From an uncultured Clostridia bacterium (GTDB lineage Bacteria > Bacillota > Clostridia > Christensenellales > Pumilibacteraceae), in NCBI GenBank assembly GCA_947175195.1, contig CAMWLQ010000005.1:1-64000 (forward strand): DNA of 64,000 bases. Reading direction: 5' to 3'. The position numbers and the translations under genes are program-made. The notes beneath the pieces were generated by a model. That model did no database searches and was not told the DNA's origin. It saw only the letters and a list, made by a program, of their open reading frames with translations. Position 1 is the first letter of the stretch. Every line of letters begins with the position of its first letter. Below are positions 1 to 64,000 of this stretch, piece by piece.

Positions 1-537
1 CAATTGCCCTTTGCTCAAAATTCCAAGCGCACAATATATTTGCGCCATTATGCGTGCAACAGTCGTCTTGCCCGTGCCGGGGTTTCCCGTGAAAACCATG
101 TGGTATGACATATTAGGCACGGACATCCCTCGATTGCGACGTAGATTGAACACCTTAAGCTGATCTATCCAATCGGATATATAGCTTTTGACATTTCCAA
201 GCCCTACAAGCCGATTAAGCTCTTTCCTTGCGTCATCTAATGTGATTTTTTTATTCGGTTTCACTTTAACCGTGGGTTGCTGAACGGAAATCGCGGAAGA
301 CGAAATAGATATTTTGCCGTCGATAATATCATTAAGCTTCTTCAAATACTCCTTATATTGCTTGCGTTCGACAGTATCGGTTGCGTGCTTTATCACGTAC
401 TCGCAACTTTCCTTCGCATAAGCTGCGCTTTGTTTTGCGCGTTGAAATTTACCTTCCGTCAAAGCGGATTTGGCTCGAGCATAAAACTCCTTGTAATTTT
501 TACGGTGAGAGTCAAGCCGCAACAAATCATCGGTCAT
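1..537 (-). CDS. SpoVK/CbbX-like AAA+ ATPase, C-terminus beyond window edge
   Basis: This is the first 179 codons of a gene that runs off the left edge. After a helical N-terminus (about residues 15-75) there is a linker and then the start of an AAA+ domain. The Walker A motif GNPGTGKTT is at residues 151-159 and is preceded by 'LVGLGNVK', as in CbbX/SpoVK-type ATPases. The N-terminal helices look like the MIT three-helix bundle found before AAA domains of the Vps4 type, but that is inference from pattern only. The start is ATG at 537 with GGAGG five bases upstream. It overlaps the stop of the preceding RuvB-like gene by 11 bases, so the two are translationally coupled. The substrate is unknown. 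Confidence 0.8.
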   Translation of the reverse strand, partial: MTDDLLRLDSHRKNYKEFYARAKSALTEGKFQRAKQSAAYAKESCEYVIKHATDTVERKQYKEYLKKLNDIIDGKISISSSAISVQQPTVKVKPNKKITLDDARKELNRLVGLGNVKSYISDWIDQLKVFNLRRNRGMSVPNMSYHMVFTGNPGTGKTTVARIMAQIYCALGILSKGQL

Positions 538-1870
538 ACTCGCCTCCTTCTATCCGTTTGGCATATTCCATCCCGCTTTCGGTCAAATAGCGCCCACGAC
601 TTGATATTCCGATAAATCCGTGCTTCAACAAAAGCGTTTCGGCATCCTCTATTTCGGCGGTGTCGTTTTCACCCAAAGCCGACGCCATTGTATGCGCCGA
701 AGCCTGATCCAATGAAGACAGTATTGTAATATATCGACGGTGTTCGGCTTTCAGCCCATGCTCGTCAACCCCTCTACTCTTAAAGAATTGCACTGCCATT
801 TCAAGCGTTATCCCGGAGTTAAACGATTGCGCATTTTCTACAACCAAATCGATTGTGCTGTCCACCGCAGTTCTGGCAATACCGTTACATCGCTCGGCAA
901 TGTATCTTGCAACACCATTGCAGAGATGTGCATTTTTCTTCCGCGCGGTCAGCTCGACTATCTCCTCTAATTCGGAGGCAGTGTAATCTTTAACCCTGAT
1001 TTCCAAACAACGATTTTTCAGTGCGTCCGGCAACCGATTCGCAAGATTGGTAGCAAATATGAACGAAAACTCATTCTTTATTCCGTCAGCCGTAATATAG
1101 CCGTTACTTAATATATCAAGAAGCGCCGCCGTGGCTTTTACTCCAATCGCATGCACCTCGTCTATTAGAATAGTGCTATCGTTTTCAAGTACCGCCAATA
1201 GATTGTTAATGTCGTCGGCGCTTTTCAACACTGCGCCGGTAACGCGACAAAACGGCTTACCGCGACGCCTACTGAAACACCGTGCGATTTCGGTTTTTCC
1301 GCAACCGCTGCTACCGCGCAACAACAAAGGTCGCTGACTTTCACCCAGGCTAATCGCTCCGTTATACTGGTTTTCCAATGTGGCTATACACTCACTGTTG
1401 CCAATCAGCTCTTTGAATGCGTCTTCGTCCGGAGTGATATATGTTTCTATGATGTGGAGCGGCGGCTCAACGGGCGATTCCTTAGGATTGTGCCCGACAT
1501 TACTACGAAGCGACTTTCTCGTGTCCAACTGTGGCTTAACGTCGGGCGCAGCCGACTCCGCCGAATCAGCCGGAAGAATTCTTTCCTCGCGCCGTCGCAA
1601 GTTCTGTAACGGCACACCGTAAAGCAGTTTGCAAATTTCATTCCGCACGTCATCATTACCTTCGAATCGACGTTTACCCCCATCGTTACACGGTAAATGA
1701 TTAGACTTACTGCGCACTATAGCAAATGCTTCTTTAAGTTTGTCCGCATCCATGTTCAATCGTTCGGCATAATCCAAACATCCGAGAATAGCTGCGCCCA
1801 ATGCTTTCGGTGAAACCGAGTCTTGCAATAAAGCTGCTTTAAGACAAACCTGTTTATCATCTATACGCAT
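527..1870 (-). CDS. RuvB-like AAA+ ATPase
   Basis: The 447-residue product has a poorly conserved first 150 residues, then an AAA+ module: Walker A 'GSSGCGKTE' near residue 186, Walker B 'TILIDEVHAI' near 231, and a sensor/arginine-finger stretch 'ATNLANRLPDALKNRC'. The C-terminus ends in a winged-helix-like segment ('GFIGISSRGRYLTESG') that resembles the DNA-binding end of RuvB. It is not the housekeeping RuvB, because the N-terminal region is different and there is no ruvA beside it. I chose ATG 1870 over an ATG at 1882 because the latter lies in the GGAGGT ribosome site. It sits third in a four-gene operon. Its role is unknown. A DNA- or protein-remodelling motor is the natural guess. Confidence 0.8.
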   Translation of the reverse strand: MRIDDKQVCLKAALLQDSVSPKALGAAILGCLDYAERLNMDADKLKEAFAIVRSKSNHLPCNDGGKRRFEGNDDVRNEICKLLYGVPLQNLRRREERILPADSAESAAPDVKPQLDTRKSLRSNVGHNPKESPVEPPLHIIETYITPDEDAFKELIGNSECIATLENQYNGAISLGESQRPLLLRGSSGCGKTEIARCFSRRRGKPFCRVTGAVLKSADDINNLLAVLENDSTILIDEVHAIGVKATAALLDILSNGYITADGIKNEFSFIFATNLANRLPDALKNRCLEIRVKDYTASELEEIVELTARKKNAHLCNGVARYIAERCNGIARTAVDSTIDLVVENAQSFNSGITLEMAVQFFKSRGVDEHGLKAEHRRYITILSSLDQASAHTMASALGENDTAEIEDAETLLLKHGFIGISSRGRYLTESGMEYAKRIEGGEYDR

Positions 1871-1881
1871 ATAAACCTCCA

Positions 1882-2448
1882 TTAGTCATCAAGGTCGTCA
1901 AGTTGTTTTTGGCGTATTTTTGCCTCCACCATTTCTCGAAATCCGTTATTTTTCGATCCGGCGCCCAAGCTACGTCCGGTGTAAATCGAAAGCTCATCCC
2001 GAAGCGCCTCGATAGACATAGTGCGACCGAGTTTCGCCCTTTCTTGCTTTTCACGCAATTTCTTACGGCTTTTCGTCGACTTAAATTCGGGGATAAGCGA
2101 TGCCGCGCCCTCCAACAACTGCGTTGCTTTTGATAAAAGATCAAAAGTCGAATTGGTGTGGAGATGCGCGTCGTATATTGCGATAGCCCTCTCGGTCAAC
2201 TTAACTATCTCATTAAGATCCTCCCCATAATCGCAAAGAAAGGCCTCACCTTCGGGATCGGTATCGTGCAACGCCGCCGCCTGATCGGCTAAGGCATCTC
2301 TCGCTTGTTTGGCTTGTTCAAGCTCGGCATGCAATTGTGAATAATATTGCCGCTGTTGCTCTTTCCGGTCTTGCTCTTGTTTAGCCTGGTTGTACGCCGC
2401 ACTGATTTCGCGCTCGCACTGTTTACGATTTTTAGCTTCACTTAACAT
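1882..2448 (-). CDS. Hypothetical coiled-coil protein (188 aa)
   Basis: I do not recognise a family. Residues 1-60 are rich in Gln, Glu, Lys and Ala and should form a long helix or coiled coil. A second helical part follows, and the C-terminal 40 residues form a small basic-acidic segment ending in DDLDD. There is no signal peptide or membrane segment, so it is probably cytoplasmic. The start has a strong GGAGG site and overlaps the end of the upstream 298-residue gene by a few bases. It sits just before the RuvB-like ATPase, so it may be an adaptor for that motor; this is inference from context. Confidence 0.7.
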   Translation of the reverse strand: MLSEAKNRKQCEREISAAYNQAKQEQDRKEQQRQYYSQLHAELEQAKQARDALADQAAALHDTDPEGEAFLCDYGEDLNEIVKLTERAIAIYDAHLHTNSTFDLLSKATQLLEGAASLIPEFKSTKSRKKLREKQERAKLGRTMSIEALRDELSIYTGRSLGAGSKNNGFREMVEAKIRQKQLDDLDD

Positions 2449-3338
2449 AAATTACCTCCTACGGTTGATTGATTTTGTTCGACGCATACTGCGCTGATAG
2501 GATCGCCGCCGATTTCTGTTTCAGCAACACGATTTGATGCTCGGGAACTGCTTGCATCTACCTCAACTTGCGGTGCGACCAAATATGATAATTTGTTTGT
2601 ATACCCTGCTTGCACCACATCCAACGCTTGTTTGCCGCGGAAAGCTTCTATAACATTTTTAATAATAAAACACAACTGTGAATGAGTTTTTAAACTTTCT
2701 TTTTGAGCGCGAACAGGATTATTGAAAAAATCTGCCATCCGATGCGGATTTGCAACTCGGTTTATTTTTCGAGACAGCGAGGGCGAAACTGTGGCATATC
2801 CCTCCAGCTCGGTCAAGCTATCCAAAATTCCTTTTAGGATCGAGCTCGACGCCTCCCAAACTTCGGCAGTGCGCGCCCCCGATTGTTTGGCTGTTGAGCG
2901 GTTTGCCATAGCCATCTCATAGACTGCTTGAATTTGCCGCTTATTTGCTATAAAGCGTTGAATGTGCTTATTACGAAAAGGACTGTCATCAATCGAACTT
3001 ACACCTATTTTTAATAGCTCGATCAAAGCGTTTTTCTCCCCTGCCAGCTTTGCCATTATATCGGCAAAATCGGTACCGAGCTCTATTACCGACTTTAAAT
3101 TAGACAAGCAGCTATAAAGCGCAAAAACACTCGGATATATGTCAATCCTTTTGTTCGCCGTAAAAGCATATATGTCCAATTCATTGCCAATACTATTGAG
3201 TTGTTGCGCAAGTATAGGATTAGTTCTCGTGCTGTATGCCCCAAGCGCGAAACAGTGCTGCGATACTTGCGCAAGCATTTTCCTGTTTGCGCGTGGACCA
3301 CGGTCGCGCGGCGGCAAAGTAAATTGCTTTTGTTTCAT
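2442..3338 (-). CDS. Hypothetical helical protein (298 aa), first gene of AAA+ operon
   Basis: I do not recognise this protein. It is predicted mostly helical, soluble, and has no catalytic motif that I can name. The N-terminus is basic ('KQKQFTLPPRDRGPRANRK') and the C-terminus is Ser/Val-rich and likely disordered. The ATG is preceded by AGGAG. It opens the operon that continues with the 188-residue protein, the RuvB-like ATPase and the SpoVK-like ATPase, all overlapping or nearly so, which says the four products probably work together. Confidence 0.65.
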   Translation of the reverse strand: MKQKQFTLPPRDRGPRANRKMLAQVSQHCFALGAYSTRTNPILAQQLNSIGNELDIYAFTANKRIDIYPSVFALYSCLSNLKSVIELGTDFADIMAKLAGEKNALIELLKIGVSSIDDSPFRNKHIQRFIANKRQIQAVYEMAMANRSTAKQSGARTAEVWEASSSILKGILDSLTELEGYATVSPSLSRKINRVANPHRMADFFNNPVRAQKESLKTHSQLCFIIKNVIEAFRGKQALDVVQAGYTNKLSYLVAPQVEVDASSSRASNRVAETEIGGDPISAVCVEQNQSTVGGNLC

Positions 3339-3492
3339 ACTCTATTTCTCCTAATAAATATTTTACAATCCCTGTCAGGAATAGTACCAAACATATATCT
3401 TTCCTGCTTACCTCGAAGCCTTCGGTAGTTGATTGTAATTACAGCATATACCATTTTTACTTTATCTACAGACCAGTATTTCAGCAGGTGTT

Positions 3493-4290
3493 TTATTTAA
3501 CTGCTTGGGGCTTTTGCCCCGCTGTTCCGTTTTTGCCATGCAGCTTGCCAAACTCATCAAACACCAAGTTAATTAATCCTATTGAAATACGACAGTATCC
3601 GCCTTTACCACCCTTGCCGCCTGATCCGGCAACAAAATTTACGCTTTCATTATCGCTTGTGCATTTTCCGCATATCAATGCAGGGGAACCGTCACCCCCA
3701 TTACCACCGTTTGGACTGTCCGTAATTACGTAAAGCGCTAAAGGAATATCCGTGCTCCCTGCATCACCACCGTCGCCGCCGCGACCACCCTGTAATGTCA
3801 AATGCGCCTCCGGATCTACGCATTCAAAAACGACCTCTCCGCAACGAAGCGCGCATTGCCCGGGCGCACCATTCTTACCATACCAATTCGTCGGGAACGC
3901 CAATGCGCCGGTCGTACCGCCAGCTCCGTTAGAGCCGGATCCACCGATTACAACCGACTGTCCTTTGAATCTAACTGTAAGCGTGAACGAAGTATTTTCA
4001 CATAGAATTGCCGCCGAATTTTGCTTCGCCATAAAATTAGCATTGTCAAGCGTAAGTATCAAATCCTTTTCGCGCTCGGCAATTGTAATACATACACTGT
4101 ATAACAACTCGCCGTTGGGATTTCCCGTAACAACAACCTCATCAATATCATCCTCTACAAGGTAACTGCTGTTGCTTACCAATTTAATGTGTTGAACATT
4201 ATAACTATTGCACGCGCTAAGCATAAGTGCGCCGAGAACAATAGCTAAAGCTAAACCGATTTGTTTAATCAAAGCGTTTTTAATCTTCAT
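3493..4290 (-). CDS. Glycine-rich lipoprotein
   Basis: The 265-residue product begins with a lipoprotein signal peptide whose lipobox is LSAC at about residues 24-27, so it should be anchored to the outer face of the membrane. The second half is dominated by GG-containing tracts ('GGSGSNGAGG', 'GGRGGDGGDAG', 'GGNGGDGS', 'GGKGGKGG') broken by ordinary beta-rich pieces with several cysteines. This pattern resembles glycine-loop surface proteins rather than true collagen triplets. ATG 4290 has a GGAGGTGT site seven bases upstream. An in-frame ATG 36 bases earlier lacks a site and would spoil the signal peptide. The function is unknown, and it stands alone between two accessory blocks. Confidence 0.75.
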   Translation of the reverse strand: MKIKNALIKQIGLALAIVLGALMLSACNSYNVQHIKLVSNSSYLVEDDIDEVVVTGNPNGELLYSVCITIAEREKDLILTLDNANFMAKQNSAAILCENTSFTLTVRFKGQSVVIGGSGSNGAGGTTGALAFPTNWYGKNGAPGQCALRCGEVVFECVDPEAHLTLQGGRGGDGGDAGSTDIPLALYVITDSPNGGNGGDGSPALICGKCTSDNESVNFVAGSGGKGGKGGYCRISIGLINLVFDEFGKLHGKNGTAGQKPQAVK

Positions 4291-4427
4291 AATTACACCT
4301 CCGTGAGCTTGTATATATGGTAGCATATATACAATTCTTGTTTGGGGCGTCGTTTCAGCACAATAAAACAGCGACCGAGCTGTAAAACTTAATCGCTGTA
4401 AAGATAGAAATAATAGTAAAATTATTA

Positions 4428-7400
4428 TTAATCGTCTATTAAAATTACTTCGGCACTTCCATCATCTTCATGCCCAAAAAGTTTTTTAAAGTCAGTATAT
4501 AATCGTCGAGGCATAATAATTGTTTTCGGAACACATCCACAAAATGGTTCGCTATGTTCCCTGTCCCACTCCTCATCGAAAAGTAAAATTATTGGATCGT
4601 CCTCCCCATCTTCAACTATCGGGTCATTTGGTATTTCTACAATATCTTTTATACCACTACCTATTAAAATCTTAATTGCATTTTTACAATTATAAAAAGC
4701 GCTGTAACCTATGCTTGTCACACTATCTGGAATTTCTACATTTGTTAATTTTGTACAGCCATGAAATGCATTATCGCCAATAATTGTAACGCTATTCGGT
4801 ATTGCTATGCTTGTTAATCTACTACATCCCCGGAATGCGTATGCCCAAATACCTACGGTGCCATAACGTAATTCTACTGATGAAACCGGCTTTATCGCAC
4901 CTACAACCCACTTATCTAGATAACACACGCCGTTTTCAACTTGAAATAATTGTCTATTACTCCCCCGAAAAGTAAATTCTTCCCCATGCACTATTCTACT
5001 AGATATTTTAAGATGTGTTAACCCGCTACAGCCATCGAAAACATTATTTCCAACCCGCATAATATTGTCGGGCATCTCTATACTCGTTAAGCCACTGCAG
5101 CCTAAGAATGCGTAACTTGCGATGCCAGTTACACTATTGGGAATCTCTATGCTCGTCAAATTGCTACAACCTGAGAACGCACATTGACCAATAGCAGTTA
5201 CGCCCTCAGGTATCTTTATTTTCGTTAAAATTCTGCAATCAGCGAAGGCGTAATCTTCAATAGTGGTTACATTATATGGAATTCCATTTTCGCTAAGCAC
5301 AGAAATTACTACAATCCCTGACACGCAATCATCAACATCATCATTATCAATCGATATTTTCGTATTTCTAACATTCACTACCATCTCGTTAAAATCAGAA
5401 TATTCTCTTGAGATCAATTCGCCTGCATATTGCAAAACTTTATACTTTTCATCTCCATAAAGATCCATTACCATATTAACATCATCTAGATTAAACTCAT
5501 TTTTATACATTTTTTCAAGCGCTTGCTTTAGCATTAATGCCTGACAATACTCTTGATAAATCTCATTTGCCCAAGTGTATTTGTTGTCATCAATCTTTTT
5601 TAGAATGGATATCTCACAAAGTTTATCGCCTGTGTCTTCGAAATATTCGTTTAACTCATCATTCGTAAATTTATCCTGCATAGAATGCGCAACAAAATAT
5701 TCGAATATTCTTTCATATGTCTGCAACTTATCTTTTATATCTCTTAACTTTCTCTTTTCATTGGGCAATAGATCACTATTTTCCTTCATCAACATATAAA
5801 CATATTCTTCACTATCTTGTAAAGATGCTTGCCGCTTAACATACCTTACCTTAAAACAAATACTGAAGTACATATCGAGCAACTTGCCTGCTGTAATATC
5901 TTGCGATTGGATTTTTTCAAACACCGAGACATGTGTAAAAATATACAACATCATATTATTGCGTAGTAATTGAATCAGCGAAGGCGTAATTTCATTTTTA
6001 TTAAAATTATATTGAGTTAAGCAGTGTTCGATTTGATTGCCGCGCAATTCACAAACTGTAGCATAAAATACGGCATCACCAAATTCGCTATTTTTTTTGC
6101 TACTACTATAATTTTTCTCATCTTCTTTTTCAATTGTAGTAATAATCTTAGACCTTGAACCTATTACAATTCGAAAAGACTCTTTTTCAAGTACACCTTG
6201 GCATTCAGACACAAGCGAACACACACCGTTCCCTTGCTTATCTCTTAATTCGGTGTTGCTTTCATTTACGCCGTCTAATAATATTATTGGTTTATTGTTT
6301 GGCGATACCAATTTATCGATATTTAATCTATATTCGTTGCCAATATATTCTTTAATTGCATTATTCTCATTCTTCAACAGTTTGCAATCGATATACAAAC
6401 ACGGCACGCGATGTTTTCCACTTAAAAAATCAAGCCAAAATGAGCGGAGCGTTGTGGTCTTGCCTTGCCCACCTTCTGCGGTCAAAAACAAGCTCTTATC
6501 ATTTACTTTTTCGAGTGCTTGCTCAAGTGGCGATTTAGATATGGGATCCCCCTTATCATCAAATTTATATGCGAGCGGCTTGCGATTAGAGCCTAAATCA
6601 ATATCCGGAATCAAACGCCTATCAATTCTATCGTAACATCTCACATCATCATAATACAACTCATTTATTCTCTTTTCAACTAAATTGGCGAGTAACACTT
6701 TGCTTGCATCTACATATAGGTACTCCTTAAATCTATTACCAATCTCTTTATCCAATACGCAAAGGCTTTTATATATAAACCGCGCATGTCGCATTTCGGC
6801 AAAATTTAAAGTTTCCCTATCATCTCCCAACATTGTTCCTATTAACACTTCGCCACATCTCAATCTGTCAATCAATTCCTCAATGCGATTAATTGAATTG
6901 CCCAACGCGAATTCGGAACACTGAATTAAAATTGTTTTGATGTAGTTAAATACGTATAAACCGGCAATGCTTTTATCTGCACATAAAACATTATATAGCC
7001 GTTCAGCACTATCCGTTTTAAAAAAGAACTTTATCCAATTGAATGTTTCATTTTGACATAATGCAAATAAATTACTTTTTTCACGAGTGCAATTCCCATC
7101 AACAGAAAAAACGTCCAAAAGAGAGTAAATGAGCATTCTTGATAAAGCTGTCACATCAAAGCTTAACCACTGATCAATAGTTTGATTTTTGGAAACACGA
7201 TCTATATCGAAATAAAACAACGGCGTGGTTGCCATTCTTTTTGCATAACCATTATTAAAATCTTCTTCACTAATCCACGTGTCGAAATCTATTGTTTGAA
7301 CTATATCATAATCATAATCATAATTATCTACATTGCGATCTCGTATGATATAAAAATTATCGGGTTTGATATCACCATGGAAAACCTTGTTTGTATTCGC

Positions 7401-8087
7401 ATGGCAAAATTTTTGAACATTCTCAGATGTTTTTCTAATGAGCCTGATTCGATAGAGTAGCTCCTGCAGTTCTCGCCCGCTTGAATTAGGAGCAACATGC
7501 GATAACTTAAGATCCTCCTCAACTGTTACACCACTAAATGCGTTCGCAATATAAGCAAACCCATGTGAAGTCAACCTGATGCTTGGATCAATAAACTGTG
7601 GATTCTTGCTTTCAGCAACAACTGCGCCCCTCGATTTTTCAATATTATCTTTTTGTTTAATAAAGCGATGGAATCTTTCTAAGAATCTATCAGCCTGCAC
7701 TTCTGTAGCACGATTACTCAACCATACAAAATTGGGGGCGGTCTCATAATATGCATCCAAAACAATCTCTTCATATAAATCACGAGGACGAAAGAGTTTT
7801 ATAATATATTGCTTACACTCAACAGTTTTCGTTGCACGCAAACATATAGACGATGAACCTTCTCCAATACATTCAACATCGTCAAAGTCTCCATCTGTAT
7901 GGCTACTCGTGGAGTCGGTTTTTTTGTTAATACAGCTACTAATTATTTTACCTATTTTTGCCGCCTTGCTTTTGGCTGTATCTTTGGAATTATAGATATC
8001 TTCTATATTCATCATAACACTACGACAATCTACACCCAATAATTCCGTTATTCTGTTTGGGTTTGTATTATTTTCGCCAATTGGCAT
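4428..8087 (-). CDS. Kinase-NACHT/STAND-leucine-rich-repeat protein
   Basis: This is a 1219-residue multidomain protein. Residues about 70-330 look like a protein kinase: glycine loop 'IGEGSSS' (74-80), candidate beta-3 lysine K97, catalytic loop 'HGDIKPDN' (237-244, with D239 and N244) and a DFG-like 'DFD' at 267-269. Residues about 520-720 look like a NACHT/STAND NTPase: Walker A 'GGQGKTT' (539-545), Walker B 'IILLDGVNES' (601-610) and 'GSRSK' after it. A helical part follows, and then five to seven BspA-type (LRR_5) repeats from about residue 950 to 1130 of the form 'AF.GCS.LTSIEIPNSVT.I'. STAND proteins with sensor repeats and an effector domain act in bacterial immunity and signalling. 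Here the kinase would be the effector and the repeats the sensor, by inference. The ATG has AAGGAG five bases upstream. Base composition is AT-rich. Confidence 0.85.
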   Translation of the reverse strand: MPIGENNTNPNRITELLGVDCRSVMMNIEDIYNSKDTAKSKAAKIGKIISSCINKKTDSTSSHTDGDFDDVECIGEGSSSICLRATKTVECKQYIIKLFRPRDLYEEIVLDAYYETAPNFVWLSNRATEVQADRFLERFHRFIKQKDNIEKSRGAVVAESKNPQFIDPSIRLTSHGFAYIANAFSGVTVEEDLKLSHVAPNSSGRELQELLYRIRLIRKTSENVQKFCHANTNKVFHGDIKPDNFYIIRDRNVDNYDYDYDIVQTIDFDTWISEEDFNNGYAKRMATTPLFYFDIDRVSKNQTIDQWLSFDVTALSRMLIYSLLDVFSVDGNCTREKSNLFALCQNETFNWIKFFFKTDSAERLYNVLCADKSIAGLYVFNYIKTILIQCSEFALGNSINRIEELIDRLRCGEVLIGTMLGDDRETLNFAEMRHARFIYKSLCVLDKEIGNRFKEYLYVDASKVLLANLVEKRINELYYDDVRCYDRIDRRLIPDIDLGSNRKPLAYKFDDKGDPISKSPLEQALEKVNDKSLFLTAEGGQGKTTTLRSFWLDFLSGKHRVPCLYIDCKLLKNENNAIKEYIGNEYRLNIDKLVSPNNKPIILLDGVNESNTELRDKQGNGVCSLVSECQGVLEKESFRIVIGSRSKIITTIEKEDEKNYSSSKKNSEFGDAVFYATVCELRGNQIEHCLTQYNFNKNEITPSLIQLLRNNMMLYIFTHVSVFEKIQSQDITAGKLLDMYFSICFKVRYVKRQASLQDSEEYVYMLMKENSDLLPNEKRKLRDIKDKLQTYERIFEYFVAHSMQDKFTNDELNEYFEDTGDKLCEISILKKIDDNKYTWANEIYQEYCQALMLKQALEKMYKNEFNLDDVNMVMDLYGDEKYKVLQYAGELISREYSDFNEMVVNVRNTKISIDNDDVDDCVSGIVVISVLSENGIPYNVTTIEDYAFADCRILTKIKIPEGVTAIGQCAFSGCSNLTSIEIPNSVTGIASYAFLGCSGLTSIEMPDNIMRVGNNVFDGCSGLTHLKISSRIVHGEEFTFRGSNRQLFQVENGVCYLDKWVVGAIKPVSSVELRYGTVGIWAYAFRGCSRLTSIAIPNSVTIIGDNAFHGCTKLTNVEIPDSVTSIGYSAFYNCKNAIKILIGSGIKDIVEIPNDPIVEDGEDDPIILLFDEEWDREHSEPFCGCVPKTIIMPRRLYTDFKKLFGHEDDGSAEVILIDD

Positions 8088-8171
8088 AATTACTCCTTAT
8101 AGTTAGTTATTCACAAACAGTATAACATTCTAATTTAAATAACAAACCTTCGCTTTTCAGCGCATACAGCA

Positions 8172-9932
8172 TTATCCAGCAATATATTTATTGAACGTCT
8201 CAAAGGCTGACGAGGGATTATTCCCAATTTTCTTCTCGTAGTTTAATATCTCAACAATAAACCAATCGAATAAATCGCGTGGGCAATCTATACTTAGACG
8301 ACCGTTTGCAACGAGATGCGCATCAATCTCACGAAATCCCGCCTTAATCTCCTCTTCTTCACCACAAGGCAAATGGCTTAGTTCCCTATTAATATCCGAT
8401 AAAAAAGACTCTAACGAATGCGTTTCATATAAATCATCGCGAATGATTTCTCGATTCCCTTTTACTTCATAATCTTGATATTTTCTTTTCAAGATGCTGT
8501 AAATACATAGATATCTTAGTGAATTGTCAATAATAGACTTCGCCGTCTTTTGCACGCACTGAAGCGAAACCGTGGTCTTTCTTTCTTCCCTAGGCACACC
8601 CAATTCTTTCTCAAGATCTAAATCAACGCCGTAATCCAGTATTTTATATAATCCAAAAAGCCCGAGTTTTTCTATTAACAATTTTTGCAACGGTTTATAT
8701 TTGGATTCAAGATATTTCAATCGAATTTTTAAGTTGTTGATCTGTTCATTATTCTGCGGTTCTTCTTTCTCTAATTTTTCAATTCGTTTTTTATTTTTAA
8801 CATCTTCTTCGGTCAATTCTTTGATCTTTTCTTTATTAGTATCTTTTTGCTGCAATTCTACAACTTCTTTCTTTATCTCCTCCTGCCGTTTTTCTAACCA
8901 TTTCAATTCCCGTTCCTTATTTTCTAAACTATCAATTTCTCTATCTATCTTAATTTGTTCGGATATTCTATCACGTAAGCTATTCAAACTTTCTCCAACA
9001 TTATCATCTAAACTACGCGCAAGTTCCAATATTCTATTTTGTAAGTCTCTATAATCTTTGTAATCATTATTACTATCAGCTAAAACCTCTAAAACCCGCT
9101 TTAGTGAAGACCAGTGCCCAACAACCTTTTCTTCTGCCATGAAATCAGTACGATTATTATAAACGAATTCTAGAAAAGCGTTTTCATGCTCATCATTTGA
9201 ACGACAGTTTTCTATTATATCACGCGTGACATTCAAAATATCGTCTAAACCTCTCCTAATCGCCGCCGTTCTTGTCTTGGAAACATCTCGTTGCTTTGCA
9301 TCATTAGTTTTCTCTCCAACTGTTTTATCATCCCTATGTTTTAGTCGCAAACAAGCTTTTTGCAAAGACTGAAGCTGTTTTAACGAATAGCCATGCAAAA
9401 TAGCGTATGCTAAACTTATATGATAAATATTCCGCACATAAAATCCATATTTGCTAAGTTTTATATCTTCACCCGCTGAAAACACGAACTCGTTTAAATC
9501 GTCTAACGAACTAAATATACCATATCGCTTTTGTAAAGCGGAAATGATTAATATCCAATAATAAGGTTCATCCACTTTGCCGTCTTTCGGAATATCAAGA
9601 GGAATGGTTTTCCCCTTAAAATAATTCTTAAATGTGCTTCCATAAGTCTGAGATGCATCAAACGGCGTTCTAATTCCGTGACTACATTTTATGACAACAT
9701 CCTTTTGAGAGTCATAATACTGCGGTTCAAAGGCTTGCGCCCATGCGGTCAATATTAATTTTTCTTCATTTTGACCAAAACGAACTAAATCTTCTCTAAG
9801 CTTATCTAGCTCTCCTTTGCTAAGTATTTTTTTAAACCACCCGCGAAATCCGCCAGCCACGCGTTTTTCGTCATATTCACGATACTTATCCTCAATATAC
9901 CTAATCCATTCATTATAATTGCTGTAACACAT
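8172..9932 (-). CDS. Hypothetical coiled-coil protein (586 aa), neighbour of kinase-NACHT gene
   Basis: I do not recognise a family. The first 200 residues are globular. Residues about 310-420 are almost purely Glu/Lys/Leu/Ile-rich and should form a long coiled coil. A globular C-terminus of about 150 residues follows. No membrane segments or signal peptide are visible. ATG 9932 has AGGAG six bases upstream and an excellent promoter just before it; an in-frame start 36 bases upstream falls inside the -10 region. The gene ends 84 bases before the kinase-NACHT-LRR gene in the same direction, so the two may form one transcription unit. A role as partner, substrate or regulator of the kinase is inference only. 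Confidence 0.75.
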   Translation of the reverse strand: MCYSNYNEWIRYIEDKYREYDEKRVAGGFRGWFKKILSKGELDKLREDLVRFGQNEEKLILTAWAQAFEPQYYDSQKDVVIKCSHGIRTPFDASQTYGSTFKNYFKGKTIPLDIPKDGKVDEPYYWILIISALQKRYGIFSSLDDLNEFVFSAGEDIKLSKYGFYVRNIYHISLAYAILHGYSLKQLQSLQKACLRLKHRDDKTVGEKTNDAKQRDVSKTRTAAIRRGLDDILNVTRDIIENCRSNDEHENAFLEFVYNNRTDFMAEEKVVGHWSSLKRVLEVLADSNNDYKDYRDLQNRILELARSLDDNVGESLNSLRDRISEQIKIDREIDSLENKERELKWLEKRQEEIKKEVVELQQKDTNKEKIKELTEEDVKNKKRIEKLEKEEPQNNEQINNLKIRLKYLESKYKPLQKLLIEKLGLFGLYKILDYGVDLDLEKELGVPREERKTTVSLQCVQKTAKSIIDNSLRYLCIYSILKRKYQDYEVKGNREIIRDDLYETHSLESFLSDINRELSHLPCGEEEEIKAGFREIDAHLVANGRLSIDCPRDLFDWFIVEILNYEKKIGNNPSSAFETFNKYIAG

Positions 9933-9958
9933 AAAAGCTCCTTTGTAATGTTTTATAT

Positions 9959-9987
9959 AATATACCATTATTTCATTATAAAGTCAA
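9959..9987 (-). promoter_or_regulatory. Sigma-70 promoter of the coiled-coil/kinase-NACHT pair
   Basis: The minus strand reads TTGACT (9982-9987), 17 bases, TATATT (9959-9964). It lies 27 bases upstream of the ATG of the coiled-coil gene. Confidence 0.75.
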
Positions 9988-10154
9988 TGCGTCAGTATTA
10001 CAAGCGCCACATCCCGGTCTCATCAATTTAATCTACTTTAACAGCAAAATTTGTTTACTTAACTCACACACAGTCTAATACAATAAACTCCAAAATTTTA
10101 GCAATTAAAAAGACACGCTATTTCTTATGTCTATCTATTTCCGCGATAAAACAA

Positions 10155-10198
10155 AATAGCCCGAATGTCTTTTTTACAGTAAAGTCATTCGGGCTATT
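10155..10198 (-). terminator. Terminator after restriction-modification operon
   Basis: The 13-base arms AATAGCCCGAATG and CATTCGGGCTATT enclose an 18-base loop, and a T-rich run follows on the minus strand. It is downstream of the last methyltransferase gene. Apart from this and the promoter, the stretch 9990-10286 shows no further feature. Confidence 0.7.
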
Positions 10199-10286
10199 AA
10201 GACTTGTCTTTATAGTACAAAAATCCTGACAATTTTTCTCCTATAATTTGATGTAAAAATTGTAACATGTTTTTAAGAAATTTATA

Positions 10287-11237
10287 TCACAGTTTTGTTT
10301 CTAAGAACACCTTCATAATTTCTCGAGCTATTCGCTCCACAACGGGGACACAAACAGTGTTCCCGCATTGCTTATATGCACTATTTAATGATATACCCTT
10401 AAACTTAAATTCCTTAGGGAATCCTTGGAGTGCTAAGCATTCCATTGGCGTTATCTTACGAATCCCAAAGTCATCCCTAACTATTGGAACGCGGTCGGGA
10501 TATGTACCCATATTAGCGGTCAGCGTAGGACAAATGTAGTTCTTGCGCTCTACTACTCCGCGATCCTCAATTTTATATAATGAATATTTATCGGTCACAA
10601 TCCGCTGTAAATCATCATAGTAAAAAGAATTTGCAGTGTAGTAATAACAATCGTCATGCTTAATCCGTCTATCGATAATATCATTTAATTGCACAGTGCG
10701 CTTTATTGGTTCGGGATATGTAAATTGCTGACACTTCTCTAAATTCAAAAAAGCCAAAATAAAAATTCGCCTACGTTGCTGTGGCACATTACCATAGTCT
10801 TTCGCGTCTAATACTTTATACCGAATATAGTAACCCAACTCTACAAGCGCATTGTGTATTATATTAAATGTTCGTCCTTCATCATGTTCCATAAGGTTAG
10901 GAACATTTTCCAAAAAAACTATGGGCGGACGTTTGGTCTCTAATATCCTAACTATTTCAAAAAATAGATTCCCTCTTGGGTCATCAAATCCTTTCTTTCT
11001 ACCGGCTATCGAAAACGGTTGGCATGGAAATCCCGCAGCCAACACGTCAAAATCAGGAATAGAATCCGCTTCAACAGTCTTAATGTCCGCTTCAACTAAA
11101 TAATCGTCGCCAAAGTTTGTTCTATATGTAGTAGCGGCACCATGATCAAACTCATTTGCCCACACGACATCAAACCCGACATTTTTAAATCCAAGATCGA
11201 TACCGCCTATTCCACTGAACAAACTTGCTACTTTCAT
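10287..11237 (-). CDS. DNA (cytosine-5-)-methyltransferase, third in the RM operon
   Basis: The 316-residue enzyme has the m5C methyltransferase motifs in order: motif I 'FSGIGGIDLG' at the N-terminus for AdoMet, motif IV 'GFPCQPFS' with the catalytic Cys, motif VI 'ENV', motif VIII 'QQRRR', a short target-recognition region and motif X 'GNTVCVPV'. It transfers a methyl group to C5 of cytosine in a specific site. It follows mcrC by 28 bases and so seems part of the same operon. It is clearly a different subfamily from the two methyltransferases upstream of mcrB. Its short target-recognition region suggests a small site. Whether it protects against McrBC or modifies another sequence cannot be read from the sequence. 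Confidence 0.9.
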   Translation of the reverse strand: MKVASLFSGIGGIDLGFKNVGFDVVWANEFDHGAATTYRTNFGDDYLVEADIKTVEADSIPDFDVLAAGFPCQPFSIAGRKKGFDDPRGNLFFEIVRILETKRPPIVFLENVPNLMEHDEGRTFNIIHNALVELGYYIRYKVLDAKDYGNVPQQRRRIFILAFLNLEKCQQFTYPEPIKRTVQLNDIIDRRIKHDDCYYYTANSFYYDDLQRIVTDKYSLYKIEDRGVVERKNYICPTLTANMGTYPDRVPIVRDDFGIRKITPMECLALQGFPKEFKFKGISLNSAYKQCGNTVCVPVVERIAREIMKVFLETKL

Positions 11238-11265
11238 AATTATGTCAACCGTTCACTCTCCATAA

Positions 11266-12675
11266 TTACTGAAACAAAGACAATAATACATTTTTAAGAT
11301 TGTCTTTTGTTGAATCATCCCCCTCTTCAAAAACGAATGGTAGTCTTACGGCATATATTTCCACGCAGCCTTCCGCATCATCTATTTTGACTGGTTTTTT
11401 CATAATTGCCGGATACGGCTCTATTTCCTCGTTTCGACATTGCGGATATAATAAAAACACTTTATCCACTCCACGCGACACGGCATAGGAAACAACTTGA
11501 TACAAGTCGCCGCTACTGACCTCTTTTGTAATATCATGCAAAAAATTAGAATTATCGGCGAACCGCGAAATCATCTTATACTTGGTATCAAGAATAAATA
11601 TCTTATCACGATACTCTAACAAAATATCATGACGCATTTCAAATGCATGTCCAAACTGCTTATCTCCAAGCGTTATACTACCCACTAGATATGCGTCGGA
11701 TGCCTGTGCCTTTATATTTGCTTCGCATCCAAATGCGTGCTGCAAATAACCACAAATAAAGCCCTCAAACAACAAGTTGGCCGGAAAAAGAAAACAAAAT
11801 GAATCATGCGTATCTATAGAATAGTCCGTCGTTCTATTCAAAAGAAACATTTTACTCATGCTTAACACGATTTTATATCGATTTTGCATTTTATTAAGCT
11901 GCACCTTATCGCAATCGTGCGGCACACAACGCATATCGGATACATCGCCCAATTTCATCAAAAGCCCGCGAATAAGCTTTTGATTTTCGACGCTCGTCTT
12001 TTGATTATTATATAGCATAACCAACGTACACTTGATTATCCTATTCAATAGATTGTCAAATTCGTATGTAGAGTATTCACAGCGGAACTTATCGTGTATA
12101 CCACTCGGATATTTTTTTGTTATATAATCTTTAATGTCGAGTTTTCCGCGCACCATAGGTAAATCTTCTATCCTATCCTCATAACGATAATATAGACCAT
12201 TATCCATCGCGGCCTTTACATATCGCACATATATAGAAATAAATAGCGAAAGAAGATTATCGGAAGCCTCAAGCCCTGACGATATATTTATATATGGGTA
12301 ATCAACTTTTGAAATATACTCGAGCCATTTCACTAAATTATGCAATAAGTGTTTAGAATCCAAACTACTAAGGTCGTCTTTACCTTTGTGAGTCCTAAAC
12401 ACTTTCGGGAAAATATTAAATTGGTGCCCCTTGTATGCAATTGTTCCGATATAACCCTTGGTCTTAAGCCCCATATATTCCGCCGGCACCAAAAACTGCT
12501 GACGGCTCTCAACATCGCCGTCATCATAAAAAATCGAACGCTGTTCCCAATTGAACTGCAAAAACTCCATAAACTCTTTCATAGAGTTTTCGTCTCGCAA
12601 ATCTATAGGAAGCTCGGAGTTACGGATCAGTTGATTTTCATAACGATTAAGCGTCGCGCTACTGTTAGTCGCCAT
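11266..12675 (-). CDS. mcrC: McrC-like restriction subunit
   Basis: The 469-residue protein matches the McrC family in layout: an N-terminal region that contacts the McrB motor, then a PD-(D/E)xK nuclease core near residues 350-380 with 'RHDILLEY...' followed by 'FILDTKYK', which supplies the acidic and lysine residues. It would cut DNA when assembled with the McrB motor. Its ATG overlaps the mcrB stop by one base (TAATG), which shows translational coupling. In LlaJI-type systems the equivalent is R2. The AT-rich composition matches the rest of the island. Confidence 0.85.
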   Translation of the reverse strand: MATNSSATLNRYENQLIRNSELPIDLRDENSMKEFMEFLQFNWEQRSIFYDDGDVESRQQFLVPAEYMGLKTKGYIGTIAYKGHQFNIFPKVFRTHKGKDDLSSLDSKHLLHNLVKWLEYISKVDYPYINISSGLEASDNLLSLFISIYVRYVKAAMDNGLYYRYEDRIEDLPMVRGKLDIKDYITKKYPSGIHDKFRCEYSTYEFDNLLNRIIKCTLVMLYNNQKTSVENQKLIRGLLMKLGDVSDMRCVPHDCDKVQLNKMQNRYKIVLSMSKMFLLNRTTDYSIDTHDSFCFLFPANLLFEGFICGYLQHAFGCEANIKAQASDAYLVGSITLGDKQFGHAFEMRHDILLEYRDKIFILDTKYKMISRFADNSNFLHDITKEVSSGDLYQVVSYAVSRGVDKVFLLYPQCRNEEIEPYPAIMKKPVKIDDAEGCVEIYAVRLPFVFEEGDDSTKDNLKNVLLSLFQ

Positions 12676-14858
12676 TATTTAACCCTAATTCTTCCATGTT
12701 TGTTCGTATCGTCTATCTTAACTGCCGTGCCCGTCAAAACCTTGTTAACAACCTCTTCAACCTTTTTAGTTTGGTCGTAAAAATATTCATACAGCAACGG
12801 TATAATTTTGCGGTTCATAATCACTGCCAAGTCGTTCTCGCTCTTGTTAATAAAGTATGCGTGCCCTATAAGCAAATCCGAACTATCTAAACGCGCGCGA
12901 AGTTCTTTGTTTAATGCGTCTAAAACATTCCGCAATGTCGTATCGCCCACAAATGACGAGTTCGGCGATACTTCAATAAAGTCAAACCTGCGTCTAAGAG
13001 CGGTGTCGATTAAAGCAATGGATTTATCGGCCGAGTTCATCGTCCCGATTATGTAAAGGTTATTTGGAACCGCAAACTCGCCACCGCCCGGAAGCTTCAA
13101 GCACATTTGGTTTTCTTCACCCCAACGTTTATCTTCCTCTATCAAAGTTATTAACTCGCCGAAAATCTTGGAAATGTTTCCGCGATTAATCTCATCAATA
13201 ATTATAACGTAATTATTTTCTTTATCTGTAATCGCCTTTTCCGCCAACATTTTAAATATGCCGTTCTTCGGCACGAAATTCATTACGCCGTCTTTAGATT
13301 CCGGACGCAGCCCTTGAATGAAATCTTCATATCCGTAATTTTGATGGAACGTCGTGAACACGATTTGTCCATTTTTCACGAGCGCCCGATACTTATCAAC
13401 AAGCCGTGCATATTCGCTTGCGGGAACTTCTTGGCGCGGCTCGCGATTTTCGATAGCCGCAACGGCATACTCCGTGGTAGAATATGTTTTGCCCGTCCCC
13501 GGCGGACCGTAAAGGATTAAGTTTAACTCATTAATTTGATTTGCAGCTGTTCTTTTGGTTCTTACGATAGATGAAATGTCCAACGGCTTGACTACAACAC
13601 CTGACTGCGAATAATACACATCCACTTCGGCAAGAAATTTAATAAAATCATCAAACAGTTTTTTCAACTCGTCGTTAGGCTCTTTGCCGTCAAACAACCC
13701 CAGCGCTTTGACGGTATATTCATTTCCATACTTTTCGGACATTGTTTCGGCAAAGCATGCAGCGCTTTCGTCGGTGTAAAAGAGATCGATATATAATCCG
13801 ACAACCGTATTGGTATCCTTCTCGAAAATCGGGCGTATATTCCTCGACTTATAATTAATATAATTGGTACGCGGCGAACGCGTATTCATCGGGTTAAAAT
13901 TGCAATCGAGTTCAAAGCCGTTATATTCTCGCCACTGCGCATATAATTTACGTAATTTTGCCGTATCTTTATAGCCTTGACCGAACGCTCTTTCACCTTG
14001 CTCAACGCCATTGTTAATATTAAGTTGCTTTACAAACCATTCAAGCAACTTTTTGAATTTTATATATTCTTCTTCATTGTTATCGTCAACGCAATCTTCC
14101 GCTATTTGCGGTTTACTCTCCCACAAAATATCAGGCGACATTTCAATACCGGCTTTCACCGCATCAAGCAAATTATCGCCGGCATACCTTGAATCGTTAA
14201 GCATGGCGCTTACGTTAATGTGATTATTTTTTAAAAGCGGGGCATACAAAATACCAAATGAACAAGCAGCGATTTGCTTACTTTTTCCATTCTTTATTTC
14301 AACATCCATGTGACTATTGAAAATAGATACGGCGGCATCAACTCCACATTTACTAGAATATGCCATAATTTCACTCCTCCAATTTTCTATAAGATTTACA
14401 AATAGTGTGTATTCTCCTGTTTGCGATTTTTCGATTCGCAAATTTGCAATATTAGCTATTAGGGTGCGTCTAAAAAGATATACCGAGTAAATATTATCTG
14501 ATAACTTTAAATAGCGGTCTGGATATCGATAAGAAATTAAAATATACCGTTCATCTTCACGCTTCGACAAAAAATATTGTTTGCATTTAGATAGCACGTC
14601 TAATGGACCAAAATATAGATGTTTAAACTTCCGAGCAATCTCCTCTACGTCATCTAAATACTGAAAAAATGAAGCGGAATCAATCTTACACTTATGCTCG
14701 CCTGTTATAAACGCGGCCACCTTCCGTTTCTCGCTATCGGCATCTCTTATATAAAAACTATTTGTACACCGTTCTATCCACCTCCACCGTAAATTCTCTC
14801 CACAATCACTGGAGGGGATCACGCCTTCAAGCGTTTTATCGTCTATAAATTTAAGCAT
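12675..14858 (-). CDS. mcrB: McrB-like AAA+ GTPase/motor subunit
   Basis: The 727-residue protein has a long N-terminal region (about 440 residues) likely involved in DNA recognition, then the McrB-type AAA+ module: Walker A 'GPPGTGKT' at 451-458, Walker B 'IIIDEINRG' at about 552-560 and the family signature 'MNSADKSIALID' near 607, where E. coli McrB has MNTADRS. It is expected to hydrolyse GTP or ATP and drive translocation for the McrC nuclease. The ATG has GGAGG six bases upstream and overlaps the second methyltransferase gene by eight bases. In LlaJI the equivalent is R1. Confidence 0.88.
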   Translation of the reverse strand: MLKFIDDKTLEGVIPSSDCGENLRWRWIERCTNSFYIRDADSEKRKVAAFITGEHKCKIDSASFFQYLDDVEEIARKFKHLYFGPLDVLSKCKQYFLSKREDERYILISYRYPDRYLKLSDNIYSVYLFRRTLIANIANLRIEKSQTGEYTLFVNLIENWRSEIMAYSSKCGVDAAVSIFNSHMDVEIKNGKSKQIAACSFGILYAPLLKNNHINVSAMLNDSRYAGDNLLDAVKAGIEMSPDILWESKPQIAEDCVDDNNEEEYIKFKKLLEWFVKQLNINNGVEQGERAFGQGYKDTAKLRKLYAQWREYNGFELDCNFNPMNTRSPRTNYINYKSRNIRPIFEKDTNTVVGLYIDLFYTDESAACFAETMSEKYGNEYTVKALGLFDGKEPNDELKKLFDDFIKFLAEVDVYYSQSGVVVKPLDISSIVRTKRTAANQINELNLILYGPPGTGKTYSTTEYAVAAIENREPRQEVPASEYARLVDKYRALVKNGQIVFTTFHQNYGYEDFIQGLRPESKDGVMNFVPKNGIFKMLAEKAITDKENNYVIIIDEINRGNISKIFGELITLIEEDKRWGEENQMCLKLPGGGEFAVPNNLYIIGTMNSADKSIALIDTALRRRFDFIEVSPNSSFVGDTTLRNVLDALNKELRARLDSSDLLIGHAYFINKSENDLAVIMNRKIIPLLYEYFYDQTKKVEEVVNKVLTGTAVKIDDTNKHGRIRVK

Positions 14859-15975
14859 TTTTACCTCCGTAAAGTTTATAACTTTTGTTAATTGCTTTCA
14901 GTACGGCAATCATCACGTCTACCACAATGGAATTGCCTGCTTGTTTATACATTTGAGCGCGAGATACGACTTGCTTAAAATCGTCAGTAAAGCCCATTAA
15001 CCGCAACGCCTCACGCTCCGACAGCATTCGTATTCGCCCATTTACAGTATAATAATTATCTACGCCCGCTCGGTGGCGGTTGCCCATTGTTTTGAGTAAC
15101 GTACGAGCTACGGGCAAATCTATCTTTATTGGCGTAGAGAATGTTTTTGTACCTGTGCACATTACATAATTTTTCAGCTTAGGCGTCAGGAAATATTTTT
15201 CGTCTATCTCGCCGGGCATATTTTCCGCAACTACATTCCCATCTAACGACATAAAATGCCCCTCGGCACAGCTCTCTATTAAGAAATCTTGAGCCTTATA
15301 TTTTAACTCAATCGGCTGCGGCGGGAATTGTAGCGATTCATGCGGAACATCCTTGCGTATCCCTATTACAAACAAGCGCCTACGGGTTTGCGGAATCCCA
15401 TAATCACTCGCATTAAGCACATCGAATTTAATATCATAGTTTAGTTTGTCGAACACACTTTTAATAACCGTCCAGGTTTTCCCCTTATCATGTTGCAACA
15501 TGTTGCGCACATTTTCGTATATAAAAACCTTGGGCTGAATTTCCTCAACTAAACGACCGAACTCATAAAACAATGTACCGCGCGTGTCGTCAAGTCCTGC
15601 TTCAAAGCCAACGGAAGAAAAGCTTTGACACGGGCTTCCGCCGACAAATAAATCCACCTGTCCATAAAAATCTCGCCCATCAAGCAAGCATACGTCTTGG
15701 AAGAACATGCCGTCTTTAACGTCATAATTTGCCTTATAAGATTCTTCCATGTAATTTTTGCATTTGGTTGCCGTCGCATAAAGCTTAGCCACGTAATCTC
15801 TTTTTTCAATAGGCGAACTCAATGACTTTACTATCGGCATTTCACGCACGTAATCGATATTTACTTCGCGCTCGCCGTTATCGCATGCAAACACAATCTC
15901 ATGCTCGACGCCCATTCGCTTCAGAGCAAACTCGATCGCCCCAATACCACTAAATACAGTTGCTACTTTCAACAT
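14851..15975 (-). CDS. DNA (cytosine-5-)-methyltransferase M2
   Basis: The 374-residue enzyme carries motif I 'FSGIGAIEFAL', motif IV 'GGSPCQSFSS' with the catalytic Cys, motif VI 'YENVRN', motif VIII 'QTRRRLFVIG' and motif X 'GNSIVVDVM'. It is a close paralogue of the next upstream gene: both share 'HEIVFACDNGERE' and the same spacing of motifs. The target-recognition region differs, as expected if the two modify different strands of one asymmetric site, as M1 and M2 of LlaJI do. It overlaps both neighbours by a few bases, so the operon is tightly coupled. Confidence 0.9.
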   Translation of the reverse strand: MLKVATVFSGIGAIEFALKRMGVEHEIVFACDNGEREVNIDYVREMPIVKSLSSPIEKRDYVAKLYATATKCKNYMEESYKANYDVKDGMFFQDVCLLDGRDFYGQVDLFVGGSPCQSFSSVGFEAGLDDTRGTLFYEFGRLVEEIQPKVFIYENVRNMLQHDKGKTWTVIKSVFDKLNYDIKFDVLNASDYGIPQTRRRLFVIGIRKDVPHESLQFPPQPIELKYKAQDFLIESCAEGHFMSLDGNVVAENMPGEIDEKYFLTPKLKNYVMCTGTKTFSTPIKIDLPVARTLLKTMGNRHRAGVDNYYTVNGRIRMLSEREALRLMGFTDDFKQVVSRAQMYKQAGNSIVVDVMIAVLKAINKSYKLYGGKNA

Positions 15976-17057
15976 TGCAATAACCTCGCTCTACTTAGCT
16001 CGGCAATGATAGCTTCTAACACATTAACGACGATAGAATTACCTGCCTGCCGCCAAGCGGTTGTGTCATTTACAACGATTTTGTAATCGTCGTTAAATCC
16101 CATCAAACGAAAGCATTCTCGGGGCGTAAGCTGTCTTGTGACACCAATTTCGCCGTTATATTCTCCCACATACGCGCGTTCCAATATTTCGGGAGTATGA
16201 CGATTGTGATTCAAAGGCTCAAATCTAAAATCCCCGTTCCAATTAAATTGCTGATTAGCCTTTTGGCACATCATGATTGTTCCGTTAACTTTTGCACGAT
16301 TAAAATATATCGGATTGGTTACAAACTCAAACCCCTTTTTCCCGAGATAATATTTAGCGGGAACTGCATCTTCCAAATAGTTTTCCAAAACAGTATCCAA
16401 ATTCACCGTTTGCGGAGTTGATATTGTATTTTCATTTTGGGTTCCAACCACAAACAACCGTTTTCTCTCTTGCGGAATTCCGTAATTCTTGGCATCTAAT
16501 TTATGTACTTTGATATCATATCCCAATGATTGAAAAACATTATCGATTGTCGCCCAAGTGCGTCCTTTATCGTGCGTAAGCATTCCGAGAACGTTTTCGT
16601 AAATAAAAACTTTAGGCTGACACTCTTTAACGATACGTGCATAGTCATAAAACAATGTGCCGCGCGTATCTTCCAGCCCCCCACGCTTACCTATAACAGA
16701 AAAACTTTGGCACGGACTTCCGCCAACCAACAAATCAATTTTTTCGTCTTGATACACCGTACCGTCAAGCAATCTTACGTCTTGATAAAAATGTCCTTCT
16801 CTAACATCGAAATTAGCGCAATATTGTTTTTGCATGAGGTTTTCTTTTTTGGATTTCTCTTCATATATGCGCGCAATATAATCGTTTTTTTGAGCAACGC
16901 TCATGCTTTTCGTTTCATTCTTAATAGCTTCGATATCTATGTCTATCTCGCGTTCACCGTTATCACAAGCAAAAACTATTTCATGAGGTATGTGCATTTT
17001 AAGGAGCGCCTCTTCTATTGCTCCCACTCCACTAAACAATGTAGCTAATTTTATCAT
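15969..17057 (-). CDS. DNA (cytosine-5-)-methyltransferase M1
   Basis: The 362-residue enzyme has motif I 'FSGVGAIEEAL', motif IV 'GGSPCQSFSVIG', motif VI 'ENVLGM', motif VIII 'QERKRLFVVG', a target-recognition region and motif X 'GNSIVVNVL'. It is the paralogue of the following gene and probably the partner that modifies the opposite strand of the same site. Its ATG overlaps the regulator's stop by four bases (ATGA). Having the methyltransferases first in the operon lets modification be made before or with restriction. The recognition sequence is not predictable from sequence alone. Confidence 0.9.
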   Translation of the reverse strand: MIKLATLFSGVGAIEEALLKMHIPHEIVFACDNGEREIDIDIEAIKNETKSMSVAQKNDYIARIYEEKSKKENLMQKQYCANFDVREGHFYQDVRLLDGTVYQDEKIDLLVGGSPCQSFSVIGKRGGLEDTRGTLFYDYARIVKECQPKVFIYENVLGMLTHDKGRTWATIDNVFQSLGYDIKVHKLDAKNYGIPQERKRLFVVGTQNENTISTPQTVNLDTVLENYLEDAVPAKYYLGKKGFEFVTNPIYFNRAKVNGTIMMCQKANQQFNWNGDFRFEPLNHNRHTPEILERAYVGEYNGEIGVTRQLTPRECFRLMGFNDDYKIVVNDTTAWRQAGNSIVVNVLEAIIAELSRARLLQC

Positions 17058-17251
17058 TTAATCTCACAAACCTCTTCTATATTGCAATGCAAGGCTTCAC
17101 AAATTTTTATAATGACTTTGAGACTTACAATTTGATCTTTACTCATTTTAGCTATCGTTGCACTGCTAATATTTAATTCGCGACTTAAATCGGTTTTTTT
17201 GATCCCTTTCGCCGCTAAATTAATCCACAATGGTCTATAAGATAATTTCAT
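17054..17251 (-). CDS. XRE/Cro-type regulator of the RM operon
   Basis: This is a 65-residue single-domain helix-turn-helix protein ('KKTDLSRELNISSATIAKMSK' region, with conserved tail 'IIKICEALHCNIEEVCEI'). It resembles small XRE regulators and RM controller proteins. ATG 17251 lies nine bases after GGAG and downstream of the promoter. Longer in-frame starts fall in the promoter itself and are rejected. As first gene it likely controls the operon, perhaps by binding near its own promoter. That role is inferred from position. Confidence 0.8.
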   Translation of the reverse strand: MKLSYRPLWINLAAKGIKKTDLSRELNISSATIAKMSKDQIVSLKVIIKICEALHCNIEEVCEIK

Positions 17252-17279
17252 TGTCCATATCTCCATCTTATATGATTGC

Positions 17280-17308
17280 ATTATACCAAAATGCATAAAA
17301 TAAGTCAA
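17280..17308 (-). promoter_or_regulatory. Sigma-70 promoter of the RM operon
   Basis: TTGACT (17303-17308), 17 bases, TATAAT (17280-17285) on the minus strand. It lies 28 bases upstream of the regulator ATG and leaves only a short leader. Confidence 0.85.
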
Positions 17309-17386
17309 GATTTATTCTGTAAAACCAAAAATTTAACCTGTTAAAGATATATAACAAATCTCACATTCATAGCACCAACACCGAAA

Positions 17387-17604
17387 CAGTTCAAGTCTAC
17401 CAAGGCGAGATTTTTTGTACAACTGAGTTAGAAGTTAGTTTAACCAAAAATAGTTTTTGTTTTTTCATTAAAAAATGACTGTACGAACACATACGCGAAC
17501 GGATAATTGGCTGTTTGATTGTAAATTCGGGCGAAAAACGGCTGTTTTACGTCTCAAAAACGAAAAAAGAAGGTCTATAAGCAAACTACTTATAGACCCA
17601 CTGA
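17387..17604. repeat. Degenerate repeat copy A
   Basis: This non-coding stretch is similar to 19834-20052. Shared blocks in the same order are 'CAGTTCAAGTC..CC.AGGCGAG', 'CAACTGAGTTAGA', 'TGACTGTACGAACACATA' (here) or 'TGGCTGTACGAACACATA' (copy B), 'GGCGAAAAACGG' or 'GGCGAAAACGG', and a terminal hairpin (here GGTCTATAAG and CTTATAGACC, 17573-17599). In copy B the hairpin is the terminator of tRNA-Arg; here no tRNA remains. The rest of 17309-17733 holds two short related pieces ('TTGTACAAAATAACACTTTT' and a variant) and no gene I can support. Confidence 0.65.
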
Positions 17605-17733
17605 CCTGTGTGTGTTGTACAAAATAACACTTTTCGCGGGTGTTTTTGATAGTGAGTTGCACAAAAAAACACTTTTTCAAAAGTAAACCGCGAATTGATT
17701 ACTAATTATAGAAAAGACCCATCAAATTTTTAT

Positions 17734-18891
17734 TTACAGTTTAGACAGCAATTCTACATAACCGTTAAAATCATGGTGCATATTTTGCTGCCCTGCGGCT
17801 CGCAATTCGTTATATTTCCGTATCGAAGGGATAAGCTCGCTTGGCGTTTTACAACCTATGTAACAAAAAGCTTCATTCATTATAAGATGATTAAGATATA
17901 TCGTTTCATCCTTATTTACTGTTTGAATTGTATAAATAAATTTATCTTCTTGCGTAAAGTATTGCGGTATATCATCCTGTTTAGCCTCTTTCATTTTATC
18001 CCAATTAACATAGTCATTTTTAGGGAACGTCAAATATTTTAACAATATTGGTGAAAACAATTGTAACTCGTTTAAAAGATTGGGGTATAATGGAACATAC
18101 TTCCATTCCGGCGAAACCATAATCAATGCGCAATTTGACGATATTGGATGAAATACATAATTATCAAAATAACTACTTTGGTTTGCTATTTCGCGGCGAG
18201 CAAGCTCATCAAAATTATCCTGTCCATAAAGTTCTTTCCCGATCTCTTTTGCTGTTTTAATATAATCTGCTTCCTTATCTTTTGGTATTTGTACAGGCAT
18301 TCGTTCCGTAACATAGCCTATATCATTGATACAAAATTCATTGTTTGTCCGAATTATCATCATAAATGACGAGTTAGCTTCCATGGCATGTTTGCGAACT
18401 CCAATCATATCCGACTGTACAAGTTCGAACATATCGTGTTCTAAAATGGTTAACATTTCCCGTTTCCAAAAATCTTCTTTAGACTCCCCTTCTTGTAAAT
18501 TATATTGGCTTAATTCAAAAGCATTCTTTTTAGGATTGGTATAGCTCATTCGATTTCGCGGTGTACGATAATGCTGTAAAAGAAAATATTTTTTAACTAT
18601 ATTCAATTCAGTACGAGTAAACGACACAGTTTCTTTGGCGCTACATATTCTTTGTAATAGCTTACTCATTGGCTTCTCAATCAAATCGTTAAATTTCTTC
18701 TCCAATTCCTTAACGTCGTCCCCGCTCGCCATATCATACAAATTCTTTTGGCAAAAACAATTATCGGTGTTTCGATAATTTGCATCGAACTTTATCAAAT
18801 CCAAAACACATATTTTGTATTTACCATTTTCAGCTTTTATTGCAAAATTCTTTAACAACCGATTTTGGATGTAATGATTTTTATTTAACAT
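17734..18891 (-). CDS. DUF4238 family protein
   Basis: The 385-residue protein begins 'NKNHYIQNRLLKNF', the opening typical of DUF4238 proteins ('..KNHYVPQ..L..F'), followed by 'CFCQKNLYD' and a largely helical body. The biochemical function of this family is not known to me. Members often occur singly in accessory regions. It follows the DUF2089-like gene by 31 bases and probably shares its transcript. It lies between the two repeat copies and is AT-rich like the other island genes. Confidence 0.75.
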   Translation of the reverse strand: MLNKNHYIQNRLLKNFAIKAENGKYKICVLDLIKFDANYRNTDNCFCQKNLYDMASGDDVKELEKKFNDLIEKPMSKLLQRICSAKETVSFTRTELNIVKKYFLLQHYRTPRNRMSYTNPKKNAFELSQYNLQEGESKEDFWKREMLTILEHDMFELVQSDMIGVRKHAMEANSSFMMIIRTNNEFCINDIGYVTERMPVQIPKDKEADYIKTAKEIGKELYGQDNFDELARREIANQSSYFDNYVFHPISSNCALIMVSPEWKYVPLYPNLLNELQLFSPILLKYLTFPKNDYVNWDKMKEAKQDDIPQYFTQEDKFIYTIQTVNKDETIYLNHLIMNEAFCYIGCKTPSELIPSIRKYNELRAAGQQNMHHDFNGYVELLSKL

Positions 18892-18922
18892 AATATGTAC
18901 CTTTCAATATTTAATTATTGTC

Positions 18923-19672
18923 TTAATTGAAAAATTCTGTATTAACGGTTATAAAACCGCCATGTCCTTGACTTCTGTGATTTACTACTATATTCGCCCA
19001 AGCTAGAATGCCAGAATAATATGTAGATCGCCGAAGCGTAGTATCGCCAACCTTTGCGCCATAAAACTCGGTTGAAATAAAACCATCTATTGTGTCCAAA
19101 GACAGCTCGTCACTACCGATACGCGCTCCATTTTGTGCGGCACTATCACCGCGATACATTTTACCGCCGAGTGAAATAGCCTTTTTAACTATCGCGTCAA
19201 ATATTTCCCATTTCAATACAACACCACGCAAACCATCTGATTCTAAACCGTCTTTACCCGACGATAAACGAAACGGCACAGGCTCACCCTTTAACACAGG
19301 CATAAGCGATTCACCACCACATTCGACAATTCGTGTTTGCAAATGCTGTATTACCATACTATTGTGATTTGTAGAAGAAAGATTTTCCATACTGACTTTT
19401 TCCATAGTTTTGCCCCCTAATTGGCGATTTATATTATCGAGCTTGTTTTTGATTACTCTATACGTTTCGCGATATTCTTCTTGCATTTTTGTGATACTGC
19501 CCTCCGCCAATAGAAATCTTTTTACAAATTCCCAATCGGCGTTGCTTAATTCGCTTAAACCGCGCATATCAAAACTGCCGCTTATTTTAACGCCACAATT
19601 TTTACAAGATAATTCGGAAATGACTAAGTCATTACCACAAGACGGACAAGTTTTTATAATACCATTGGACAT
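18923..19672 (-). CDS. DUF2089-like zinc-ribbon protein with extra C-terminal domain
   Basis: The 249-residue product has a zinc ribbon (CPSCGN...CKNCG, residues 7-27) and a helical segment 'LSNADWEFVKRFLLAEGSITKMQ' typical of DUF2089, a predicted DNA-binding arrangement. About 150 further residues follow that DUF2089 proteins do not usually have, containing 'MYRGDSAAQNGARIGS' and 'HRSQGHGGFITVN'. I do not recognise that part. ATG 19672 has GGAG nine bases upstream. In-frame starts further upstream have no site, and the longest lies in the promoter. It is probably the first gene of a two-gene unit with DUF4238. Confidence 0.7.
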   Translation of the reverse strand: MSNGIIKTCPSCGNDLVISELSCKNCGVKISGSFDMRGLSELSNADWEFVKRFLLAEGSITKMQEEYRETYRVIKNKLDNINRQLGGKTMEKVSMENLSSTNHNSMVIQHLQTRIVECGGESLMPVLKGEPVPFRLSSGKDGLESDGLRGVVLKWEIFDAIVKKAISLGGKMYRGDSAAQNGARIGSDELSLDTIDGFISTEFYGAKVGDTTLRRSTYYSGILAWANIVVNHRSQGHGGFITVNTEFFN

Positions 19673-19700
19673 AGTAATCAACTCCATGTTATTTTTAAGA

Positions 19701-19729
19701 ATAATAACACATATTAAAAGTATTGTCAA
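19701..19729 (-). promoter_or_regulatory. Sigma-70 promoter of DUF2089-DUF4238 unit
   Basis: TTGACA (19724-19729), 17 bases, TATTAT (19701-19706), minus strand, 28 bases before the ATG. Confidence 0.8.
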
Positions 19730-19833
19730 GCATTTTATGCCACATTTATAGAATATGTGCGAATATTTTTATTCTTATTGTTCATAATATTGCACTAGTA
19801 AATTAAACGTTATGCACGTATAAAACAGTCCAA

Positions 19834-20052
19834 CAGTTCAAGTCCGCCCAGGCGAGTCTTTTTGTCCAACTGAGTTAGAGGTTTGTTGTACAAAAAACAC
19901 TTTTGTTTTTGGCAATAATAATTGGCTGTACGAACACATAATTACGCTGCCGTTAGTCGCCGAAGGACAAATTTCGTGGCGAAAACGGATATTTTACTCC
20001 AAAATATGAAAAAAGTTGGTCGATGTGATAGTGACATATCGACCAACTGAAC
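19834..20052. repeat. Degenerate repeat copy B, adjoining tRNA-Arg
   Basis: This is the second copy of the repeat described at 17387-17604. It ends against the 3' end of tRNA-Arg and includes that tRNA's terminator hairpin. The two copies bracket the DUF2089/DUF4238 pair, as a duplication or insertion would leave. Confidence 0.65.
20008..20047 (-). terminator. Terminator of tRNA-Arg
   Basis: Arms GTTGGTCGATGTG (20015-20027) and CATATCGACCAAC (20035-20047) form a 13-base stem with one mismatch, followed on the minus strand by a T-run (20008-20014). Confidence 0.75.
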
Positions 20053-20129
20053 TGGTACACCCGACAAGATTCGAACTTGCGACCCTCAGAATCGGAATCT
20101 GATACTCTATCCAACTGAGCTACGGGTGC
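20053..20129 (-). tRNA. tRNA-Arg (anticodon CCG)
   Basis: The 77-base sequence folds as a standard cloverleaf. The acceptor arms are GCACCCG and CGGGTGT, the D-arm is 'AGCTCAGTTGGATAGAGT', the anticodon stem TCAGA/TCTGA encloses loop TTCCGAT with anticodon CCG, the T-loop is TTCGAAT and the CCA end is encoded. The accessory island lies on its 3' side, which is where integrating elements usually insert. Confidence 0.93.
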
Positions 20130-20264
20130 GGATTGATTATTTATTTGTTTGTTGTGGCATTTGGCATAATCGTCACCCGACACTGACAACTGAGCTACGG
20201 GTGCATATTAACTTACTTTATTTGTTTGGCGTTGTGTTTGGTATAATCGTCACCTGACACTGAC
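20111..20264 (-). repeat. Tandem duplication of tRNA-Arg 5' end plus leader
   Basis: Two units of about 76 bases (20111-20186 and 20187-20264) follow each other. Each begins on the plus strand with 'CAACTGAGCTACGGGTGC', the reverse of the first 18 tRNA bases, and ends with 'ATAATCGTCACC.GACACTGA' (C or T at the variable base). The second unit therefore carries only a 5' fragment of the tRNA gene, upstream of the intact one in the transcript. The remaining bases up to 20356 hold the promoter only. Confidence 0.8.
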
Positions 20265-20306
20265 AGCCAAACGACAGGTACTGAATTATCGCTACTGCCG
20301 ACATTT

Positions 20307-20335
20307 ATAATAACACTGTACGCGTAAAAAAGCAA
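20307..20335 (-). promoter_or_regulatory. Sigma-70 promoter of tRNA-Arg
   Basis: TTGCTT (20330-20335), 17 bases, TATTAT (20307-20312), minus strand. The transcript would start upstream of the duplicated tRNA fragment. Confidence 0.7.
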
Positions 20336-20356
20336 GTTATTTTATTAAGTTTGTTT

Positions 20357-21205
20357 TTATTCAACCACGCGGAAATCGTAATTTTCGCACACCTTTTCGA
20401 ATCCGACCGCACTATAAAGTTTATTTGGTATCGGGTTGGTTTTATCCACAAACAAAACGACACCCTTGTACTCTTTGATTATCCTTTTGCACACCTCGTG
20501 TACCATAGCCTTGCCGTAGCCGCGATTTCTATATTGCGGCTGCGTGTAAACATAACCCAACGTAGCATAGCTGCCGTACGGCTTGGCTTGCGCAAACGAC
20601 ACGGGTATTCCCTCTTCGTTTTCGTACACGAACAAGTTACGCTCCGCGACCAGTGCTTTGAGCTTTGCCCGAGCGAACTCATTGTCGCACTGCCCGACGG
20701 TTTCCGATCTCAGCGCCGCAATCCCCTCCACGGTAAATTCATCGTTTTCAGTCGCTAATCTTAATTTGCCATCCGTCGCAATCGTGTTTAGCTTTGTCAA
20801 GCGCAAAATATCCATGCTTAACTGCGGGCGCATTGTCTTGCCGGTCAATTTTTCGTACTCGTTTACAAACGCCGAACACAATTCCCACTCGCCCTGCACG
20901 CCGCGCACTGCAATATTGTTGTCTACGCAGTACTTAGCCAAATCCGTAGTGGCGCGTGTGACGCCGTCGCCCAATGCAAATAACTGCAAATTGAACGGGT
21001 ACGCATTTAAAAACAACAGCTCGATATTATTATTTTCATTGAGCACCGCGCCGCGAATATTTTGCGGCGGCAATGCGCCATCCGATCCATCGAGATTGCG
21101 CAAAAAGAGATTAAGCTGCAGCTCGTATTCCGACAATATTGCCGCATATGCTTTTTCAAACTCTTGATTATTTTTGCTGATTTTAATAGTATTTTTTCGT
21201 TCCAT
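20357..21205 (-). CDS. GNAT-family N-acetyltransferase
   Basis: The 282-residue protein has a C-terminal GNAT (FR47-like) fold at about residues 150-280. The acetyl-CoA loop is visible as 'PQYRNRGYGKAM', preceded by the beta strand 'ATLGYVYTQ' and followed by 'NKLYSAVGFEKV', a standard motif B. The N-terminal half has no clear domain. The acceptor substrate cannot be read from the sequence. It follows the amylase gene after a hairpin and may be transcribed separately. Confidence 0.85.
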   Translation of the reverse strand: MERKNTIKISKNNQEFEKAYAAILSEYELQLNLFLRNLDGSDGALPPQNIRGAVLNENNNIELLFLNAYPFNLQLFALGDGVTRATTDLAKYCVDNNIAVRGVQGEWELCSAFVNEYEKLTGKTMRPQLSMDILRLTKLNTIATDGKLRLATENDEFTVEGIAALRSETVGQCDNEFARAKLKALVAERNLFVYENEEGIPVSFAQAKPYGSYATLGYVYTQPQYRNRGYGKAMVHEVCKRIIKEYKGVVLFVDKTNPIPNKLYSAVGFEKVCENYDFRVVE

Positions 21206-21219
21206 ACTTATCTGATATT

Positions 21220-21263
21220 ATAATTCGAACTGCCTAAGCGACAGCCTCGGCAGTTCGAGCTAT
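21220..21263 (-). terminator. Hairpin between amylase and GNAT genes
   Basis: The arms contain a perfect ten-base core TCGAACTGCC (21225-21234) and GGCAGTTCGA (21249-21258), extended by A/T pairs. There is no strong T-run on the minus strand, so it may be a partial terminator. Confidence 0.5.
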
Positions 21264-21273
21264 AATTATTCGG

Positions 21274-23154
21274 TTACTTTGATTTTTTCTTTTTTTCGGG
21301 TTTTACGGGAAAATTGGTTTTGCTTGTAGCCTTGATTATTGCCACACCCTTATCCGCGACCTTGCCGCCGAACGGCTTATACGTGAGCAAGTCGGTGTAC
21401 TCGCCCTTAGGCAGCTGAGGTTGGTACGTGCTGCCCGAATTGTTGACAACAACGTATACCACGTCGTCGCCCGCCTTTCTCTTAAAGAACATTACGCCGT
21501 TGTCGGTATCGATGCCGCAGTACCTGCCGTGAGCAAAGACTTCTCTTTCGTTAGTCCTTACCGCGCCCAGCTTTTTGTACCACTTGATCAAATCCTTATC
21601 GGCATTGCCCCACGGATAGCACTTTCTATTGAACGGGTCCTCAAAGCCTTCCATGCCCGCCTCGTCGCCGTAGTACACGCACGGCACGCCGGGAAGAGTG
21701 TATTGCAAAGCCGACGCGAGCTTGACAAGCCGCACTGCCTCGTCGCGATTCTTGACGGTAGCCGTAGCCTTGTCGTCCTTGCTGTACACCGCGCCGTTAT
21801 CGCCGAGCACAGTGAGCAGCCTTGCCGTGTCGTGGTTGCCGAGCACGTTCATCATGCAATCGACCGCGTGCTTGGGATAGTTATTGACCACGACCGCCAC
21901 GGTATTATTGAGCCTGCCGCTGTCGCCGCACCGCACGAAATTGAGAATATCTTCCTTGAACGGGTAATTGGTTACGCTGTCGAGCTTGCCGTCGGTGATA
22001 ACGCTGCGCGTGCCGCCGTCGGTGCGCAAAGCGGTTGCGTCCATAAACACTTCGCCGTACACCACCGCATCGGCGTTTTCCTTTTTTGCTGCCTTTACGC
22101 AATGCTCGATAAACGCGTCCGAGAGCTGTTCGCAAACGTCCAATCTCCAGCCCGCCAAGCCCATTCTCGTCCAGTACCTGACAACGCCCTCCTGACCGTT
22201 GATGAACTCGTCGAACATGGGCGAGTTGTCGTTGGTCGCGGGCATAATGTCTATATTGTCGCGGCACTCGTAATCGTTGTTCCAGTTGTTGAACTTGTAC
22301 CAATCGAAATACGGGGACTTGACGGAATGATAAGCACCCACGCTGTCGTAGTTGCCCTGCTTGTTGAAATAGATACTGTCGTCGCCGGTATGCGAGAACA
22401 CGCCGTCGAGTATGACCTTTATGCCGCGCTTGTCGGCTTTTTTAATCAAAGACCTGAGATCGTCAATCGTGCCGAAATCGCTGTCCACGCGCATATAGTT
22501 GCCGGGGTCGTATTTATGATTGGAATGCGCCTCGAATATAGGCGTGAGGTAAATACACGTAACGCCCAAATTCTTTAAGTATGTAAGCTTTTTAATAATG
22601 CCCTTGAGGTTGCCGCCGAAAAAGTCGGTGTTTTTAATCTTACCCTCGCCGTCGGGCTTATATTCGGGCACGCCGCCCCAGTCCTCGCGGTAGGTCGCAT
22701 ACGGCTTGGTCATATTGCGTTCCCCGCCGATAAAAAACCTGTCGGGCATAATCTCGTACATAATGCCGCCGTCGAGCGCCGTGGGAGCATAGCTGTCGGC
22801 AGTGACGGTGAGCTGCCAATCGCTGCCCTTGCCGAGCAAGGCGTGCAAATCGACGTCGCCGCCCACGCGGTAGCACTGTTCCTCGTTTTGAATATCGAAA
22901 TGATAGAAATACAATCCCGACGTGGTGATCTTGATAGAAATGGTATACGTATATTCGCCGTCCTCGTCCTTAACCAACTTCATAGGATACCGCACGGCGT
23001 CCTCGTTTTGCTTGGTGAGTACGAGATAGACCTCGGACGGATTTTGCGGGCGGGTAAACTTTAACGTCAAGCTGACGGGCTCGCCTACGGTAGCCGCACC
23101 GAGCGGCGACTTGCATTTGCAGCAGTTGGGGAAAAAGTCCACGGTTTTGCTCAT
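21274..23154 (-). CDS. GH13 alpha-amylase/neopullulanase-type enzyme, cytoplasmic
   Basis: The 626-residue enzyme has an N-terminal beta-sandwich of about 120 residues and a GH13 barrel with all four regions: 'DGVFSHTG' (250-257), 'GWRLDVCEQ' (335-343, nucleophile D339), 'VVYGEVF' (acid/base E368) and 'LGNHDT' (D442). 'YEIMPDRFF' near 133-141 is typical of the cyclomaltodextrinase/neopullulanase group. No signal peptide is present, so it should act on maltodextrins in the cytoplasm. A short Lys-rich tail ends the protein. It is the last gene of the glycogen cluster, 102 bases after glgP, with AAGGAG before the ATG. Confidence 0.88.
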   Translation of the reverse strand: MSKTVDFFPNCCKCKSPLGAATVGEPVSLTLKFTRPQNPSEVYLVLTKQNEDAVRYPMKLVKDEDGEYTYTISIKITTSGLYFYHFDIQNEEQCYRVGGDVDLHALLGKGSDWQLTVTADSYAPTALDGGIMYEIMPDRFFIGGERNMTKPYATYREDWGGVPEYKPDGEGKIKNTDFFGGNLKGIIKKLTYLKNLGVTCIYLTPIFEAHSNHKYDPGNYMRVDSDFGTIDDLRSLIKKADKRGIKVILDGVFSHTGDDSIYFNKQGNYDSVGAYHSVKSPYFDWYKFNNWNNDYECRDNIDIMPATNDNSPMFDEFINGQEGVVRYWTRMGLAGWRLDVCEQLSDAFIEHCVKAAKKENADAVVYGEVFMDATALRTDGGTRSVITDGKLDSVTNYPFKEDILNFVRCGDSGRLNNTVAVVVNNYPKHAVDCMMNVLGNHDTARLLTVLGDNGAVYSKDDKATATVKNRDEAVRLVKLASALQYTLPGVPCVYYGDEAGMEGFEDPFNRKCYPWGNADKDLIKWYKKLGAVRTNEREVFAHGRYCGIDTDNGVMFFKRKAGDDVVYVVVNNSGSTYQPQLPKGEYTDLLTYKPFGGKVADKGVAIIKATSKTNFPVKPEKKKKSK

Positions 23155-23256
23155 GATATAACTCCTTTATATAACTACTAATTTTAAGAACTGTTATTTT
23201 GCGACAACGCCGTCGCAAAAATCATGCGGCGGCGTCATTGTCGGAAAGTGTGTTTA

Positions 23257-25689
23257 TTAATTGTTAAGCGGTTTGACCTTTTTAAGGTTCCAAATGTTTT
23301 TGGCGTAGTCGTGGATAGCGCGGTCGGACGAGAATATGCCGGCTTGCGCGATATTGATGAGCGCCATTTTGTTCCACTTGGCTTTGTCGGCATACGCCTT
23401 GCCCATCTTGTCTGCGGCGGCGATATAGTCGTCAAAGTCGAGCAAGCACATATACGGGTCGGCGACCTGATAGCTGCCTGCGATGAGGTAATCGGCTATA
23501 TCGGAGAAACTCTCGCCGTCAAAGCCCACGCGGAGCCTGTCGACCACACGTTTGATGTCGTTGTTGTGCGTGTAGATGGTGGACGAGTTGTAGCCCGCAC
23601 GCCACGCGCGTTCGACCTCTTCCGTCTTCAAACCGAAGATGAAGATGTTGTCGTCGCCTACGCGCTCGCCTATTTCGACGTTGGCGCCGTCGAGCGTACC
23701 CAGCGTGATTGCACCGTTTATCATGAATTTCATGTTGCCCGTGCCTGACGCCTCTTTGCCGGCAAGCGAGATTTGTTCGCTAATTTCGGATGCGGGAATA
23801 AGGTGCTCGGCTTGCGTGACGTTGTAGTTTTCCACGAACATAACGTCAAGCTTTTTCTTGATTTTGGGATTCTTTTGGATTTCCGCCGACAAGCAGTTGA
23901 TGAGCTGGATTATGCGCTTTGCGTGCATATAGCTGCCCGCTGCCTTCGCGCCGAATATAAAGGTTTGCGGCGCGACGTCCTTGTTGGGATTATCCAAAAG
24001 CTCGAGGTAGTAATGCACAATCTTGAGCACGTTGAGCAGCTGACGCTTATACTCGTGAAGGCGCTTGATTTGCGTATCGAACCGCGATTCGGGATTGAGA
24101 ACAAAGCCCGTGGTCTTTTTGATATAATCGGCGTAGTCCTTTTTGTTGGCTTGCTTGATTTGCCCGATTTTTTCCAGCACCGACTTGTCGCGCGTGTACT
24201 TGGTAAGCCCGCTCAGCGTTTCCGGCTTGGTGTAGAAATCGGGACCAATAAGCTCGGTAATGAGCGCGGACAGGCGCGGGTTGGACTGAATGAGCCAGCG
24301 GCGATGCGTAATGCCGTTGGTAACGTTGGTAAACCTGTCGGGATAGACCTCGCTGAATTCGCTGAAAATCGTGTCCTTAATAATTTCGCTGTGCAGCGCC
24401 GAAACGCCGTTTATCTTTTGCGAGCCGATAACGCAAAGGTTTGCCATCTTAACTTGGTTGTTGTGAAGAATACGCATCGCGTCGATCTTTCTGCCCTCGA
24501 CCTGCTTTTCTTCCATAGCGGCTACAAACCGACGGTTGATTTCGCACGTGATAGCGTATATGCGCGGCAACACAAGACGGAACGTGTTTTCGTCCCACTT
24601 TTCCAACGCCTCCGCCATAACGGTATGGTTGGTGTAGTTGACCGTGCGCGTGGTGATGTCCCACGCCTCGTCCCACGAAAAACCGTGTTCGTCCATCAAA
24701 AGGCGCATAAGCTCGGGAATGGCAAGCGCGGGGTGGGTGTCGTTTGCGTGAATGACCGCCTTGTCGGGCAAATTCTTAACGCTCTTGTAAAGGCGCAGGT
24801 GGTCCTTGATTATGCTTTGCAGCGACGCCGAAACGAGGAAATATTCTTGCTGGAGCCTGAGCTGTTTGCCCTGCGAGTGATCGTCCGCGGGATAAAGCAC
24901 CTTGGAAATAAGCTCGGCGTCGTTTTCGCGGCGCATAGCCTTTTCGTAATCGCCCTGCGAGAAGGAGTGCATGTCGAACTGCATGGACGAGGTTGCCGAC
25001 CACAAACGCAGTACGCTGACGCCCGCGTTGTCGCCGTAGCCCGAAATCATTACGTCGTTGGCAAGCGCGTCAACGCTTTCGCCGTCCACGTAACGGACAC
25101 GCATCCTGCCGTCCTCCTCGTACTCCTCTACCCTGCCGCCGAAATTGACGGTAAAGCGTTTGTCGGAGCGCGGCATCATCCACACCTCGCCGCTGGGCAG
25201 CCACATATCGGGCAGCTCGACCTGCTGGTTATCGACAATGCGCTGACGGAACAAGCCGTACTGATAACGAATGGTAAAGCCCATTGCGGGGTAATTTTTG
25301 GTGGCAAGACTGTCCATAAAGCATGATGCAAGCCGTCCTAAACCGCCGTTGCCAAGACCTGCGTCCGACTCTCTTTCGAATATGTTTTCCAAAGAGAAAT
25401 TCATATTTTTAAGGCACTCGTCAAACTGCTCGGTAAGTCCGAGGTTGAACAAATTGTTCTTGAGCGATCTGCCGATAAGGAATTCCATACAAATATAATA
25501 CACGCGCTTATACTTGCCTTCCGCGATACGCGCATTGTTCTCTTGCTTTTTTTGCAACAACAAGTCGCGTACAACCAACGAAATCGCCTTGTACATTTGA
25601 TCCTCGTTGGCACGGTCGGGCGTGATAGCAAAGTAGCGGGTCAACTTATCGAGTATAAGCTCCTGCACCTCATTTGTTGTTTTAGTCAT
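23257..25689 (-). CDS. glgP: Glycogen/maltodextrin phosphorylase
   Basis: The 810-residue protein is full length for the family. It begins with the glycogen phosphorylase N-terminal helices, then 'SDAGLGNGGLGRLA' and 'GFTIRYQYGLF'. The pyridoxal-phosphate lysine lies in 'EASGTGNMKFM' near residue 650. It releases glucose-1-phosphate from alpha-1,4-glucan with inorganic phosphate. It has its own promoter and GGAGG site, between glgA upstream and the GH13 amylase downstream. Phosphorylase plus amylase suits turnover of the stored glycogen made by the other two genes. Confidence 0.96.
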   Translation of the reverse strand: MTKTTNEVQELILDKLTRYFAITPDRANEDQMYKAISLVVRDLLLQKKQENNARIAEGKYKRVYYICMEFLIGRSLKNNLFNLGLTEQFDECLKNMNFSLENIFERESDAGLGNGGLGRLASCFMDSLATKNYPAMGFTIRYQYGLFRQRIVDNQQVELPDMWLPSGEVWMMPRSDKRFTVNFGGRVEEYEEDGRMRVRYVDGESVDALANDVMISGYGDNAGVSVLRLWSATSSMQFDMHSFSQGDYEKAMRRENDAELISKVLYPADDHSQGKQLRLQQEYFLVSASLQSIIKDHLRLYKSVKNLPDKAVIHANDTHPALAIPELMRLLMDEHGFSWDEAWDITTRTVNYTNHTVMAEALEKWDENTFRLVLPRIYAITCEINRRFVAAMEEKQVEGRKIDAMRILHNNQVKMANLCVIGSQKINGVSALHSEIIKDTIFSEFSEVYPDRFTNVTNGITHRRWLIQSNPRLSALITELIGPDFYTKPETLSGLTKYTRDKSVLEKIGQIKQANKKDYADYIKKTTGFVLNPESRFDTQIKRLHEYKRQLLNVLKIVHYYLELLDNPNKDVAPQTFIFGAKAAGSYMHAKRIIQLINCLSAEIQKNPKIKKKLDVMFVENYNVTQAEHLIPASEISEQISLAGKEASGTGNMKFMINGAITLGTLDGANVEIGERVGDDNIFIFGLKTEEVERAWRAGYNSSTIYTHNNDIKRVVDRLRVGFDGESFSDIADYLIAGSYQVADPYMCLLDFDDYIAAADKMGKAYADKAKWNKMALINIAQAGIFSSDRAIHDYAKNIWNLKKVKPLNN

Positions 25690-25756
25690 ATTTCCTCCGT
25701 TTCCGATGATTGTAAAATTGAATTGGGGTACTCGGCGCGCAAAGGCGCCAATATTA

Positions 25757-25785
25757 ATTGTAAATTATGCACGCCGAAAAATCAA
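25757..25785 (-). promoter_or_regulatory. Sigma-70 promoter of glgP
   Basis: TTGATT (25780-25785), 17 bases, TACAAT (25757-25762), minus strand, in the glgA-glgP gap. Confidence 0.7.
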
Positions 25786-25809
25786 GCGTTTTTTATGGCA
25801 ACTGCCGAT

Positions 25810-27273
25810 TTACGCCGCAAGCACGCGGTACAGCACGTTGTATTCGAGCGCCGCCTTGCCCCAAGAGAAATCGCATGCCATGGCGCGTTTCATAAGCGCC
25901 GTCCATGTCGCCTTGTCGTTGGTGTACATATCGAGCGCGCGGTAAATGGTTTTGTCCATGATTTCGGAGTCGTACTCCTCGAACACAAACCCGTTGCCGA
26001 CGTCGCCCTTGCCGCAGTCGACTATGGAGTCTATAAGTCCGCCGGTCGCGCGCACTACGGGCACGGTACCAAACCGACACGCGTACATTTGCGTAAGACC
26101 GCACGGCTCGGTGCGCGACGGCATAAGGCAAATATCCGCCGCCGCAAGGACCTTGTGCATCAAGTCCTTGTTGTATGTGAGAAGAGTGCGCACCCTGCGG
26201 CTGTACATGTTTTGGATATAAGTCAGGTATCCTTCGATGTCCGCGTCGCCCTTGCCCATGATGATGAGCTGCATGTTGGTGTCGAGTAGATTCTTTTCCA
26301 CGTTGTCCGCATTGATGGACTTGCGCAAAAGATCGTAGCCCTTGTACGCGACCATGCGCGCCACCATGCACACGACGGGAACGTCGGGGTCTTCGGGCAG
26401 CGACAGCATGCGCTGGAGCTCGATTTTGTTTTTCTTTTTGGCGTCAAGCTTGTTGGCGTCGTAGTTTTGGAACAGCGATTCGCTGGTTGCGGGGTCATAT
26501 TCGTCAACGTCTATGCCGTTGAGTATGCCCACAATCTTTTCGCGGTTTTCAATCAAAACGCCGTCCAGCCCGCCCGCAAATTCGGGCAAGCGGATTTCCC
26601 TTGCGTACTGCGGGGACATTGTGGTAATTTTGTCGCAGGTAACGATAGCGGCTTTTGCAAGATTGATCTTGCCGTTATACTCTACAAGCGGCACGTTTTC
26701 GTCGGCAATGCCGAACACGTCGCCGGCAATCACCAACGGGTAGATCCCCTGATAATTTATGTTGTGAATGGTGAAAACGTTCTTGATACGCTTGTATCCC
26801 TCGCGGTCTTTGTAGTCGAGATTGTAATACACCGGAACAAGCGCGGTAAGGTGATCGTTGGACTGCAGGATTTCCGGCTTAAAGTCGAGGTAAGGCAGCA
26901 GCTCCAACGCCGCGCGCGAGAAGAATGCAAACCGCTCGGCGTCGTCGTAGTAACCGTAAAGATTGCCGCGTTTAAAGTAGTACTCGTTGTCAACAAAGTA
27001 GTAAACAACGCCTTCGTATTCCATGCGGAAAAGTCCGCAGTATTGGTTACGCCACGCAAGCCCCACGGTGATGTTGCACACAAATGTCATGTTCTCTTTA
27101 AACCTATATGCGACGTCCTCGTAAAGCGGCATCATTACACGCGCGTCCGTCTTTTTGGTCTTGTTGAGCGCGCGGGGCAATGCCGAACACACCTCGCCCA
27201 TTCCGCCGGTAGACGCAAACGGATCCGCCTCGGTCGTAATAAACAATACATTGTGAATTTTTGCTTTTGCCAT
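25810..27273 (-). CDS. glgA: Glycogen synthase (GT5)
   Basis: The 487-residue protein is the usual length for bacterial glycogen synthase. The N-terminal nucleotide-sugar loop reads 'ASTGGMGEV' where E. coli has KTGGLADV, so the classical lysine is replaced by serine. The C-terminal retaining glycosyltransferase motif 'MPSRTEPCGLTQMYACRFG' is intact. It extends alpha-1,4-glucan chains, normally from ADP-glucose. No glgC is present in the window. The preceding 312-base gap (27274-27585) contains hairpins at 27476-27499 and 27520-27549 but no gene; they may shape a leader or mark the end of glgB. Confidence 0.93.
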   Translation of the reverse strand: MAKAKIHNVLFITTEADPFASTGGMGEVCSALPRALNKTKKTDARVMMPLYEDVAYRFKENMTFVCNITVGLAWRNQYCGLFRMEYEGVVYYFVDNEYYFKRGNLYGYYDDAERFAFFSRAALELLPYLDFKPEILQSNDHLTALVPVYYNLDYKDREGYKRIKNVFTIHNINYQGIYPLVIAGDVFGIADENVPLVEYNGKINLAKAAIVTCDKITTMSPQYAREIRLPEFAGGLDGVLIENREKIVGILNGIDVDEYDPATSESLFQNYDANKLDAKKKNKIELQRMLSLPEDPDVPVVCMVARMVAYKGYDLLRKSINADNVEKNLLDTNMQLIIMGKGDADIEGYLTYIQNMYSRRVRTLLTYNKDLMHKVLAAADICLMPSRTEPCGLTQMYACRFGTVPVVRATGGLIDSIVDCGKGDVGNGFVFEEYDSEIMDKTIYRALDMYTNDKATWTALMKRAMACDFSWGKAALEYNVLYRVLAA

Positions 27274-27585
27274 ATTGATTGCTTTCTCCTTTTAAAAGCC
27301 ATATGTTGTACGGATTGTTCAAAGCAGCAAAATAATTAGTATAAAAATCCGTTTTGTTTTTTATAAATCTTATCCGCAGCCGCGAATGTATCGTACAATC
27401 CGCTTTTACCGCTGCCTGTTATATTATATAACTCCACGGCTTACAAAAACTGCGTTTTTGTTTTGCTATCGCAAACTTATTTGCTAAAAGCAAATAAGAG
27501 CCGTTCGTTGTATAACATCGTGAAAAGCCCTTGCAAGCAAGCTTTTCACTTCTATTATATCATACGTAAAGTAGATAATTTTAAC

Positions 27586-29682
27586 TTACTTTGTCGTTTT
27601 CTTTGCGGTAGTCTTTTTGGCCGCAGGTTTTTTGTCCGCAGCTGCTTTTTGGGCAGGAGCCTTCTTTTCCGTCGCGGGCTTAGTAGCTGCAGTCGCCTTT
27701 TTAGCGGGCGCTTTCTTTTCCGCAGGTTTCTTTTCGGCTGCGGGTTTTGCCGCCGCCTTCTTGGCGGGCGCTTTCTTCTCCGCGGCGGGCTTGGCTTGCT
27801 CTACCTTTTCGGCGGCAGGCTTTGCCTCGGCTTTTTTCTTGCCGCTCGGGCAGTACAGCAATATGCCGCCCATGGGAGGAACGTCTATTGCAAGCGAATT
27901 GTCCTTGCCGTGGCTGGCAATGGCGTCCGTCTTGTACACGGTGCCCGACTGATTCCACTTGAATATTTCGGTGCGCAACAGCTCGGTGTATTCGCCCTCG
28001 TGCGCGCCGAAACGGTAGCCCTCATGCGGCACGGGCGAGAAATTGATTATTGCGAGCATGCGGTTTTCGTCGCTGTCGCGGCGCTCGTACACGAGAATGT
28101 TTTGTTGATAGTCGTCCGCGACCAGCCATTCAAAGCCCTTCCAGTCGTAGTCGATTTCGTGCATAGCGGGATAGTTTTTGTAAATTCCGTTAAGCACGGA
28201 CACAAACTTTTGCAAATCCTTGTGCGCGGGATATTCGAGTATGTTCCAGTCGAGCTCCTTGGAGAAATTCCATTCGTTGAACTGACCGAGCTCCGCGCCC
28301 ATGAACAACAGCTTTTTGCCGGGGTGCGACCACATATACGTGAGGAAATTGCGGACGCCCGCAAACTTCATATCGTAATCGCCCGGCATCTTGTTTATAA
28401 GCGAGCCCTTGCCGTACACCACCTCGTCGTGAGAAATGGGCAGGATAAAGTTTTCGGTAAAGGCATATATCATCGAGAACGTGATTGTGTTGTGGTGATA
28501 CTTACGGAATACGGGATCGACCTTGATGTACGAAAGCGTATCGTTCATCCAGCCCATGTTCCACTTAAAGTTGAAACCGAGACCGCCCATGTCGACGGGA
28601 CGGGACACGCCGCCCCACGCCGTGGATTCCTCCGCTATCATCAGCGCGTTGGGGTACTTGGCAAACACCGCAGTGTTGAGCCTGCGCAAAAAGTCCACCG
28701 CCTCTAAGTTTTCGTTGCCGCCGTAGATATTGGGGCGCCATTCGTACCTGCCGTAGTCGAGGTAGAGCATGCTCGCCACCGCGTCCACGCGCAAGCCGTC
28801 GATATGATACTTGTCCAGCCAGTAGAACGCATTGGAAATAAGGAAGTTACGCACCTCGTTCCTGCCGTAATCAAAGCAGCGCGTGCCCCATTCCTTGTGC
28901 TCCATGCGCAGCGGATCGCTGTGCTCGTACAGCGGACCGCCGTCAAACTCGTACAAGCCGTCTCCGTTCTTGGGGAAATGTCCGGGCACCCAGTCCAAAA
29001 TGACCGCAATGCCGCAGGAGTGCATCTTGTCCACAAGGTAAGCAAAGTCCTCGGGAGTGCCGTAGCGCGAGGTGGGCGCGTAATAGCCCGTTACCTGATA
29101 GCCCCACGACCCGTCAAACGGATACTCGGCGACGCCCATAAGCTCGAGATGGGTATAGCCCATTTCCTTGAGGTACTCGCTCATTTCGTCGGCGAACTTG
29201 CGGTAATCGAAGGTGTTGCCGTCGGCGTACCTGCGCCACGACGCCATATGCGCCTCGTACACCGTCATAGGCGCGGAGTACGGGTTTTTCTTGTTTTTGA
29301 GGTACTCCCCGTCCGTCCAGTTAAAGTGATCCACGTCCACCACCTTGGCATTTGTGCCCTCAAAGGTTTCGCGGTGGAATGCAAACGGATCGCATTTATA
29401 TATAGGATAAGAGAATCCGTTTTCTATATAGAATTTATAGTTATCGTAAAGTTTGACGCCGGTGACCGTCACTTCCCAAATACCCGCCTCGGTAATTTTG
29501 GTCATGCGGTGCGCGTTGTTATCCCAGTTGTTGAAATCGCCGATAACGGCAATCGAGGTAGCTCTGGTAGACCAAACACGGAATACGGCTGTGCCCGTTT
29601 TCGGGTCGAAATGACAACCCAAATACTTATAAGCGTCGAACATATCACCATGATGGTAAGCGTCAAGCGTTTTAAAATCCAT
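27586..29682 (-). CDS. glgB: 1,4-alpha-glucan branching enzyme with Lys/Ala/Pro-rich tail
   Basis: The 698-residue protein has a CBM48 domain near the N-terminus ('AVFRVWSTRATSIAVIGDFN') and a GH13 barrel with 'VILDWVPGHF', 'GLRVDAVASMLY' (nucleophile Asp), 'MIAEESTAW' (acid/base Glu) and 'LPISHDEVV'. It creates alpha-1,6 branches in glycogen. The last 84 residues (615-698) are unusual, made of repeats such as 'AEKKAPAKKA', like histone H1 or the tail of some mycobacterial HU proteins. The catalytic part ends normally before it. It is the first gene of the glycogen cluster and has a consensus promoter. Confidence 0.95.
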   Translation of the reverse strand: MDFKTLDAYHHGDMFDAYKYLGCHFDPKTGTAVFRVWSTRATSIAVIGDFNNWDNNAHRMTKITEAGIWEVTVTGVKLYDNYKFYIENGFSYPIYKCDPFAFHRETFEGTNAKVVDVDHFNWTDGEYLKNKKNPYSAPMTVYEAHMASWRRYADGNTFDYRKFADEMSEYLKEMGYTHLELMGVAEYPFDGSWGYQVTGYYAPTSRYGTPEDFAYLVDKMHSCGIAVILDWVPGHFPKNGDGLYEFDGGPLYEHSDPLRMEHKEWGTRCFDYGRNEVRNFLISNAFYWLDKYHIDGLRVDAVASMLYLDYGRYEWRPNIYGGNENLEAVDFLRRLNTAVFAKYPNALMIAEESTAWGGVSRPVDMGGLGFNFKWNMGWMNDTLSYIKVDPVFRKYHHNTITFSMIYAFTENFILPISHDEVVYGKGSLINKMPGDYDMKFAGVRNFLTYMWSHPGKKLLFMGAELGQFNEWNFSKELDWNILEYPAHKDLQKFVSVLNGIYKNYPAMHEIDYDWKGFEWLVADDYQQNILVYERRDSDENRMLAIINFSPVPHEGYRFGAHEGEYTELLRTEIFKWNQSGTVYKTDAIASHGKDNSLAIDVPPMGGILLYCPSGKKKAEAKPAAEKVEQAKPAAEKKAPAKKAAAKPAAEKKPAEKKAPAKKATAATKPATEKKAPAQKAAADKKPAAKKTTAKKTTK

Positions 29683-29725
29683 AAATTACTCCTATTGGTT
29701 TATTGTGAGTTTTTTCACCAGTACA

Positions 29726-29754
29726 ATTATACAACATTCCAAGGTAAATATCAA
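29726..29754 (-). promoter_or_regulatory. Sigma-70 promoter of glgB
   Basis: TTGATA (29749-29754), 17 bases, TATAAT (29726-29731), minus strand, followed by AGGAG before the ATG. Confidence 0.82.
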
Positions 29755-29791
29755 GCCTTTTGCCGAATTAACAATTAAGAAATTAACAATT

Positions 29792-29817
29792 AAAAAAGGT
29801 TGAGCAATCTCAACCTT
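29792..29817 (-). terminator. Terminator after HAD phosphatase gene
   Basis: Perfect nine-base stem AAGGTTGAG (29796-29804) / CTCAACCTT (29809-29817) with a four-base loop and a T-run on the minus strand. It closes the thiT-HAD operon. Confidence 0.85.
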
Positions 29818-29852
29818 AATGCGACAATAGCCGCCTCATTCTACATTCTTAA

Positions 29853-30491
29853 TTAATCAAACGATACAAAATCGTTTGCCACCGCTTTTATCTCTTCCAC
29901 GCCGGAGAGAGAATGCTTGTCGTACACGCCCACCGTGTAAAATCCCGCATTCTTGGCGGTAATAACGGCGCGGAGCAAATCCTCGCACACGGCACAGCAC
30001 GACGGCGAAACACCCAACCTTTGCGCGGCGGCAAGATACACGTCGGGGAACGTCTTGCCCTTGCCTATCTCGCGCGTTGTGACAACAGCGTCGAACAAGT
30101 GCAGTACGCCGTTGTTCCTTAATGCGGGTAGGCACATATCGGTAATGGACGACGTTGCAACGGCAAGCTTGATTCCGCGCGCTTTAAGCTCGGTCAAAAC
30201 CTCTTTTGCCCGCGGTTTAAGCTTAAGCTCGGTCGCGTAAGCGTCCACCGCCATGTCCGTCCATTCCTGCATGATTTGCTCGGGCGAATCGGACAGCCCA
30301 AACCGCTCAATGGTATACTCGGCGGCTTGGCGGAATTCCATTGTTCCCACGTTTGCCGTGTAGTCGGGCGGAAACTCTATTCCGCGCATAGCCAAAAACC
30401 GCTCGTCTATTTCGCCCCACACCCCCAACGAGTCGAGCAATGTGCCGTCAAGGTCGAATATGACGCCTCTTATGTAATCGGGTAAATTCAT
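29853..30491 (-). CDS. HAD-superfamily hydrolase (beta-phosphoglucomutase-like)
   Basis: The 212-residue protein has HAD motif I 'FDLDGTLLDS' with the nucleophile Asp at the N-terminus, a helical cap, motif II 'LAVATSS', motif III lysine in 'GKGKTFPDVYL' and motif IV 'VCEDLLRAV', where ED stands for the usual ED/DS. It is a phosphatase or phosphomutase of the PGMB/GPH-like subfamily. The substrate is not clear. I chose ATG 30491. A TTG at 30509 directly after the upstream stop is the alternative. It lies downstream of thiT on the same transcript. Confidence 0.85.
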   Translation of the reverse strand: MNLPDYIRGVIFDLDGTLLDSLGVWGEIDERFLAMRGIEFPPDYTANVGTMEFRQAAEYTIERFGLSDSPEQIMQEWTDMAVDAYATELKLKPRAKEVLTELKARGIKLAVATSSITDMCLPALRNNGVLHLFDAVVTTREIGKGKTFPDVYLAAAQRLGVSPSCCAVCEDLLRAVITAKNAGFYTVGVYDKHSLSGVEEIKAVANDFVSFD

Positions 30492-30509
30492 AACCCTATT
30501 ATATAACAA

Positions 30510-31754
30510 TTATTCCGGTTTGTCACCTGTTTGCGCAACGGTTGCGTCCGATTGTTCATCAACTTCGGGAAAATCCGATTGCGCCGCCGCCATAGCTTGC
30601 TTTTCGCCCTTTGTCCCCGCCGCTATACGGATCTCTATTTGTTTGCGGAAAGACGACGAGGTAAGCACGAGCATGGACGCGACTATTACTATCGCCAATT
30701 CGGGAATTAAGTACAAGCACTGGTAAACAAAGGAATAGAAATATTCGTTGGCAAGCGCGGACACGCCGTATTCGGCGGCATAGCCTGCGCCGTACATACC
30801 GAACGCAAACACGCCCGCAAAGTAGTGGCTTATAAACCTGAGCGCACACGCAATGATTGCGCCTACCGCGAACTGCGCGCGCATATTGCCTTTGAACACG
30901 TTAAGCTCGCGCATGCAGCCCGTCAGTCCTATCGCGCCGAATGCGACAAGATAGTCGAGCGCAAACTGCGCGGGATGAATAATCCACGGATCTTGAATAG
31001 CTTGCAGCAAGCCGTAAATAACCCCGACGGCTACGCCCTTACGGCTGCCGAACATAAACGCGAACAGCATAAGCGGCAGCATCGAGGCAAAGGTTATGCT
31101 CCCGCCCATGGGCATTTTGAACAGCCTTACATAGCTGAGCGCAAAGGACAGCGCAACGCACACCGCCGCATACGTGATTGTGCGCGTGTCCATAGGCTTG
31201 CTCTTTCTGTCGAAAAAGAACGCCGCAACAACAATCGCCGCCGCCAACATGACCGCGCTCAAATACAAACCGATATTGCTAAGCGCCTCGCCCGCATCGC
31301 CGCTGGAATAGTAGACTATCATGCATACAATGACAGCGACAAGTGCGCAACCGCACACTGCGGCGCATACGATTTTTGCAATCTTGGTGGGCTTTACAAA
31401 CAGCGTTATCGCACTTGCCACCACCGCAATTACCGCAACAAGCAGCGGATAGAACAGTATAGGGAATAGATAGTCCTCACCGTTTGCCACGTCCACAAAA
31501 TAGCATGCCGTGAAAGTAACGATAAAGCACACCGCTGCGGTGAGCGCAATCACTATCCACCCGCCGTTTATCATCTTGCTTGCGGCATTGAGCGCCGTTT
31601 CGTCATACGACTGCTTTTTGCGCGCTATCACTATGTATAAGCGTGATACCACAAACGCAATAAGCAGCGCAATCGTCACCCACAGCGCGATAGTGCGGCA
31701 GGTATTGGTCGCGTCGCTGAAGTTGGCAAAGTAGGTTTTGATGTCGTTTAACAT
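30510..31754 (-). CDS. thiT: ThiT-type thiamine ECF transporter S component with N-terminal membrane extension
   Basis: The 414-residue membrane protein ends in a ThiT domain (about residues 200-390) with the conserved 'KMPMGGSITFASMLPLMLFA' stretch and 'YGLLQAIQDPWIIHPAQ...DYL', which binds thiamine. It would supply thiamine through an energy-coupling module encoded elsewhere. The first 190 residues add about five extra membrane helices not found in ordinary ThiT (about 190 residues in all). ATG 31754 lies seven bases after GAGGAG. A TPP riboswitch directly upstream supports the thiamine assignment. The Ala/Gln-rich C-terminus is cytoplasmic-like. Confidence 0.88.
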   Translation of the reverse strand: MLNDIKTYFANFSDATNTCRTIALWVTIALLIAFVVSRLYIVIARKKQSYDETALNAASKMINGGWIVIALTAAVCFIVTFTACYFVDVANGEDYLFPILFYPLLVAVIAVVASAITLFVKPTKIAKIVCAAVCGCALVAVIVCMIVYYSSGDAGEALSNIGLYLSAVMLAAAIVVAAFFFDRKSKPMDTRTITYAAVCVALSFALSYVRLFKMPMGGSITFASMLPLMLFAFMFGSRKGVAVGVIYGLLQAIQDPWIIHPAQFALDYLVAFGAIGLTGCMRELNVFKGNMRAQFAVGAIIACALRFISHYFAGVFAFGMYGAGYAAEYGVSALANEYFYSFVYQCLYLIPELAIVIVASMLVLTSSSFRKQIEIRIAAGTKGEKQAMAAAQSDFPEVDEQSDATVAQTGDKPE

Positions 31755-31781
31755 AATCATACTCCTCGTATGTAAAAATAC

Positions 31782-31811
31782 AAAAACGGCTTGTCGCGTA
31801 GACAAGCCGTT
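31782..31811 (-). terminator. Terminator of the TPP riboswitch expression platform
   Basis: Perfect 11-base stem AACGGCTTGTC (31785-31795) / GACAAGCCGTT (31801-31811) with a five-base loop and T-run on the minus strand. It stands between aptamer and thiT, as in transcription-terminating riboswitches. Confidence 0.88.
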
Positions 31812-31828
31812 ATCTTTGATAATCCGAC

Positions 31829-31912
31829 AGCTCCCTACGCGAGTACTAACTCACAGGTTCAAAGGGACCGTCGTGATACAACGACATCTCGGCAACTACG
31901 GTTGCGCCCCTG
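31829..31912 (-). ncRNA. TPP riboswitch (THI element)
   Basis: Read on the minus strand, the conserved core is present: 'GGGGCGC' opening stem, 'GCCGAGAT' in place of GCTGAGA, then 'CCCTTTGAACCTG', a variable hairpin and 'GCGTAGGGA' closing. It is followed by a perfect terminator and then thiT. Thiamine pyrophosphate binding should cause early termination. Confidence 0.95.
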
Positions 31913-31922
31913 CATCGATAAT

Positions 31923-31951
31923 ATTGTAGCATACGTATATGCCGTTGTCAA
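31923..31951 (-). promoter_or_regulatory. Sigma-70 promoter of the TPP riboswitch-thiT transcript
   Basis: TTGACA (31946-31951), 17 bases, TACAAT (31923-31928), ending 11 bases before the aptamer. Confidence 0.88.
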
Positions 31952-31957
31952 GAAAAT

Positions 31958-32770
31958 TCAGTTTCGCTTTTTAAGCGCCGACAAATTTTTTATCGGCTCG
32001 AAAGTGTCGCGGTTGCGGTTAAGCACTTCCTCGGCGAGATTTTTGTACGCAATGCCGCCGGCGGAGGTGGGATCGAACTGACTGATAGGCAGCCCGAACG
32101 ACGGCGCCTCGGCAAGCCTTACGCTGCGCGGAATACGGGTCGTAAACGCTTTTTTGCCAAAGTAATGAGTTATTTCCTCGGCAACCGAATTGACAAGATT
32201 GGTGCGGGAATTGAACATGGTTACTACCACGCCCTCGATTTCCAGCGACGGATTGAGTATCTTTTTGGCAAGCTTAATGGTGTTCATAAGCTGGCTCAAG
32301 CCCTCAAGCGCAAAGTATTCGCCCTGCATGGGAATGAGTATGCTGTTGGCTGCGGTAAGCGCATTAAGCGTGAGCAGTCCGATAAACGGCGGACAGTCTA
32401 TAAATATATAGTCGTAGTTATTCTTGATGGGCGCAATCGCACGCTTTAACGAGCTTTCGCGTTTATCGAGGCTTACAAGCTCCGCCTCCGCGCCCGAAAG
32501 GTCTATGTTGGACGGAATAATATCCAGGTTGTCCACGCTGGTGTGCAGCAACGCGTCCTCGGCGCTGCAGTCGCCTATTATAAGGCTGTACACCGAGTTT
32601 TTAACCTTGTGCTTTTCCACGCCCAGTCCGCTCGAGGCGTTGCCCTGAGGGTCGTTGTCTATAATAAGCACCTTTTTGCCGAACGCGGCAAAGTATGCCG
32701 CAAGGTTTACGCAAGTGGTGGTTTTGCCGACACCGCCCTTTTGATTGGCTATTGCAATAATCTTTGCCAT
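31958..32770 (-). CDS. ParA/Soj-family ATPase
   Basis: The 270-residue protein has the deviant Walker A 'KGGVGKTT' (residues 11-18), Walker A' 'IIDNDPQGNASSGLG' and Walker B 'YIFIDCPPFIGLLT', the hallmarks of ParA/Soj ATPases that drive chromosome or plasmid segregation by binding DNA non-specifically. No parB/spo0J gene or clear parS site is in the window, which is unusual because soj and spo0J are normally adjacent. It is followed closely upstream by plsC. The regular partner may lie elsewhere in the genome. Confidence 0.92.
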   Translation of the reverse strand: MAKIIAIANQKGGVGKTTTCVNLAAYFAAFGKKVLIIDNDPQGNASSGLGVEKHKVKNSVYSLIIGDCSAEDALLHTSVDNLDIIPSNIDLSGAEAELVSLDKRESSLKRAIAPIKNNYDYIFIDCPPFIGLLTLNALTAANSILIPMQGEYFALEGLSQLMNTIKLAKKILNPSLEIEGVVVTMFNSRTNLVNSVAEEITHYFGKKAFTTRIPRSVRLAEAPSFGLPISQFDPTSAGGIAYKNLAEEVLNRNRDTFEPIKNLSALKKRN

Positions 32771-32788
32771 ACTTATCGTCAGTCCTTT

Positions 32789-33757
32789 TTAATCGTTTTG
32801 TTGTTGCGCCGCGCCCTCGCTGTCCATAACCCCAACGCTGTCCGTTGCGGGCGGATCGAGGTAAGTCATCGGGACGCCGTAAAATTGTTCGTAAATCTCT
32901 ACCGCTGCATCGTACGTGCGCTGCGCCAAATCGGCTTTGCGCTCGCGCGGCGGCAGCTCGGTGTTTACGTAAATGGGCTCGCCTATCTTGATCACCGCTT
33001 TGGGCAGGTGCAGTAGCCTTCTTAACCCGCGCGGTTTTTTAAAGCAGTACAGCATGGGCACGACGGGAACGTTCAGCCGCTCGGCGTAATGGAATGCGCC
33101 GTCCTTGTACGGGCGGGGCTTGCGGTAGTCTATCCACATGCTCTTTTCGGCGTAAAAGTGTATCTTTGCCGATTTTTTGTGCGCCGCGTAGTCCAGCATA
33201 TCGTTGAACGGGCGCATGCCCTTAAAGCTTATGGGCAGCGGCACCTCGCCCGCCGCGCACAGGATGCGCCCGCCCACCGTGCTTTTGCAGTTGTGCGGCG
33301 CCGCCACTATATAACGGTTTTGCATGCCCGTGGCGCGCAAAGTGAGCACCGCGTCAAGGTAGCCGACGTGATTGGACGTCGTTATGCACGGACCGAGCTT
33401 TTTGAGCTTTTTCCTGCCCTTGACATGCCAAACGCCGAAAACTATCGCGCCGCCGACAAACCCTATCAACTTGAAGGTTGTACTCCAAAACCAGTGCGAA
33501 AAATGCCAAAACGGATTTTTGGTGCGCTTGTACACGTAAGTGCCGTCGGTTTGCGCGCTCTTTTCGGTGGTAAACGGCGCGCCGTCCACGTCGAACAGCC
33601 TGCGCCTTTCCAGCTCGGTCAGGTAATCGTTGTATATGCTTTTGGTCATTTTGCCTTTTTGGGCTATTTCCGCAAGCATTTTGTCGTACAAGTCGCGCGG
33701 AATCTCGTTGTTTTCCGCAAGCCGCGCGAACATTGCCAAGTACTGTTTGGTGTTCAT
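32789..33757 (-). CDS. plsC: 1-acylglycerol-3-phosphate O-acyltransferase family (PlsC)
   Basis: The 322-residue protein contains the acyltransferase H(X4)D motif in 'SNHVGYLD', the glycerol-phosphate binding block 'FYAEKSMWIDYRKPRPYKDGAF', where EG is replaced by EKS, and 'NVPVVPML'. A membrane helix precedes the motif. It transfers acyl chains to lysophosphatidate in phospholipid synthesis. The N-terminal 90 residues are an extension without a known domain. The ATG overlaps the stop of the glycosyltransferase upstream (ATGA), so both act probably in the same membrane-lipid route. Confidence 0.88.
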   Translation of the reverse strand: MNTKQYLAMFARLAENNEIPRDLYDKMLAEIAQKGKMTKSIYNDYLTELERRRLFDVDGAPFTTEKSAQTDGTYVYKRTKNPFWHFSHWFWSTTFKLIGFVGGAIVFGVWHVKGRKKLKKLGPCITTSNHVGYLDAVLTLRATGMQNRYIVAAPHNCKSTVGGRILCAAGEVPLPISFKGMRPFNDMLDYAAHKKSAKIHFYAEKSMWIDYRKPRPYKDGAFHYAERLNVPVVPMLYCFKKPRGLRRLLHLPKAVIKIGEPIYVNTELPPRERKADLAQRTYDAAVEIYEQFYGVPMTYLDPPATDSVGVMDSEGAAQQQND

Positions 33758-35112
33758 CGCAAAACGTCGTCCTCCGACGCAGTGTTGTCAGCCTCCTCGG
33801 CAATCTTTATATCGGTATTATAGTCGGGCACGGACTCGGCGACGTCGTCCGTCGGCTCGGCGCTTGCACCGCCGTTGCCGTCATCACCGCCGTTTCCGTC
33901 GTCGTCACTTATGACCATGCCGCGCGACTCGTAAAGCAGCCGTTGCTTTTGCGCCTCTTCCTCTATTATATCCGCCACGGCGGTTATGCCGTTGCCCTCG
34001 GCAAGCAGTTTTTCTATATTCTCCTCGTACTGCATGAGCGGGGACTTGTCCTTGATGAACTGGCGTATACGCTTTATCGCCTTGCCCCTGCGGTACACCG
34101 TTTCGCCGCAGCCGTGTTCGCCTATAAACACCTTGACCGTGCCCGCCTCTATAACGTGCGGACAGTAGTTGATCATTACCGGTGTGTGCATATATACGCT
34201 GTCAAGCACGGCGTTAGGTCCACCCTTGGTCAGGAATACGTCGGACGCGCCGTACAGCTCGTATGCGTTTTCCAAAAATCCGTATGCCTTAAAGGTCATC
34301 CCGGACGACACCTTGAGCTTGCCGTGCCCGTCCTCTATCGCCTTGAAGTAATCGTAAAGCTTTTTGTTGTTGCCCGCAATCACGCACAGCGTTATGGGCA
34401 AGCCGCTCTTGATAAGCGATTTGGCAAACTTGGGACCCCTGCCCAGCATGTACCCGCCGTCGGCTATTACTACGGTGAACTTGTCAAGCGGCAACCCGAA
34501 TTTTTCCCGCAGCTGCTCGCGCGACAAATTGTTGTCCTCTATGCACTTTCGCACGCACGGCGTGACCAGCCGCAAATTTTCCTCTTTAAACTTGTACTTG
34601 ACCGCCTTTTTGTACGCAAGCGGGTTGTCCACAATGAATATTCCGTCCCGCCTGTCCCAAAACGTGTGCAACGTCGGGTCGGGATTGTAGTTGATTACCA
34701 CCACGTCGGGATCGATACGCCGCTTATATTCAACAGCCAAAAGATCGGTAAAGTAATGGTTGGTTATTATGATATTCGGCTTGCGTTTTTTAAGCGCCTC
34801 CAACCCCTGCAAAAACGATTTGTGCGCCATTTGACGGTGGAAAAACCTGAGCAGCTTGTGTCCGCCGAGCAGCGCGATAAACGGGAATACGAATCTTCCG
34901 AAATACGGTATCTTATTGGTGTTTTGGACCTGCTTTATGAGAAACCTATTAATTCCGACAAGGTTAGGAAAGCCGTCCTCCGTCAAGATAAAGCTTTTTT
35001 GAATATCGTATTCGCCGCTGCATCTGTCGACCAGCGCGTCGTATATACTGTCCATCGAGGATATGTGCCCAAATCCCGATTCGACGTATGTGAGTAGAAT
35101 TTTTTGTTTCAT
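33754..35112 (-). CDS. Diacylglycerol glycosyltransferase (MGDG synthase/UgtP-like)
   Basis: The 452-residue GT28-type enzyme starts with 'LLTYVESGFGHISSMDSIYDAL', the glycine-rich acceptor loop of MGDG synthase and UgtP. It continues with 'IITNHYFTDLLA' and the donor-binding region 'VFLTKGGPNAVLDSVYMHTPVMI'. It would add a sugar to diacylglycerol on the inner membrane face, giving glycolipids. The last 60 residues are acidic and Gly/Asp-rich, likely disordered. Coupling with plsC (four-base overlap) places it in lipid synthesis. Galactose or glucose as donor sugar cannot be told. Confidence 0.87.
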   Translation of the reverse strand: MKQKILLTYVESGFGHISSMDSIYDALVDRCSGEYDIQKSFILTEDGFPNLVGINRFLIKQVQNTNKIPYFGRFVFPFIALLGGHKLLRFFHRQMAHKSFLQGLEALKKRKPNIIITNHYFTDLLAVEYKRRIDPDVVVINYNPDPTLHTFWDRRDGIFIVDNPLAYKKAVKYKFKEENLRLVTPCVRKCIEDNNLSREQLREKFGLPLDKFTVVIADGGYMLGRGPKFAKSLIKSGLPITLCVIAGNNKKLYDYFKAIEDGHGKLKVSSGMTFKAYGFLENAYELYGASDVFLTKGGPNAVLDSVYMHTPVMINYCPHVIEAGTVKVFIGEHGCGETVYRRGKAIKRIRQFIKDKSPLMQYEENIEKLLAEGNGITAVADIIEEEAQKQRLLYESRGMVISDDDGNGGDDGNGGASAEPTDDVAESVPDYNTDIKIAEEADNTASEDDVLR

Positions 35113-35149
35113 TATTTGTTACTGTATCTTTCCTTGCACCGTTAGTGCC

Positions 35150-37321
35150 TTACACGCTAAATTTGTTCTTGCCCTTGTTAAGCACAATCGCGCGACGGTC
35201 CACCGCTCTGCCTATATGCTCGGGAGCGATTACAAGCTCGACCTTGGCGGTCGTTCTGTTGTCGATTATTATATCCGCCTTTGTCGGGGAATATTTGTAG
35301 CGTATCTCCAGCGTGCCGCTTGCAAGCTGCAGCTCGGTACGGAAATCCTTGACTGCGGTAAAGTCGGGCGTGATTTTTATTTTGCTTGCGCCGTCCTTGA
35401 CCGATATGCCGCCGAACAGCTCGATAGCTTCGAATATTACCGCGGACTGGTAACCCTGGCAGTGCGTGCCGTAGCCGTTAAAGTCCTCGCCCAGCGCGGT
35501 GCTGTCGTCGGAGGCTGCGCTCGAATAGCGCATGTTAAACCGCGTGCGCGCCTCGTCCCGCCTGCCCAGCACCGAAAGCGCGCTCAGCACCGCCCATTCC
35601 ATATACGGCGACGCCGCAACGGTTGCGGAAAGCAGTCGCGAAACCGCGCTCTTGCGGTCGTCGGGAATAAGCCCCGCAAGCGCGATAAACGCATTGGCGC
35701 GGTCGTCGTAGCAATCCTCGCGCGTGGTGTAGCCCAGTCCGTCCCACGTGCTTTCTATAAACTCCGCAATGTTGACCATGCGGTCATCAAACTCTTCCTC
35801 GTAATCGTTGTTGCCCACAACCGCGCCCAGTTCCTTCATAAACAGGCACGAATTATAGTACAGCGCGTTTTCCAGTAACACCTCGTCCACATTGTAAAGA
35901 TTGTCGTACCACCGCCGCGTGCCGTCGCGCAATGCCACGCCGTGCTCGGTCATGTCCCATTGCATAATGTAGCTGACCAGCTTTTCGTAATTTGCTCGGA
36001 AAAACTCAATGTCCGTGGTGTAGTTACGGTACGTGCCGAAAAGACCGTAATCGCTGAGCGCGATTAGTCCGTGCGACGGAATGTCCACGGGCACGTTGCC
36101 GGGCACACAGGAATACAGTATGTCGTCGTCCTGCGCATATTCCATTACGTCTTCCACGACTTTTTTGACCAGCGGCGCTGCGTCGGCATACACAAGGTAC
36201 AACGCGCGTGCCGCGACGGACGCGTCGCCCAACCACATTGTGCGTTCGCGTTCGGGCGTGTCCATTAACGTAGAGCCCATGCACATGTACAGCGTATTTA
36301 CAGCTTTGCCGAACAGCCTATCCAATTCGGCGGTGTCGGCTTGGAAGGTGCATGTAGGCGTGGTGTTGAAACCAAGCTCGCGGTAGCCCAGCTTGACCAC
36401 CTTTACGCTGCGCGGCATGGTAAAGTACAGTACGCTGCCGACCATGGGCAACATTCCCTCGTAAATATTGAGCGTGGGCTTTGTCGTGTACTTGACGGAG
36501 TGCGCCTTGTACGTGCTTACCTCGTCGCCGAAACAGCCCATGCACTCGGTGCGGTCGGTCGTAATGGTAATCACCTCTTGACCGTTGCCCGCAATCTCCA
36601 TGTACGGAGTAACGCGCATCTCGCGCGGAAGATTGATGATGTACGTGTCGCCGTCAAACTGGTTTGTTGTCTTTTTGGGCTTGACTATAACGGGCTGCGG
36701 CGAAAACTTTTCCAGCGGCACGGGACGGGCAAACACCACGCCCAAATTGTCGTCGGGATAGTCGTCAAGCACGGTCGCGGGCTTGAACTGCGTAATGTTG
36801 TACGCGGGATCGTATACGTTTTGTATGGGACCCTCGTGCGCGGCGTCGTAGTTGACGTTCCAGCCTGCATAGCAGCAGTTGGTGGTGCGCGGCGTTTGGA
36901 ACGCCTCGTTCTCGTACACCATAAAGCTGCTGTCGCTGTAAATGTCCAAATCGTTGCACTCGAATATAAATCCGGCGCGCGGCGAGCATACAAGGTCGCG
37001 CCCGTCGTTGCCGTAATACTGGGCGAACACTACTATAATGTTGTCGCCCTTGGTTAAAAAACTCGCTATATCAAACTCGTCGTAGTACGCTCTTTGCCCG
37101 CTACGGTTGAGTCCGCCGTTCCACACCACCGCATTGCCGTTTACAAACAAATAGTAATGCGAATCGCACGCCGCGCGGCAAAATGCGCGTTGCGGCGGTT
37201 TGTTCTGCCCAAAGGAGAACGTGCGACGCATAATCACGTTGGAATTCTTTTTAGTGGCGTCGGCAGCCCAAATCCACTTGGACTTGCCAAACAATACGGT
37301 AGGCTCTTCTATCTTATCCAT
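35150..37321 (-). CDS. GH78-like alpha-L-rhamnosidase family protein
   Basis: The 723-residue protein has an N-terminal beta-sandwich region ('SHYYLFVNGNAVVWNGGLNR') and an (alpha/alpha)6-barrel. 'DTPERERTMWLGDASV' near residue 360 corresponds to the 'DCPQRER..W.GD' block of GH78 enzymes, where acidic catalytic residues lie. No signal peptide is visible, so it is cytoplasmic. Substrate could be rhamnosides or another 6-deoxy sugar, and the family is only loosely assigned. ATG 37321 follows GGAG by four bases and lies 3' of a good promoter. Confidence 0.75.
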   Translation of the reverse strand: MDKIEEPTVLFGKSKWIWAADATKKNSNVIMRRTFSFGQNKPPQRAFCRAACDSHYYLFVNGNAVVWNGGLNRSGQRAYYDEFDIASFLTKGDNIIVVFAQYYGNDGRDLVCSPRAGFIFECNDLDIYSDSSFMVYENEAFQTPRTTNCCYAGWNVNYDAAHEGPIQNVYDPAYNITQFKPATVLDDYPDDNLGVVFARPVPLEKFSPQPVIVKPKKTTNQFDGDTYIINLPREMRVTPYMEIAGNGQEVITITTDRTECMGCFGDEVSTYKAHSVKYTTKPTLNIYEGMLPMVGSVLYFTMPRSVKVVKLGYRELGFNTTPTCTFQADTAELDRLFGKAVNTLYMCMGSTLMDTPERERTMWLGDASVAARALYLVYADAAPLVKKVVEDVMEYAQDDDILYSCVPGNVPVDIPSHGLIALSDYGLFGTYRNYTTDIEFFRANYEKLVSYIMQWDMTEHGVALRDGTRRWYDNLYNVDEVLLENALYYNSCLFMKELGAVVGNNDYEEEFDDRMVNIAEFIESTWDGLGYTTREDCYDDRANAFIALAGLIPDDRKSAVSRLLSATVAASPYMEWAVLSALSVLGRRDEARTRFNMRYSSAASDDSTALGEDFNGYGTHCQGYQSAVIFEAIELFGGISVKDGASKIKITPDFTAVKDFRTELQLASGTLEIRYKYSPTKADIIIDNRTTAKVELVIAPEHIGRAVDRRAIVLNKGKNKFSV

Positions 37322-37379
37322 AAATCTCCACATGGCGAATGCCGCAATTTTGCCAAAGCCGCGACTATACACCGATTTT

Positions 37380-37408
37380 ATTCTAACACACTATAAAATC
37401 TTTTGCAA
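37380..37408 (-). promoter_or_regulatory. Sigma-70 promoter of the GH78-like gene
   Basis: TTGCAA (37403-37408), 17 bases, TAGAAT (37380-37385), minus strand. Confidence 0.65.
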
Positions 37409-37473
37409 CCCTTTAGGCAAAAAACCTCAATTTTTATCTCTTATTTATTATCTCTTATCTTTTATCTAAATAC

Positions 37474-37502
37474 AAAAATCCCCGCAAATTGTGGGGATTT
37501 TT
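37474..37502 (-). terminator. Terminator after pulA
   Basis: Perfect ten-base stem AAAAATCCCC / GGGGATTTTT with a nine-base loop. It has T-runs on both strands and follows the pullulanase stop. Confidence 0.85.
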
Positions 37503-37524
37503 GTATATCGATTGATTAATTGTT

Positions 37525-40365
37525 CTATTTTATAGACAGCGTTGTAGTGCCTATTGTTACCGTGCCCTTAAGCGTCGAGGGGTTGAGCGACAGCGTGAGC
37601 TTTGCGCCGTTTTGGGTGCGTTCAAACTCAAACAAACCCGTGTAACCGTCACCCTCCGCCTTCGTGCCGTAGCTGAAATTCTCCACCGTGGACTTGCTGT
37701 ACGAGAACAGCTGCGTGCTGTACTGCTTGCGCAGTGCTATCAAAGATTTGTAATAATCGTGCAAATCCTTAAACGCCTCTTGGCGCGACCAGCTGATTTG
37801 GTTGAGCTTGGTCGGCGAGTTGTACGAGTTTTCGTTGCCGTACTTGGTCCTGCCCATTTCCTCGCCCGCTATCATAAAGCACATGCCCGTGCTCATCATG
37901 TACGCCGACGCGACCAGCTTGCAGCGCTTAACGTCGTCCGCTACGGGATCGTCGTAGTACAGCGCGGACTCGTTGCCGTGCTTGGCGCCGCGAATGTGGT
38001 CCCACAAGGTGTAGTTGTCATGCGCGCAAGCATAAGCAACGTTGCGCGAGCCCAAGCCTACGTGCAGTCCCGCTGCGCCGTAGTCCCAGCCGCCTATGCC
38101 GCCTTCGACCATTTTGCGCACGCTTGAGACGGCGCCGGGATTGCCGTTGACCCAACCCTTGGTCGGAGCCCTGTTGCTGCACTCGCCGCGCAAGCCGTCC
38201 CTGCCGCTGCCGTTGAACACCGCAATGCGCGGGCTAAGTGCGTTAAACGCGGTTGTATCGCCAAAGCCCGCAAAGAACGTGTGTTTCATCAATCCGTTAC
38301 TGCCGCTATTGATACCGTTGTTACTATTGCCGGTATACTTGCCGAGAGTAAGATTTTTTGTTGCGTTGACGCGCTTTGTATAGGAATCGGGCGTATAGTC
38401 GCCGTCCGCCGACCACGGCTCGCCGTAGATGAGCAGTCGGCTGCCACCGGGCAGGCTGTCAAGCTCGGCTCTGACCATGTTGAGCGTTTTGACGTCGTGT
38501 ATACCCATAAGGTCGAAACGGAATCCGTCGATGTGGTATTCCTCCGCCCAGTACTTAATGGATTCTACAATGTACTTGCGCACCATCGTGCGTTCGGACG
38601 CCGTTTCGTTGCCGCAGCCCGAGCCGTCGGTGAACGCGCCGTATTCGTCGGTGCGGTGATAGTAGTACGGCACGGTATCGTGCAGCGCCTGACCGCCCGT
38701 CGTGTAAGTGTGGTTGTAAACAACGTCCATAACCACGCCTATGCCCGCGTCGTGCAACGCCTTGACCATGCGCTTAAACTCGTTTATACGCACAGCGCCG
38801 TCGGAAGGATCGGTAGAATACGAGCCTTCGGGGATATTGTAGTTTTGCGGGTCGTAGCCCCAGTTGAAGTTGCCGCTGTCCGCGCGAGTCATATCGCTCT
38901 CGTCCACCGTGGCAAAGTCGTACACAGGGTTGAGGTGGACGTAGGTAATGCCCAATTCTTTAAGGTAATCCAAACCCGTTTTCAGGTTAGGCTTGCCGGG
39001 AACTGTCGTGCCCTTTTCGGTAAAGGCAAGGTATTTGCCCTTGTATTTCATGCCCGAGTCGGCGGACGACGAAAAGTCGCTTACCGCAACCTCCCAAACA
39101 ATGGGGGTGTCCACCGCTACGGCGTTGGTTTTGTACCAGTCTTTATCGGCAGCCCAGCCGTCGGGATCGGTAGACGCCAGGTCCACAACCATGCCGCGCA
39201 TACCGTTTGCGCCGCACGCCTTGGCATACGGGTCGATGGTTTCCGTTTCCACGCCGTTGTTGTTCACAACGTACGTGTAGTATCTGCCTTTGTAATTGCC
39301 GTTAAGCTCCATGACCCAAACGCCGCCCCACGTGCCGCCTGCGGGAATGTACTTTTCCATTGCATAAGGCGCCTCGGGCTGACCGGACGTGCCGCTGCGG
39401 TAAATCCTGAGCGTTACCGCCGAGGCAAACGGCGCCCATACGCGGAACGTGGTTTTGGTCGGGGTGTAAAAGCAACCGTATTCCTGATTTTGCGTGTCCG
39501 CACTCTCATAGGTTTTAATGAACGTTTCGTCGTCGATAAACGCCGTTTTGGATACCGAGCATGATGCGGGAACGCCGTCAACCATTACAATATAATCGAC
39601 GGAAAAGTCGAATACGGTATTGAACGTGGCTATGCCCTGGCAAGAATTATCGCCGATTGTAACAGCAGCCTCGCCGATAAGATCCTTTCCGTTGTACAAG
39701 CGTGCTTTGGCACCGCTTTTAATGGGCGTTGTCACCTCAAACGTAACTGTCGCGTTTGACGCGGTTTTCTTAGTAAATCTGGCGCTTGTGATTTTTTCCA
39801 AAGTCTGGAGTGCCTCCTCTAATGTCATGTAGGCGGTTGCGTCCTTGCGAACATAATATATATCGGCGTGATTGCTGTCGTCAAATGCAGTCGAAAGATC
39901 CAACAATACGTCCGACGTTTCCTTTATATAACGGTCGTTAAAGTCGCCCGTTGTGCCCTTGACCTTGCATATAAGCATACCGAAATAAATGCCGTTTTTG
40001 AGCGATTCTATCTCGGTCGCCGAAAAGCTGAGCGTGAATGTATACGCGGAGTTTTTTACCGTCGTGCCGTTATTCTCGTATTCTTTGTAGAACGGCTCGT
40101 CGGCAGTAGCGGGTTTGATTTGCCCGTGTATGCCCGACGCGCCGCCTTTTATCCAAAACCAGCCGCCGAGCTCGCTGTAATTCATGTTAGGGTCGTATAC
40201 GTGCACCGTTACCGTGCCGCCCGTTTCCGCATTCGCCGCGGTCTTGGGTTTGCCACCCACAAACGCTCCGACGGCAAAAATCATAAGCGCGATTACCGCC
40301 GCCGCAATATACGTCCATACTTTGCTTTTGCCCATGACAGGCTTTACGTGTTCGTTTCTTTTCAT
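37525..40365 (-). CDS. pulA: Type I pullulanase, membrane-anchored
   Basis: The 946-residue enzyme begins with a membrane anchor (about residues 14-36, 'YIAAAVIALMIFAVGAFVGG'). A CBM41-like starch-binding domain ('VTVHVYDPNMNYSELGGWFWI'-type start) follows, then a CBM48-type domain ('TTFRVWAPFASAVTLRIY') and a GH13_14 barrel. The four regions are 'VVMDVVYNHTY', 'GFRFDLMGIHD' (nucleophile Asp), 'LLIYGEPWSADG' (Glu) and 'ACAHDNYTLWD'. It hydrolyses alpha-1,6 bonds of pullulan and amylopectin outside the cell. ATG 40365 has AGGTGA upstream; an in-frame GTG nine bases earlier is in that site. It lies 12 bases after the lipoprotein gene and is likely co-transcribed. Confidence 0.94.
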   Translation of the reverse strand: MKRNEHVKPVMGKSKVWTYIAAAVIALMIFAVGAFVGGKPKTAANAETGGTVTVHVYDPNMNYSELGGWFWIKGGASGIHGQIKPATADEPFYKEYENNGTTVKNSAYTFTLSFSATEIESLKNGIYFGMLICKVKGTTGDFNDRYIKETSDVLLDLSTAFDDSNHADIYYVRKDATAYMTLEEALQTLEKITSARFTKKTASNATVTFEVTTPIKSGAKARLYNGKDLIGEAAVTIGDNSCQGIATFNTVFDFSVDYIVMVDGVPASCSVSKTAFIDDETFIKTYESADTQNQEYGCFYTPTKTTFRVWAPFASAVTLRIYRSGTSGQPEAPYAMEKYIPAGGTWGGVWVMELNGNYKGRYYTYVVNNNGVETETIDPYAKACGANGMRGMVVDLASTDPDGWAADKDWYKTNAVAVDTPIVWEVAVSDFSSSADSGMKYKGKYLAFTEKGTTVPGKPNLKTGLDYLKELGITYVHLNPVYDFATVDESDMTRADSGNFNWGYDPQNYNIPEGSYSTDPSDGAVRINEFKRMVKALHDAGIGVVMDVVYNHTYTTGGQALHDTVPYYYHRTDEYGAFTDGSGCGNETASERTMVRKYIVESIKYWAEEYHIDGFRFDLMGIHDVKTLNMVRAELDSLPGGSRLLIYGEPWSADGDYTPDSYTKRVNATKNLTLGKYTGNSNNGINSGSNGLMKHTFFAGFGDTTAFNALSPRIAVFNGSGRDGLRGECSNRAPTKGWVNGNPGAVSSVRKMVEGGIGGWDYGAAGLHVGLGSRNVAYACAHDNYTLWDHIRGAKHGNESALYYDDPVADDVKRCKLVASAYMMSTGMCFMIAGEEMGRTKYGNENSYNSPTKLNQISWSRQEAFKDLHDYYKSLIALRKQYSTQLFSYSKSTVENFSYGTKAEGDGYTGLFEFERTQNGAKLTLSLNPSTLKGTVTIGTTTLSIK

Positions 40366-40377
40366 ATCGCTCACCTA

Positions 40378-42150
40378 TTAACCCCTTTTGCCGTACAGCT
40401 TGCCCTGCGGGACTGCGCTTGTGCCCATTTCCGCGCTGACCTGAGACGTGCCGACAGTAAGCGTGCCCAGCGTGCCGCTGCCCTTGGTAACGGTGCCGCC
40501 CGTCGCACAGTACGCAACTATGCCGCCCGCCTCCTTGCCGTTTTTGAGATTTCTTATAGTGACGTTGTCATAGCTGTTGTTGGTAACGGTGGCGCTCACG
40601 CGGTTGATGGAAACAACGCCTGCCGACGAGCCTATATTGGTGCCGCCCGCGCTGTAAATGTTGAGATTGCTGACCGTGCAGCCGCTTACCGTACCGCCGC
40701 TGAGGTTTTCCAGTACGACGCCCGCCATTTCGTATGCCGCGGAGCCGATCGTGTTGGTTGCGTTTTCCTTTAAGTCGCAGCTCTTGACCGTGCAGTTTAT
40801 TACGCTGCCGTAGTTGTGTATTACAAGCCCGGCAGCGCTGCCGGCGGTAATGTTGAACTGGGAGTTGCTAAGCGTAATCGCCGATACCTCGCCGTAGTTG
40901 CGGTACGCAACCATAGCCGTGGCGGGATTTACGGGATGCTCGGTATCCTGCACGCTGTTGTACATTTGCGCATTGTCGAACTTAATGTTCTTTACGACGC
41001 CGCCCACGGCGATATGCTCAAAAAGCGCCCAAAAACCGTAGTTGTAATGCACTTCCATGTTGGAAAGCGTGTGATTGTCGCCGTCAAGCACGCCGAAGAA
41101 CGGCTTGCGCAGCGTGTATATATTGGACTCGTCCTCTAACGCGCTTACCGTGTTGTAGTCGATGTCGTTGGCAATCTTGTAGTTGTTCTTAGCCGTAGCG
41201 TTCGCCTCGGTCGACTTGAACTCGTAGTAATCGATTGCGCGCAGGTCGAACGGGGTTTTAATAATATACGGATCGTCAACCGTGCCCTTGCCGTCAAGGT
41301 ATCTAATATCCACGGGAACGATTTCCGCGCTTTCCACGACGGACGTAGCCGCCATTACGGGATATACGCCGTACACCAAGTTGCGCGAGCTCATTATATA
41401 GTGCGTGGTCGTAACGACGTACGAGTTGAAATCGAGGTCTACAACCTTATAGCCGGACGCGCCGCCTACGGTGTTCCACCTGAGTATATCGCCGCTCACC
41501 GTATATTCGGTTATGGGCAGCATGCTCAGCTTGCCGCTTACCGAGTTGTACATTACGGTAAGCGTAGCGGAAGACGAGCCGTTGCTTGCGATAATTTCCA
41601 GCTTTACGTTGCCGATCAGCGCCGTCACGTCAAATGTGTTGGACGTGGTTTCCGCAGCCGTAGCGCCGTCAACCTTAACGGTATATTTTTTGGCATTGCT
41701 GTTTGCTCTCCACGTGATTATACCGTTGGTAAAAGAAAGTATTTCGGGGCTGCTCAACTGTTTACCCTCCTCGTAAGTAACAGACGTGGGCGAAGAATTT
41801 TTATAGCCGTCGCCTTTTGCTATAATCGTTACGGTAATTTTATTGCCGCTTGTAGGCATGCTGAAACCGCTGACCGTGGCTAAATCCACAAGCGGAGTTT
41901 GCGTGGTCACGGACGCCGAGCCGCACTTGACCTCGTAGCTTTGCGCGCCGTCTACCTCCGCCCATGACACCCAAAAGGAATCGCCCTCCTTGTTGAAGGT
42001 TACGCTCGATGAGCTTACCGACGACAGCTTGCCTGCGCCGCCCCCCTGTCCGTTAGGCACATCGATATTGCCGCAAGCCACCGCAAAGGCGAGCAGCATG
42101 CACAGCATTATCGGCAGAAAAAATATTCCGCGTAATTTGGTTTTCATCAT
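40378..42150 (-). CDS. Surface lipoprotein with Fn3-like and beta-helix regions
   Basis: The 590-residue product has a lipoprotein signal with lipobox 'FAVAC' near residue 26, a Gly/Ser linker, and two Fn3-like stretches ('SFWVSWAEVDGAQSYEVKCG', 'GIITWRANSNAKKYTVKVDG'). The C-terminal half of repeated short strands ('NYGSVINCTVKSCDLK', 'GGTVSGCTVSNLNIYSAGG') is typical of right-handed beta-helix or GLUG-like surface proteins. It should sit on the cell surface next to pullulanase, and polysaccharide binding is the likely role, though this is inference. The in-frame upstream start at 42198 overlaps the -10 element and is rejected. Confidence 0.8.
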   Translation of the reverse strand: MMKTKLRGIFFLPIMLCMLLAFAVACGNIDVPNGQGGGAGKLSSVSSSSVTFNKEGDSFWVSWAEVDGAQSYEVKCGSASVTTQTPLVDLATVSGFSMPTSGNKITVTIIAKGDGYKNSSPTSVTYEEGKQLSSPEILSFTNGIITWRANSNAKKYTVKVDGATAAETTSNTFDVTALIGNVKLEIIASNGSSSATLTVMYNSVSGKLSMLPITEYTVSGDILRWNTVGGASGYKVVDLDFNSYVVTTTHYIMSSRNLVYGVYPVMAATSVVESAEIVPVDIRYLDGKGTVDDPYIIKTPFDLRAIDYYEFKSTEANATAKNNYKIANDIDYNTVSALEDESNIYTLRKPFFGVLDGDNHTLSNMEVHYNYGFWALFEHIAVGGVVKNIKFDNAQMYNSVQDTEHPVNPATAMVAYRNYGEVSAITLSNSQFNITAGSAAGLVIHNYGSVINCTVKSCDLKENATNTIGSAAYEMAGVVLENLSGGTVSGCTVSNLNIYSAGGTNIGSSAGVVSINRVSATVTNNSYDNVTIRNLKNGKEAGGIVAYCATGGTVTKGSGTLGTLTVGTSQVSAEMGTSAVPQGKLYGKRG

Positions 42151-42188
42151 CTTTTTATGACACGTCCTTTTTACTTTCGGTATTTCAT

Positions 42189-42218
42189 ATTCTACCACAC
42201 ACGACCGATAACTGTCAA
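42189..42218 (-). promoter_or_regulatory. Sigma-70 promoter of the lipoprotein-pulA operon
   Basis: TTGACA (42213-42218), 18 bases, TAGAAT (42189-42194), minus strand, divergent from the next promoter. Confidence 0.82.
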
Positions 42219-42282
42219 TAGTTTTGCAAAAAATATATGTGTACGAGCACTATACCGCAGCCATAAAACTTGCTGTAAGCTA

Positions 42283-42311
42283 TTGACAAAAGCCGCAGAA
42301 TAATGTATTAT
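42283..42311 (+). promoter_or_regulatory. Sigma-70 promoter of the Ala/Gln-rich protein
   Basis: TTGACA (42283-42288), 17 bases, TATTAT (42306-42311) on the plus strand, 34 bases before the ATG. Confidence 0.85.
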
Positions 42312-42345
42312 ATAATGTATTAAAATATTAAACACGGGAACAAGT

Positions 42346-44070
42346 ATGGCAAACTACAAAGACAACAATGCCGACATCGGCAATCAAACGATAGAGGGCA
42401 CCGTTTCGCCTTACGAATTGGATGCGGAAATCGTTATGCCCGACGAATCGAATGGTTCAATACCCCAAGCGGAAAATGCCGACGAGCAGCCCGTTATTAT
42501 TTTGGCGGAGCCGATAGATCCGCCTGCCGATCAACCGATTATTACGCCCGAGCCTCAGGTCGAGCCTATTATTATGGCGGAACCGCAAGCGGAAACTATC
42601 GTTATGCCTGCGGCCGACACTGCGGACGACCTCGACGCGCAGCTTGCCGCTATGCTCGACGACCAACCTGCCGAAAATACCGAACAACAACCCGACGTAA
42701 ACGCAAACGCGAACGCGGACGATCTTGACGCACAGCTTGCAGCGATGCTCGGCGACCAAAACGAACAACCTGCCGAACAACCGGCGGAGCAAACTGAGAA
42801 TATTGCAAACCTCGACGAACAGCTCGCCGCCATGCTCGGCGAACAGGACGAGCAGCCGACGACGACAAACGAAACTGCGGACGACCTTGACGCGCAGCTT
42901 GCAGCTATGCTCGGCGACCAAAACGAACAGCCCGCCGAACAGCCCGCGGCTCAAGACGAGCAACCCGTAATCGTTACGCCCGAACAACCCGCACAACAAG
43001 CGGAGCAGCCGCAATCGGACGACGCGGCGCGCGCAATGCTCGAACAGGCGCAAGCCATAATGGAGCAGGCAAAGCAGGCGCAAAAACAAGCCGAGGCGCA
43101 AATGCAAGCGGCAATGATACAGGAGCAGGCGCGACAGGCAGTTCAAGCCGCACAGGCGGCACAAGCGGCGCAGCGGCAAACGCAGCAGCAACCCGCACAA
43201 CAACCGAGCGACAACGCCACGGAGGCTGCGCGCGCCATGATACAGCAGGCGCAAATGATGATGCAGCAGGCTCAAGCCGCACAGCTGCAAGCCCAGCAAG
43301 CGGCGCAAGCAGCGCAACTGCACGCCCAGCAGGCGGCACAGCCCCTCACCCGCACCGCGGGGACGGAAACCGAGGCTGCGCGCATAATGATGGAGCAAGC
43401 AAAACGGCTGATGGAGCAAGCGCAAGCGGCGCAAATGCAAGCCACGCAAGCCGCGCAAATACGCAACGCCGCCACATACGGCACCGATCCGTACGCGCTC
43501 AAGGAAGTCGACAGGTTAAAGAACGAACTGGACGGCATGCGCGAGTTGGTCAACAAGCTGACCCTTGCAATGTCGCAATCGGCAAATGCGGGCGCTCAGG
43601 GCGCGGCACAACAGCAGTACGGCTACAATCCCGACAGGGACCAGTACAGAAGGCTGGAAACCGAGCTGGACAAAATGCGCCGCGACATTATTGAAAAGGA
43701 TTTACGCGACCGCGAAAAGGAGCTCGACCGCAGGCAAAAAGAGGCGGAAACGGTGCGCGACATTCGTCCCGAAATGATGCAAATGTCCGATTCGCGCGAG
43801 GTTGCGCCCATTGCGCCGCCCCAGCAAAACGTGGGCAACGAATATATCCCTATCGCCAACGGCGTGTACTATTCGACAAAAGACAAACAGGTTTACGTAA
43901 TGACGCCCGCCTCGGGCGCGGCAAGCGCAAACCCGACGATAGAACGTCCGAAAGCGGCGGCGCCCAAACGCCCCGCGGCACGCCCCCGTCCCGCTCGCCC
44001 GTCCGCGCGTAGACGTCCCGGCGGACCTATGCGCCGCAGACCGAGCGGACCGAGAAGACCGCATAGATAG
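42346..44070 (+). CDS. Low-complexity Ala/Gln-rich repeat protein
   Basis: The 574-residue protein has an acidic N-terminus, four repeats of 'DDLDAQLAAMLGDQNEQPAE' type (about residues 89-205), a long Ala/Gln-rich helical zone with 'EQAKQ/QQAQ' heptads (about 225-380), a charged coiled coil (about 385-470) and a very basic Pro/Arg tail ('RPAARPRPARPSARRRPGG'). I know no family. No signal peptide or membrane segment is seen. The basic tail could bind nucleic acid or membranes; that is only a guess. It is one of three forward genes in this half of the window and has its own promoter and terminator. Confidence 0.75.
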   Translation: MANYKDNNADIGNQTIEGTVSPYELDAEIVMPDESNGSIPQAENADEQPVIILAEPIDPPADQPIITPEPQVEPIIMAEPQAETIVMPAADTADDLDAQLAAMLDDQPAENTEQQPDVNANANADDLDAQLAAMLGDQNEQPAEQPAEQTENIANLDEQLAAMLGEQDEQPTTTNETADDLDAQLAAMLGDQNEQPAEQPAAQDEQPVIVTPEQPAQQAEQPQSDDAARAMLEQAQAIMEQAKQAQKQAEAQMQAAMIQEQARQAVQAAQAAQAAQRQTQQQPAQQPSDNATEAARAMIQQAQMMMQQAQAAQLQAQQAAQAAQLHAQQAAQPLTRTAGTETEAARIMMEQAKRLMEQAQAAQMQATQAAQIRNAATYGTDPYALKEVDRLKNELDGMRELVNKLTLAMSQSANAGAQGAAQQQYGYNPDRDQYRRLETELDKMRRDIIEKDLRDREKELDRRQKEAETVRDIRPEMMQMSDSREVAPIAPPQQNVGNEYIPIANGVYYSTKDKQVYVMTPASGAASANPTIERPKAAAPKRPAARPRPARPSARRRPGGPMRRRPSGPRRPHR

Positions 44071-44080
44071 ACTAAACAAC

Positions 44081-44108
44081 AAAACCGCCTTTCGGCGGTT
44101 TTTTGTTT
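44081..44108 (+). terminator. Terminator of the Ala/Gln-rich gene
   Basis: Stem AAAACCGCC / GGCGGTTTT with four-base loop TTTC, followed by a T-run on the plus strand. Confidence 0.88.
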
Positions 44109-44234
44109 TAGTGAATAGTTAATAGTGAAAAGTGAATAACGTCGCACTGCGCTGTCGCACACATTATTTTAATAAAATTTTTTCCTTCATTCTTATCTAT
44201 TCAATCTTATCTATTATCTCTTATATAAATTTTA

Positions 44235-46391
44235 TTAAATTCCCCACCATACGCCGTTGTCGTCCGAGGTACCGCCCGCAGTCGAGCCCGACGATATGCT
44301 TGCGTTTGTTTTGCCCAAACACACGACAAGCGCGTTGAGCGACGCGGGCATTTTTACTGTGGCAACGCCGGCTACCGTCAAATATCCATCCTTTTGCAGG
44401 CTGACGCTTTTGCTCGTTCCCACCGAGGAAAAGTTTTGGCAGTTTGCAGATTCGCTACCCATGCCGCCGCTTTTGCTTGCGGCTACCACGTATCCGCCAG
44501 TATGCTTATATCCGCGCTCGGTGTCTATACTCGAATCGGACTGACCTGTCGATATAATCACGCTCTTGCCGCCCGAAAAGTGAATCCCCTCGTATTGGGT
44601 CGTGCTGTTTGAGTCCACTCCGTCGCCGCCCGCATACACGTAAAGCTTGCCGCCCGAAATCGTAATGGCAGTGCCCGTTTTTGTCGTGCCGTTTATGCCG
44701 TCGTCGGATGATATTACCGACGTATTGCCGCCCGAAATCTCTACCGTCGTGCCCTCGACGCCCTCGTAGCTGCTTATTATGTTCACGCTGCCGCCGCTTA
44801 TAGTCACTTTGTTGTCGGCGTGAAGTCCGTCGTCGTTGGAGCGCAACGTCAAATCACCGCCCGATATAGTCACGTTGCCCAAGGGCGATGCGCCGTTTTC
44901 CAAAGTACCGTCGTTGTTGGCATGGATAGCGTCGTCGTAAGCGCTTATCGTAACCGTGCCCGCCGAAATCGCAATGGCATTACTTGCCTTTAATCCCATT
45001 GTGGAATAGTCACCCTTATCGGTGTTGCCGTCGTTCATGCCACCGCCCATAGGACCGCCAAACCCGCCGCCCATAGGACCGCCTTGGCTCGCCGTTGTGT
45101 AGTTGGTCCAGCCGTAAGAAAGACCGCCGTTCCTCGACTGCAACGCAATGGTGTCGTAATTGTTGTTTATCGCCATGCCTTCGGTGCAAGCGAGATAATC
45201 GTCGTCCTGCCCCTGCTGCTGTGTGCTGCTGTAAATGTACAGCTGAACGTAGCTGTAGCCGCTCGGTTTGGTAATGGGATAGTAGCGATAGTTGCCGACT
45301 GTAGTAGCGGAAGACGAATTGTACCACACCGCGTCGGTGTCGTCGTTGTAGTATTTGAGCGAATACTTGTAGGCGGTGGAATTATACCGCACGTAATATA
45401 CGCTGTCGGACGTCGCCGTGACCTCCTCCGAATACTTGGAGTATTTGTCGGTGAATATTTGCAGTGTCGTTTCCGCTATGCTTTGGTCTATATTCACGTC
45501 ATAAGCGGCGTCTATTCCGTCGCAAGCCGAGTAGATAAGGACGTCGCCGCCGGTGATCGAAACAGTGCCACGCTGATTGTCTTTTGACGAAACGTCGCTG
45601 TCCGTTGTTTTTATTCCGTCGCCCTGACGCGAAATCAAAACGACGTTGCCCGCCTCTATGGTGACGCTGTCGTTGCCCTTGAGCGCATTGTCCATGCAAT
45701 CGACCTGCAACGCCAAATTCTTTACGTTCAAATCGTTTTTGGTATGAATACCGTTGTTGTTTACCGACTTGACTGAAAGACTGCCCTTGCCCTGAATATC
45801 CAAGTCGCACTGCGCGTACACGCTTGCCGACACCGCGTTTTGGTCGGTAGTATCTACCGCCGCACGCAAATCATAGATATAATTTTCGGTAGACTTTTTA
45901 GCCGAAAGCGTAACCTTGTCGCCGCTCAAAACGGAAACGGGACAAGCCGAATCCGAGTTGAGGCTGAATCCGCTCATTTGCAGCTCGAACTTGTAATTGT
46001 CGCTCACGTCTATTACGATATTGCCGTGCAAAGACCCGCTTATATCGTAAACGCTTTTTTCGGTTATATTATTAAACGTTATCGTATTGCCCGAAACGGT
46101 ATATGCGTTTGCCGTGCCGCTCACAAGCGTTATCAGCACCGTTTCCTGCTTATCGCAGTCCGAGCATTTGTAAGTAAGCTTGCCGCCCGCTTGCGATATT
46201 AACGCAAAGCTGTGCTCCGTATCGTCGGGCTCGGTAACGTTCACGTCGTTATCGTCGGGTATTTCACCGCTACTGTAATCGGGCTTGTCCTTACCGCCGT
46301 TGCCGTTGGGCGTATTGCGCGTGGCGCAAGCGGCACATGTACCGCCTATAACAACGCAACATAGCGCGCTTATCAATTTTTTCAATTTCAT
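44235..46391 (-). CDS. Cthe_2159-like carbohydrate-binding beta-helix lipoprotein
   Basis: The 718-residue product starts with a lipoprotein signal and lipobox 'TCAAC' near residue 22. After a short linker come many short repeats such as 'VTISGGDLTLRSNDDGLHADN', 'TIEAGNVVLISRQGDGIKTTD' and 'ISGGNTSVISSDDGINGT'. These match the Cthe_2159 carbohydrate-binding domain (DUF4353), a calcium-binding parallel beta-helix family that binds polygalacturonate or cellulose. A Gly/Met-rich insert ('GGPMGGGFGGPMGGG') interrupts it near residue 455. It follows nrdG by two bases and shares its promoter, an odd pairing for a surface protein. Confidence 0.85.
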   Translation of the reverse strand: MKLKKLISALCCVVIGGTCAACATRNTPNGNGGKDKPDYSSGEIPDDNDVNVTEPDDTEHSFALISQAGGKLTYKCSDCDKQETVLITLVSGTANAYTVSGNTITFNNITEKSVYDISGSLHGNIVIDVSDNYKFELQMSGFSLNSDSACPVSVLSGDKVTLSAKKSTENYIYDLRAAVDTTDQNAVSASVYAQCDLDIQGKGSLSVKSVNNNGIHTKNDLNVKNLALQVDCMDNALKGNDSVTIEAGNVVLISRQGDGIKTTDSDVSSKDNQRGTVSITGGDVLIYSACDGIDAAYDVNIDQSIAETTLQIFTDKYSKYSEEVTATSDSVYYVRYNSTAYKYSLKYYNDDTDAVWYNSSSATTVGNYRYYPITKPSGYSYVQLYIYSSTQQQGQDDDYLACTEGMAINNNYDTIALQSRNGGLSYGWTNYTTASQGGPMGGGFGGPMGGGMNDGNTDKGDYSTMGLKASNAIAISAGTVTISAYDDAIHANNDGTLENGASPLGNVTISGGDLTLRSNDDGLHADNKVTISGGSVNIISSYEGVEGTTVEISGGNTSVISSDDGINGTTKTGTAITISGGKLYVYAGGDGVDSNSTTQYEGIHFSGGKSVIISTGQSDSSIDTERGYKHTGGYVVAASKSGGMGSESANCQNFSSVGTSKSVSLQKDGYLTVAGVATVKMPASLNALVVCLGKTNASISSGSTAGGTSDDNGVWWGI

Positions 46392-46393
46392 TT

Positions 46394-47098
46394 TTACTCT
46401 CCTCTTATTTGAGCGTTGGGGATTATGCGCCGTACAATGTCCAAGTACTGTGACAGCACTATACTTTGCGGCGAGGTCAGCGTTTTGCTCGGCACGGTGT
46501 CGCGCATTACAAATTTTTGCAAAAAGTATTTTTTTGCGCCCATTATCATTCGTGCGGCTTGCTCTATGCTCTTTTCGTCAAACAGCTCGGTAACAACCGT
46601 TGTGCGGTATTCGTAGTCGGGCGCGCTGTTCATAATAATATCTATCGACCGCTCGATAGGCGTTATGTCAAACCGATCTTGCGGCAAACCGATCGTTTCG
46701 GCATAGCGATCGGGCGAATTTTTTATGTCCATCGCCACGTAGTCCACAAGCCCCGCGCTTATGAGCGCGGCAAGCCTGTCGGGCAAGTACCCGTTGGTGT
46801 CCAGCTTGACCGAATACCCCAAGTCCTTGATTTTGCCCAAAAGCCTGTCGAGGTCGGTGTACAACGTGGGCTCGCCGCCCGTCACACACACACCCTCCAG
46901 CACGCCCGCGCGCTTTTTTAAGAACGCGAATATTTCCGCCTCGTCGTAGAACTCCACCCCGCCGCCAAGCAGCTCGCTGTTGTGGCAAAACGGGCAACGA
47001 AAATTACATCCCGACACAAACAGCGTACACGCGGTGTGTTCGGGATAGTCTAAAAGCGTCAGCTTTTGTATTCCGCATATCTTTACGTATTGCTCCAC
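46394..47098 (-). CDS. nrdG: Anaerobic ribonucleotide reductase activating protein (radical SAM)
   Basis: The 234-residue protein has the radical SAM cluster motif 'CNFRCPFC' (CxxxCxxC, about residues 31-38), the 'GGEPTL' SAM-binding strand and the overall pattern of NrdG-type activases. It would generate the glycyl radical in class III ribonucleotide reductase. nrdD is not in the window, so the partner lies elsewhere and the alternative is a related glycyl-radical activase. The start is GTG 47098 with AAGGG upstream and a consensus promoter. Confidence 0.85.
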   Translation of the reverse strand: MEQYVKICGIQKLTLLDYPEHTACTLFVSGCNFRCPFCHNSELLGGGVEFYDEAEIFAFLKKRAGVLEGVCVTGGEPTLYTDLDRLLGKIKDLGYSVKLDTNGYLPDRLAALISAGLVDYVAMDIKNSPDRYAETIGLPQDRFDITPIERSIDIIMNSAPDYEYRTTVVTELFDEKSIEQAARMIMGAKKYFLQKFVMRDTVPSKTLTSPQSIVLSQYLDIVRRIIPNAQIRGE

Positions 47099-47128
47099 GA
47101 CCCTTTTCCTTATATGCTATATATTATA

Positions 47129-47158
47129 ATTATACAAGACCGCAAAGCATTTTGTCAA
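47129..47158 (-). promoter_or_regulatory. Sigma-70 promoter of nrdG
   Basis: TTGACA (47153-47158), 18 bases, TATAAT (47129-47134), minus strand. Confidence 0.85.
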
Positions 47159-47284
47159 TTTAATTAATTATTCTTAATTGTTCATATTCGCTCTTAATTC
47201 TTCATTGCAAATTCATAATTTTGAATTATAAAAAAGGATAGTGCGATAAAACTAACACTTAACTATTCGTTTAAAGTTTTCTTG

Positions 47285-47310
47285 CCTACTTCTTTTTCAA
47301 AAGAAGTAGG
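47285..47310 (-). terminator. Hairpin immediately after the choloylglycine-hydrolase-like gene
   Basis: Perfect 12-base stem CCTACTTCTTTT / AAAAGAAGTAGG with a two-base loop. There is no T-run on the minus strand, so it may stabilise the mRNA end rather than terminate. The rest of 47160-47284 shows nothing more. Confidence 0.45.
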
Positions 47311-48285
47311 TTAATTTTGCATTAGGATATGCTCGCCCTTTATCATGGGATAGCGCACAAGCGCAGTGCCGTCAAGATTGACCTTGTTCATATCCACCGC
47401 GGTTATTTGGCGGTTGTCGTAACCGGTATAATACAGCACACCTTTTTCGACGTTATAGCAGGTCGTATAGATTGTCGTTTCGCAATGCCCGTTGTCCAGT
47501 ATGCAGCAGCCGCGCGTTTGGTCGACCGCGCCCATTATGTGAAAATACTGGCTCACGCTATGCTCGCAGTCATCGCACACGGGCGAATTGAGCAAAGTGA
47601 ACGCCGCGCGCACAAACCTCGACTGCGACGACAAATCCCCCGGCAAGCCCAACGCCCCCATGCCGCGGCTGTACTTGTCAAAGCTCAGTTTGTCGGAAAA
47701 CCCGACCGTCGGCGGCTTGGGCGTAAGGCTCATGTAATTGTTAAGGCAAAACATTTGCGTGGGGAACGGCGGATTGTTGGTAAGCACGCCCACCTCATTG
47801 TCGTACACATGCATGCCGTCTCTGTCGCATTCCACCACGATAGCGGCGGACTTATCGGCAATCATCCAGTGCAGCTCCGCCGCGGGCAGGCTGTCGCTGA
47901 ACGGCGTATCGGTCAGGTTTATTCGCTTAAGCAACTGCTTGGCTTGCTCGACGGTGGCGCACCGGCACAATATCCACGGAATGAACTCGAACGTGGCAAC
48001 GTTGTCCTTGTCGCATGCGGGTTTACAAAACACCGCATTGCCCACATAGTTAAGCCCCGCCATGGCAAGCCCCTTGTCGTTGCAAGCGTCGTAGTACAGC
48101 GGAGTGCCGTCCACCACGTACGCCACGCCCAAAATGGCATGGTGCGCAGGTATAGTCCCCATCTCGCGGAAATACAGCTTGCGCCGCCGCGGTGTGATTA
48201 CTATCTCTTCCTTGTACGAACTGTCGTTGTCAAGCGTGCGTCCGAAAAAGAAATTGTTGGAATTGTATTTTATTGCAGTGCACAT
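47311..48285 (-). CDS. Choloylglycine hydrolase/penicillin V acylase family protein
   Basis: The 324-residue protein begins 'MCTAIKYNSNNFFFGRTLD'. Cys2 is the N-terminal nucleophile once Met is removed, and the Arg and Asp of 'GRTLD' match Arg/Asp of the bile-salt hydrolase active site. 'NDKGLAMAGLNY', 'TNNPPFPTQM' and 'GDLSSQSRFVRAAF' correspond to the other conserved Asn and Arg blocks. It hydrolyses linear amides. Bile-salt hydrolase activity is plausible in a gut bacterium, but penicillin V acylase cannot be excluded. Strong AAGGAG site. It lies alone. Confidence 0.87.
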   Translation of the reverse strand: MCTAIKYNSNNFFFGRTLDNDSSYKEEIVITPRRRKLYFREMGTIPAHHAILGVAYVVDGTPLYYDACNDKGLAMAGLNYVGNAVFCKPACDKDNVATFEFIPWILCRCATVEQAKQLLKRINLTDTPFSDSLPAAELHWMIADKSAAIVVECDRDGMHVYDNEVGVLTNNPPFPTQMFCLNNYMSLTPKPPTVGFSDKLSFDKYSRGMGALGLPGDLSSQSRFVRAAFTLLNSPVCDDCEHSVSQYFHIMGAVDQTRGCCILDNGHCETTIYTTCYNVEKGVLYYTGYDNRQITAVDMNKVNLDGTALVRYPMIKGEHILMQN

Positions 48286-48380
48286 AGTTATCTCCTTTAA
48301 TAGGCATTGCGCCGTAACTAAATATTAACTCGATAATAATTGTTTATGCCGTATCCAAACAAAAAGATACGCTGATTAAG

Positions 48381-48515
48381 TGACGCGGACAAGATTGCGT
48401 TAGCAATTTTCGTGATGCGAATGCAATATGTTGCGTTCGTAGCAGCGCTACGGGCGCGTTATATTGCAGCACGCAGCGCGGAAATTGATAGCAAGATTGC
48501 CGCACGAACTTATTC
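48381..48515. repeat. Dispersed repeat, copy 1
   Basis: About 130 bases resemble 51536-51665. Shared blocks are 'AAGTGACGCG', 'CAAGATTGCGT..GCAATTTT', a central hairpin CGTAGC...GCTACG, and 'TGATAGCAAGAT..C.CA.GAACTT'. Here the centre has extra outer arms GCAATAT / ATATTGC. Both copies sit between minus-strand genes with no coding capacity. The remainder of 48286-48594 holds only the hairpin at 48531-48562. Confidence 0.7.
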
Positions 48516-48530
48516 AGCGTATCTATAAAG

Positions 48531-48562
48531 CAACAAGCCATGGATAATTCCACGGCTTGTTG
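48531..48562 (-). terminator. Hairpin after SPFH gene
   Basis: 14-base arms CAACAAGCCATGGA / TCCACGGCTTGTTG with one mismatch and a four-base loop; T-run weak. Confidence 0.55.
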
Positions 48563-48594
48563 TGCATAGTTATTTACATTTTCCGATTTACGCC

Positions 48595-49764
48595 TTAAGC
48601 GTTTACGTCGGGCATGGGTATCATGATGGTGGCGGAATCGCCCGTGATTACGTCGGGCAGCTCGCCGTTCCACTTGGACAGGTACTCGATATATTTGAGG
48701 TATTCGGAAATTACCGCGATTTCCGCCGCACTCTTGCCCTCGAAATTAATCTCGTACTCCGCCTCGGTTACAACGTTGCCTTCCTCGTCCGTCGTTTCGG
48801 CAGTCACCTCAGTAACCTCGAATCCGAGCATACGCGCAACCTCCAAAGATTTAAGCTTGGTAGCACGCGCCTCGGCTTTAGCTATGGCGACTTGCGCTTT
48901 GGCGTCACCCTCGGCTGCGGCAATACGCGCCTCGGCGGCAAGCTTTGCAACGGCAAGCTCGGCGTTGGCTTGAATCTTTGCGACCTCAGCCGCGGCGTCC
49001 GCCTCTATCTTGGCTTTTTCCGCCTCGTACTGCGCCTGCAGCTGTTGCTGTTCGGCAATCATCTTTTGCTCTACGGTTTGCTCAAACGCGTCCGAAAAAT
49101 CGATGTTGGTGAGAACAGCGGTGTTGATTGTTACATAGTAGTTTTCCGAAATCGCGCCCTTGATCGCCTCTTCTACTTTGGGCGAAATGCTCGCACGCGT
49201 TTCGATAATGGTCATTGCCGAATCGCTGGACAGCACCGATTTTGCGCGCTCGATAGATACACTGCGGATTTTTGCGGACAAAGCCTCGAGCGAGCCGTAG
49301 GTCGTGGCTATCTCTTTGACCTTGCTCGTATCTATTTGGTACTGCACGGTCATGCAAATATCCATTGTTTGTGCGTCCTTGCTGTACGCATTGTCGCGAA
49401 TATCCAGCGTTTGCACCTTTGCGTCGTACATGTCGTACTTTTCGGTGATCCAAAAATCAAAGTACGTGCCTGCAGTGCGGACCTCCTTTATTTCGCCCAA
49501 GTGTTTAACCACTGCGATTTCGCCCGCGTTGACCGTGTGAAAGCTGCCGGGGATGAAAAACACCAACAGCGCAAACAATACGCCGCAGCCCAAGCCGACC
49601 CAACGCAAAATTTTCCACAGCGGCTTTACTTCGCCTTCGCGCGGAACGGTACGATTGCCTGCGCGCACCGTTTTGCTCGTCTTTTTGGTGGCGAGCACAA
49701 ACACGACTACGCCCGCCGCCATAAGCGCCGCGAAAAGCAGTCCCAAAACTACACCGATTGCCAT
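48595..49764 (-). CDS. SPFH/Band 7 domain membrane protein
   Basis: The 389-residue protein has two N-terminal membrane helices (about residues 4-25 and 54-72), an SPFH domain (about 75-240, 'VNAGEIAVVKHLGEIKEV', 'TMDICMTVQYQID', 'TIIETRASISPKVEEAI') and a long Ala/Glu/Lys helical region (about 240-320). It resembles prohibitin/HflK-type scaffold proteins that organise membrane microdomains and proteases. No nfeD or protease gene is next to it. The promoter is clear and a perfect 14-base palindrome (GCGGGGCGCCCCGC, 49799-49812) lies in its leader. Confidence 0.9.
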   Translation of the reverse strand: MAIGVVLGLLFAALMAAGVVVFVLATKKTSKTVRAGNRTVPREGEVKPLWKILRWVGLGCGVLFALLVFFIPGSFHTVNAGEIAVVKHLGEIKEVRTAGTYFDFWITEKYDMYDAKVQTLDIRDNAYSKDAQTMDICMTVQYQIDTSKVKEIATTYGSLEALSAKIRSVSIERAKSVLSSDSAMTIIETRASISPKVEEAIKGAISENYYVTINTAVLTNIDFSDAFEQTVEQKMIAEQQQLQAQYEAEKAKIEADAAAEVAKIQANAELAVAKLAAEARIAAAEGDAKAQVAIAKAEARATKLKSLEVARMLGFEVTEVTAETTDEEGNVVTEAEYEINFEGKSAAEIAVISEYLKYIEYLSKWNGELPDVITGDSATIMIPMPDVNA

Positions 49765-49825
49765 AATTACATATTCTCCTTGTTATGTATTTTCTGTTGC
49801 GGGGCGCCCCGCGATTTACAAATAT

Positions 49826-49854
49826 ATATTACCACATACGTCGAAACTTGACAA
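49826..49854 (-). promoter_or_regulatory. Sigma-70 promoter of the SPFH gene
   Basis: TTGTCA (49849-49854), 17 bases, TAATAT (49826-49831), minus strand. Confidence 0.75.
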
Positions 49855-49902
49855 TACGATTTACAGGCATTTTTTGCAAAATACTTGTAATTTTTACAAG
49901 TT

Positions 49903-49932
49903 AAAGGCGGACTTGTATTATCGTCCGCCTTT
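49903..49932 (-). terminator. Terminator of gpmI
   Basis: Ten-base stem AAAGGCGGAC / GTCCGCCTTT with a ten-base loop, just after the gpmI stop. A second small hairpin (ACTTGTAA...TTACAAGT, 49883-49901) follows it. Confidence 0.7.
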
Positions 49933-49948
49933 GTGAATTACGATTGAA

Positions 49949-51466
49949 TTATTTTTGTATTATGCTTTCGCCCGTCATTTCCTCGGGCTTTTCCACCCCC
50001 ATAATGTCGAGCAATGTAGGCGCTACGTCACAAAGCGCTTTGCCGTCCTTGAGCTTGGCGCCGATATACTTGTCGCCGGCTACCACAAGCGGAACAACGT
50101 TGGTTGTGTGCGACGTGCAGGGCGATCCGCCCTCGAACTGCATGACCTCGGCGTTGCCGTGATCGGCGGTAACTATTGCCGTGCCGCCGCTTTTCCAAAT
50201 AGCCTCGACAACCTTTTTAAGACAAGTATCAACAGCCTCCACTGCCTTGACCGCGGCGTTGAGTACACCCGTGTGTCCTACCATGTCGCAGTTGGCAAAG
50301 TTGAGTATAAGCACGTCCTTGCCGCTTTCCACCTGCTCCACCGCTTTGTCCGCTACCTCGTATGCGCTCATTTCGGGTTGAAGGTCGTAGGTTGCGACCT
50401 TGGGACTGGCGACCAGCACGCGCGTTTCGTTGTCGTTGGGCTTTTCCACACCGCCGTTAAAAAAGAACGTGACGTGCGCGTACTTTTCGGTTTCGGCAAC
50501 GCGCGCCTGCGTGTAGCCCTTTGCCGCAAGGTATTCGCCCAGCGTGTTCTTTAAGTGCCGAGGCGGGAACGCCGTCATAATATTTTTCAGCGTGACGTCG
50601 TACTGGGTCATGCCGACGTAGGTTATTTGCTTGTATCCGCCCATGCGCTCAAAGCAATCGAATTCGGGCTCGGTTATGGCGCGGGAAATTTGGCGAGCGC
50701 GGTCGGCACGGAAATTGTAGAATATCATGCCGTCGCCCGCGTTGATGCCCTTGTAATCGCCTATTACGACGGGCTCGACAAACTCGTCCATCGTGCCTGC
50801 GGCATAGCTGGACGCTATTGCCGAATCGGCTGTGGAAAAGTGCTTGCCCGACGCGGCGAACACCGCGTTGTAGCCGCGCGCCACGCGCTCCCAGCGGTTG
50901 TCCCTGTCCATATAGTAATATCTACCGACAACGGTAGCAATCGCGCCCACGCCGATCTCTTGGATCTTTTGTTCGAGCTCGCGTATGAACGCCCTGCCCG
51001 AATCGGGCGGCACGTCGCGCCCGTCGGTAATGCAATGCACGTACACCTTTTTCACGCCGCGCGCCTTGCACAGCTCGAGCAGTGCGTAAAGGTGAGTGTT
51101 CATGCTGTGAACGCCGCCGTTGCTGAGCAGCCCCACCAAGTGCAGCGCCGCGCCGTCCTTGGCGTTTACCGCGTCGATAACGGTATTGAACGCGGCGTTC
51201 TTGCCGAACGTACCGTTCTTGATAGCGTCGTCAATGGTGGTTATGTCCTGATATACAACCCGACCTGCGCCGAGGTTGAGGTGTCCGACTTCGCTGTTGC
51301 CCATTTGCCCTTCCGGCAAGCCCACGGCGTAGCCCGACGCGTCGATAAACGTGTGCGGGTACTTATTCATGAGCATATCGATAAACGGCTTTTTAGCCTT
51401 TTTTACGGCGTTGCCGTATTCGTCGGGATTGTAGCCGAATCCGTCAAGAATGATAAGTGCGTTCAT
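49949..51466 (-). CDS. gpmI: 2,3-bisphosphoglycerate-independent phosphoglycerate mutase
   Basis: The 505-residue enzyme is the standard length. It starts 'NALIILDGFGYN' with the first metal-binding Asp, carries the catalytic serine in 'MGNSEVGHLNLGAGR', then 'SNGGVHSM', 'DGRDVPPDSG' and the C-terminal metal site 'TADHGNAE'. It interconverts 3- and 2-phosphoglycerate using manganese. ATG 51466 matches the family start and has AGAGG eight bases upstream; the open frame upstream of it is non-coding. It lies downstream of tpiA, as in many Firmicutes glycolytic clusters. Confidence 0.96.
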   Translation of the reverse strand: MNALIILDGFGYNPDEYGNAVKKAKKPFIDMLMNKYPHTFIDASGYAVGLPEGQMGNSEVGHLNLGAGRVVYQDITTIDDAIKNGTFGKNAAFNTVIDAVNAKDGAALHLVGLLSNGGVHSMNTHLYALLELCKARGVKKVYVHCITDGRDVPPDSGRAFIRELEQKIQEIGVGAIATVVGRYYYMDRDNRWERVARGYNAVFAASGKHFSTADSAIASSYAAGTMDEFVEPVVIGDYKGINAGDGMIFYNFRADRARQISRAITEPEFDCFERMGGYKQITYVGMTQYDVTLKNIMTAFPPRHLKNTLGEYLAAKGYTQARVAETEKYAHVTFFFNGGVEKPNDNETRVLVASPKVATYDLQPEMSAYEVADKAVEQVESGKDVLILNFANCDMVGHTGVLNAAVKAVEAVDTCLKKVVEAIWKSGGTAIVTADHGNAEVMQFEGGSPCTSHTTNVVPLVVAGDKYIGAKLKDGKALCDVAPTLLDIMGVEKPEEMTGESIIQK

Positions 51467-51535
51467 TATTTTAACCTCTTGGTAATTATTATGTGTATAT
51501 ACTATATTATTTTGCGGCACAAGAGCAAATGAGCA

Positions 51536-51665
51536 AGTGACGCGCCAAGATTGCGTAGGCAATTTTTGTGATAAGCAGGACGCGTGCTACGCTCGTAGTG
51601 GAGCTACGTGCGCAGTGCGCGGACGAACTTAGCGCAAAAACTGATAGCAAGATGGCGCATGAACT
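51536..51665. repeat. Dispersed repeat, copy 2
   Basis: The second copy of the repeat at 48381-48515. It fills the gap between gpmI and tpiA and ends four bases before the tpiA stop codon. The order of shared blocks is the same and the central hairpin (CGTAG...CTACG) is kept with different loop bases. Confidence 0.7.
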
Positions 51666-51668
51666 TGA

Positions 51669-52421
51669 TTATTTGCTCGCATTAACAATATATGCAAAGT
51701 CGTCCGGTTTTAAGCTTGCACCGCCGATAAGACCGCCGTCGATTTGCTCCTGCGCCATAAGTCCTTCTACGTTTTTGGCGTTCATGCTGCCGCCGTACTG
51801 GATGCGCATGCCGTCCGCAATCTTAGCGCCGTACAGCTCCTTAACGACCGAACGGATATACCCGATTGTTTCGTTTGCCTGCTCGTCGGTAGCCGTCTTG
51901 CCCGTGCCGATTGCCCAAACGGGCTCGTATGCGATAACAACCTTGGCAGCGTCCTCGGCGGTAACACCCTCGAAAGCACCCACTACCTGCGTGCGGCACA
52001 CCGTTTCGGTCTTGCCGCCCTCGCGCTCGGCGAGCATTTCGCCAACGCACACGATAGGCTTAAGGTCGTTTTTGAGCGCCTGCACAAGCCGAGCATTGAC
52101 CGTCTTGTCCGTTTCACCAAAGTACTGGCGGCGTTCGCTGTGTCCGATAATAACGTACGTCGCGCCCGCCTCTTTGAGCATCGCTGCGGAAATCTCGCCC
52201 GTAAACGCGCCGCTGTCCGCCCACGCGATGTTTTGCGCGCCCACCGCAATATTCGTGCCTTTGGTAAGCTCCGCAGCAAGCGCAATGTCGGTGAACGGCA
52301 CGCACACGACAACGTCGCACTTGGCGTCCGTTACTTTGGGCGCAAGCGCGGTTATAAGCTCGCGGCATTCCGCCGCCGTTTTGTTCATTTTCCAGTTTCC
52401 CGCAATGATGGGCTTTCTCAT
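51669..52421 (-). CDS. tpiA: Triose-phosphate isomerase
   Basis: The 250-residue protein has the full active site: 'AGNWKMN' with the lysine near residue 11, 'GHSERR' with the histidine near 95, 'AYEPVWAIGTGKTA' with the glutamate near 167 and the phosphate loop 'YGGSM'. It interconverts dihydroxyacetone phosphate and glyceraldehyde-3-phosphate. It precedes gpmI with the dispersed repeat in the gap. Confidence 0.97.
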   Translation of the reverse strand: MRKPIIAGNWKMNKTAAECRELITALAPKVTDAKCDVVVCVPFTDIALAAELTKGTNIAVGAQNIAWADSGAFTGEISAAMLKEAGATYVIIGHSERRQYFGETDKTVNARLVQALKNDLKPIVCVGEMLAEREGGKTETVCRTQVVGAFEGVTAEDAAKVVIAYEPVWAIGTGKTATDEQANETIGYIRSVVKELYGAKIADGMRIQYGGSMNAKNVEGLMAQEQIDGGLIGGASLKPDDFAYIVNASK

Positions 52422-52485
52422 AATACTGTCATGCCTCCTATCAGCACAAATTTATATTGATTGGCGCAATGCGCGCGTTGTATCT

Positions 52486-53208
52486 TTATTTATTGTCGCA
52501 CTCTATCTTGCGATATATTCCGAGCGCCGTCGCGACCGACGCGTTGAGCGAATTTATTTTGCCGCGCAGCGGGAGCGATAACACCCCGTCGCAAAGCTGT
52601 TTTGTAAGCCGCGAAACGCCTTTGCCTTCCGCGCCGACAACCAGCGCGACCGCGCCGGTAAGATTGGCTTTGTAGATGTCCTCGCCGCCCATGTCGAGCG
52701 CGTACACCCACACGCCGCGGTCTTTGATTTCGCGTATGGCGTCGTTTACGTTGACTACCCGCGCGACCTTAACGTATTCCGCCGCGCCCTCCGCCACCTT
52801 GATTACGGTGTCGGTTACCGCGACCTGCCTGTTCTTGCCGATTATCACGCCGTGAACGCCGCCGCACTCGGCGGATCTGAGTATACTGCCGAGATTGTGC
52901 GGGTCCTCTATGCCGTCGGGAATGACTATGAACGGCGGCTCGTTTCGGCTTTCCGCAAGCGCGAAAATATCGTCTATGCCGCAATATTCAAAGTCGGACG
53001 CGTAGCCGATACAACCCTGATGCACCGCGCCGTCCGCCGCCCTGTCCAGGCTCTTTTTGTCGCAAAACCGATAGGGCACGCCCGCGCGTTTTGCAAGCGT
53101 GACGATTTCGGTGGTGCGCTCGTCCGCGCTTTCCCTTAGCTCTATGCGGATAAATCCGCCGCCGCTTTTAAGCCGTTCTATAACGGCGTTTTTGCCGAAG
53201 ATTTTAAT
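52486..53208 (-). CDS. rlmB: 23S rRNA 2'-O-methyltransferase RlmB/TrmH family, likely ATT start
   Basis: The reading frame encodes about 240 residues. The SPOUT methyltransferase core shows 'DGIEDPHNLGSILRSAECGGV', 'ALVVGAEGKGVS' and 'LPLRGKINSLNASVA', the RlmB knot signature. In-frame translation upstream of the first ATG/GTG gives the expected N-terminal domain beginning 'IKIFGKNAVIERLKSG', the RlmB start. The codon at the family's Met position is ATT (53206-53208), preceded by GGCGGT. There is no ATG, GTG or TTG further upstream in frame before the thyX stop. The start is therefore non-canonical, or one base is wrong. Confidence 0.82.
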   Translation of the reverse strand: MKIFGKNAVIERLKSGGGFIRIELRESADERTTEIVTLAKRAGVPYRFCDKKSLDRAADGAVHQGCIGYASDFEYCGIDDIFALAESRNEPPFIVIPDGIEDPHNLGSILRSAECGGVHGVIIGKNRQVAVTDTVIKVAEGAAEYVKVARVVNVNDAIREIKDRGVWVYALDMGGEDIYKANLTGAVALVVGAEGKGVSRLTKQLCDGVLSLPLRGKINSLNASVATALGIYRKIECDNK

Positions 53209-53220
53209 AGTTACCGCCGT

Positions 53221-53961
53221 TTAATTTTTATCGGGATTGGTGCGCTGCAATATTTCCTCGTGCAGCTTTTTTACGTCCGCAACCTTACCGCACGACTTTT
53301 CGCCTTCGGGACAGCGCCCGCGCAAGCACCCGGGTCCGCAGTCACGGAACAAGTTTGGCGCGACCTTAATAGCCTCTTCCAGCATAAGCCACGCCACGTT
53401 TCGAATTTCCCACTGCGCACGGTTGCAGCAGCGCAGCTCGAAAAAGTGCATAAGCTCCCGCGCGTTCATCGTGACTATCATTTTGGTTTCGCACGCATTG
53501 GGCAAAATAAACCGCGCGTCCTCATTGGACTTTTCGCCGCGACCGAACGCGCTTTGCCAGTCGTGATACCAGTCCATAATCGTAGCCATTTGCCCTTCGT
53601 ACCGCGCGACCGCCGCAGCGCCCAGCTCCTCTATCGCGGGCGGTATTACATAGTTGAACGCCTCCTCGGACACATAACGCTGCGACCGTACCGAAAACGA
53701 CGCTATTCTGTGCCGCGTGATTTGCGCCAAAAACGAGCGCGACACGCCCTCTATCGAAAATGTGAACGACGCATGCTCTACCGGCGACAAGTGCCCCATG
53801 TCCATAAGACGGGATATAAACTTGCCGTTGTCCTTTGCCATGATGTTTTCCGTCAAATCGTCCACGTCCTTGTTGGAATAACAAAGCTTGGCGGCAAGCG
53901 CGACCGTCGCCTCGGGATCGGCTGTGTAGCGTATCAATTTGACCTTGGGTTTGACTTGCAT
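53221..53961 (-). CDS. thyX: Flavin-dependent thymidylate synthase
   Basis: The 246-residue protein contains the ThyX motif in 'RHRIASFSVRSQRY' (RHR...S), the FAD/dUMP binding region 'ELRCCNRAQWEIR' and the overall family length. It makes dTMP from dUMP using methylene-tetrahydrofolate and NADPH. A Cys-rich C-terminal extension ('RDCGPGCLRGRCPEGEKSCGK') is present, as in many clostridial ThyX proteins. It lies immediately before rlmB in the same frame and 51 bases after mrnC. Confidence 0.95.
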   Translation of the reverse strand: MQVKPKVKLIRYTADPEATVALAAKLCYSNKDVDDLTENIMAKDNGKFISRLMDMGHLSPVEHASFTFSIEGVSRSFLAQITRHRIASFSVRSQRYVSEEAFNYVIPPAIEELGAAAVARYEGQMATIMDWYHDWQSAFGRGEKSNEDARFILPNACETKMIVTMNARELMHFFELRCCNRAQWEIRNVAWLMLEEAIKVAPNLFRDCGPGCLRGRCPEGEKSCGKVADVKKLHEEILQRTNPDKN

Positions 53962-54012
53962 GATCGTTCCTTATAGTATATTACTTGTTTAGCGGCAAAA
54001 GTAGAATTTAGT

Positions 54013-54459
54013 TTACGGCTTTGCCGTTACTCTTAAACCTATTTGAACGCATTGCTCCAATAGCTCGCGTTCGCGATTGACGTTGCCCGACACGTGCACG
54101 TACCCGATAACCGCCTCCAACGCCGTCGCCTTGTGGTAAGCGTCCGGCGACGCGGTTTTGGCACGGGAATGTAAATGCGCGTTTTTGGCGCGCCGCGCAA
54201 CGTCCGCCTCTTCTGCGGTCAGCGCGTTACCGAGCATAAGCTCGTCCAGCACGGCGGCTTGGCATTTGGCATTGACCAGCCGCGACGCCGCGGTGTGGAG
54301 CGTGCCCACAACACTGTCGGTCGCCGCCGTAACGTACTCCCGAACATACAGCGTATGAACTGCGTCGCCTATGAACGCCAGTCCTACGGGCGTCAGCCTT
54401 TGCACTACTGTATTTTCCACATACTCATTATACATTTTGTCGAAAAATAAGTCAAACAT
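54013..54459 (-). CDS. mrnC: Mini-ribonuclease III
   Basis: The product of about 148 residues has the RNase III catalytic signature 'GLAFIGDAVHTLYVREY' with its acidic residue, 'KNAHLHSRAKTASPDAYHKATALEAVIGYVH' with the second acidic site, and no double-stranded RNA-binding domain, which defines MrnC of Firmicutes. It matures 23S rRNA. The exact start is uncertain: ATG 54459 is chosen, with ATG 54435 and an upstream frame to 54519 as alternatives; none has a good ribosome site. Its place next to thyX and rlmB is typical. Confidence 0.88.
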   Translation of the reverse strand: MFDLFFDKMYNEYVENTVVQRLTPVGLAFIGDAVHTLYVREYVTAATDSVVGTLHTAASRLVNAKCQAAVLDELMLGNALTAEEADVARRAKNAHLHSRAKTASPDAYHKATALEAVIGYVHVSGNVNRERELLEQCVQIGLRVTAKP

Positions 54460-54535
54460 TTTAATATGCGTACAACCATTTGGCACGACCATTTTGCCCG
54501 CAAACAATAATTTGAGCATTAGGTCAAAAAAATAC

Positions 54536-54564
54536 TTGAATTATGCAAATTGACATGATATAAT
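54536..54564 (+). promoter_or_regulatory. Sigma-70 promoter of the zinc-ribbon protein
   Basis: TTGAAT (54536-54541), 17 bases, TATAAT (54559-54564), plus strand. Confidence 0.75.
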
Positions 54565-54594
54565 ATATATAGAATCAATTTACGAGGGCACAGA

Positions 54595-55212
54595 ATGACC
54601 AAAACCGTATCTTTTAAATGCGCCAAATGCGAAAAGACACATACATTTACCATAGGCGCACAGGACATTGCCATGCTGCAAGACGCTATGGCAAAAATGC
54701 CCGAACGCGACGCGGATAAGCTGTTAGAGGCAGTCAACCGCATGCTTATGAACAAAAACGAGGCGCAGCGCACCGCGTTCATGATGAACAACGCCGACGC
54801 CCTGTCTATGATAAACTACGACTTGTGCGCACAATCCATAAATTTGTTCGACGCGGAAGACATCCGCAACATTTACGGCAAGTACACGCAGGACCAAATA
54901 GACAGGCTCAACAAAAGCATGGGACTGTGGGCGACGGCACAAATGTCCGAGGGCTTTATTGCGTTTAACTGCATATTCTATTGCCGAAAGTGCAAAAAGC
55001 TCACGCAGGGCATGTTCTTAAAGGTGCGCTCGGTGGAAGACAAAAAAGAACGCACATTCCTTTACACCCCCAAATGCCCCAACTGCAACAGCGACCTTGC
55101 ATTGGTAAACGACGCAAACATGGGCTATATGTTCGACGGGCTTACCGCCCGCGCCCCCTGCCCCGACTGCGGCGGCAAAATATCGGTTGTGGACGTTCGT
55201 TTCAAACCGTAA
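54595..55212 (+). CDS. Zinc-ribbon protein of unknown function
   Basis: The 205-residue protein has four CxxC pairs: 'CAKC' (9-12), 'CRKC' (129-132), 'CPNC' (about 159-162) and 'CPDCGG' (about 189-193). They should make two zinc-binding units around a helical middle (about 25-110). The helical part has no recognised family. It is probably a cytoplasmic nucleic-acid or protein-interacting protein. It is forward-oriented with its own promoter and terminator. ATG 54595 follows GAGG. Confidence 0.75.
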   Translation: MTKTVSFKCAKCEKTHTFTIGAQDIAMLQDAMAKMPERDADKLLEAVNRMLMNKNEAQRTAFMMNNADALSMINYDLCAQSINLFDAEDIRNIYGKYTQDQIDRLNKSMGLWATAQMSEGFIAFNCIFYCRKCKKLTQGMFLKVRSVEDKKERTFLYTPKCPNCNSDLALVNDANMGYMFDGLTARAPCPDCGGKISVVDVRFKP

Positions 55213-55235
55213 TAAATAATAAATCAACAACTCAA

Positions 55236-55264
55236 AACGGCGCATAACGTATGCGCCGTTTTTG
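55236..55264 (+). terminator. Terminator of the zinc-ribbon gene
   Basis: Eleven-base stem AACGGCGCATA / TATGCGCCGTT with a short loop and T-run on the plus strand. Confidence 0.85.
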
Positions 55265-55280
55265 TGTACCGCAAACTTAT

Positions 55281-55883
55281 TTATAAATCGACGTTATCTG
55301 CGTTTTGCAAGATAAACTCTCTCGAATAAACCTTTGGCAAATCGGAATCGCGCAGCCTTGCCCAAAACATACTTGCCGCCTTGAGCCTGTCGGGAAAGCG
55401 CGCCGTATAGTCGTCGGCGCAAAAATCATGCAAAAACTTGTTCCACTGGCAGCTCGACTTGTCATACTCGGCATACTTGCTTTTGCCCAACCTTACGTCA
55501 AGCAAGTCCCCTAACGTAAAAGAGCCGTCGCCGTTTTGCTTGACCGCCTTTGCCGTGGCGACCGTGTCGGCGGTGAACTTAAAATTCTTATCGCCCGTCA
55601 CTCGAATAAAAAAATCCCGAAACTTAGGTCCGAACGTAAAGCCGCAAGCCAGCAACGGCGTGTTCAACGTCAGCTCGGAAACGACGGGCTTAATCCGCGC
55701 TTTGGGCTTGTGCAAAATGCGCTCGCCGTCAAAGTACGCGCGTATAATTTCGTTCAGCTCTATTTTGCTGCCGACGTATTCCAGCCCGAGATTTTTGCAT
55801 ATGGCTTGCAGCTCGTCCCAATACCAGTAATACTTGCAAAACTCGGCATACGATTTGATTTGCTCAAACTTCGGTCGTTCCAT
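55281..55883 (-). CDS. SAP-like DUF6434 protein
   Basis: The 200-residue protein has a SAP-like helix-extended-loop-helix at the N-terminus (about residues 20-50, 'ELQAICKNLGLEYVGSKIELNEIIRAY'), then 'PKFRDFFIRVTGDKNFKF' and a C-terminal segment with 'SCQWNKFLHDFCADD'. This is the pattern of SAP/DUF6434 proteins; nucleic-acid binding is likely but no enzymatic activity is known. ATG 55883 follows AAGGAT. It lies downstream of the membrane protein gene and separate from the forward zinc-ribbon gene. Confidence 0.78.
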   Translation of the reverse strand: MERPKFEQIKSYAEFCKYYWYWDELQAICKNLGLEYVGSKIELNEIIRAYFDGERILHKPKARIKPVVSELTLNTPLLACGFTFGPKFRDFFIRVTGDKNFKFTADTVATAKAVKQNGDGSFTLGDLLDVRLGKSKYAEYDKSSCQWNKFLHDFCADDYTARFPDRLKAASMFWARLRDSDLPKVYSREFILQNADNVDL

Positions 55884-55931
55884 ATCCTTATTATACCACA
55901 GCCGTCCCCAATGTGCAAATCCGTATAGCAA

Positions 55932-55957
55932 AACAAAAACCGCCTTTCGGCGGTTTT
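55932..55957 (-). terminator. Terminator of the 161-residue membrane protein gene
   Basis: Stem AAAACCGCC / GGCGGTTTT with four-base loop; T-run on the minus strand. Confidence 0.85.
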
Positions 55958-55979
55958 AATTTTCTTGATAATATCAGTT

Positions 55980-56462
55980 TTAAAGCGCGGATACAATGGC
56001 AAAGCCTATTCCGTAGCATATGCCGAACGTGGCGGCAAAGCTTGCAAGCGCGATGATAATTTTGAGCCAAATGGGTTTTACGCTTTTCATTCCCCAAAGC
56101 CCGAGTACGGAGAACAAGCCGCCGATACCGCCGCCTATAGCGCCGCCGACTATGGGAATTATTGCGCAAAGCGCGGGTATGTTGCCCCACGTTATGGTGA
56201 GCAAAAACGGTAAAATACACAGCACAATCTCATACCACTTTACTCGCGGAGTCAAAGCTATGGTTTCTCCGTTTATGCTAAGGCTCGCTCCCTGCAAAAA
56301 TCCGCCGTTTGCAATAACCTTGCTACCGTCCTGCATTTGGAATTCTTTTTTGGAAATTTTTTGCAACGGCGTTCCGCCGATCGAAACCGATTTCTTTCCC
56401 GTCCACGCGCTTTCGTCATAAACGATTTCGCCGTATGTTTGGTGTTGAACAGCTGTCCTCAT
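55980..56462 (-). CDS. Small membrane protein, XRE-controlled
   Basis: The 160-residue protein has a soluble N-terminal half of beta character ('GKKSVSIGGTPLQKISKKEF') and two to three membrane helices with a Gly-rich turn 'IVGGAIGGGIGGLFSVLGLWG'. I do not recognise a family. It is transcribed away from an XRE regulator, with a perfect inverted repeat between the two over its promoter, so it is probably that regulator's target. ATG 56462 follows GAGGAG by six bases. Confidence 0.72.
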   Translation of the reverse strand: MRTAVQHQTYGEIVYDESAWTGKKSVSIGGTPLQKISKKEFQMQDGSKVIANGGFLQGASLSINGETIALTPRVKWYEIVLCILPFLLTITWGNIPALCAIIPIVGGAIGGGIGGLFSVLGLWGMKSVKPIWLKIIIALASFAATFGICYGIGFAIVSAL

Positions 56463-56505
56463 AGCTTTCTCCTCTTGATACATTTAGTGTATTAGCACAC
56501 AATTC

Positions 56506-56534
56506 ATTATACATAAACTGTATAATATTGTCAA
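56506..56534 (-). promoter_or_regulatory. Promoter and operator of membrane protein/XRE pair
   Basis: On the minus strand TTGACA (56529-56534), 17 bases, TATAAT (56506-56511). The spacer holds a perfect dyad ATTATACA-5-TGTATAAT (56506-56526) that overlaps the -10, fitting a repressor operator. Confidence 0.8.
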
Positions 56535-56552
56535 ATAATTTTAGGTAATAAC

Positions 56553-56774
56553 ATGCAAAAAAATTTAAAATGCGACGTGGGAATTAGACTAAAGGAACGG
56601 CGGCAACAGTTAAACATGACTCAACGGGACGTTGCCAAAGCGTTAGGGGTTTCTCAACCTGTTTACCAACGTTTTGAAAAGGGCATTTTCGAATGTAACT
56701 ATTCGCAGTTGTTTGCATTATGCAAGCTGTTCGATATTTCCGCCGACTACCTATTGGGTCTAACGGACTATTAA
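56553..56774 (+). CDS. Small XRE-family transcriptional regulator
   Basis: The 73-residue protein is a single helix-turn-helix domain: 'RLKERRQQLNMTQRDVAKAL' and 'GVSQPVYQRFEKG' are the helices, and 'LFDISADYLLGLTD' is the typical tail of SinR/immunity-like regulators. It is divergent from a membrane protein gene with an inverted repeat in between. It likely represses both. There is no effector-binding domain, so control comes through protein level or partner binding. Confidence 0.88.
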   Translation: MQKNLKCDVGIRLKERRQQLNMTQRDVAKALGVSQPVYQRFEKGIFECNYSQLFALCKLFDISADYLLGLTDY

Positions 56775-56850
56775 TCCGATTATTTACACGATAGCCGAAA
56801 CTGTAAAGACTTATTTGTAAAACACCTATACGAACGACAATTATATAGAT

Positions 56851-57042
56851 TTAATGTTTATGATGATGTTCGCCGTGATGTCCGTGGTGATGCCACCGAT
56901 GATCGTGCGGTCTTTCGTCGCGCGCGCCGTTATTATCGGACGGCTCTTGCGCGCCCGTTTTTGCATAAGCCACGCCCCTCTCGCAGCTCGGATTTGTCAG
57001 CGGACACCGACGCCCGCAGCATGGACAAAATTCATTTTCCAT
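56851..57042 (-). CDS. Short Cys/His-rich protein, probable metal binder
   Basis: The 63-residue protein starts with 'FCPCCGRRCPLTNPSCERG' with five cysteines and ends in a cluster of histidines ('HHHGHHGEHHHKH'). A perfect AGGAGGT site before the ATG supports that it is real. It likely binds Zn or Ni. It lies 21 bases after the MATE exporter gene and is probably co-transcribed with it. It has no recognised family beyond a short Cys-rich start known from small clostridial proteins. Confidence 0.75.
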   Translation of the reverse strand: MENEFCPCCGRRCPLTNPSCERGVAYAKTGAQEPSDNNGARDERPHDHRWHHHGHHGEHHHKH

Positions 57043-57063
57043 AGTTATACCTCCTGATGATTT

Positions 57064-58464
57064 TTAATTGGTATTGCACATTGTTTTGATTTTCTTATTG
57101 TATGCCGTTACGCATATCAATATCGAAACCGCCGCAGTGCAAATTTCCGATATAGGGAACGCCCACCACACGTATGATTGCGGGGTGCGCGTCAAAGTAA
57201 ACAACCAAACGACGGGCAAAACGATAACCGCAAGACGAAGGGCGGAAATAATAAGCGGGCTTACGGCATAGCGCAACGCCTGCAATACGCCTTGCACGGC
57301 AATGCTTATTCCCATAAATATATAACCGATACTCGCAATCCGGATTGCGGTTATTACCGTTTTGGTAATCTTATTCCCGCTTTCTCCGCTTGCCATACCG
57401 AAAAGATTTGCAAGCGGTCCCGCAAGGCTTTCAAATAGTACCGTTATTATCAGCGCAACAATAGCAGTGTCTAACAATCCCCATTTTATACAGTCGACAG
57501 CGCGCTGCTTGTTGCCCATTCCGTAGTTATAAGACAGCACGGAAATTATCGTATTAGACAATCCGAAACAAGCAAACAATGCGAACTGCATGATTTTATA
57601 GTAAATTCCGAAACTGCCTTGTAGGAGCGTCGCATTGTACTTTGCCGTACCCAATATGAGATTTACGCCCAGCATCATTACCGACAAAAGCCCTTGCATT
57701 AAAGCCGCTGACAAACCGATATGATAGATTTCTTTTATGACTTTTGCGCTTGGCTTGATATTTTTTACGTTATTGCCAAGCTCTTTGTTGGTGAAATAAT
57801 GGAACAGCATTGCCACGACGAGCGATAATATTTGACCTATTACTGTCGCCCACGCCGCGCCCGCCACGCCCATTTTTAAGGGATATATAAATACGTAATC
57901 GAGTACGATATTCGCAACCGCACCGACGATTTGCGATATTGTGGAATACAGTGTTTTGCCCGTGCTTTGCAAAAAACGCTCGTATATGGTAAATCCGATT
58001 GCGCCGAATGACAGCATACAACATATGCCCAAGTATTCGCCGCCCATTTGCGCGACAAGCTTGTTGCCCTTTGACTGAAACGCAATAAACGGTTTTGCGC
58101 CGAATAGACCGAACAACAAAAACACCGCATATATGCAAATGCCCAAAAAGATTCCGTTGCCCACTACTCTATCTGATTTATCTTTATTTTTCTCGCCCAA
58201 CGATTTTGATAAAAGCGCGTTTATCCCCACGCCCGTCCCTACTCCGATCGCTATTATCAAAAGCTGTATCGGAAACGCGTAAGTCAGGGCAAGATTGCCG
58301 GCAACGCCCTCCTCGCCCATATTGATAACAAACGCCGTGTCGACAATGTTGTAAACAGCCTGCAAAATCATAGAAACAATCATCGGCAAACCCATCTTCC
58401 AAATCAGCTTGCCTATCGGCGCTACTGCCATCTTGTTTTGCGGCTCGGTAATTTCTTGCTGCAT
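57064..58464 (-). CDS. MATE-family multidrug efflux transporter
   Basis: The 466-residue protein has about twelve membrane helices in two related halves and opens with 'KLIWKMGLPMIVSMILQAVYNIVDTAFV', the NorM/MATE start. It would export drugs or cationic compounds in exchange for sodium or protons. The gene has a consensus promoter and a short leader that carries a terminator hairpin and a small reading frame, suggesting attenuation by drug-stalled ribosomes. The ATG has AGGAGAG. Confidence 0.93.
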   Translation of the reverse strand: MQQEITEPQNKMAVAPIGKLIWKMGLPMIVSMILQAVYNIVDTAFVINMGEEGVAGNLALTYAFPIQLLIIAIGVGTGVGINALLSKSLGEKNKDKSDRVVGNGIFLGICIYAVFLLFGLFGAKPFIAFQSKGNKLVAQMGGEYLGICCMLSFGAIGFTIYERFLQSTGKTLYSTISQIVGAVANIVLDYVFIYPLKMGVAGAAWATVIGQILSLVVAMLFHYFTNKELGNNVKNIKPSAKVIKEIYHIGLSAALMQGLLSVMMLGVNLILGTAKYNATLLQGSFGIYYKIMQFALFACFGLSNTIISVLSYNYGMGNKQRAVDCIKWGLLDTAIVALIITVLFESLAGPLANLFGMASGESGNKITKTVITAIRIASIGYIFMGISIAVQGVLQALRYAVSPLIISALRLAVIVLPVVWLFTLTRTPQSYVWWAFPISEICTAAVSILICVTAYNKKIKTMCNTN

Positions 58465-58473
58465 AACTCTCCT

Positions 58474-58530
58474 TTACATACAAAAACGGCGTAAATCCGC
58501 AATTGGACTTACGCCGTTAAAGCAACTCAT
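58474..58530 (-). CDS. Leader peptide MSCFNGVSPIADLRRFCM in MATE mRNA
   Basis: An 18-codon frame begins about four bases after the predicted transcription start and its TAA runs into the AAGGAG of the MATE gene. The terminator hairpin lies within it. There is no Shine-Dalgarno site, so it would be translated leaderless. This is inferred from layout. Confidence 0.45.
   Translation of the reverse strand: MSCFNGVSPIADLRRFCM
58482..58518 (-). terminator. Attenuator hairpin in front of MATE gene
   Basis: 14-base arms AACGGCGTAAATCC (58485-58498) and GGACTTACGCCGTT (58505-58518) with one G-T pair and a T-run (58482-58486) on the minus strand. It lies between promoter and ribosome site of the MATE gene. 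Confidence 0.75.
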
Positions 58531-58540
58531 TGACACGATT

Positions 58541-58569
58541 ATTATATGCTTTTGATTACAAAATGTCAA
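58541..58569 (-). promoter_or_regulatory. Sigma-70 promoter of the MATE gene
   Basis: TTGACA (58564-58569), 17 bases, TATAAT (58541-58546), minus strand; downstream of the tRNA-Pro terminator. Confidence 0.88.
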
Positions 58570-58638
58570 GCATTTTTAAATTCGCTCTAAATACTCTTTT
58601 CTCGGTGCGCTGCTCATCTATATGCCACTTCGACAACC

Positions 58639-58668
58639 AAAAAAACCGCAGGACTTTGTCCTACGGTT
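58639..58668 (-). terminator. Terminator of tRNA-Pro
   Basis: Stem AACCGCAGGAC / GTCCTACGGTT with a three-base loop and one mismatch; T-run at 58639-58645 on the minus strand. Confidence 0.85.
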
Positions 58669-58673
58669 TTTGG

Positions 58674-58749
58674 TGGTCGAAGTGGCGAGACTCGAACTCG
58701 CGGCCTCATGGTCCCGAACCATGCGCGCTACCAACTGCGCTACACCTCG
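58674..58749 (-). tRNA. tRNA-Pro (anticodon CGG)
   Basis: The 76-base cloverleaf has acceptor CGAGGTG / CACTTCG with one G-T pair, D-arm 'TAGCGCAGTTGGTAGCGCG', anticodon stem CATGG/CCATG with loop TTCGGGA (anticodon CGG), T-loop TTCGAGT and encoded CCA. The gap 58750-58846 holds no further feature. Confidence 0.93.
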
Positions 58750-58846
58750 ACGGCATTTAACGTAACAATATTTTACAACATAGTATTGATTTTGTCAAAT
58801 GCTTTATCGGAAATTATTGACAAATTAAATCTTGCCGTGCCAATCC

Positions 58847-59602
58847 TTACTTTAAATTTTTTTCAATAGCGTGCGCCACACATGTAGTATAATACTCGGA
58901 TATATCGTTTGTTACTGTTTTCCACGGCGTTACGCTGTCCTCTTTCGCGTCGAAAACATGATACACGCCTATATCCCCGCCTACCGCGCGCCTTAACGAA
59001 AAGAACCTGTTTTGATTATACTCGACATAGTCCACAAACTCAATGCCGAGCGTGCTTAAAAGCTTGGTTATTTTGATTAGCAGTTTTAGTCTTTCGGGTG
59101 ACGGCAAAATCGGTTTGCGGATGAGTCGCGGCTCCAGCCTGATCAACGCTATCTTTTGCGCATTGCGCCTACACGCGACCGCCGCAATCTCCCTTACAAG
59201 CTCGTCCTTGCCCAGCCGCTCGGCATGGTACACTCTATACTTTTTGTCCAAGCACACGCACACGTCGGTCGGGTTGTACTCGTTCATAAAATACACCGCG
59301 GCGTACTCGGCAATTTCGCGCTCGGTCGCCAGCGCCAGTCCCTTTACCGCACGGAGCTGGGCTTGGCGCTGCAGCGGGCGCATGACGGTAAAGAACGTCG
59401 CCACGCGATCGGTCATTCCGTCTATTTGCATCAGTTCCTCGTGCGATGCGGAAAAAATTTCCGACACGCTGCCAAACCGTTCCACAAGCCGCCAAGCGAG
59501 CTCGTCGCTTTCGTGTTCGTACAGCGTTTTCAGGCAAAACTGCAAAATGCCGATGTCGCTGTTTTCTATATTTATAAGCTTTTTATTGCTTTTATTCACC
59601 AT
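58847..59602 (-). CDS. RadC-like protein lacking the JAMM metal motif
   Basis: The 251-residue protein follows the RadC layout: a helix-hairpin-helix-like start ('LVERFGSVSEIFSASHEELMQIDGMTDRVATFF') then a JAB1/MPN-like region. The usual 'HNHPSGDPxPSxxD' is replaced by 'RLEPRLIRKPILPSPERL', so both histidines and the Asp are missing. The following 'TKLLSTLGIEFVDYVEYNQNRFFSLRR' matches RadC's end. It is therefore probably an inactive structural homologue. ATG 59602 overlaps the dnaB stop by 11 bases, which suggests coupling to the helicase. Confidence 0.8.
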   Translation of the reverse strand: MVNKSNKKLINIENSDIGILQFCLKTLYEHESDELAWRLVERFGSVSEIFSASHEELMQIDGMTDRVATFFTVMRPLQRQAQLRAVKGLALATEREIAEYAAVYFMNEYNPTDVCVCLDKKYRVYHAERLGKDELVREIAAVACRRNAQKIALIRLEPRLIRKPILPSPERLKLLIKITKLLSTLGIEFVDYVEYNQNRFFSLRRAVGGDIGVYHVFDAKEDSVTPWKTVTNDISEYYTTCVAHAIEKNLK

Positions 59603-61133
59603 CCAACAATCCCGCATCCATGGGGTCGAAATCGTCGTCGCCCGCACTGCCGTATGCGGGGTCGGACGGAGGCGGAGCGGATTGCTCGAAACCGGCGTCC
59701 CTGCCCGAATAGTAAGCGGGCGGGTCGGGCATGCCCTTGTCGTCGGGCGAAGTGAACGTGGTGGTAGCGGCGTGCCACAGCAGCTTGACGTTGCCCGTTT
59801 CGCCGTTGCGGTGCTTTGCTATATTGAGATACACCTCGGTAGACGCCGACTTGTCGCCGTTATTGCCGCCCGCGACCTCCTTTCGGTCAATGAACAAAAC
59901 TATATCCGCGTCCTGCTCGATAGCGCCCGAATCGCGCAGGTCGGACAGCTTGGATTCCTTGTCCACGCCCTTGCGCTGTTCTATGCTACGCGACATTTGC
60001 GAAAGCAGCAGTATGGGCACGTTAAGCTCTTTTGCCGCCAGCTTGAGCGCGCGCGTAATTTCCGCGATTTCGCGCACAAAGTTGTCCACCTTTTTGCCGC
60101 TTTGCATGAGCTGAAGGTAGTCTATCATTACAAAGTCCAAGCCGTTGGAATGCTTGAGTGCGCGGCACTTGCTTAGTATTTCCGCGGGCGTGATGTTGCC
60201 CGATTCGTCTATGTACAGGTTTGTACGCGCCAGCTCGTCGCGTGCGGAATACAGCCTGTCCCATTCCTGTTCGCTGACCACGGCGCGGTTGGCACGCGAC
60301 ATGTCGTAGTTGCCCACCGAGCAAAGTATACGCTTGGCAAGCTGGGTCGCGCTCATTTCCAACGAGAACACCGCCACCGAGAACGGCTTGCCCGTGTCGG
60401 GACGCTTGCGCCGCGCGGCGTTTACCGCACAGTTCATTGCAAAGCTGGTCTTGCCCTGACCGGGGCGCGCGGCAAGAATAATCAGGTCACTGTTTTGAAA
60501 ACCGCCGCCCAGTATGCTGTCCACCTTGGAAAAGCCGGTCGGCACGCCGCGGTACGCGGTGGTTTCGGTAGCGCGCTCTTTAAGGTCCTCCAGCACCGAT
60601 TGAACGTAGCCCTCGAGCAGCTCGGGCTTGCCCCGCCGCGTCGATTCCGCCAATCCGTACAGCGCAGCCTCCGCACGCGCAAGCGCGTTGTCGTCGGGGT
60701 CGAGCGCATACGCCTCGTCCGCCATTCTACGCGCAATGTCTATAATGGCGCGCAGCCTTGCGGTCTTTTTTACTATATCGAAATAATATTCGGAGTTGGC
60801 GACCGACGGCACGGCGGCTATCATCTTGGACAAATAATCCACGCCGCCTGCACGTTCGAGCGTGCCGCTGTTTTCCAGTGCGCCAACCACGGTGACAAAG
60901 TCAATGGGCTTGGCGGCGTTGAACAAGCTTGCCAGCGCCTCGTACACCAGCTTGTGCGCGGGCGTGTAAAAATCGTCGGCGCTAAGCTGCGGCATAAACT
61001 TACTCGCCGTTTGCCCGTCAATGAGCATACCGCCTATAAGCGCAATTTCCGCCTCGTAATTGTTGGGCGTTTCGCGCGCAACAACGTGCGGGTGATTTTT
61101 TATGAATTCCTCTCTATCGTCCTTTTTAGGCAT
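59592..61133 (-). CDS. dnaB: Replicative DNA helicase DnaB
   Basis: The 513-residue protein has the N-terminal DnaB domain ('NYEAEIALIGGMLID') and the RecA-like C-terminal domain with Walker A 'ARPGQGKTS', 'FSLEMSATQLAKRI' and Walker B 'VMIDYLQLM', followed by the 'SQMSRSIEQR' motif. It unwinds DNA at the replication fork. The last 60 residues form an acidic, Pro/Gly-rich tail with little similarity to usual DnaB ends. The ATG has AAGGAG. It lies between the lipoprotein gene and the RadC-like gene in the same operon. Confidence 0.97.
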   Translation of the reverse strand: MPKKDDREEFIKNHPHVVARETPNNYEAEIALIGGMLIDGQTASKFMPQLSADDFYTPAHKLVYEALASLFNAAKPIDFVTVVGALENSGTLERAGGVDYLSKMIAAVPSVANSEYYFDIVKKTARLRAIIDIARRMADEAYALDPDDNALARAEAALYGLAESTRRGKPELLEGYVQSVLEDLKERATETTAYRGVPTGFSKVDSILGGGFQNSDLIILAARPGQGKTSFAMNCAVNAARRKRPDTGKPFSVAVFSLEMSATQLAKRILCSVGNYDMSRANRAVVSEQEWDRLYSARDELARTNLYIDESGNITPAEILSKCRALKHSNGLDFVMIDYLQLMQSGKKVDNFVREIAEITRALKLAAKELNVPILLLSQMSRSIEQRKGVDKESKLSDLRDSGAIEQDADIVLFIDRKEVAGGNNGDKSASTEVYLNIAKHRNGETGNVKLLWHAATTTFTSPDDKGMPDPPAYYSGRDAGFEQSAPPPSDPAYGSAGDDDFDPMDAGLLDGE

Positions 61134-61148
61134 AGGTCATCTCCTTAA

Positions 61149-62057
61149 CTACAGCTTTGTAGGTAGGTGCGAATCGTAGTCGCGGTATTCTTCGGGGTTG
61201 TACGGAAATCTATCGAGCAGCGTGGGCTTGTCTTTTTTGGCGCGGGTAAGCAGTATTATCAGCCCGAACACCAGCGCGCCCGCCGCAATAGCTACCATAT
61301 ACCAGCCGTACGGCACCGCGCGCTTGTACTGATATTGTATATAAGTGTCGGTGTCGTCAAAGTACCGCGAAAACACGTACGCCGTGCCGTTGTCGCTTTT
61401 TACCTTGCTCCCCGAGCTTTCCATTCTGTCCGAGCCGTACCGCACATAGTTGAGCAGCAGTCCGTCGGGGTCGGTCCCCTTAAGATACGGGAACGCCTCG
61501 TCGATTGCGTGCAGCGACACAACCGTTTCGCCATGCTCGTCGTGCGCGACCGCGCCGTTCTTTATCCGTTCGAGAACGGTAGACGAGCGCAGCGGCTGAA
61601 CGTTGTCGTAGTTTTCGCGCACGCCGTTGAACGGATTAGCCGACACGGCGGTGTACGTGCGAATAAACGGATTTTCGGTGTGCGTGGTGGTAAAGTCCAC
61701 CTTGGTGCCCAGCTCGGCAAGCTCGCCGCCGTCGGTCACCTGCCTGCGGTAGCGCACGGTGTACTTTCCGTCCGTATGCGTGGAACTGACCAATGAGTAA
61801 CCGTAATCGTCGAACAGCCGCGCAAAATAGCTTTGCACCGTGTACTTTTCGCCGTCCGGGTCAGTAATTGCGGAGCTCTCCATACTCTTAACCGTCGTTT
61901 CGTCTATACTAAGCTCGTACATATGATAACGCACGCCGTCCTCGGTATAGTCGTAAACGGAAAGCGTTGCGCCGCAGCCGGTGAGCAACAGCGCGGTAAG
62001 GCAAACCGCAACAAGCATTATTATCCGCTTGGATTTTTTGATCCGATTAAGCAGCAT
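61149..62057 (-). CDS. Membrane-anchored lipoprotein of unknown function
   Basis: The 302-residue protein has a lipoprotein signal with lipobox 'LLTGC' near residues 24-28, an extracellular beta-rich domain of about 210 residues and a C-terminal membrane helix ('GWYMVAIAAGALVFGLIILL') followed by a short basic tail. This two-anchor arrangement is seen in several Firmicutes proteins of unknown function, and I recognise no family. The start overlaps the pepF stop (TAATG). Confidence 0.75.
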   Translation of the reverse strand: MLLNRIKKSKRIIMLVAVCLTALLLTGCGATLSVYDYTEDGVRYHMYELSIDETTVKSMESSAITDPDGEKYTVQSYFARLFDDYGYSLVSSTHTDGKYTVRYRRQVTDGGELAELGTKVDFTTTHTENPFIRTYTAVSANPFNGVRENYDNVQPLRSSTVLERIKNGAVAHDEHGETVVSLHAIDEAFPYLKGTDPDGLLLNYVRYGSDRMESSGSKVKSDNGTAYVFSRYFDDTDTYIQYQYKRAVPYGWYMVAIAAGALVFGLIILLTRAKKDKPTLLDRFPYNPEEYRDYDSHLPTKL

Positions 62058-63829
62058 TACGCAAGCTTTTCCAATTCGTCGAGCGCGGCGTTGAAGAACG
62101 CGAACGCGTCGTCATACGGCTTGGGCTGTGCCAAATCCACCTGCGTGTCGCACAAAATGTCATACGGCGATTTGTGTCCGCCCGCGCTGAGGAACTTGGT
62201 TTTGTAAATGTCCACGTACCCGTCGCGCGACAAAATGTTGTGCGCAATGCTGGTTGCCGCGGTCATGCCCGTGGAATACTTGTATACGTAAAACGCCTTG
62301 TAGAAGTGCGGGATGCGCGCCCACTCGTATGCGATTTTGTCGTCGGACACAACGTGCTCGCCGTAATACTTTTTGTTAAGCTCCAAATACATTTCGCTGA
62401 GGTTATCCACCGTGAGCGGCGTACCCTCCAAATCCATTTTGTGCGCATTGTATTCGAACTCGGCGAACATTGCCTGACGGAACACCGTCGTGCGGAATCT
62501 GTTAAGCCTAAGGCTGAGCAAGTATTTTTTGACGTTGTCGTCCTTTACGTTTTTGGTAAGGTAGTCGTCCAGCAGCGTTTCGTTGCAAATGGACGCGACC
62601 TCGGCTACGAAAATACGGTAGTCCCACTTGGAATACGGCTGGTTGTTTTGCGAATAGTAGGAATGCATGCAGTGTCCCAGCTCGTGCGCCAGTGTGAATA
62701 TATCCTCGGTGGTGGGCGCGTAGTTCAACAGCACGTAAGGGTGCGCGCTGTACGCCGACCAGCTGTACGCGCCGCCGCGCTTGCCGTCGTTGGGCATAAC
62801 GTCAATCCAGCCCTCGGTCATTGCGCGGTTGAGCAGTTGCACGTAGTCCTCGCCCATCGGCGCCATTGCCGCCTTGACCATGTCGCATGCCTTTTCGTAC
62901 GGCAGTTTCATTTCCGCGTTTTCGACGATAGGCACGTACAGGTCGTACATATGCTGTTCTTTAAGCCCGAGTATCTTTTTGCGCAAGCCGATATAACGGT
63001 GAAGGGGCGCAAGGTTGCGGTTGACCGCCTCGATAAGATTGGTATAAACGGACGTGGGCACGCCGTCGCCGAACAACGACTGCTCCAAGCAATCGCCGTA
63101 GCCGCGCGCCTTGGCGTAAAAGTTGTCCGCCTTGACGTTGCCCGCATAGTTGGCTGCAAGCGTGTTGATGTGCGCGATATATCCGTCGTAAAGATTGTCG
63201 AACGCCTTTTTGCGTACCGTGCGATTGCCGTCCGACAAAAGCTCGCCGTAGCTGCCGTTGTTAAGCTCTATCTTTTTTCCGTCCTTTACAACGGGCTTGA
63301 ACTTGAGGTCGGCGTCGTACAGCATGTGCGCCACGTTGTACGAAACGTTAAGCGCCTCGCCAGCCATTGCAAGCAGCTTTTCCTCTTTGTCCGAAAGTAT
63401 GTGCGCCTTTTGCCGCACAATCTCTTTAAGCATAAAATCGAAATCGGAAAACTCGGGATCGGCAATGTACGAGTCGAGCACCTTTTGGTCGAGCGCGCCC
63501 AGCTCGCTGCTTATAAACGACGCCGCCGCGCCGTACTTGCCCGCAAGCCCTTCCGTGCGCGACGCCAAGCCGACGGCGGCGCCGTTGGTGGAATCCTCGT
63601 CGCGGTACATATGCGAGTAGATATAAATAAGCTCGAACTTTTTGGACACATCCGCGTCCAGCTTTAAACAGCCGAGCGCGTCGTTGCGGTTGTTCAGTTT
63701 GCCCTTGTACGCCTCGATAGCTCCGAGCGCGTTCTCTACCTCGCCGAACAGTTTTTCAAACGTTTCGGTGCTGTCCACCATGTCGGACAAATTCCAACGG
63801 TATTTCTTTTCCACTTCGTTTCTTTTCAT
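62057..63829 (-). CDS. pepF: Oligoendopeptidase F (M3 family)
   Basis: The 590-residue protein is the usual length of PepF. The zinc motif 'LAHELGHCMHSYYS' (HExxH) lies near residue 375 with a downstream 'NETLLDDYL' bearing the third ligand Glu. It cuts oligopeptides in the cytoplasm. ATG 63829 has AAGGAG and matches the family start 'NEVEKKYRWNLSDM'. The 28 residues upstream in the frame are not part of it. It is the first gene of the operon. Confidence 0.95.
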   Translation of the reverse strand: MKRNEVEKKYRWNLSDMVDSTETFEKLFGEVENALGAIEAYKGKLNNRNDALGCLKLDADVSKKFELIYIYSHMYRDEDSTNGAAVGLASRTEGLAGKYGAAASFISSELGALDQKVLDSYIADPEFSDFDFMLKEIVRQKAHILSDKEEKLLAMAGEALNVSYNVAHMLYDADLKFKPVVKDGKKIELNNGSYGELLSDGNRTVRKKAFDNLYDGYIAHINTLAANYAGNVKADNFYAKARGYGDCLEQSLFGDGVPTSVYTNLIEAVNRNLAPLHRYIGLRKKILGLKEQHMYDLYVPIVENAEMKLPYEKACDMVKAAMAPMGEDYVQLLNRAMTEGWIDVMPNDGKRGGAYSWSAYSAHPYVLLNYAPTTEDIFTLAHELGHCMHSYYSQNNQPYSKWDYRIFVAEVASICNETLLDDYLTKNVKDDNVKKYLLSLRLNRFRTTVFRQAMFAEFEYNAHKMDLEGTPLTVDNLSEMYLELNKKYYGEHVVSDDKIAYEWARIPHFYKAFYVYKYSTGMTAATSIAHNILSRDGYVDIYKTKFLSAGGHKSPYDILCDTQVDLAQPKPYDDAFAFFNAALDELEKLA

Positions 63830-63884
63830 ATATATAGCTCCTTGTGGTTTATTAACAATAAAAAATTGCGGTTTGCCAAAATAT

Positions 63885-63913
63885 AGTATAGCATACCGTC
63901 GCGGATAAGGCAA
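63885..63913 (-). promoter_or_regulatory. Sigma-70 promoter of pepF operon
   Basis: TTGCCT (63908-63913), 17 bases, TATACT (63885-63890), minus strand. Confidence 0.7.
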
Positions 63914-63942
63914 GTATTAAATTATGAATTCGGAATTAGGAA

Positions 63943-64000
63943 TTATTTAAGCATCGAAATCAGCTTAAACCGACGAATGGGCGAAAAGTCCATGCCGATA
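63943..64000 (-). CDS. Possible C-terminus of a gene cut by the right edge
   Basis: An open minus-strand frame enters from the right edge and ends 'GMDFSPIRRFKLISMLK' with a TAA at 63943-63945. Only 18 codons are visible, so whether it is a gene cannot be decided here. Confidence 0.3.
   Translation of the reverse strand, partial: IGMDFSPIRRFKLISMLK

Follow-up and report, generated by a model that had tools for sequence, protein, structure and literature searches.

In the window, which is the whole stretch of 64,000 nucleotides analyzed here, an open reading frame at 4428..8087 encodes a protein of 1,219 amino acids, read from an ATG with a ribosome-binding site identified by eye. This gene and all other features given below lie on the reverse strand. 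From the N to the C terminus, its product carries a kinase domain, a NACHT-like STAND NTPase, and BspA-type leucine-rich repeats (LRRs). The preliminary description had proposed this order, and it is borne out by motifs, profile-profile comparison, and an LRR_5 match. Of 24 positions checked, 21 are identical across the three homologues known; the exceptions are H237, F268, and G75, the last a nonconserved position. An 18-nt repeat within the gene (5237-5254 and 5973-5990) falls in unrelated protein segments and was taken as chance. A candidate terminator lies 3' of the gene at 4368..4383, terminator-like sites being no more frequent than expected by chance (4 versus 4.2).

Directly upstream, at 8172..9932, is a partner gene whose product has about 586 amino acids when read from an ATG (ribosome-binding site by eye; the open reading frame extends to 9968) and contains a charged central segment. 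No family match to it was found in Pfam below an E value of 0.3, in NCBIfam below 0.05, in PADLOC below 0.01, or in the PDB to an E value of 1. A homologue of the partner lies directly upstream of the kinase gene on the same strand in all three members, with gaps of 84, 59, and 2 nt, so that what had been described as a single-chain protein is in each case a two-gene unit. The partner homologues are 33% and 29% identical to that of the window, a divergence about equal to that of the kinase protein. A candidate promoter, TTGACT-17-TATATT with TG preceding the second hexamer, was found by a sequence scan at 9959..9987; sites of this kind are not clearly more frequent here than in shuffled sequence (34 versus 28.7; standard deviation, 5.1). 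A candidate terminator at 10155..10198, an 18-nt inverted repeat followed by a T-rich tract, sets the neighboring restriction operon apart.

The divergent protein kinase domain spans approximately amino acids 69 to 400 (6888..7883). All three members missed the Pfam Pkinase cutoff of 31.7 bits (18.5, 23.1, and 18.7 bits), and we therefore compared profile with profile. Against 12 true Pkinase proteins, those retained by a motif filter from 25 Pkinase loci (L070-L094; 13 dropped), the kinase part scored 97.9% with hhalign, and column-shuffled controls scored at most 0.6% in 10 of 10 runs. In a sequence profile search of the PDB, the 60 matches listed of 256 were all kinase family by name (best E value, 4.8e-4), many of them spanning only the catalytic loop. 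The domain is thus a predicted Hanks-type protein kinase by homology of fold. An APH-like identity was rejected, the score being 0.6% against the single APH domain tried, with no APH family in Pfam scans to an E value of 1. The motifs named in the preliminary description are all present. G77 lies within GEGSSS; the candidate ATP-binding lysine K97 (in IIKLF; 7797..7799) is present in all three homologues and aligns to the VAIK-type lysine. In the catalytic loop HGDIKPDN (amino acids 237 to 244; 7356..7379), D239, K241, and N244 are kept in 3/3 and H237 in 2/3, with Cys in the remaining one. DFG itself occurs in none of the members: it is replaced by DFD at amino acids 267 to 269 (7281..7289), the triplets reading DFD, DFD, and DYD, so that the metal Asp is kept in all three and F268 is Tyr in one. 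A Glu tentatively assigned to helix C is also intact throughout. Because Lys, Asp, Lys, Asn, and the metal Asp are kept in three such divergent members, catalysis by the predicted kinase looks to have been selected for.

The STAND NTPase region, including its helical part, covers approximately amino acids 516 to 925, and the NTPase core approximately 516 to 720 (5928..6542). Walker A (GGQGKTT, amino acids 539 to 545; 6453..6473) has G539, G540, G542, K543, and T544 in all three members. The Walker B region, which ends in DGVNE (amino acids 601 to 609, with LLDGVNES at 603 to 610; 6261..6287), has D605, G606, N608, and E609 in all three, and GSRS stands at amino acids 643 to 646 of the window protein. 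With its Walker A, STAND-type Walker B (hhhhDGxNE), and SR motif, the domain is a predicted STAND NTPase. The segment linking the core to the LRRs (amino acids 721 to 925; 5313..5927), 32% and 30% identical to those of the two homologues, is taken as the STAND helical part; this helical or winged-helix part was judged from sequence alone, and its fold is putative. The narrower claim of a NACHT-type NTPase stood in its motifs and in profile-profile comparison and did not stand against Pfam NACHT (PF05729), whose cutoff was missed (13.5 versus 26.7 bits) and whose matches in this genome at an E value of 0.001 did not include the locus. For the window protein, the nearest Pfam model is nSTAND3 (25.1 bits; cutoff, 27.2); since this model matches at an E value of 0.001 in 81 of 81 genomes, the match means little beyond P-loop/STAND. 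In local profile-profile comparison (hhalign), the STAND part scored 98.4% against five NACHT/STAND domains, namely L020 and four of six STAND-like loci, near-duplicates of L001 (L025 and L028) being omitted. Single-domain scores were 98.7% for L020, 80.5% for L022, 44.9% for L002, 15.7% for L033, and 13.1% for L001. Two of the five, L022 and L033, exceed the Pfam NACHT cutoff; L020 is itself matched by the profile of the family and probably accounts for much of the 98.4% score.

The BspA-type LRR region, approximately amino acids 926 to 1160 (4608..5312), matches LRR_5 (PF13306) at an E value of 2.8e-50, best over 939 to 1043, which upholds the repeats read by eye. All three members exceed the LRR_5 cutoff (169.9 bits for the window protein, 38.9 for the second copy, and 88.5 for the Bacilli homologue). 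The sensor ends differ in build: there are seven AFxxC-type repeats in the window protein and three in the Bacilli homologue before its contig ends, and none of this pattern in the second copy, whose final tail is unrelated to LRRs. LRR identity in the three pairs is 27, 36, and 21%, compared with 36, 31, and 31% for the kinase, 25, 27, and 32% for the linker, and 18, 21, and 12% for the N-terminal extension; judged by plain identity, the LRRs are not the fastest-diverging part. BspA-type LRRs are frequent in surface proteins, and the preliminary description had hinted at a surface module. A hydropathy scan spoke against this: the N terminus is hydrophobic in none of the three members, the best 19-residue value in the window protein is 1.24, and hydropathy is low in two members, the second copy having one stretch of 2.2 near amino acid 977. 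The scan gave neither the secretion signal nor the membrane anchor of a BspA-type surface protein.

One of the three known members of the unit is that in the window; the others are a second copy within this genome (about 36%/32% identity) and one in a Bacilli metagenome-assembled genome (MAG; about 31%/29%). The genome thus holds two diverged copies of the entire two-gene unit; the preliminary description had mentioned neither the partner gene nor the second copy. In samples of 151, 398, and 391 genomes, the unit was found in its own genome only, and it is absent from 19 of 19 congeners, some of them 76 to 90% complete. A two-row alignment search of genome contigs, a pattern-limited scan, gave 1 relative among 173 stretches, and single-protein patterns gave none among 64. 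Viral contigs yielded no relatives among 51, 130, 37, 80, and 12 stretches, nor did plasmid or phage searches. The Bacilli MAG is a distant genome, the ThiI proteins of the two being 42% identical. A marker-gene search for its kin found none close among 149 genomes (best identity, 47%), and two classes then searched, possibly not the MAG's own, held the unit in 0/254 and 0/3 genomes. Two candidates were rejected as members: G708, whose match spans the STAND part only, with the kinase part unmatched, in a protein with WD40 repeats and a helix-turn-helix by look, and the congener locus L095 (kinase plus helicase), whose kinase match was 3.6%.

The window unit sits in a low-GC stretch (35% GC versus 46% to the left and 52% to the right) bounded on the right by a tRNA-Arg gene (20053..20129). 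A restriction-type operon had been described beside it, and such genes are there: a C5 cytosine methyltransferase (10287..11237; PF00145, E value of 3.5e-90), a McrC-like gene (11266..12675; PF10117, 1.6e-61), a McrB-like gene (12675..14858; AAA_5, 6.2e-18), and two further C5 cytosine methyltransferases (14851..17057; PF00145, 4.6e-65 and 6e-69). The McrB-like protein also matches the model PRK11331 at an E value of 7.9e-41 with 140 bits, under its cutoff of 637. The window copy is in an accessory location, and we regard the unit as accessory because of the low GC, the restriction operon and tRNA nearby, its absence from all 19 congeners, and its presence in a distant genome. The second copy has as nearest neighbors SbcCD-like genes (by look), a ClpP-like protease, and a TraG-like coupling protein, the nearest restriction enzyme gene being about 12 kb off. 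Homologues in core gene contexts had been named as evidence against a defense role, and this was found in part: the visible upstream flank of the Bacilli homologue consists of core-type genes by look, and the other flank is off the contig.

As a principle, the arrangement is less new than the preliminary description held. Passages of Kaur et al. 2021 (PMC8195603) describe kinase effectors fused to NACHT/nSTAND1 sensors, and passages of PMC12169576 term bacterial NACHT proteins with LRRs bona fide bacterial NLRs. What stands is that the exact kinase-STAND-BspA LRR combination with its partner was not found in searches of open-licence literature, which leaves most subscription papers outside. 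To judge from its predicted domains, the window protein has the C-terminal LRRs of a bacterial NLR (effector-STAND-LRR). It shares with bNACHT and Avs-like STAND immunity proteins the order of effector, STAND NTPase, and C-terminal sensor, an LRR in some bacterial NACHT proteins according to PMC12169576, but here a kinase takes the effector place, the NTPase is under the Pfam NACHT cutoff, and there is a conserved upstream partner. The kinase-STAND-FGS and related conflict proteins of PMC8195603 are alike in that an S/T/Y kinase is among the effectors joined to a NACHT, MNS, or nSTAND1 NTPase and a recognition domain; the sensor is the lectin-like FGS there and BspA-type LRRs here, where a partner gene is added.

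Sensors of this type carry more than one kind of effector in this genome, which also encodes proteins of the builds TIR-STAND-LRR_5 and TIR-NACHT-TPR-APH. The former (L009:1020-5441) has STAND and BspA LRRs in common with the window protein, but with TIR in place of the kinase and a distant STAND domain (44.9% by hhalign, single sequence). No PADLOC model matches the whole kinase-STAND-LRR protein; matches are partial and mostly to the kinase part (window, Mad6 at 2.1e-5; second copy, PD-T4-6 at 4.8e-7 and MkoA at 0.0038; Bacilli homologue, MkoA at 4.5e-7). The likeness to MADS Mad6, Mokosh MkoA, and PD-T4-6 lies in the kinase, but the other domains and the partner differ. Mokosh consists of the MkoA kinase, a helicase, and companion genes; it was rejected, the MkoA matches being partial and in two homologues, and neither the window kinase protein nor its partner matching a helicase family to an E value of 1. 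For MADS, whose gene set Mad1-8 we took from model names, those among the matches listed for nine proteins (for one methyltransferase, the best 25 of 65) were confined to weak partial hits to mad6 and mad8, the methyltransferases at 14851..17057 being left out.

The best explanation, to which we give a probability of about one-half, is a cytosolic NLR-type sensor-kinase immune unit of two proteins. Architecture, island position, and rarity suggest a defense role. Counted for it are the kinase homology, the catalytic residues and complete Walker A and B in 3/3, the effector-STAND-sensor order shared with known immune STAND proteins (PMC12169576), the differently built sensor ends, the accessory location, and the TIR-bearing STAND proteins of the same genome; counted against it are the small number of members (three), kinase and STAND domains under Pfam cutoffs, partial PADLOC matches, the second copy's neighbors, the core-type flank in Bacilli, and LRRs that are not the fastest-diverging part. 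In such a unit, the BspA-type repeats might bind a protein from an invader or from damage. By analogy with the STAND class, ligand would trigger the exchange of ADP for ATP and oligomerization, and the N-terminal kinase domains, once clustered, would turn active. They could then phosphorylate the co-encoded partner, an essential host protein, or both, and the infected cell might be arrested, with phage defense as the conceivable outcome. Any role of the partner in the unit is likewise conjectural. A specific form, in which LRR-triggered STAND oligomers are the platform for the kinase and a phosphorylated partner of a dedicated family executes arrest, is a tentative proposal.

Several other readings draw on the same features. 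The mycobacterial PknK, which combines a kinase with a MalT-like STAND module, shows that regulatory kinase-STAND fusions exist, and the locus could similarly encode a nonimmune STAND kinase that responds to metabolism or stress by phosphorylating a regulator. PknK shares the kinase and a STAND-class module with the window protein but differs in its MalT-like module, regulatory role, and lack of LRRs. The core-type genes before the Bacilli homologue agree with regulation, but a unit this rare, missing from all 19 congeners, lying in low GC beside restriction-type genes, and present as two diverged copies in the window's genome does not, and we consider this unlikely. Scarcely different in its odds is a unit whose partner is the true effector or toxin, freed by phosphorylation or complex formation, with the kinase-STAND protein as sensor and on-switch. 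The same-strand position directly upstream in 3/3, with the gaps given above, and a divergence like that of the kinase protein favor this; however, no match of the partner suggests an enzyme, and it could just as well be a scaffold or a substrate.

The kinase domain might instead be a binding module, as in some ternary conflict systems; passages of PMC7159879 report disrupted catalytic residues in most kinase domains of its systems, and here DFG has become DFD or DYD and the His of the catalytic loop is Cys in one member. Against this, the catalytic Asp, Lys, and Asn, the metal Asp, the beta3 Lys, and the candidate helix-C Glu are intact in every member, which makes a nonenzymatic domain improbable. 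Least credible, at very long odds, is a BspA-type protein that is secreted or displayed on the surface and serves as an adhesin or in host interaction. A cell surface protein and the choline binding protein PcpA are among the PDB matches of the LRRs, and the second copy has its one hydrophobic stretch, but the hydropathy results above and the intracellular ATP-using domains argue otherwise.

The architecture favored here, that of an NLR-type sensor-kinase unit, resembles that of immune receptors in animals and plants. Among the bacterial STAND effectors tested, most destroy DNA, NAD+, or membranes. If the immune reading is true, a bacterial NLR whose effector phosphorylates, and which has a dedicated partner, would have a signaling output rather than demolition. 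It would be a bacterial counterpart of receptor-kinase immunity, and the partner would represent a previously undescribed family. The genome's two diverged copies, whose sensor ends are built differently, would offer a natural comparison for the specificity of the trigger.

The open reading frame at 4428-8087 on the minus strand, which a preliminary description had read as a single-chain kinase-NACHT-LRR protein and candidate defence system, is real and encodes a kinase-STAND-LRR protein of 1219 aa with an ATG start and, by eye, a ribosome-binding site. Immediately upstream, in the same orientation, is an overlooked partner gene (ORF 8172-9968; its likely start is the ATG at 9932, preceded by a ribosome-binding site judged by eye). 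The pair recurs on contig C5 of the same genome, with the kinase protein at 80276-83863 and the partner at 83923-85389; there the kinase protein is about 36% identical to that of the window over aa 1-925 and the partner 32%. It recurs again in the MAG "uncultured Bacilli bacterium isolate Lapin-020" (locus L016, CANQWZ010000008.1; partner 8553-9848, kinase protein from 9851 to the contig end), with about 31% and 29% identity, respectively. The ThiI proteins of the window organism and this MAG are only 42% identical, so the two are not close. The gaps between partner and kinase genes are 84, 59, and 2 nt (window, second copy, and Bacilli member). Because the pair is present in all three members, it is a two-gene unit in 3/3 rather than a single-chain system, and the earlier finding is strengthened by a partner gene, a second genomic copy, and a distant homologue. 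For the partner itself, searches found nothing below E 0.3 in Pfam, 0.05 in NCBIfam, or 0.01 in PADLOC, and no PDB sequence up to E 1. In PHROGs, it matches tail tape-measure proteins best (6.5e-5), probably via its charged, coil-like middle.

The Pfam labels for the kinase (Pkinase, E 0.02 for the whole protein and 1.5e-3 for the domain alone) and the NTPase are below threshold, and therefore each was tested separately. Using an alignment of the kinase part of the three members found (A7), we obtained 256 matches to PDB sequences up to E 1 (best E 4.8e-4). The best 60 of the 256 are kinase-family entries by name, among them GCN2, PKR, casein kinases, PknB, IRE1, and CASK, and many align at the catalytic loop only. 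Compared by hhalign with 12 aligned Pkinase proteins of related genomes, A7 scored 97.9%; the match spans the glycine loop through the catalytic loop (132 aligned columns) and supports the kinase-like domain proposed previously. In a more global run, the score was 98.5% over 247 columns. Column-shuffled controls stayed at or below 0.6% in 10/10 cases, and cross-controls were below 0.5%, whether A7 was compared with the STAND set or the STAND and partner alignments with the kinase set. Taken one by one, the 12 kinases scored between 73.8 and 95.6%; a single aminoglycoside-phosphotransferase domain of the same genome scored 0.6%, and the kinase of a congener helicase-linked locus 3.6%. K97, E115, D239, K241, N244, and D267 are identical in 3/3 members, E115 being uncertain as the helix-C glutamate because the hhalign alignment has gaps there. 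In place of DFG, the members have DFD, DFD, and DYD, and the catalytic-loop His is Cys in the Bacilli member. We take the domain to be an atypical protein kinase that is probably active.

In the NTPase, Walker A, a DGxNE Walker B, and a GSRS/TSRS stretch are conserved in 3/3 members, and this STAND core is the most conserved part of the protein (49, 41, and 34% identity in the three pairs). The nSTAND3 model matched at E 1.2e-4 for the whole protein and 1.5e-5 for the domain alone (25.1 bits, cut-off 27.2), although it is unspecific at weak E-values, ringing in 81/81 genomes. The 98.4% obtained by hhalign against five NACHT/STAND domains leans on one STAND-WD40 protein, itself found by the family profile, which alone gave 98.7%. 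Singly, the two proteins that pass the Pfam NACHT cut-off gave 80.5% and 15.7%, and two same-genome STAND domains 44.9 and 13.1%. Because PF05729 falls short of its cut-off (13.5 versus 26.7 bits), nSTAND3 is unspecific, and the hhalign result rests largely on one protein, the proper label from sequence is NACHT-like STAND, not NACHT; the STAND motifs of the earlier assignment stand.

The BspA-type LRRs were confirmed (Pfam LRR_5, E 2.8e-50; best stretch aa 939-1043). AFxxC-type repeats number seven in the window protein and three in the Bacilli protein before the contig end; the second copy has none of this pattern, yet LRR_5 still scores 38.9 bits. The last ~80 residues of the second copy (L004:619-4206) are similar to the C-terminal end of a TraG-like coupling protein encoded three genes further downstream (L005:14002-16152; 42% over 77 aa, with E 2e-14 when seven sequences were compared). 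These tails are homologous by sequence in otherwise unrelated proteins, and no further copy was found among the loci compared. By plain identity in the three pairs, the LRR part (27, 36, and 21%) does not diverge faster than the linker (25, 27, and 32%) or the N-terminal extension (18, 21, and 12%). An exchanged sensor would fit these three sequences.

Both window genes have a GC content of 0.35 (right flank 0.52, left flank 0.46) and lie within a low-GC stretch from about 4 to 20 kb that ends at tRNA-Arg (20053-20129) and also carries McrB-like, McrC-like, and three C5 methyltransferase genes. The McrC-like, McrB-like, and two tandem methyltransferase genes form a close-packed operon (11266-17057, minus strand), with the third methyltransferase behind, that we take to be reminiscent of LlaJI-type restriction-modification. 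The operon is separated from the kinase-partner pair by an inverted repeat followed by a T-rich tract (10155-10198). The second copy has SbcCD-like genes on one side (by reading the sequence), ClpP-like and TraG-like genes on the other, and a gene for a HaeIII-type restriction enzyme at a distance of about 12 kb; the Bacilli copy follows what look like core-type genes. Support for the proposed defence-island setting is thus good for the window copy, mixed for the second, and negative for the one visible side of the Bacilli copy. Elsewhere in the window, a 109-nt direct repeat (17385-17493 and 19832-19940, 81% identical) brackets DUF4238 and DUF2089 genes and possibly marks the ends of a small insertion. 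Part of tRNA-Arg is duplicated just outside the gene (20112-20134 and 20187-20209; 23 nt, 91% identical). Downstream of the unit, 3493-4326 (minus strand, GC 0.46) encodes a glycine-rich, lipoprotein-like protein, with what looks like an LSAC lipobox, that matched no family in Pfam, NCBIfam, or PADLOC.

The unit is rare. In overlapping genome samples, it occurred in 1/151 relatives (its own genome) and in 1/398 phylum genomes (profile of either kinase-STAND or partner), and profiles matched 2/391 class genomes, the second through the STAND domain only. It was found in 0/19 congeners, some of them incomplete genomes, and in 0/254 and 0/3 genomes of two other classes. The genome contig collection gave one confirmed locus, that of the Bacilli MAG, through a pattern prefilter that may miss relatives, and the phage, plasmid, and viral collections searched gave none.

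Related architectures occur elsewhere in the same genome. A same-genome TIR-STAND-BspA LRR protein of 1473 aa (L009:1020-5441, minus strand; LRR_5 E 9.4e-137, four stretches) is a different effector on the same sensor type. Another (L008:1122-4964, minus strand; 1280 aa) is a TIR-NACHT-like-TPR protein with a C-terminal aminoglycoside-phosphotransferase-type domain, and STAND parts like its own occur in congeners (L025 and L028). One congener (G002, L095:5777-14893) has a protein kinase (505 aa), a helicase-like protein (1066 aa), and two more genes in a row, Mokosh-like by look alone. In published work, an effector list includes S/T/Y-kinase combined with NACHT, MNS, or nSTAND1 plus an FGS domain (PMC8195603), so that kinases are already described as effectors of effector-STAND-sensor proteins. 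In PMC10907252, the domains of DGR target proteins named in a figure legend include protein kinase, NACHT, and nSTAND1, and PMC12169576 regards LRR-bearing NACHT proteins of bacteria as bona fide bacterial NLRs. The open-licence papers searched yielded no kinase-STAND-BspA LRR protein with this partner. Since kinase-STAND and NACHT-LRR proteins are both published and the exact combination was not found, the novelty claimed earlier applies to the arrangement, not the principle: this is a variation on a known theme with an unannotated partner.

Taken together, the kinase, STAND-type NTPase, and LRR domains of the preliminary interpretation hold, and the single chain and NACHT proper do not. By analogy with the STAND class, a ligand would be bound by the repeats, followed by nucleotide exchange, oligomerisation, and effector activation by proximity, the putative effector being the N-terminal kinase; trigger, target, and outcome are inferred. 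Because it is the neighbour kept in 3/3 members, the partner would be the natural first candidate for kinase substrate or co-effector. Defence is the likeliest reading of the unit, as a putative role.
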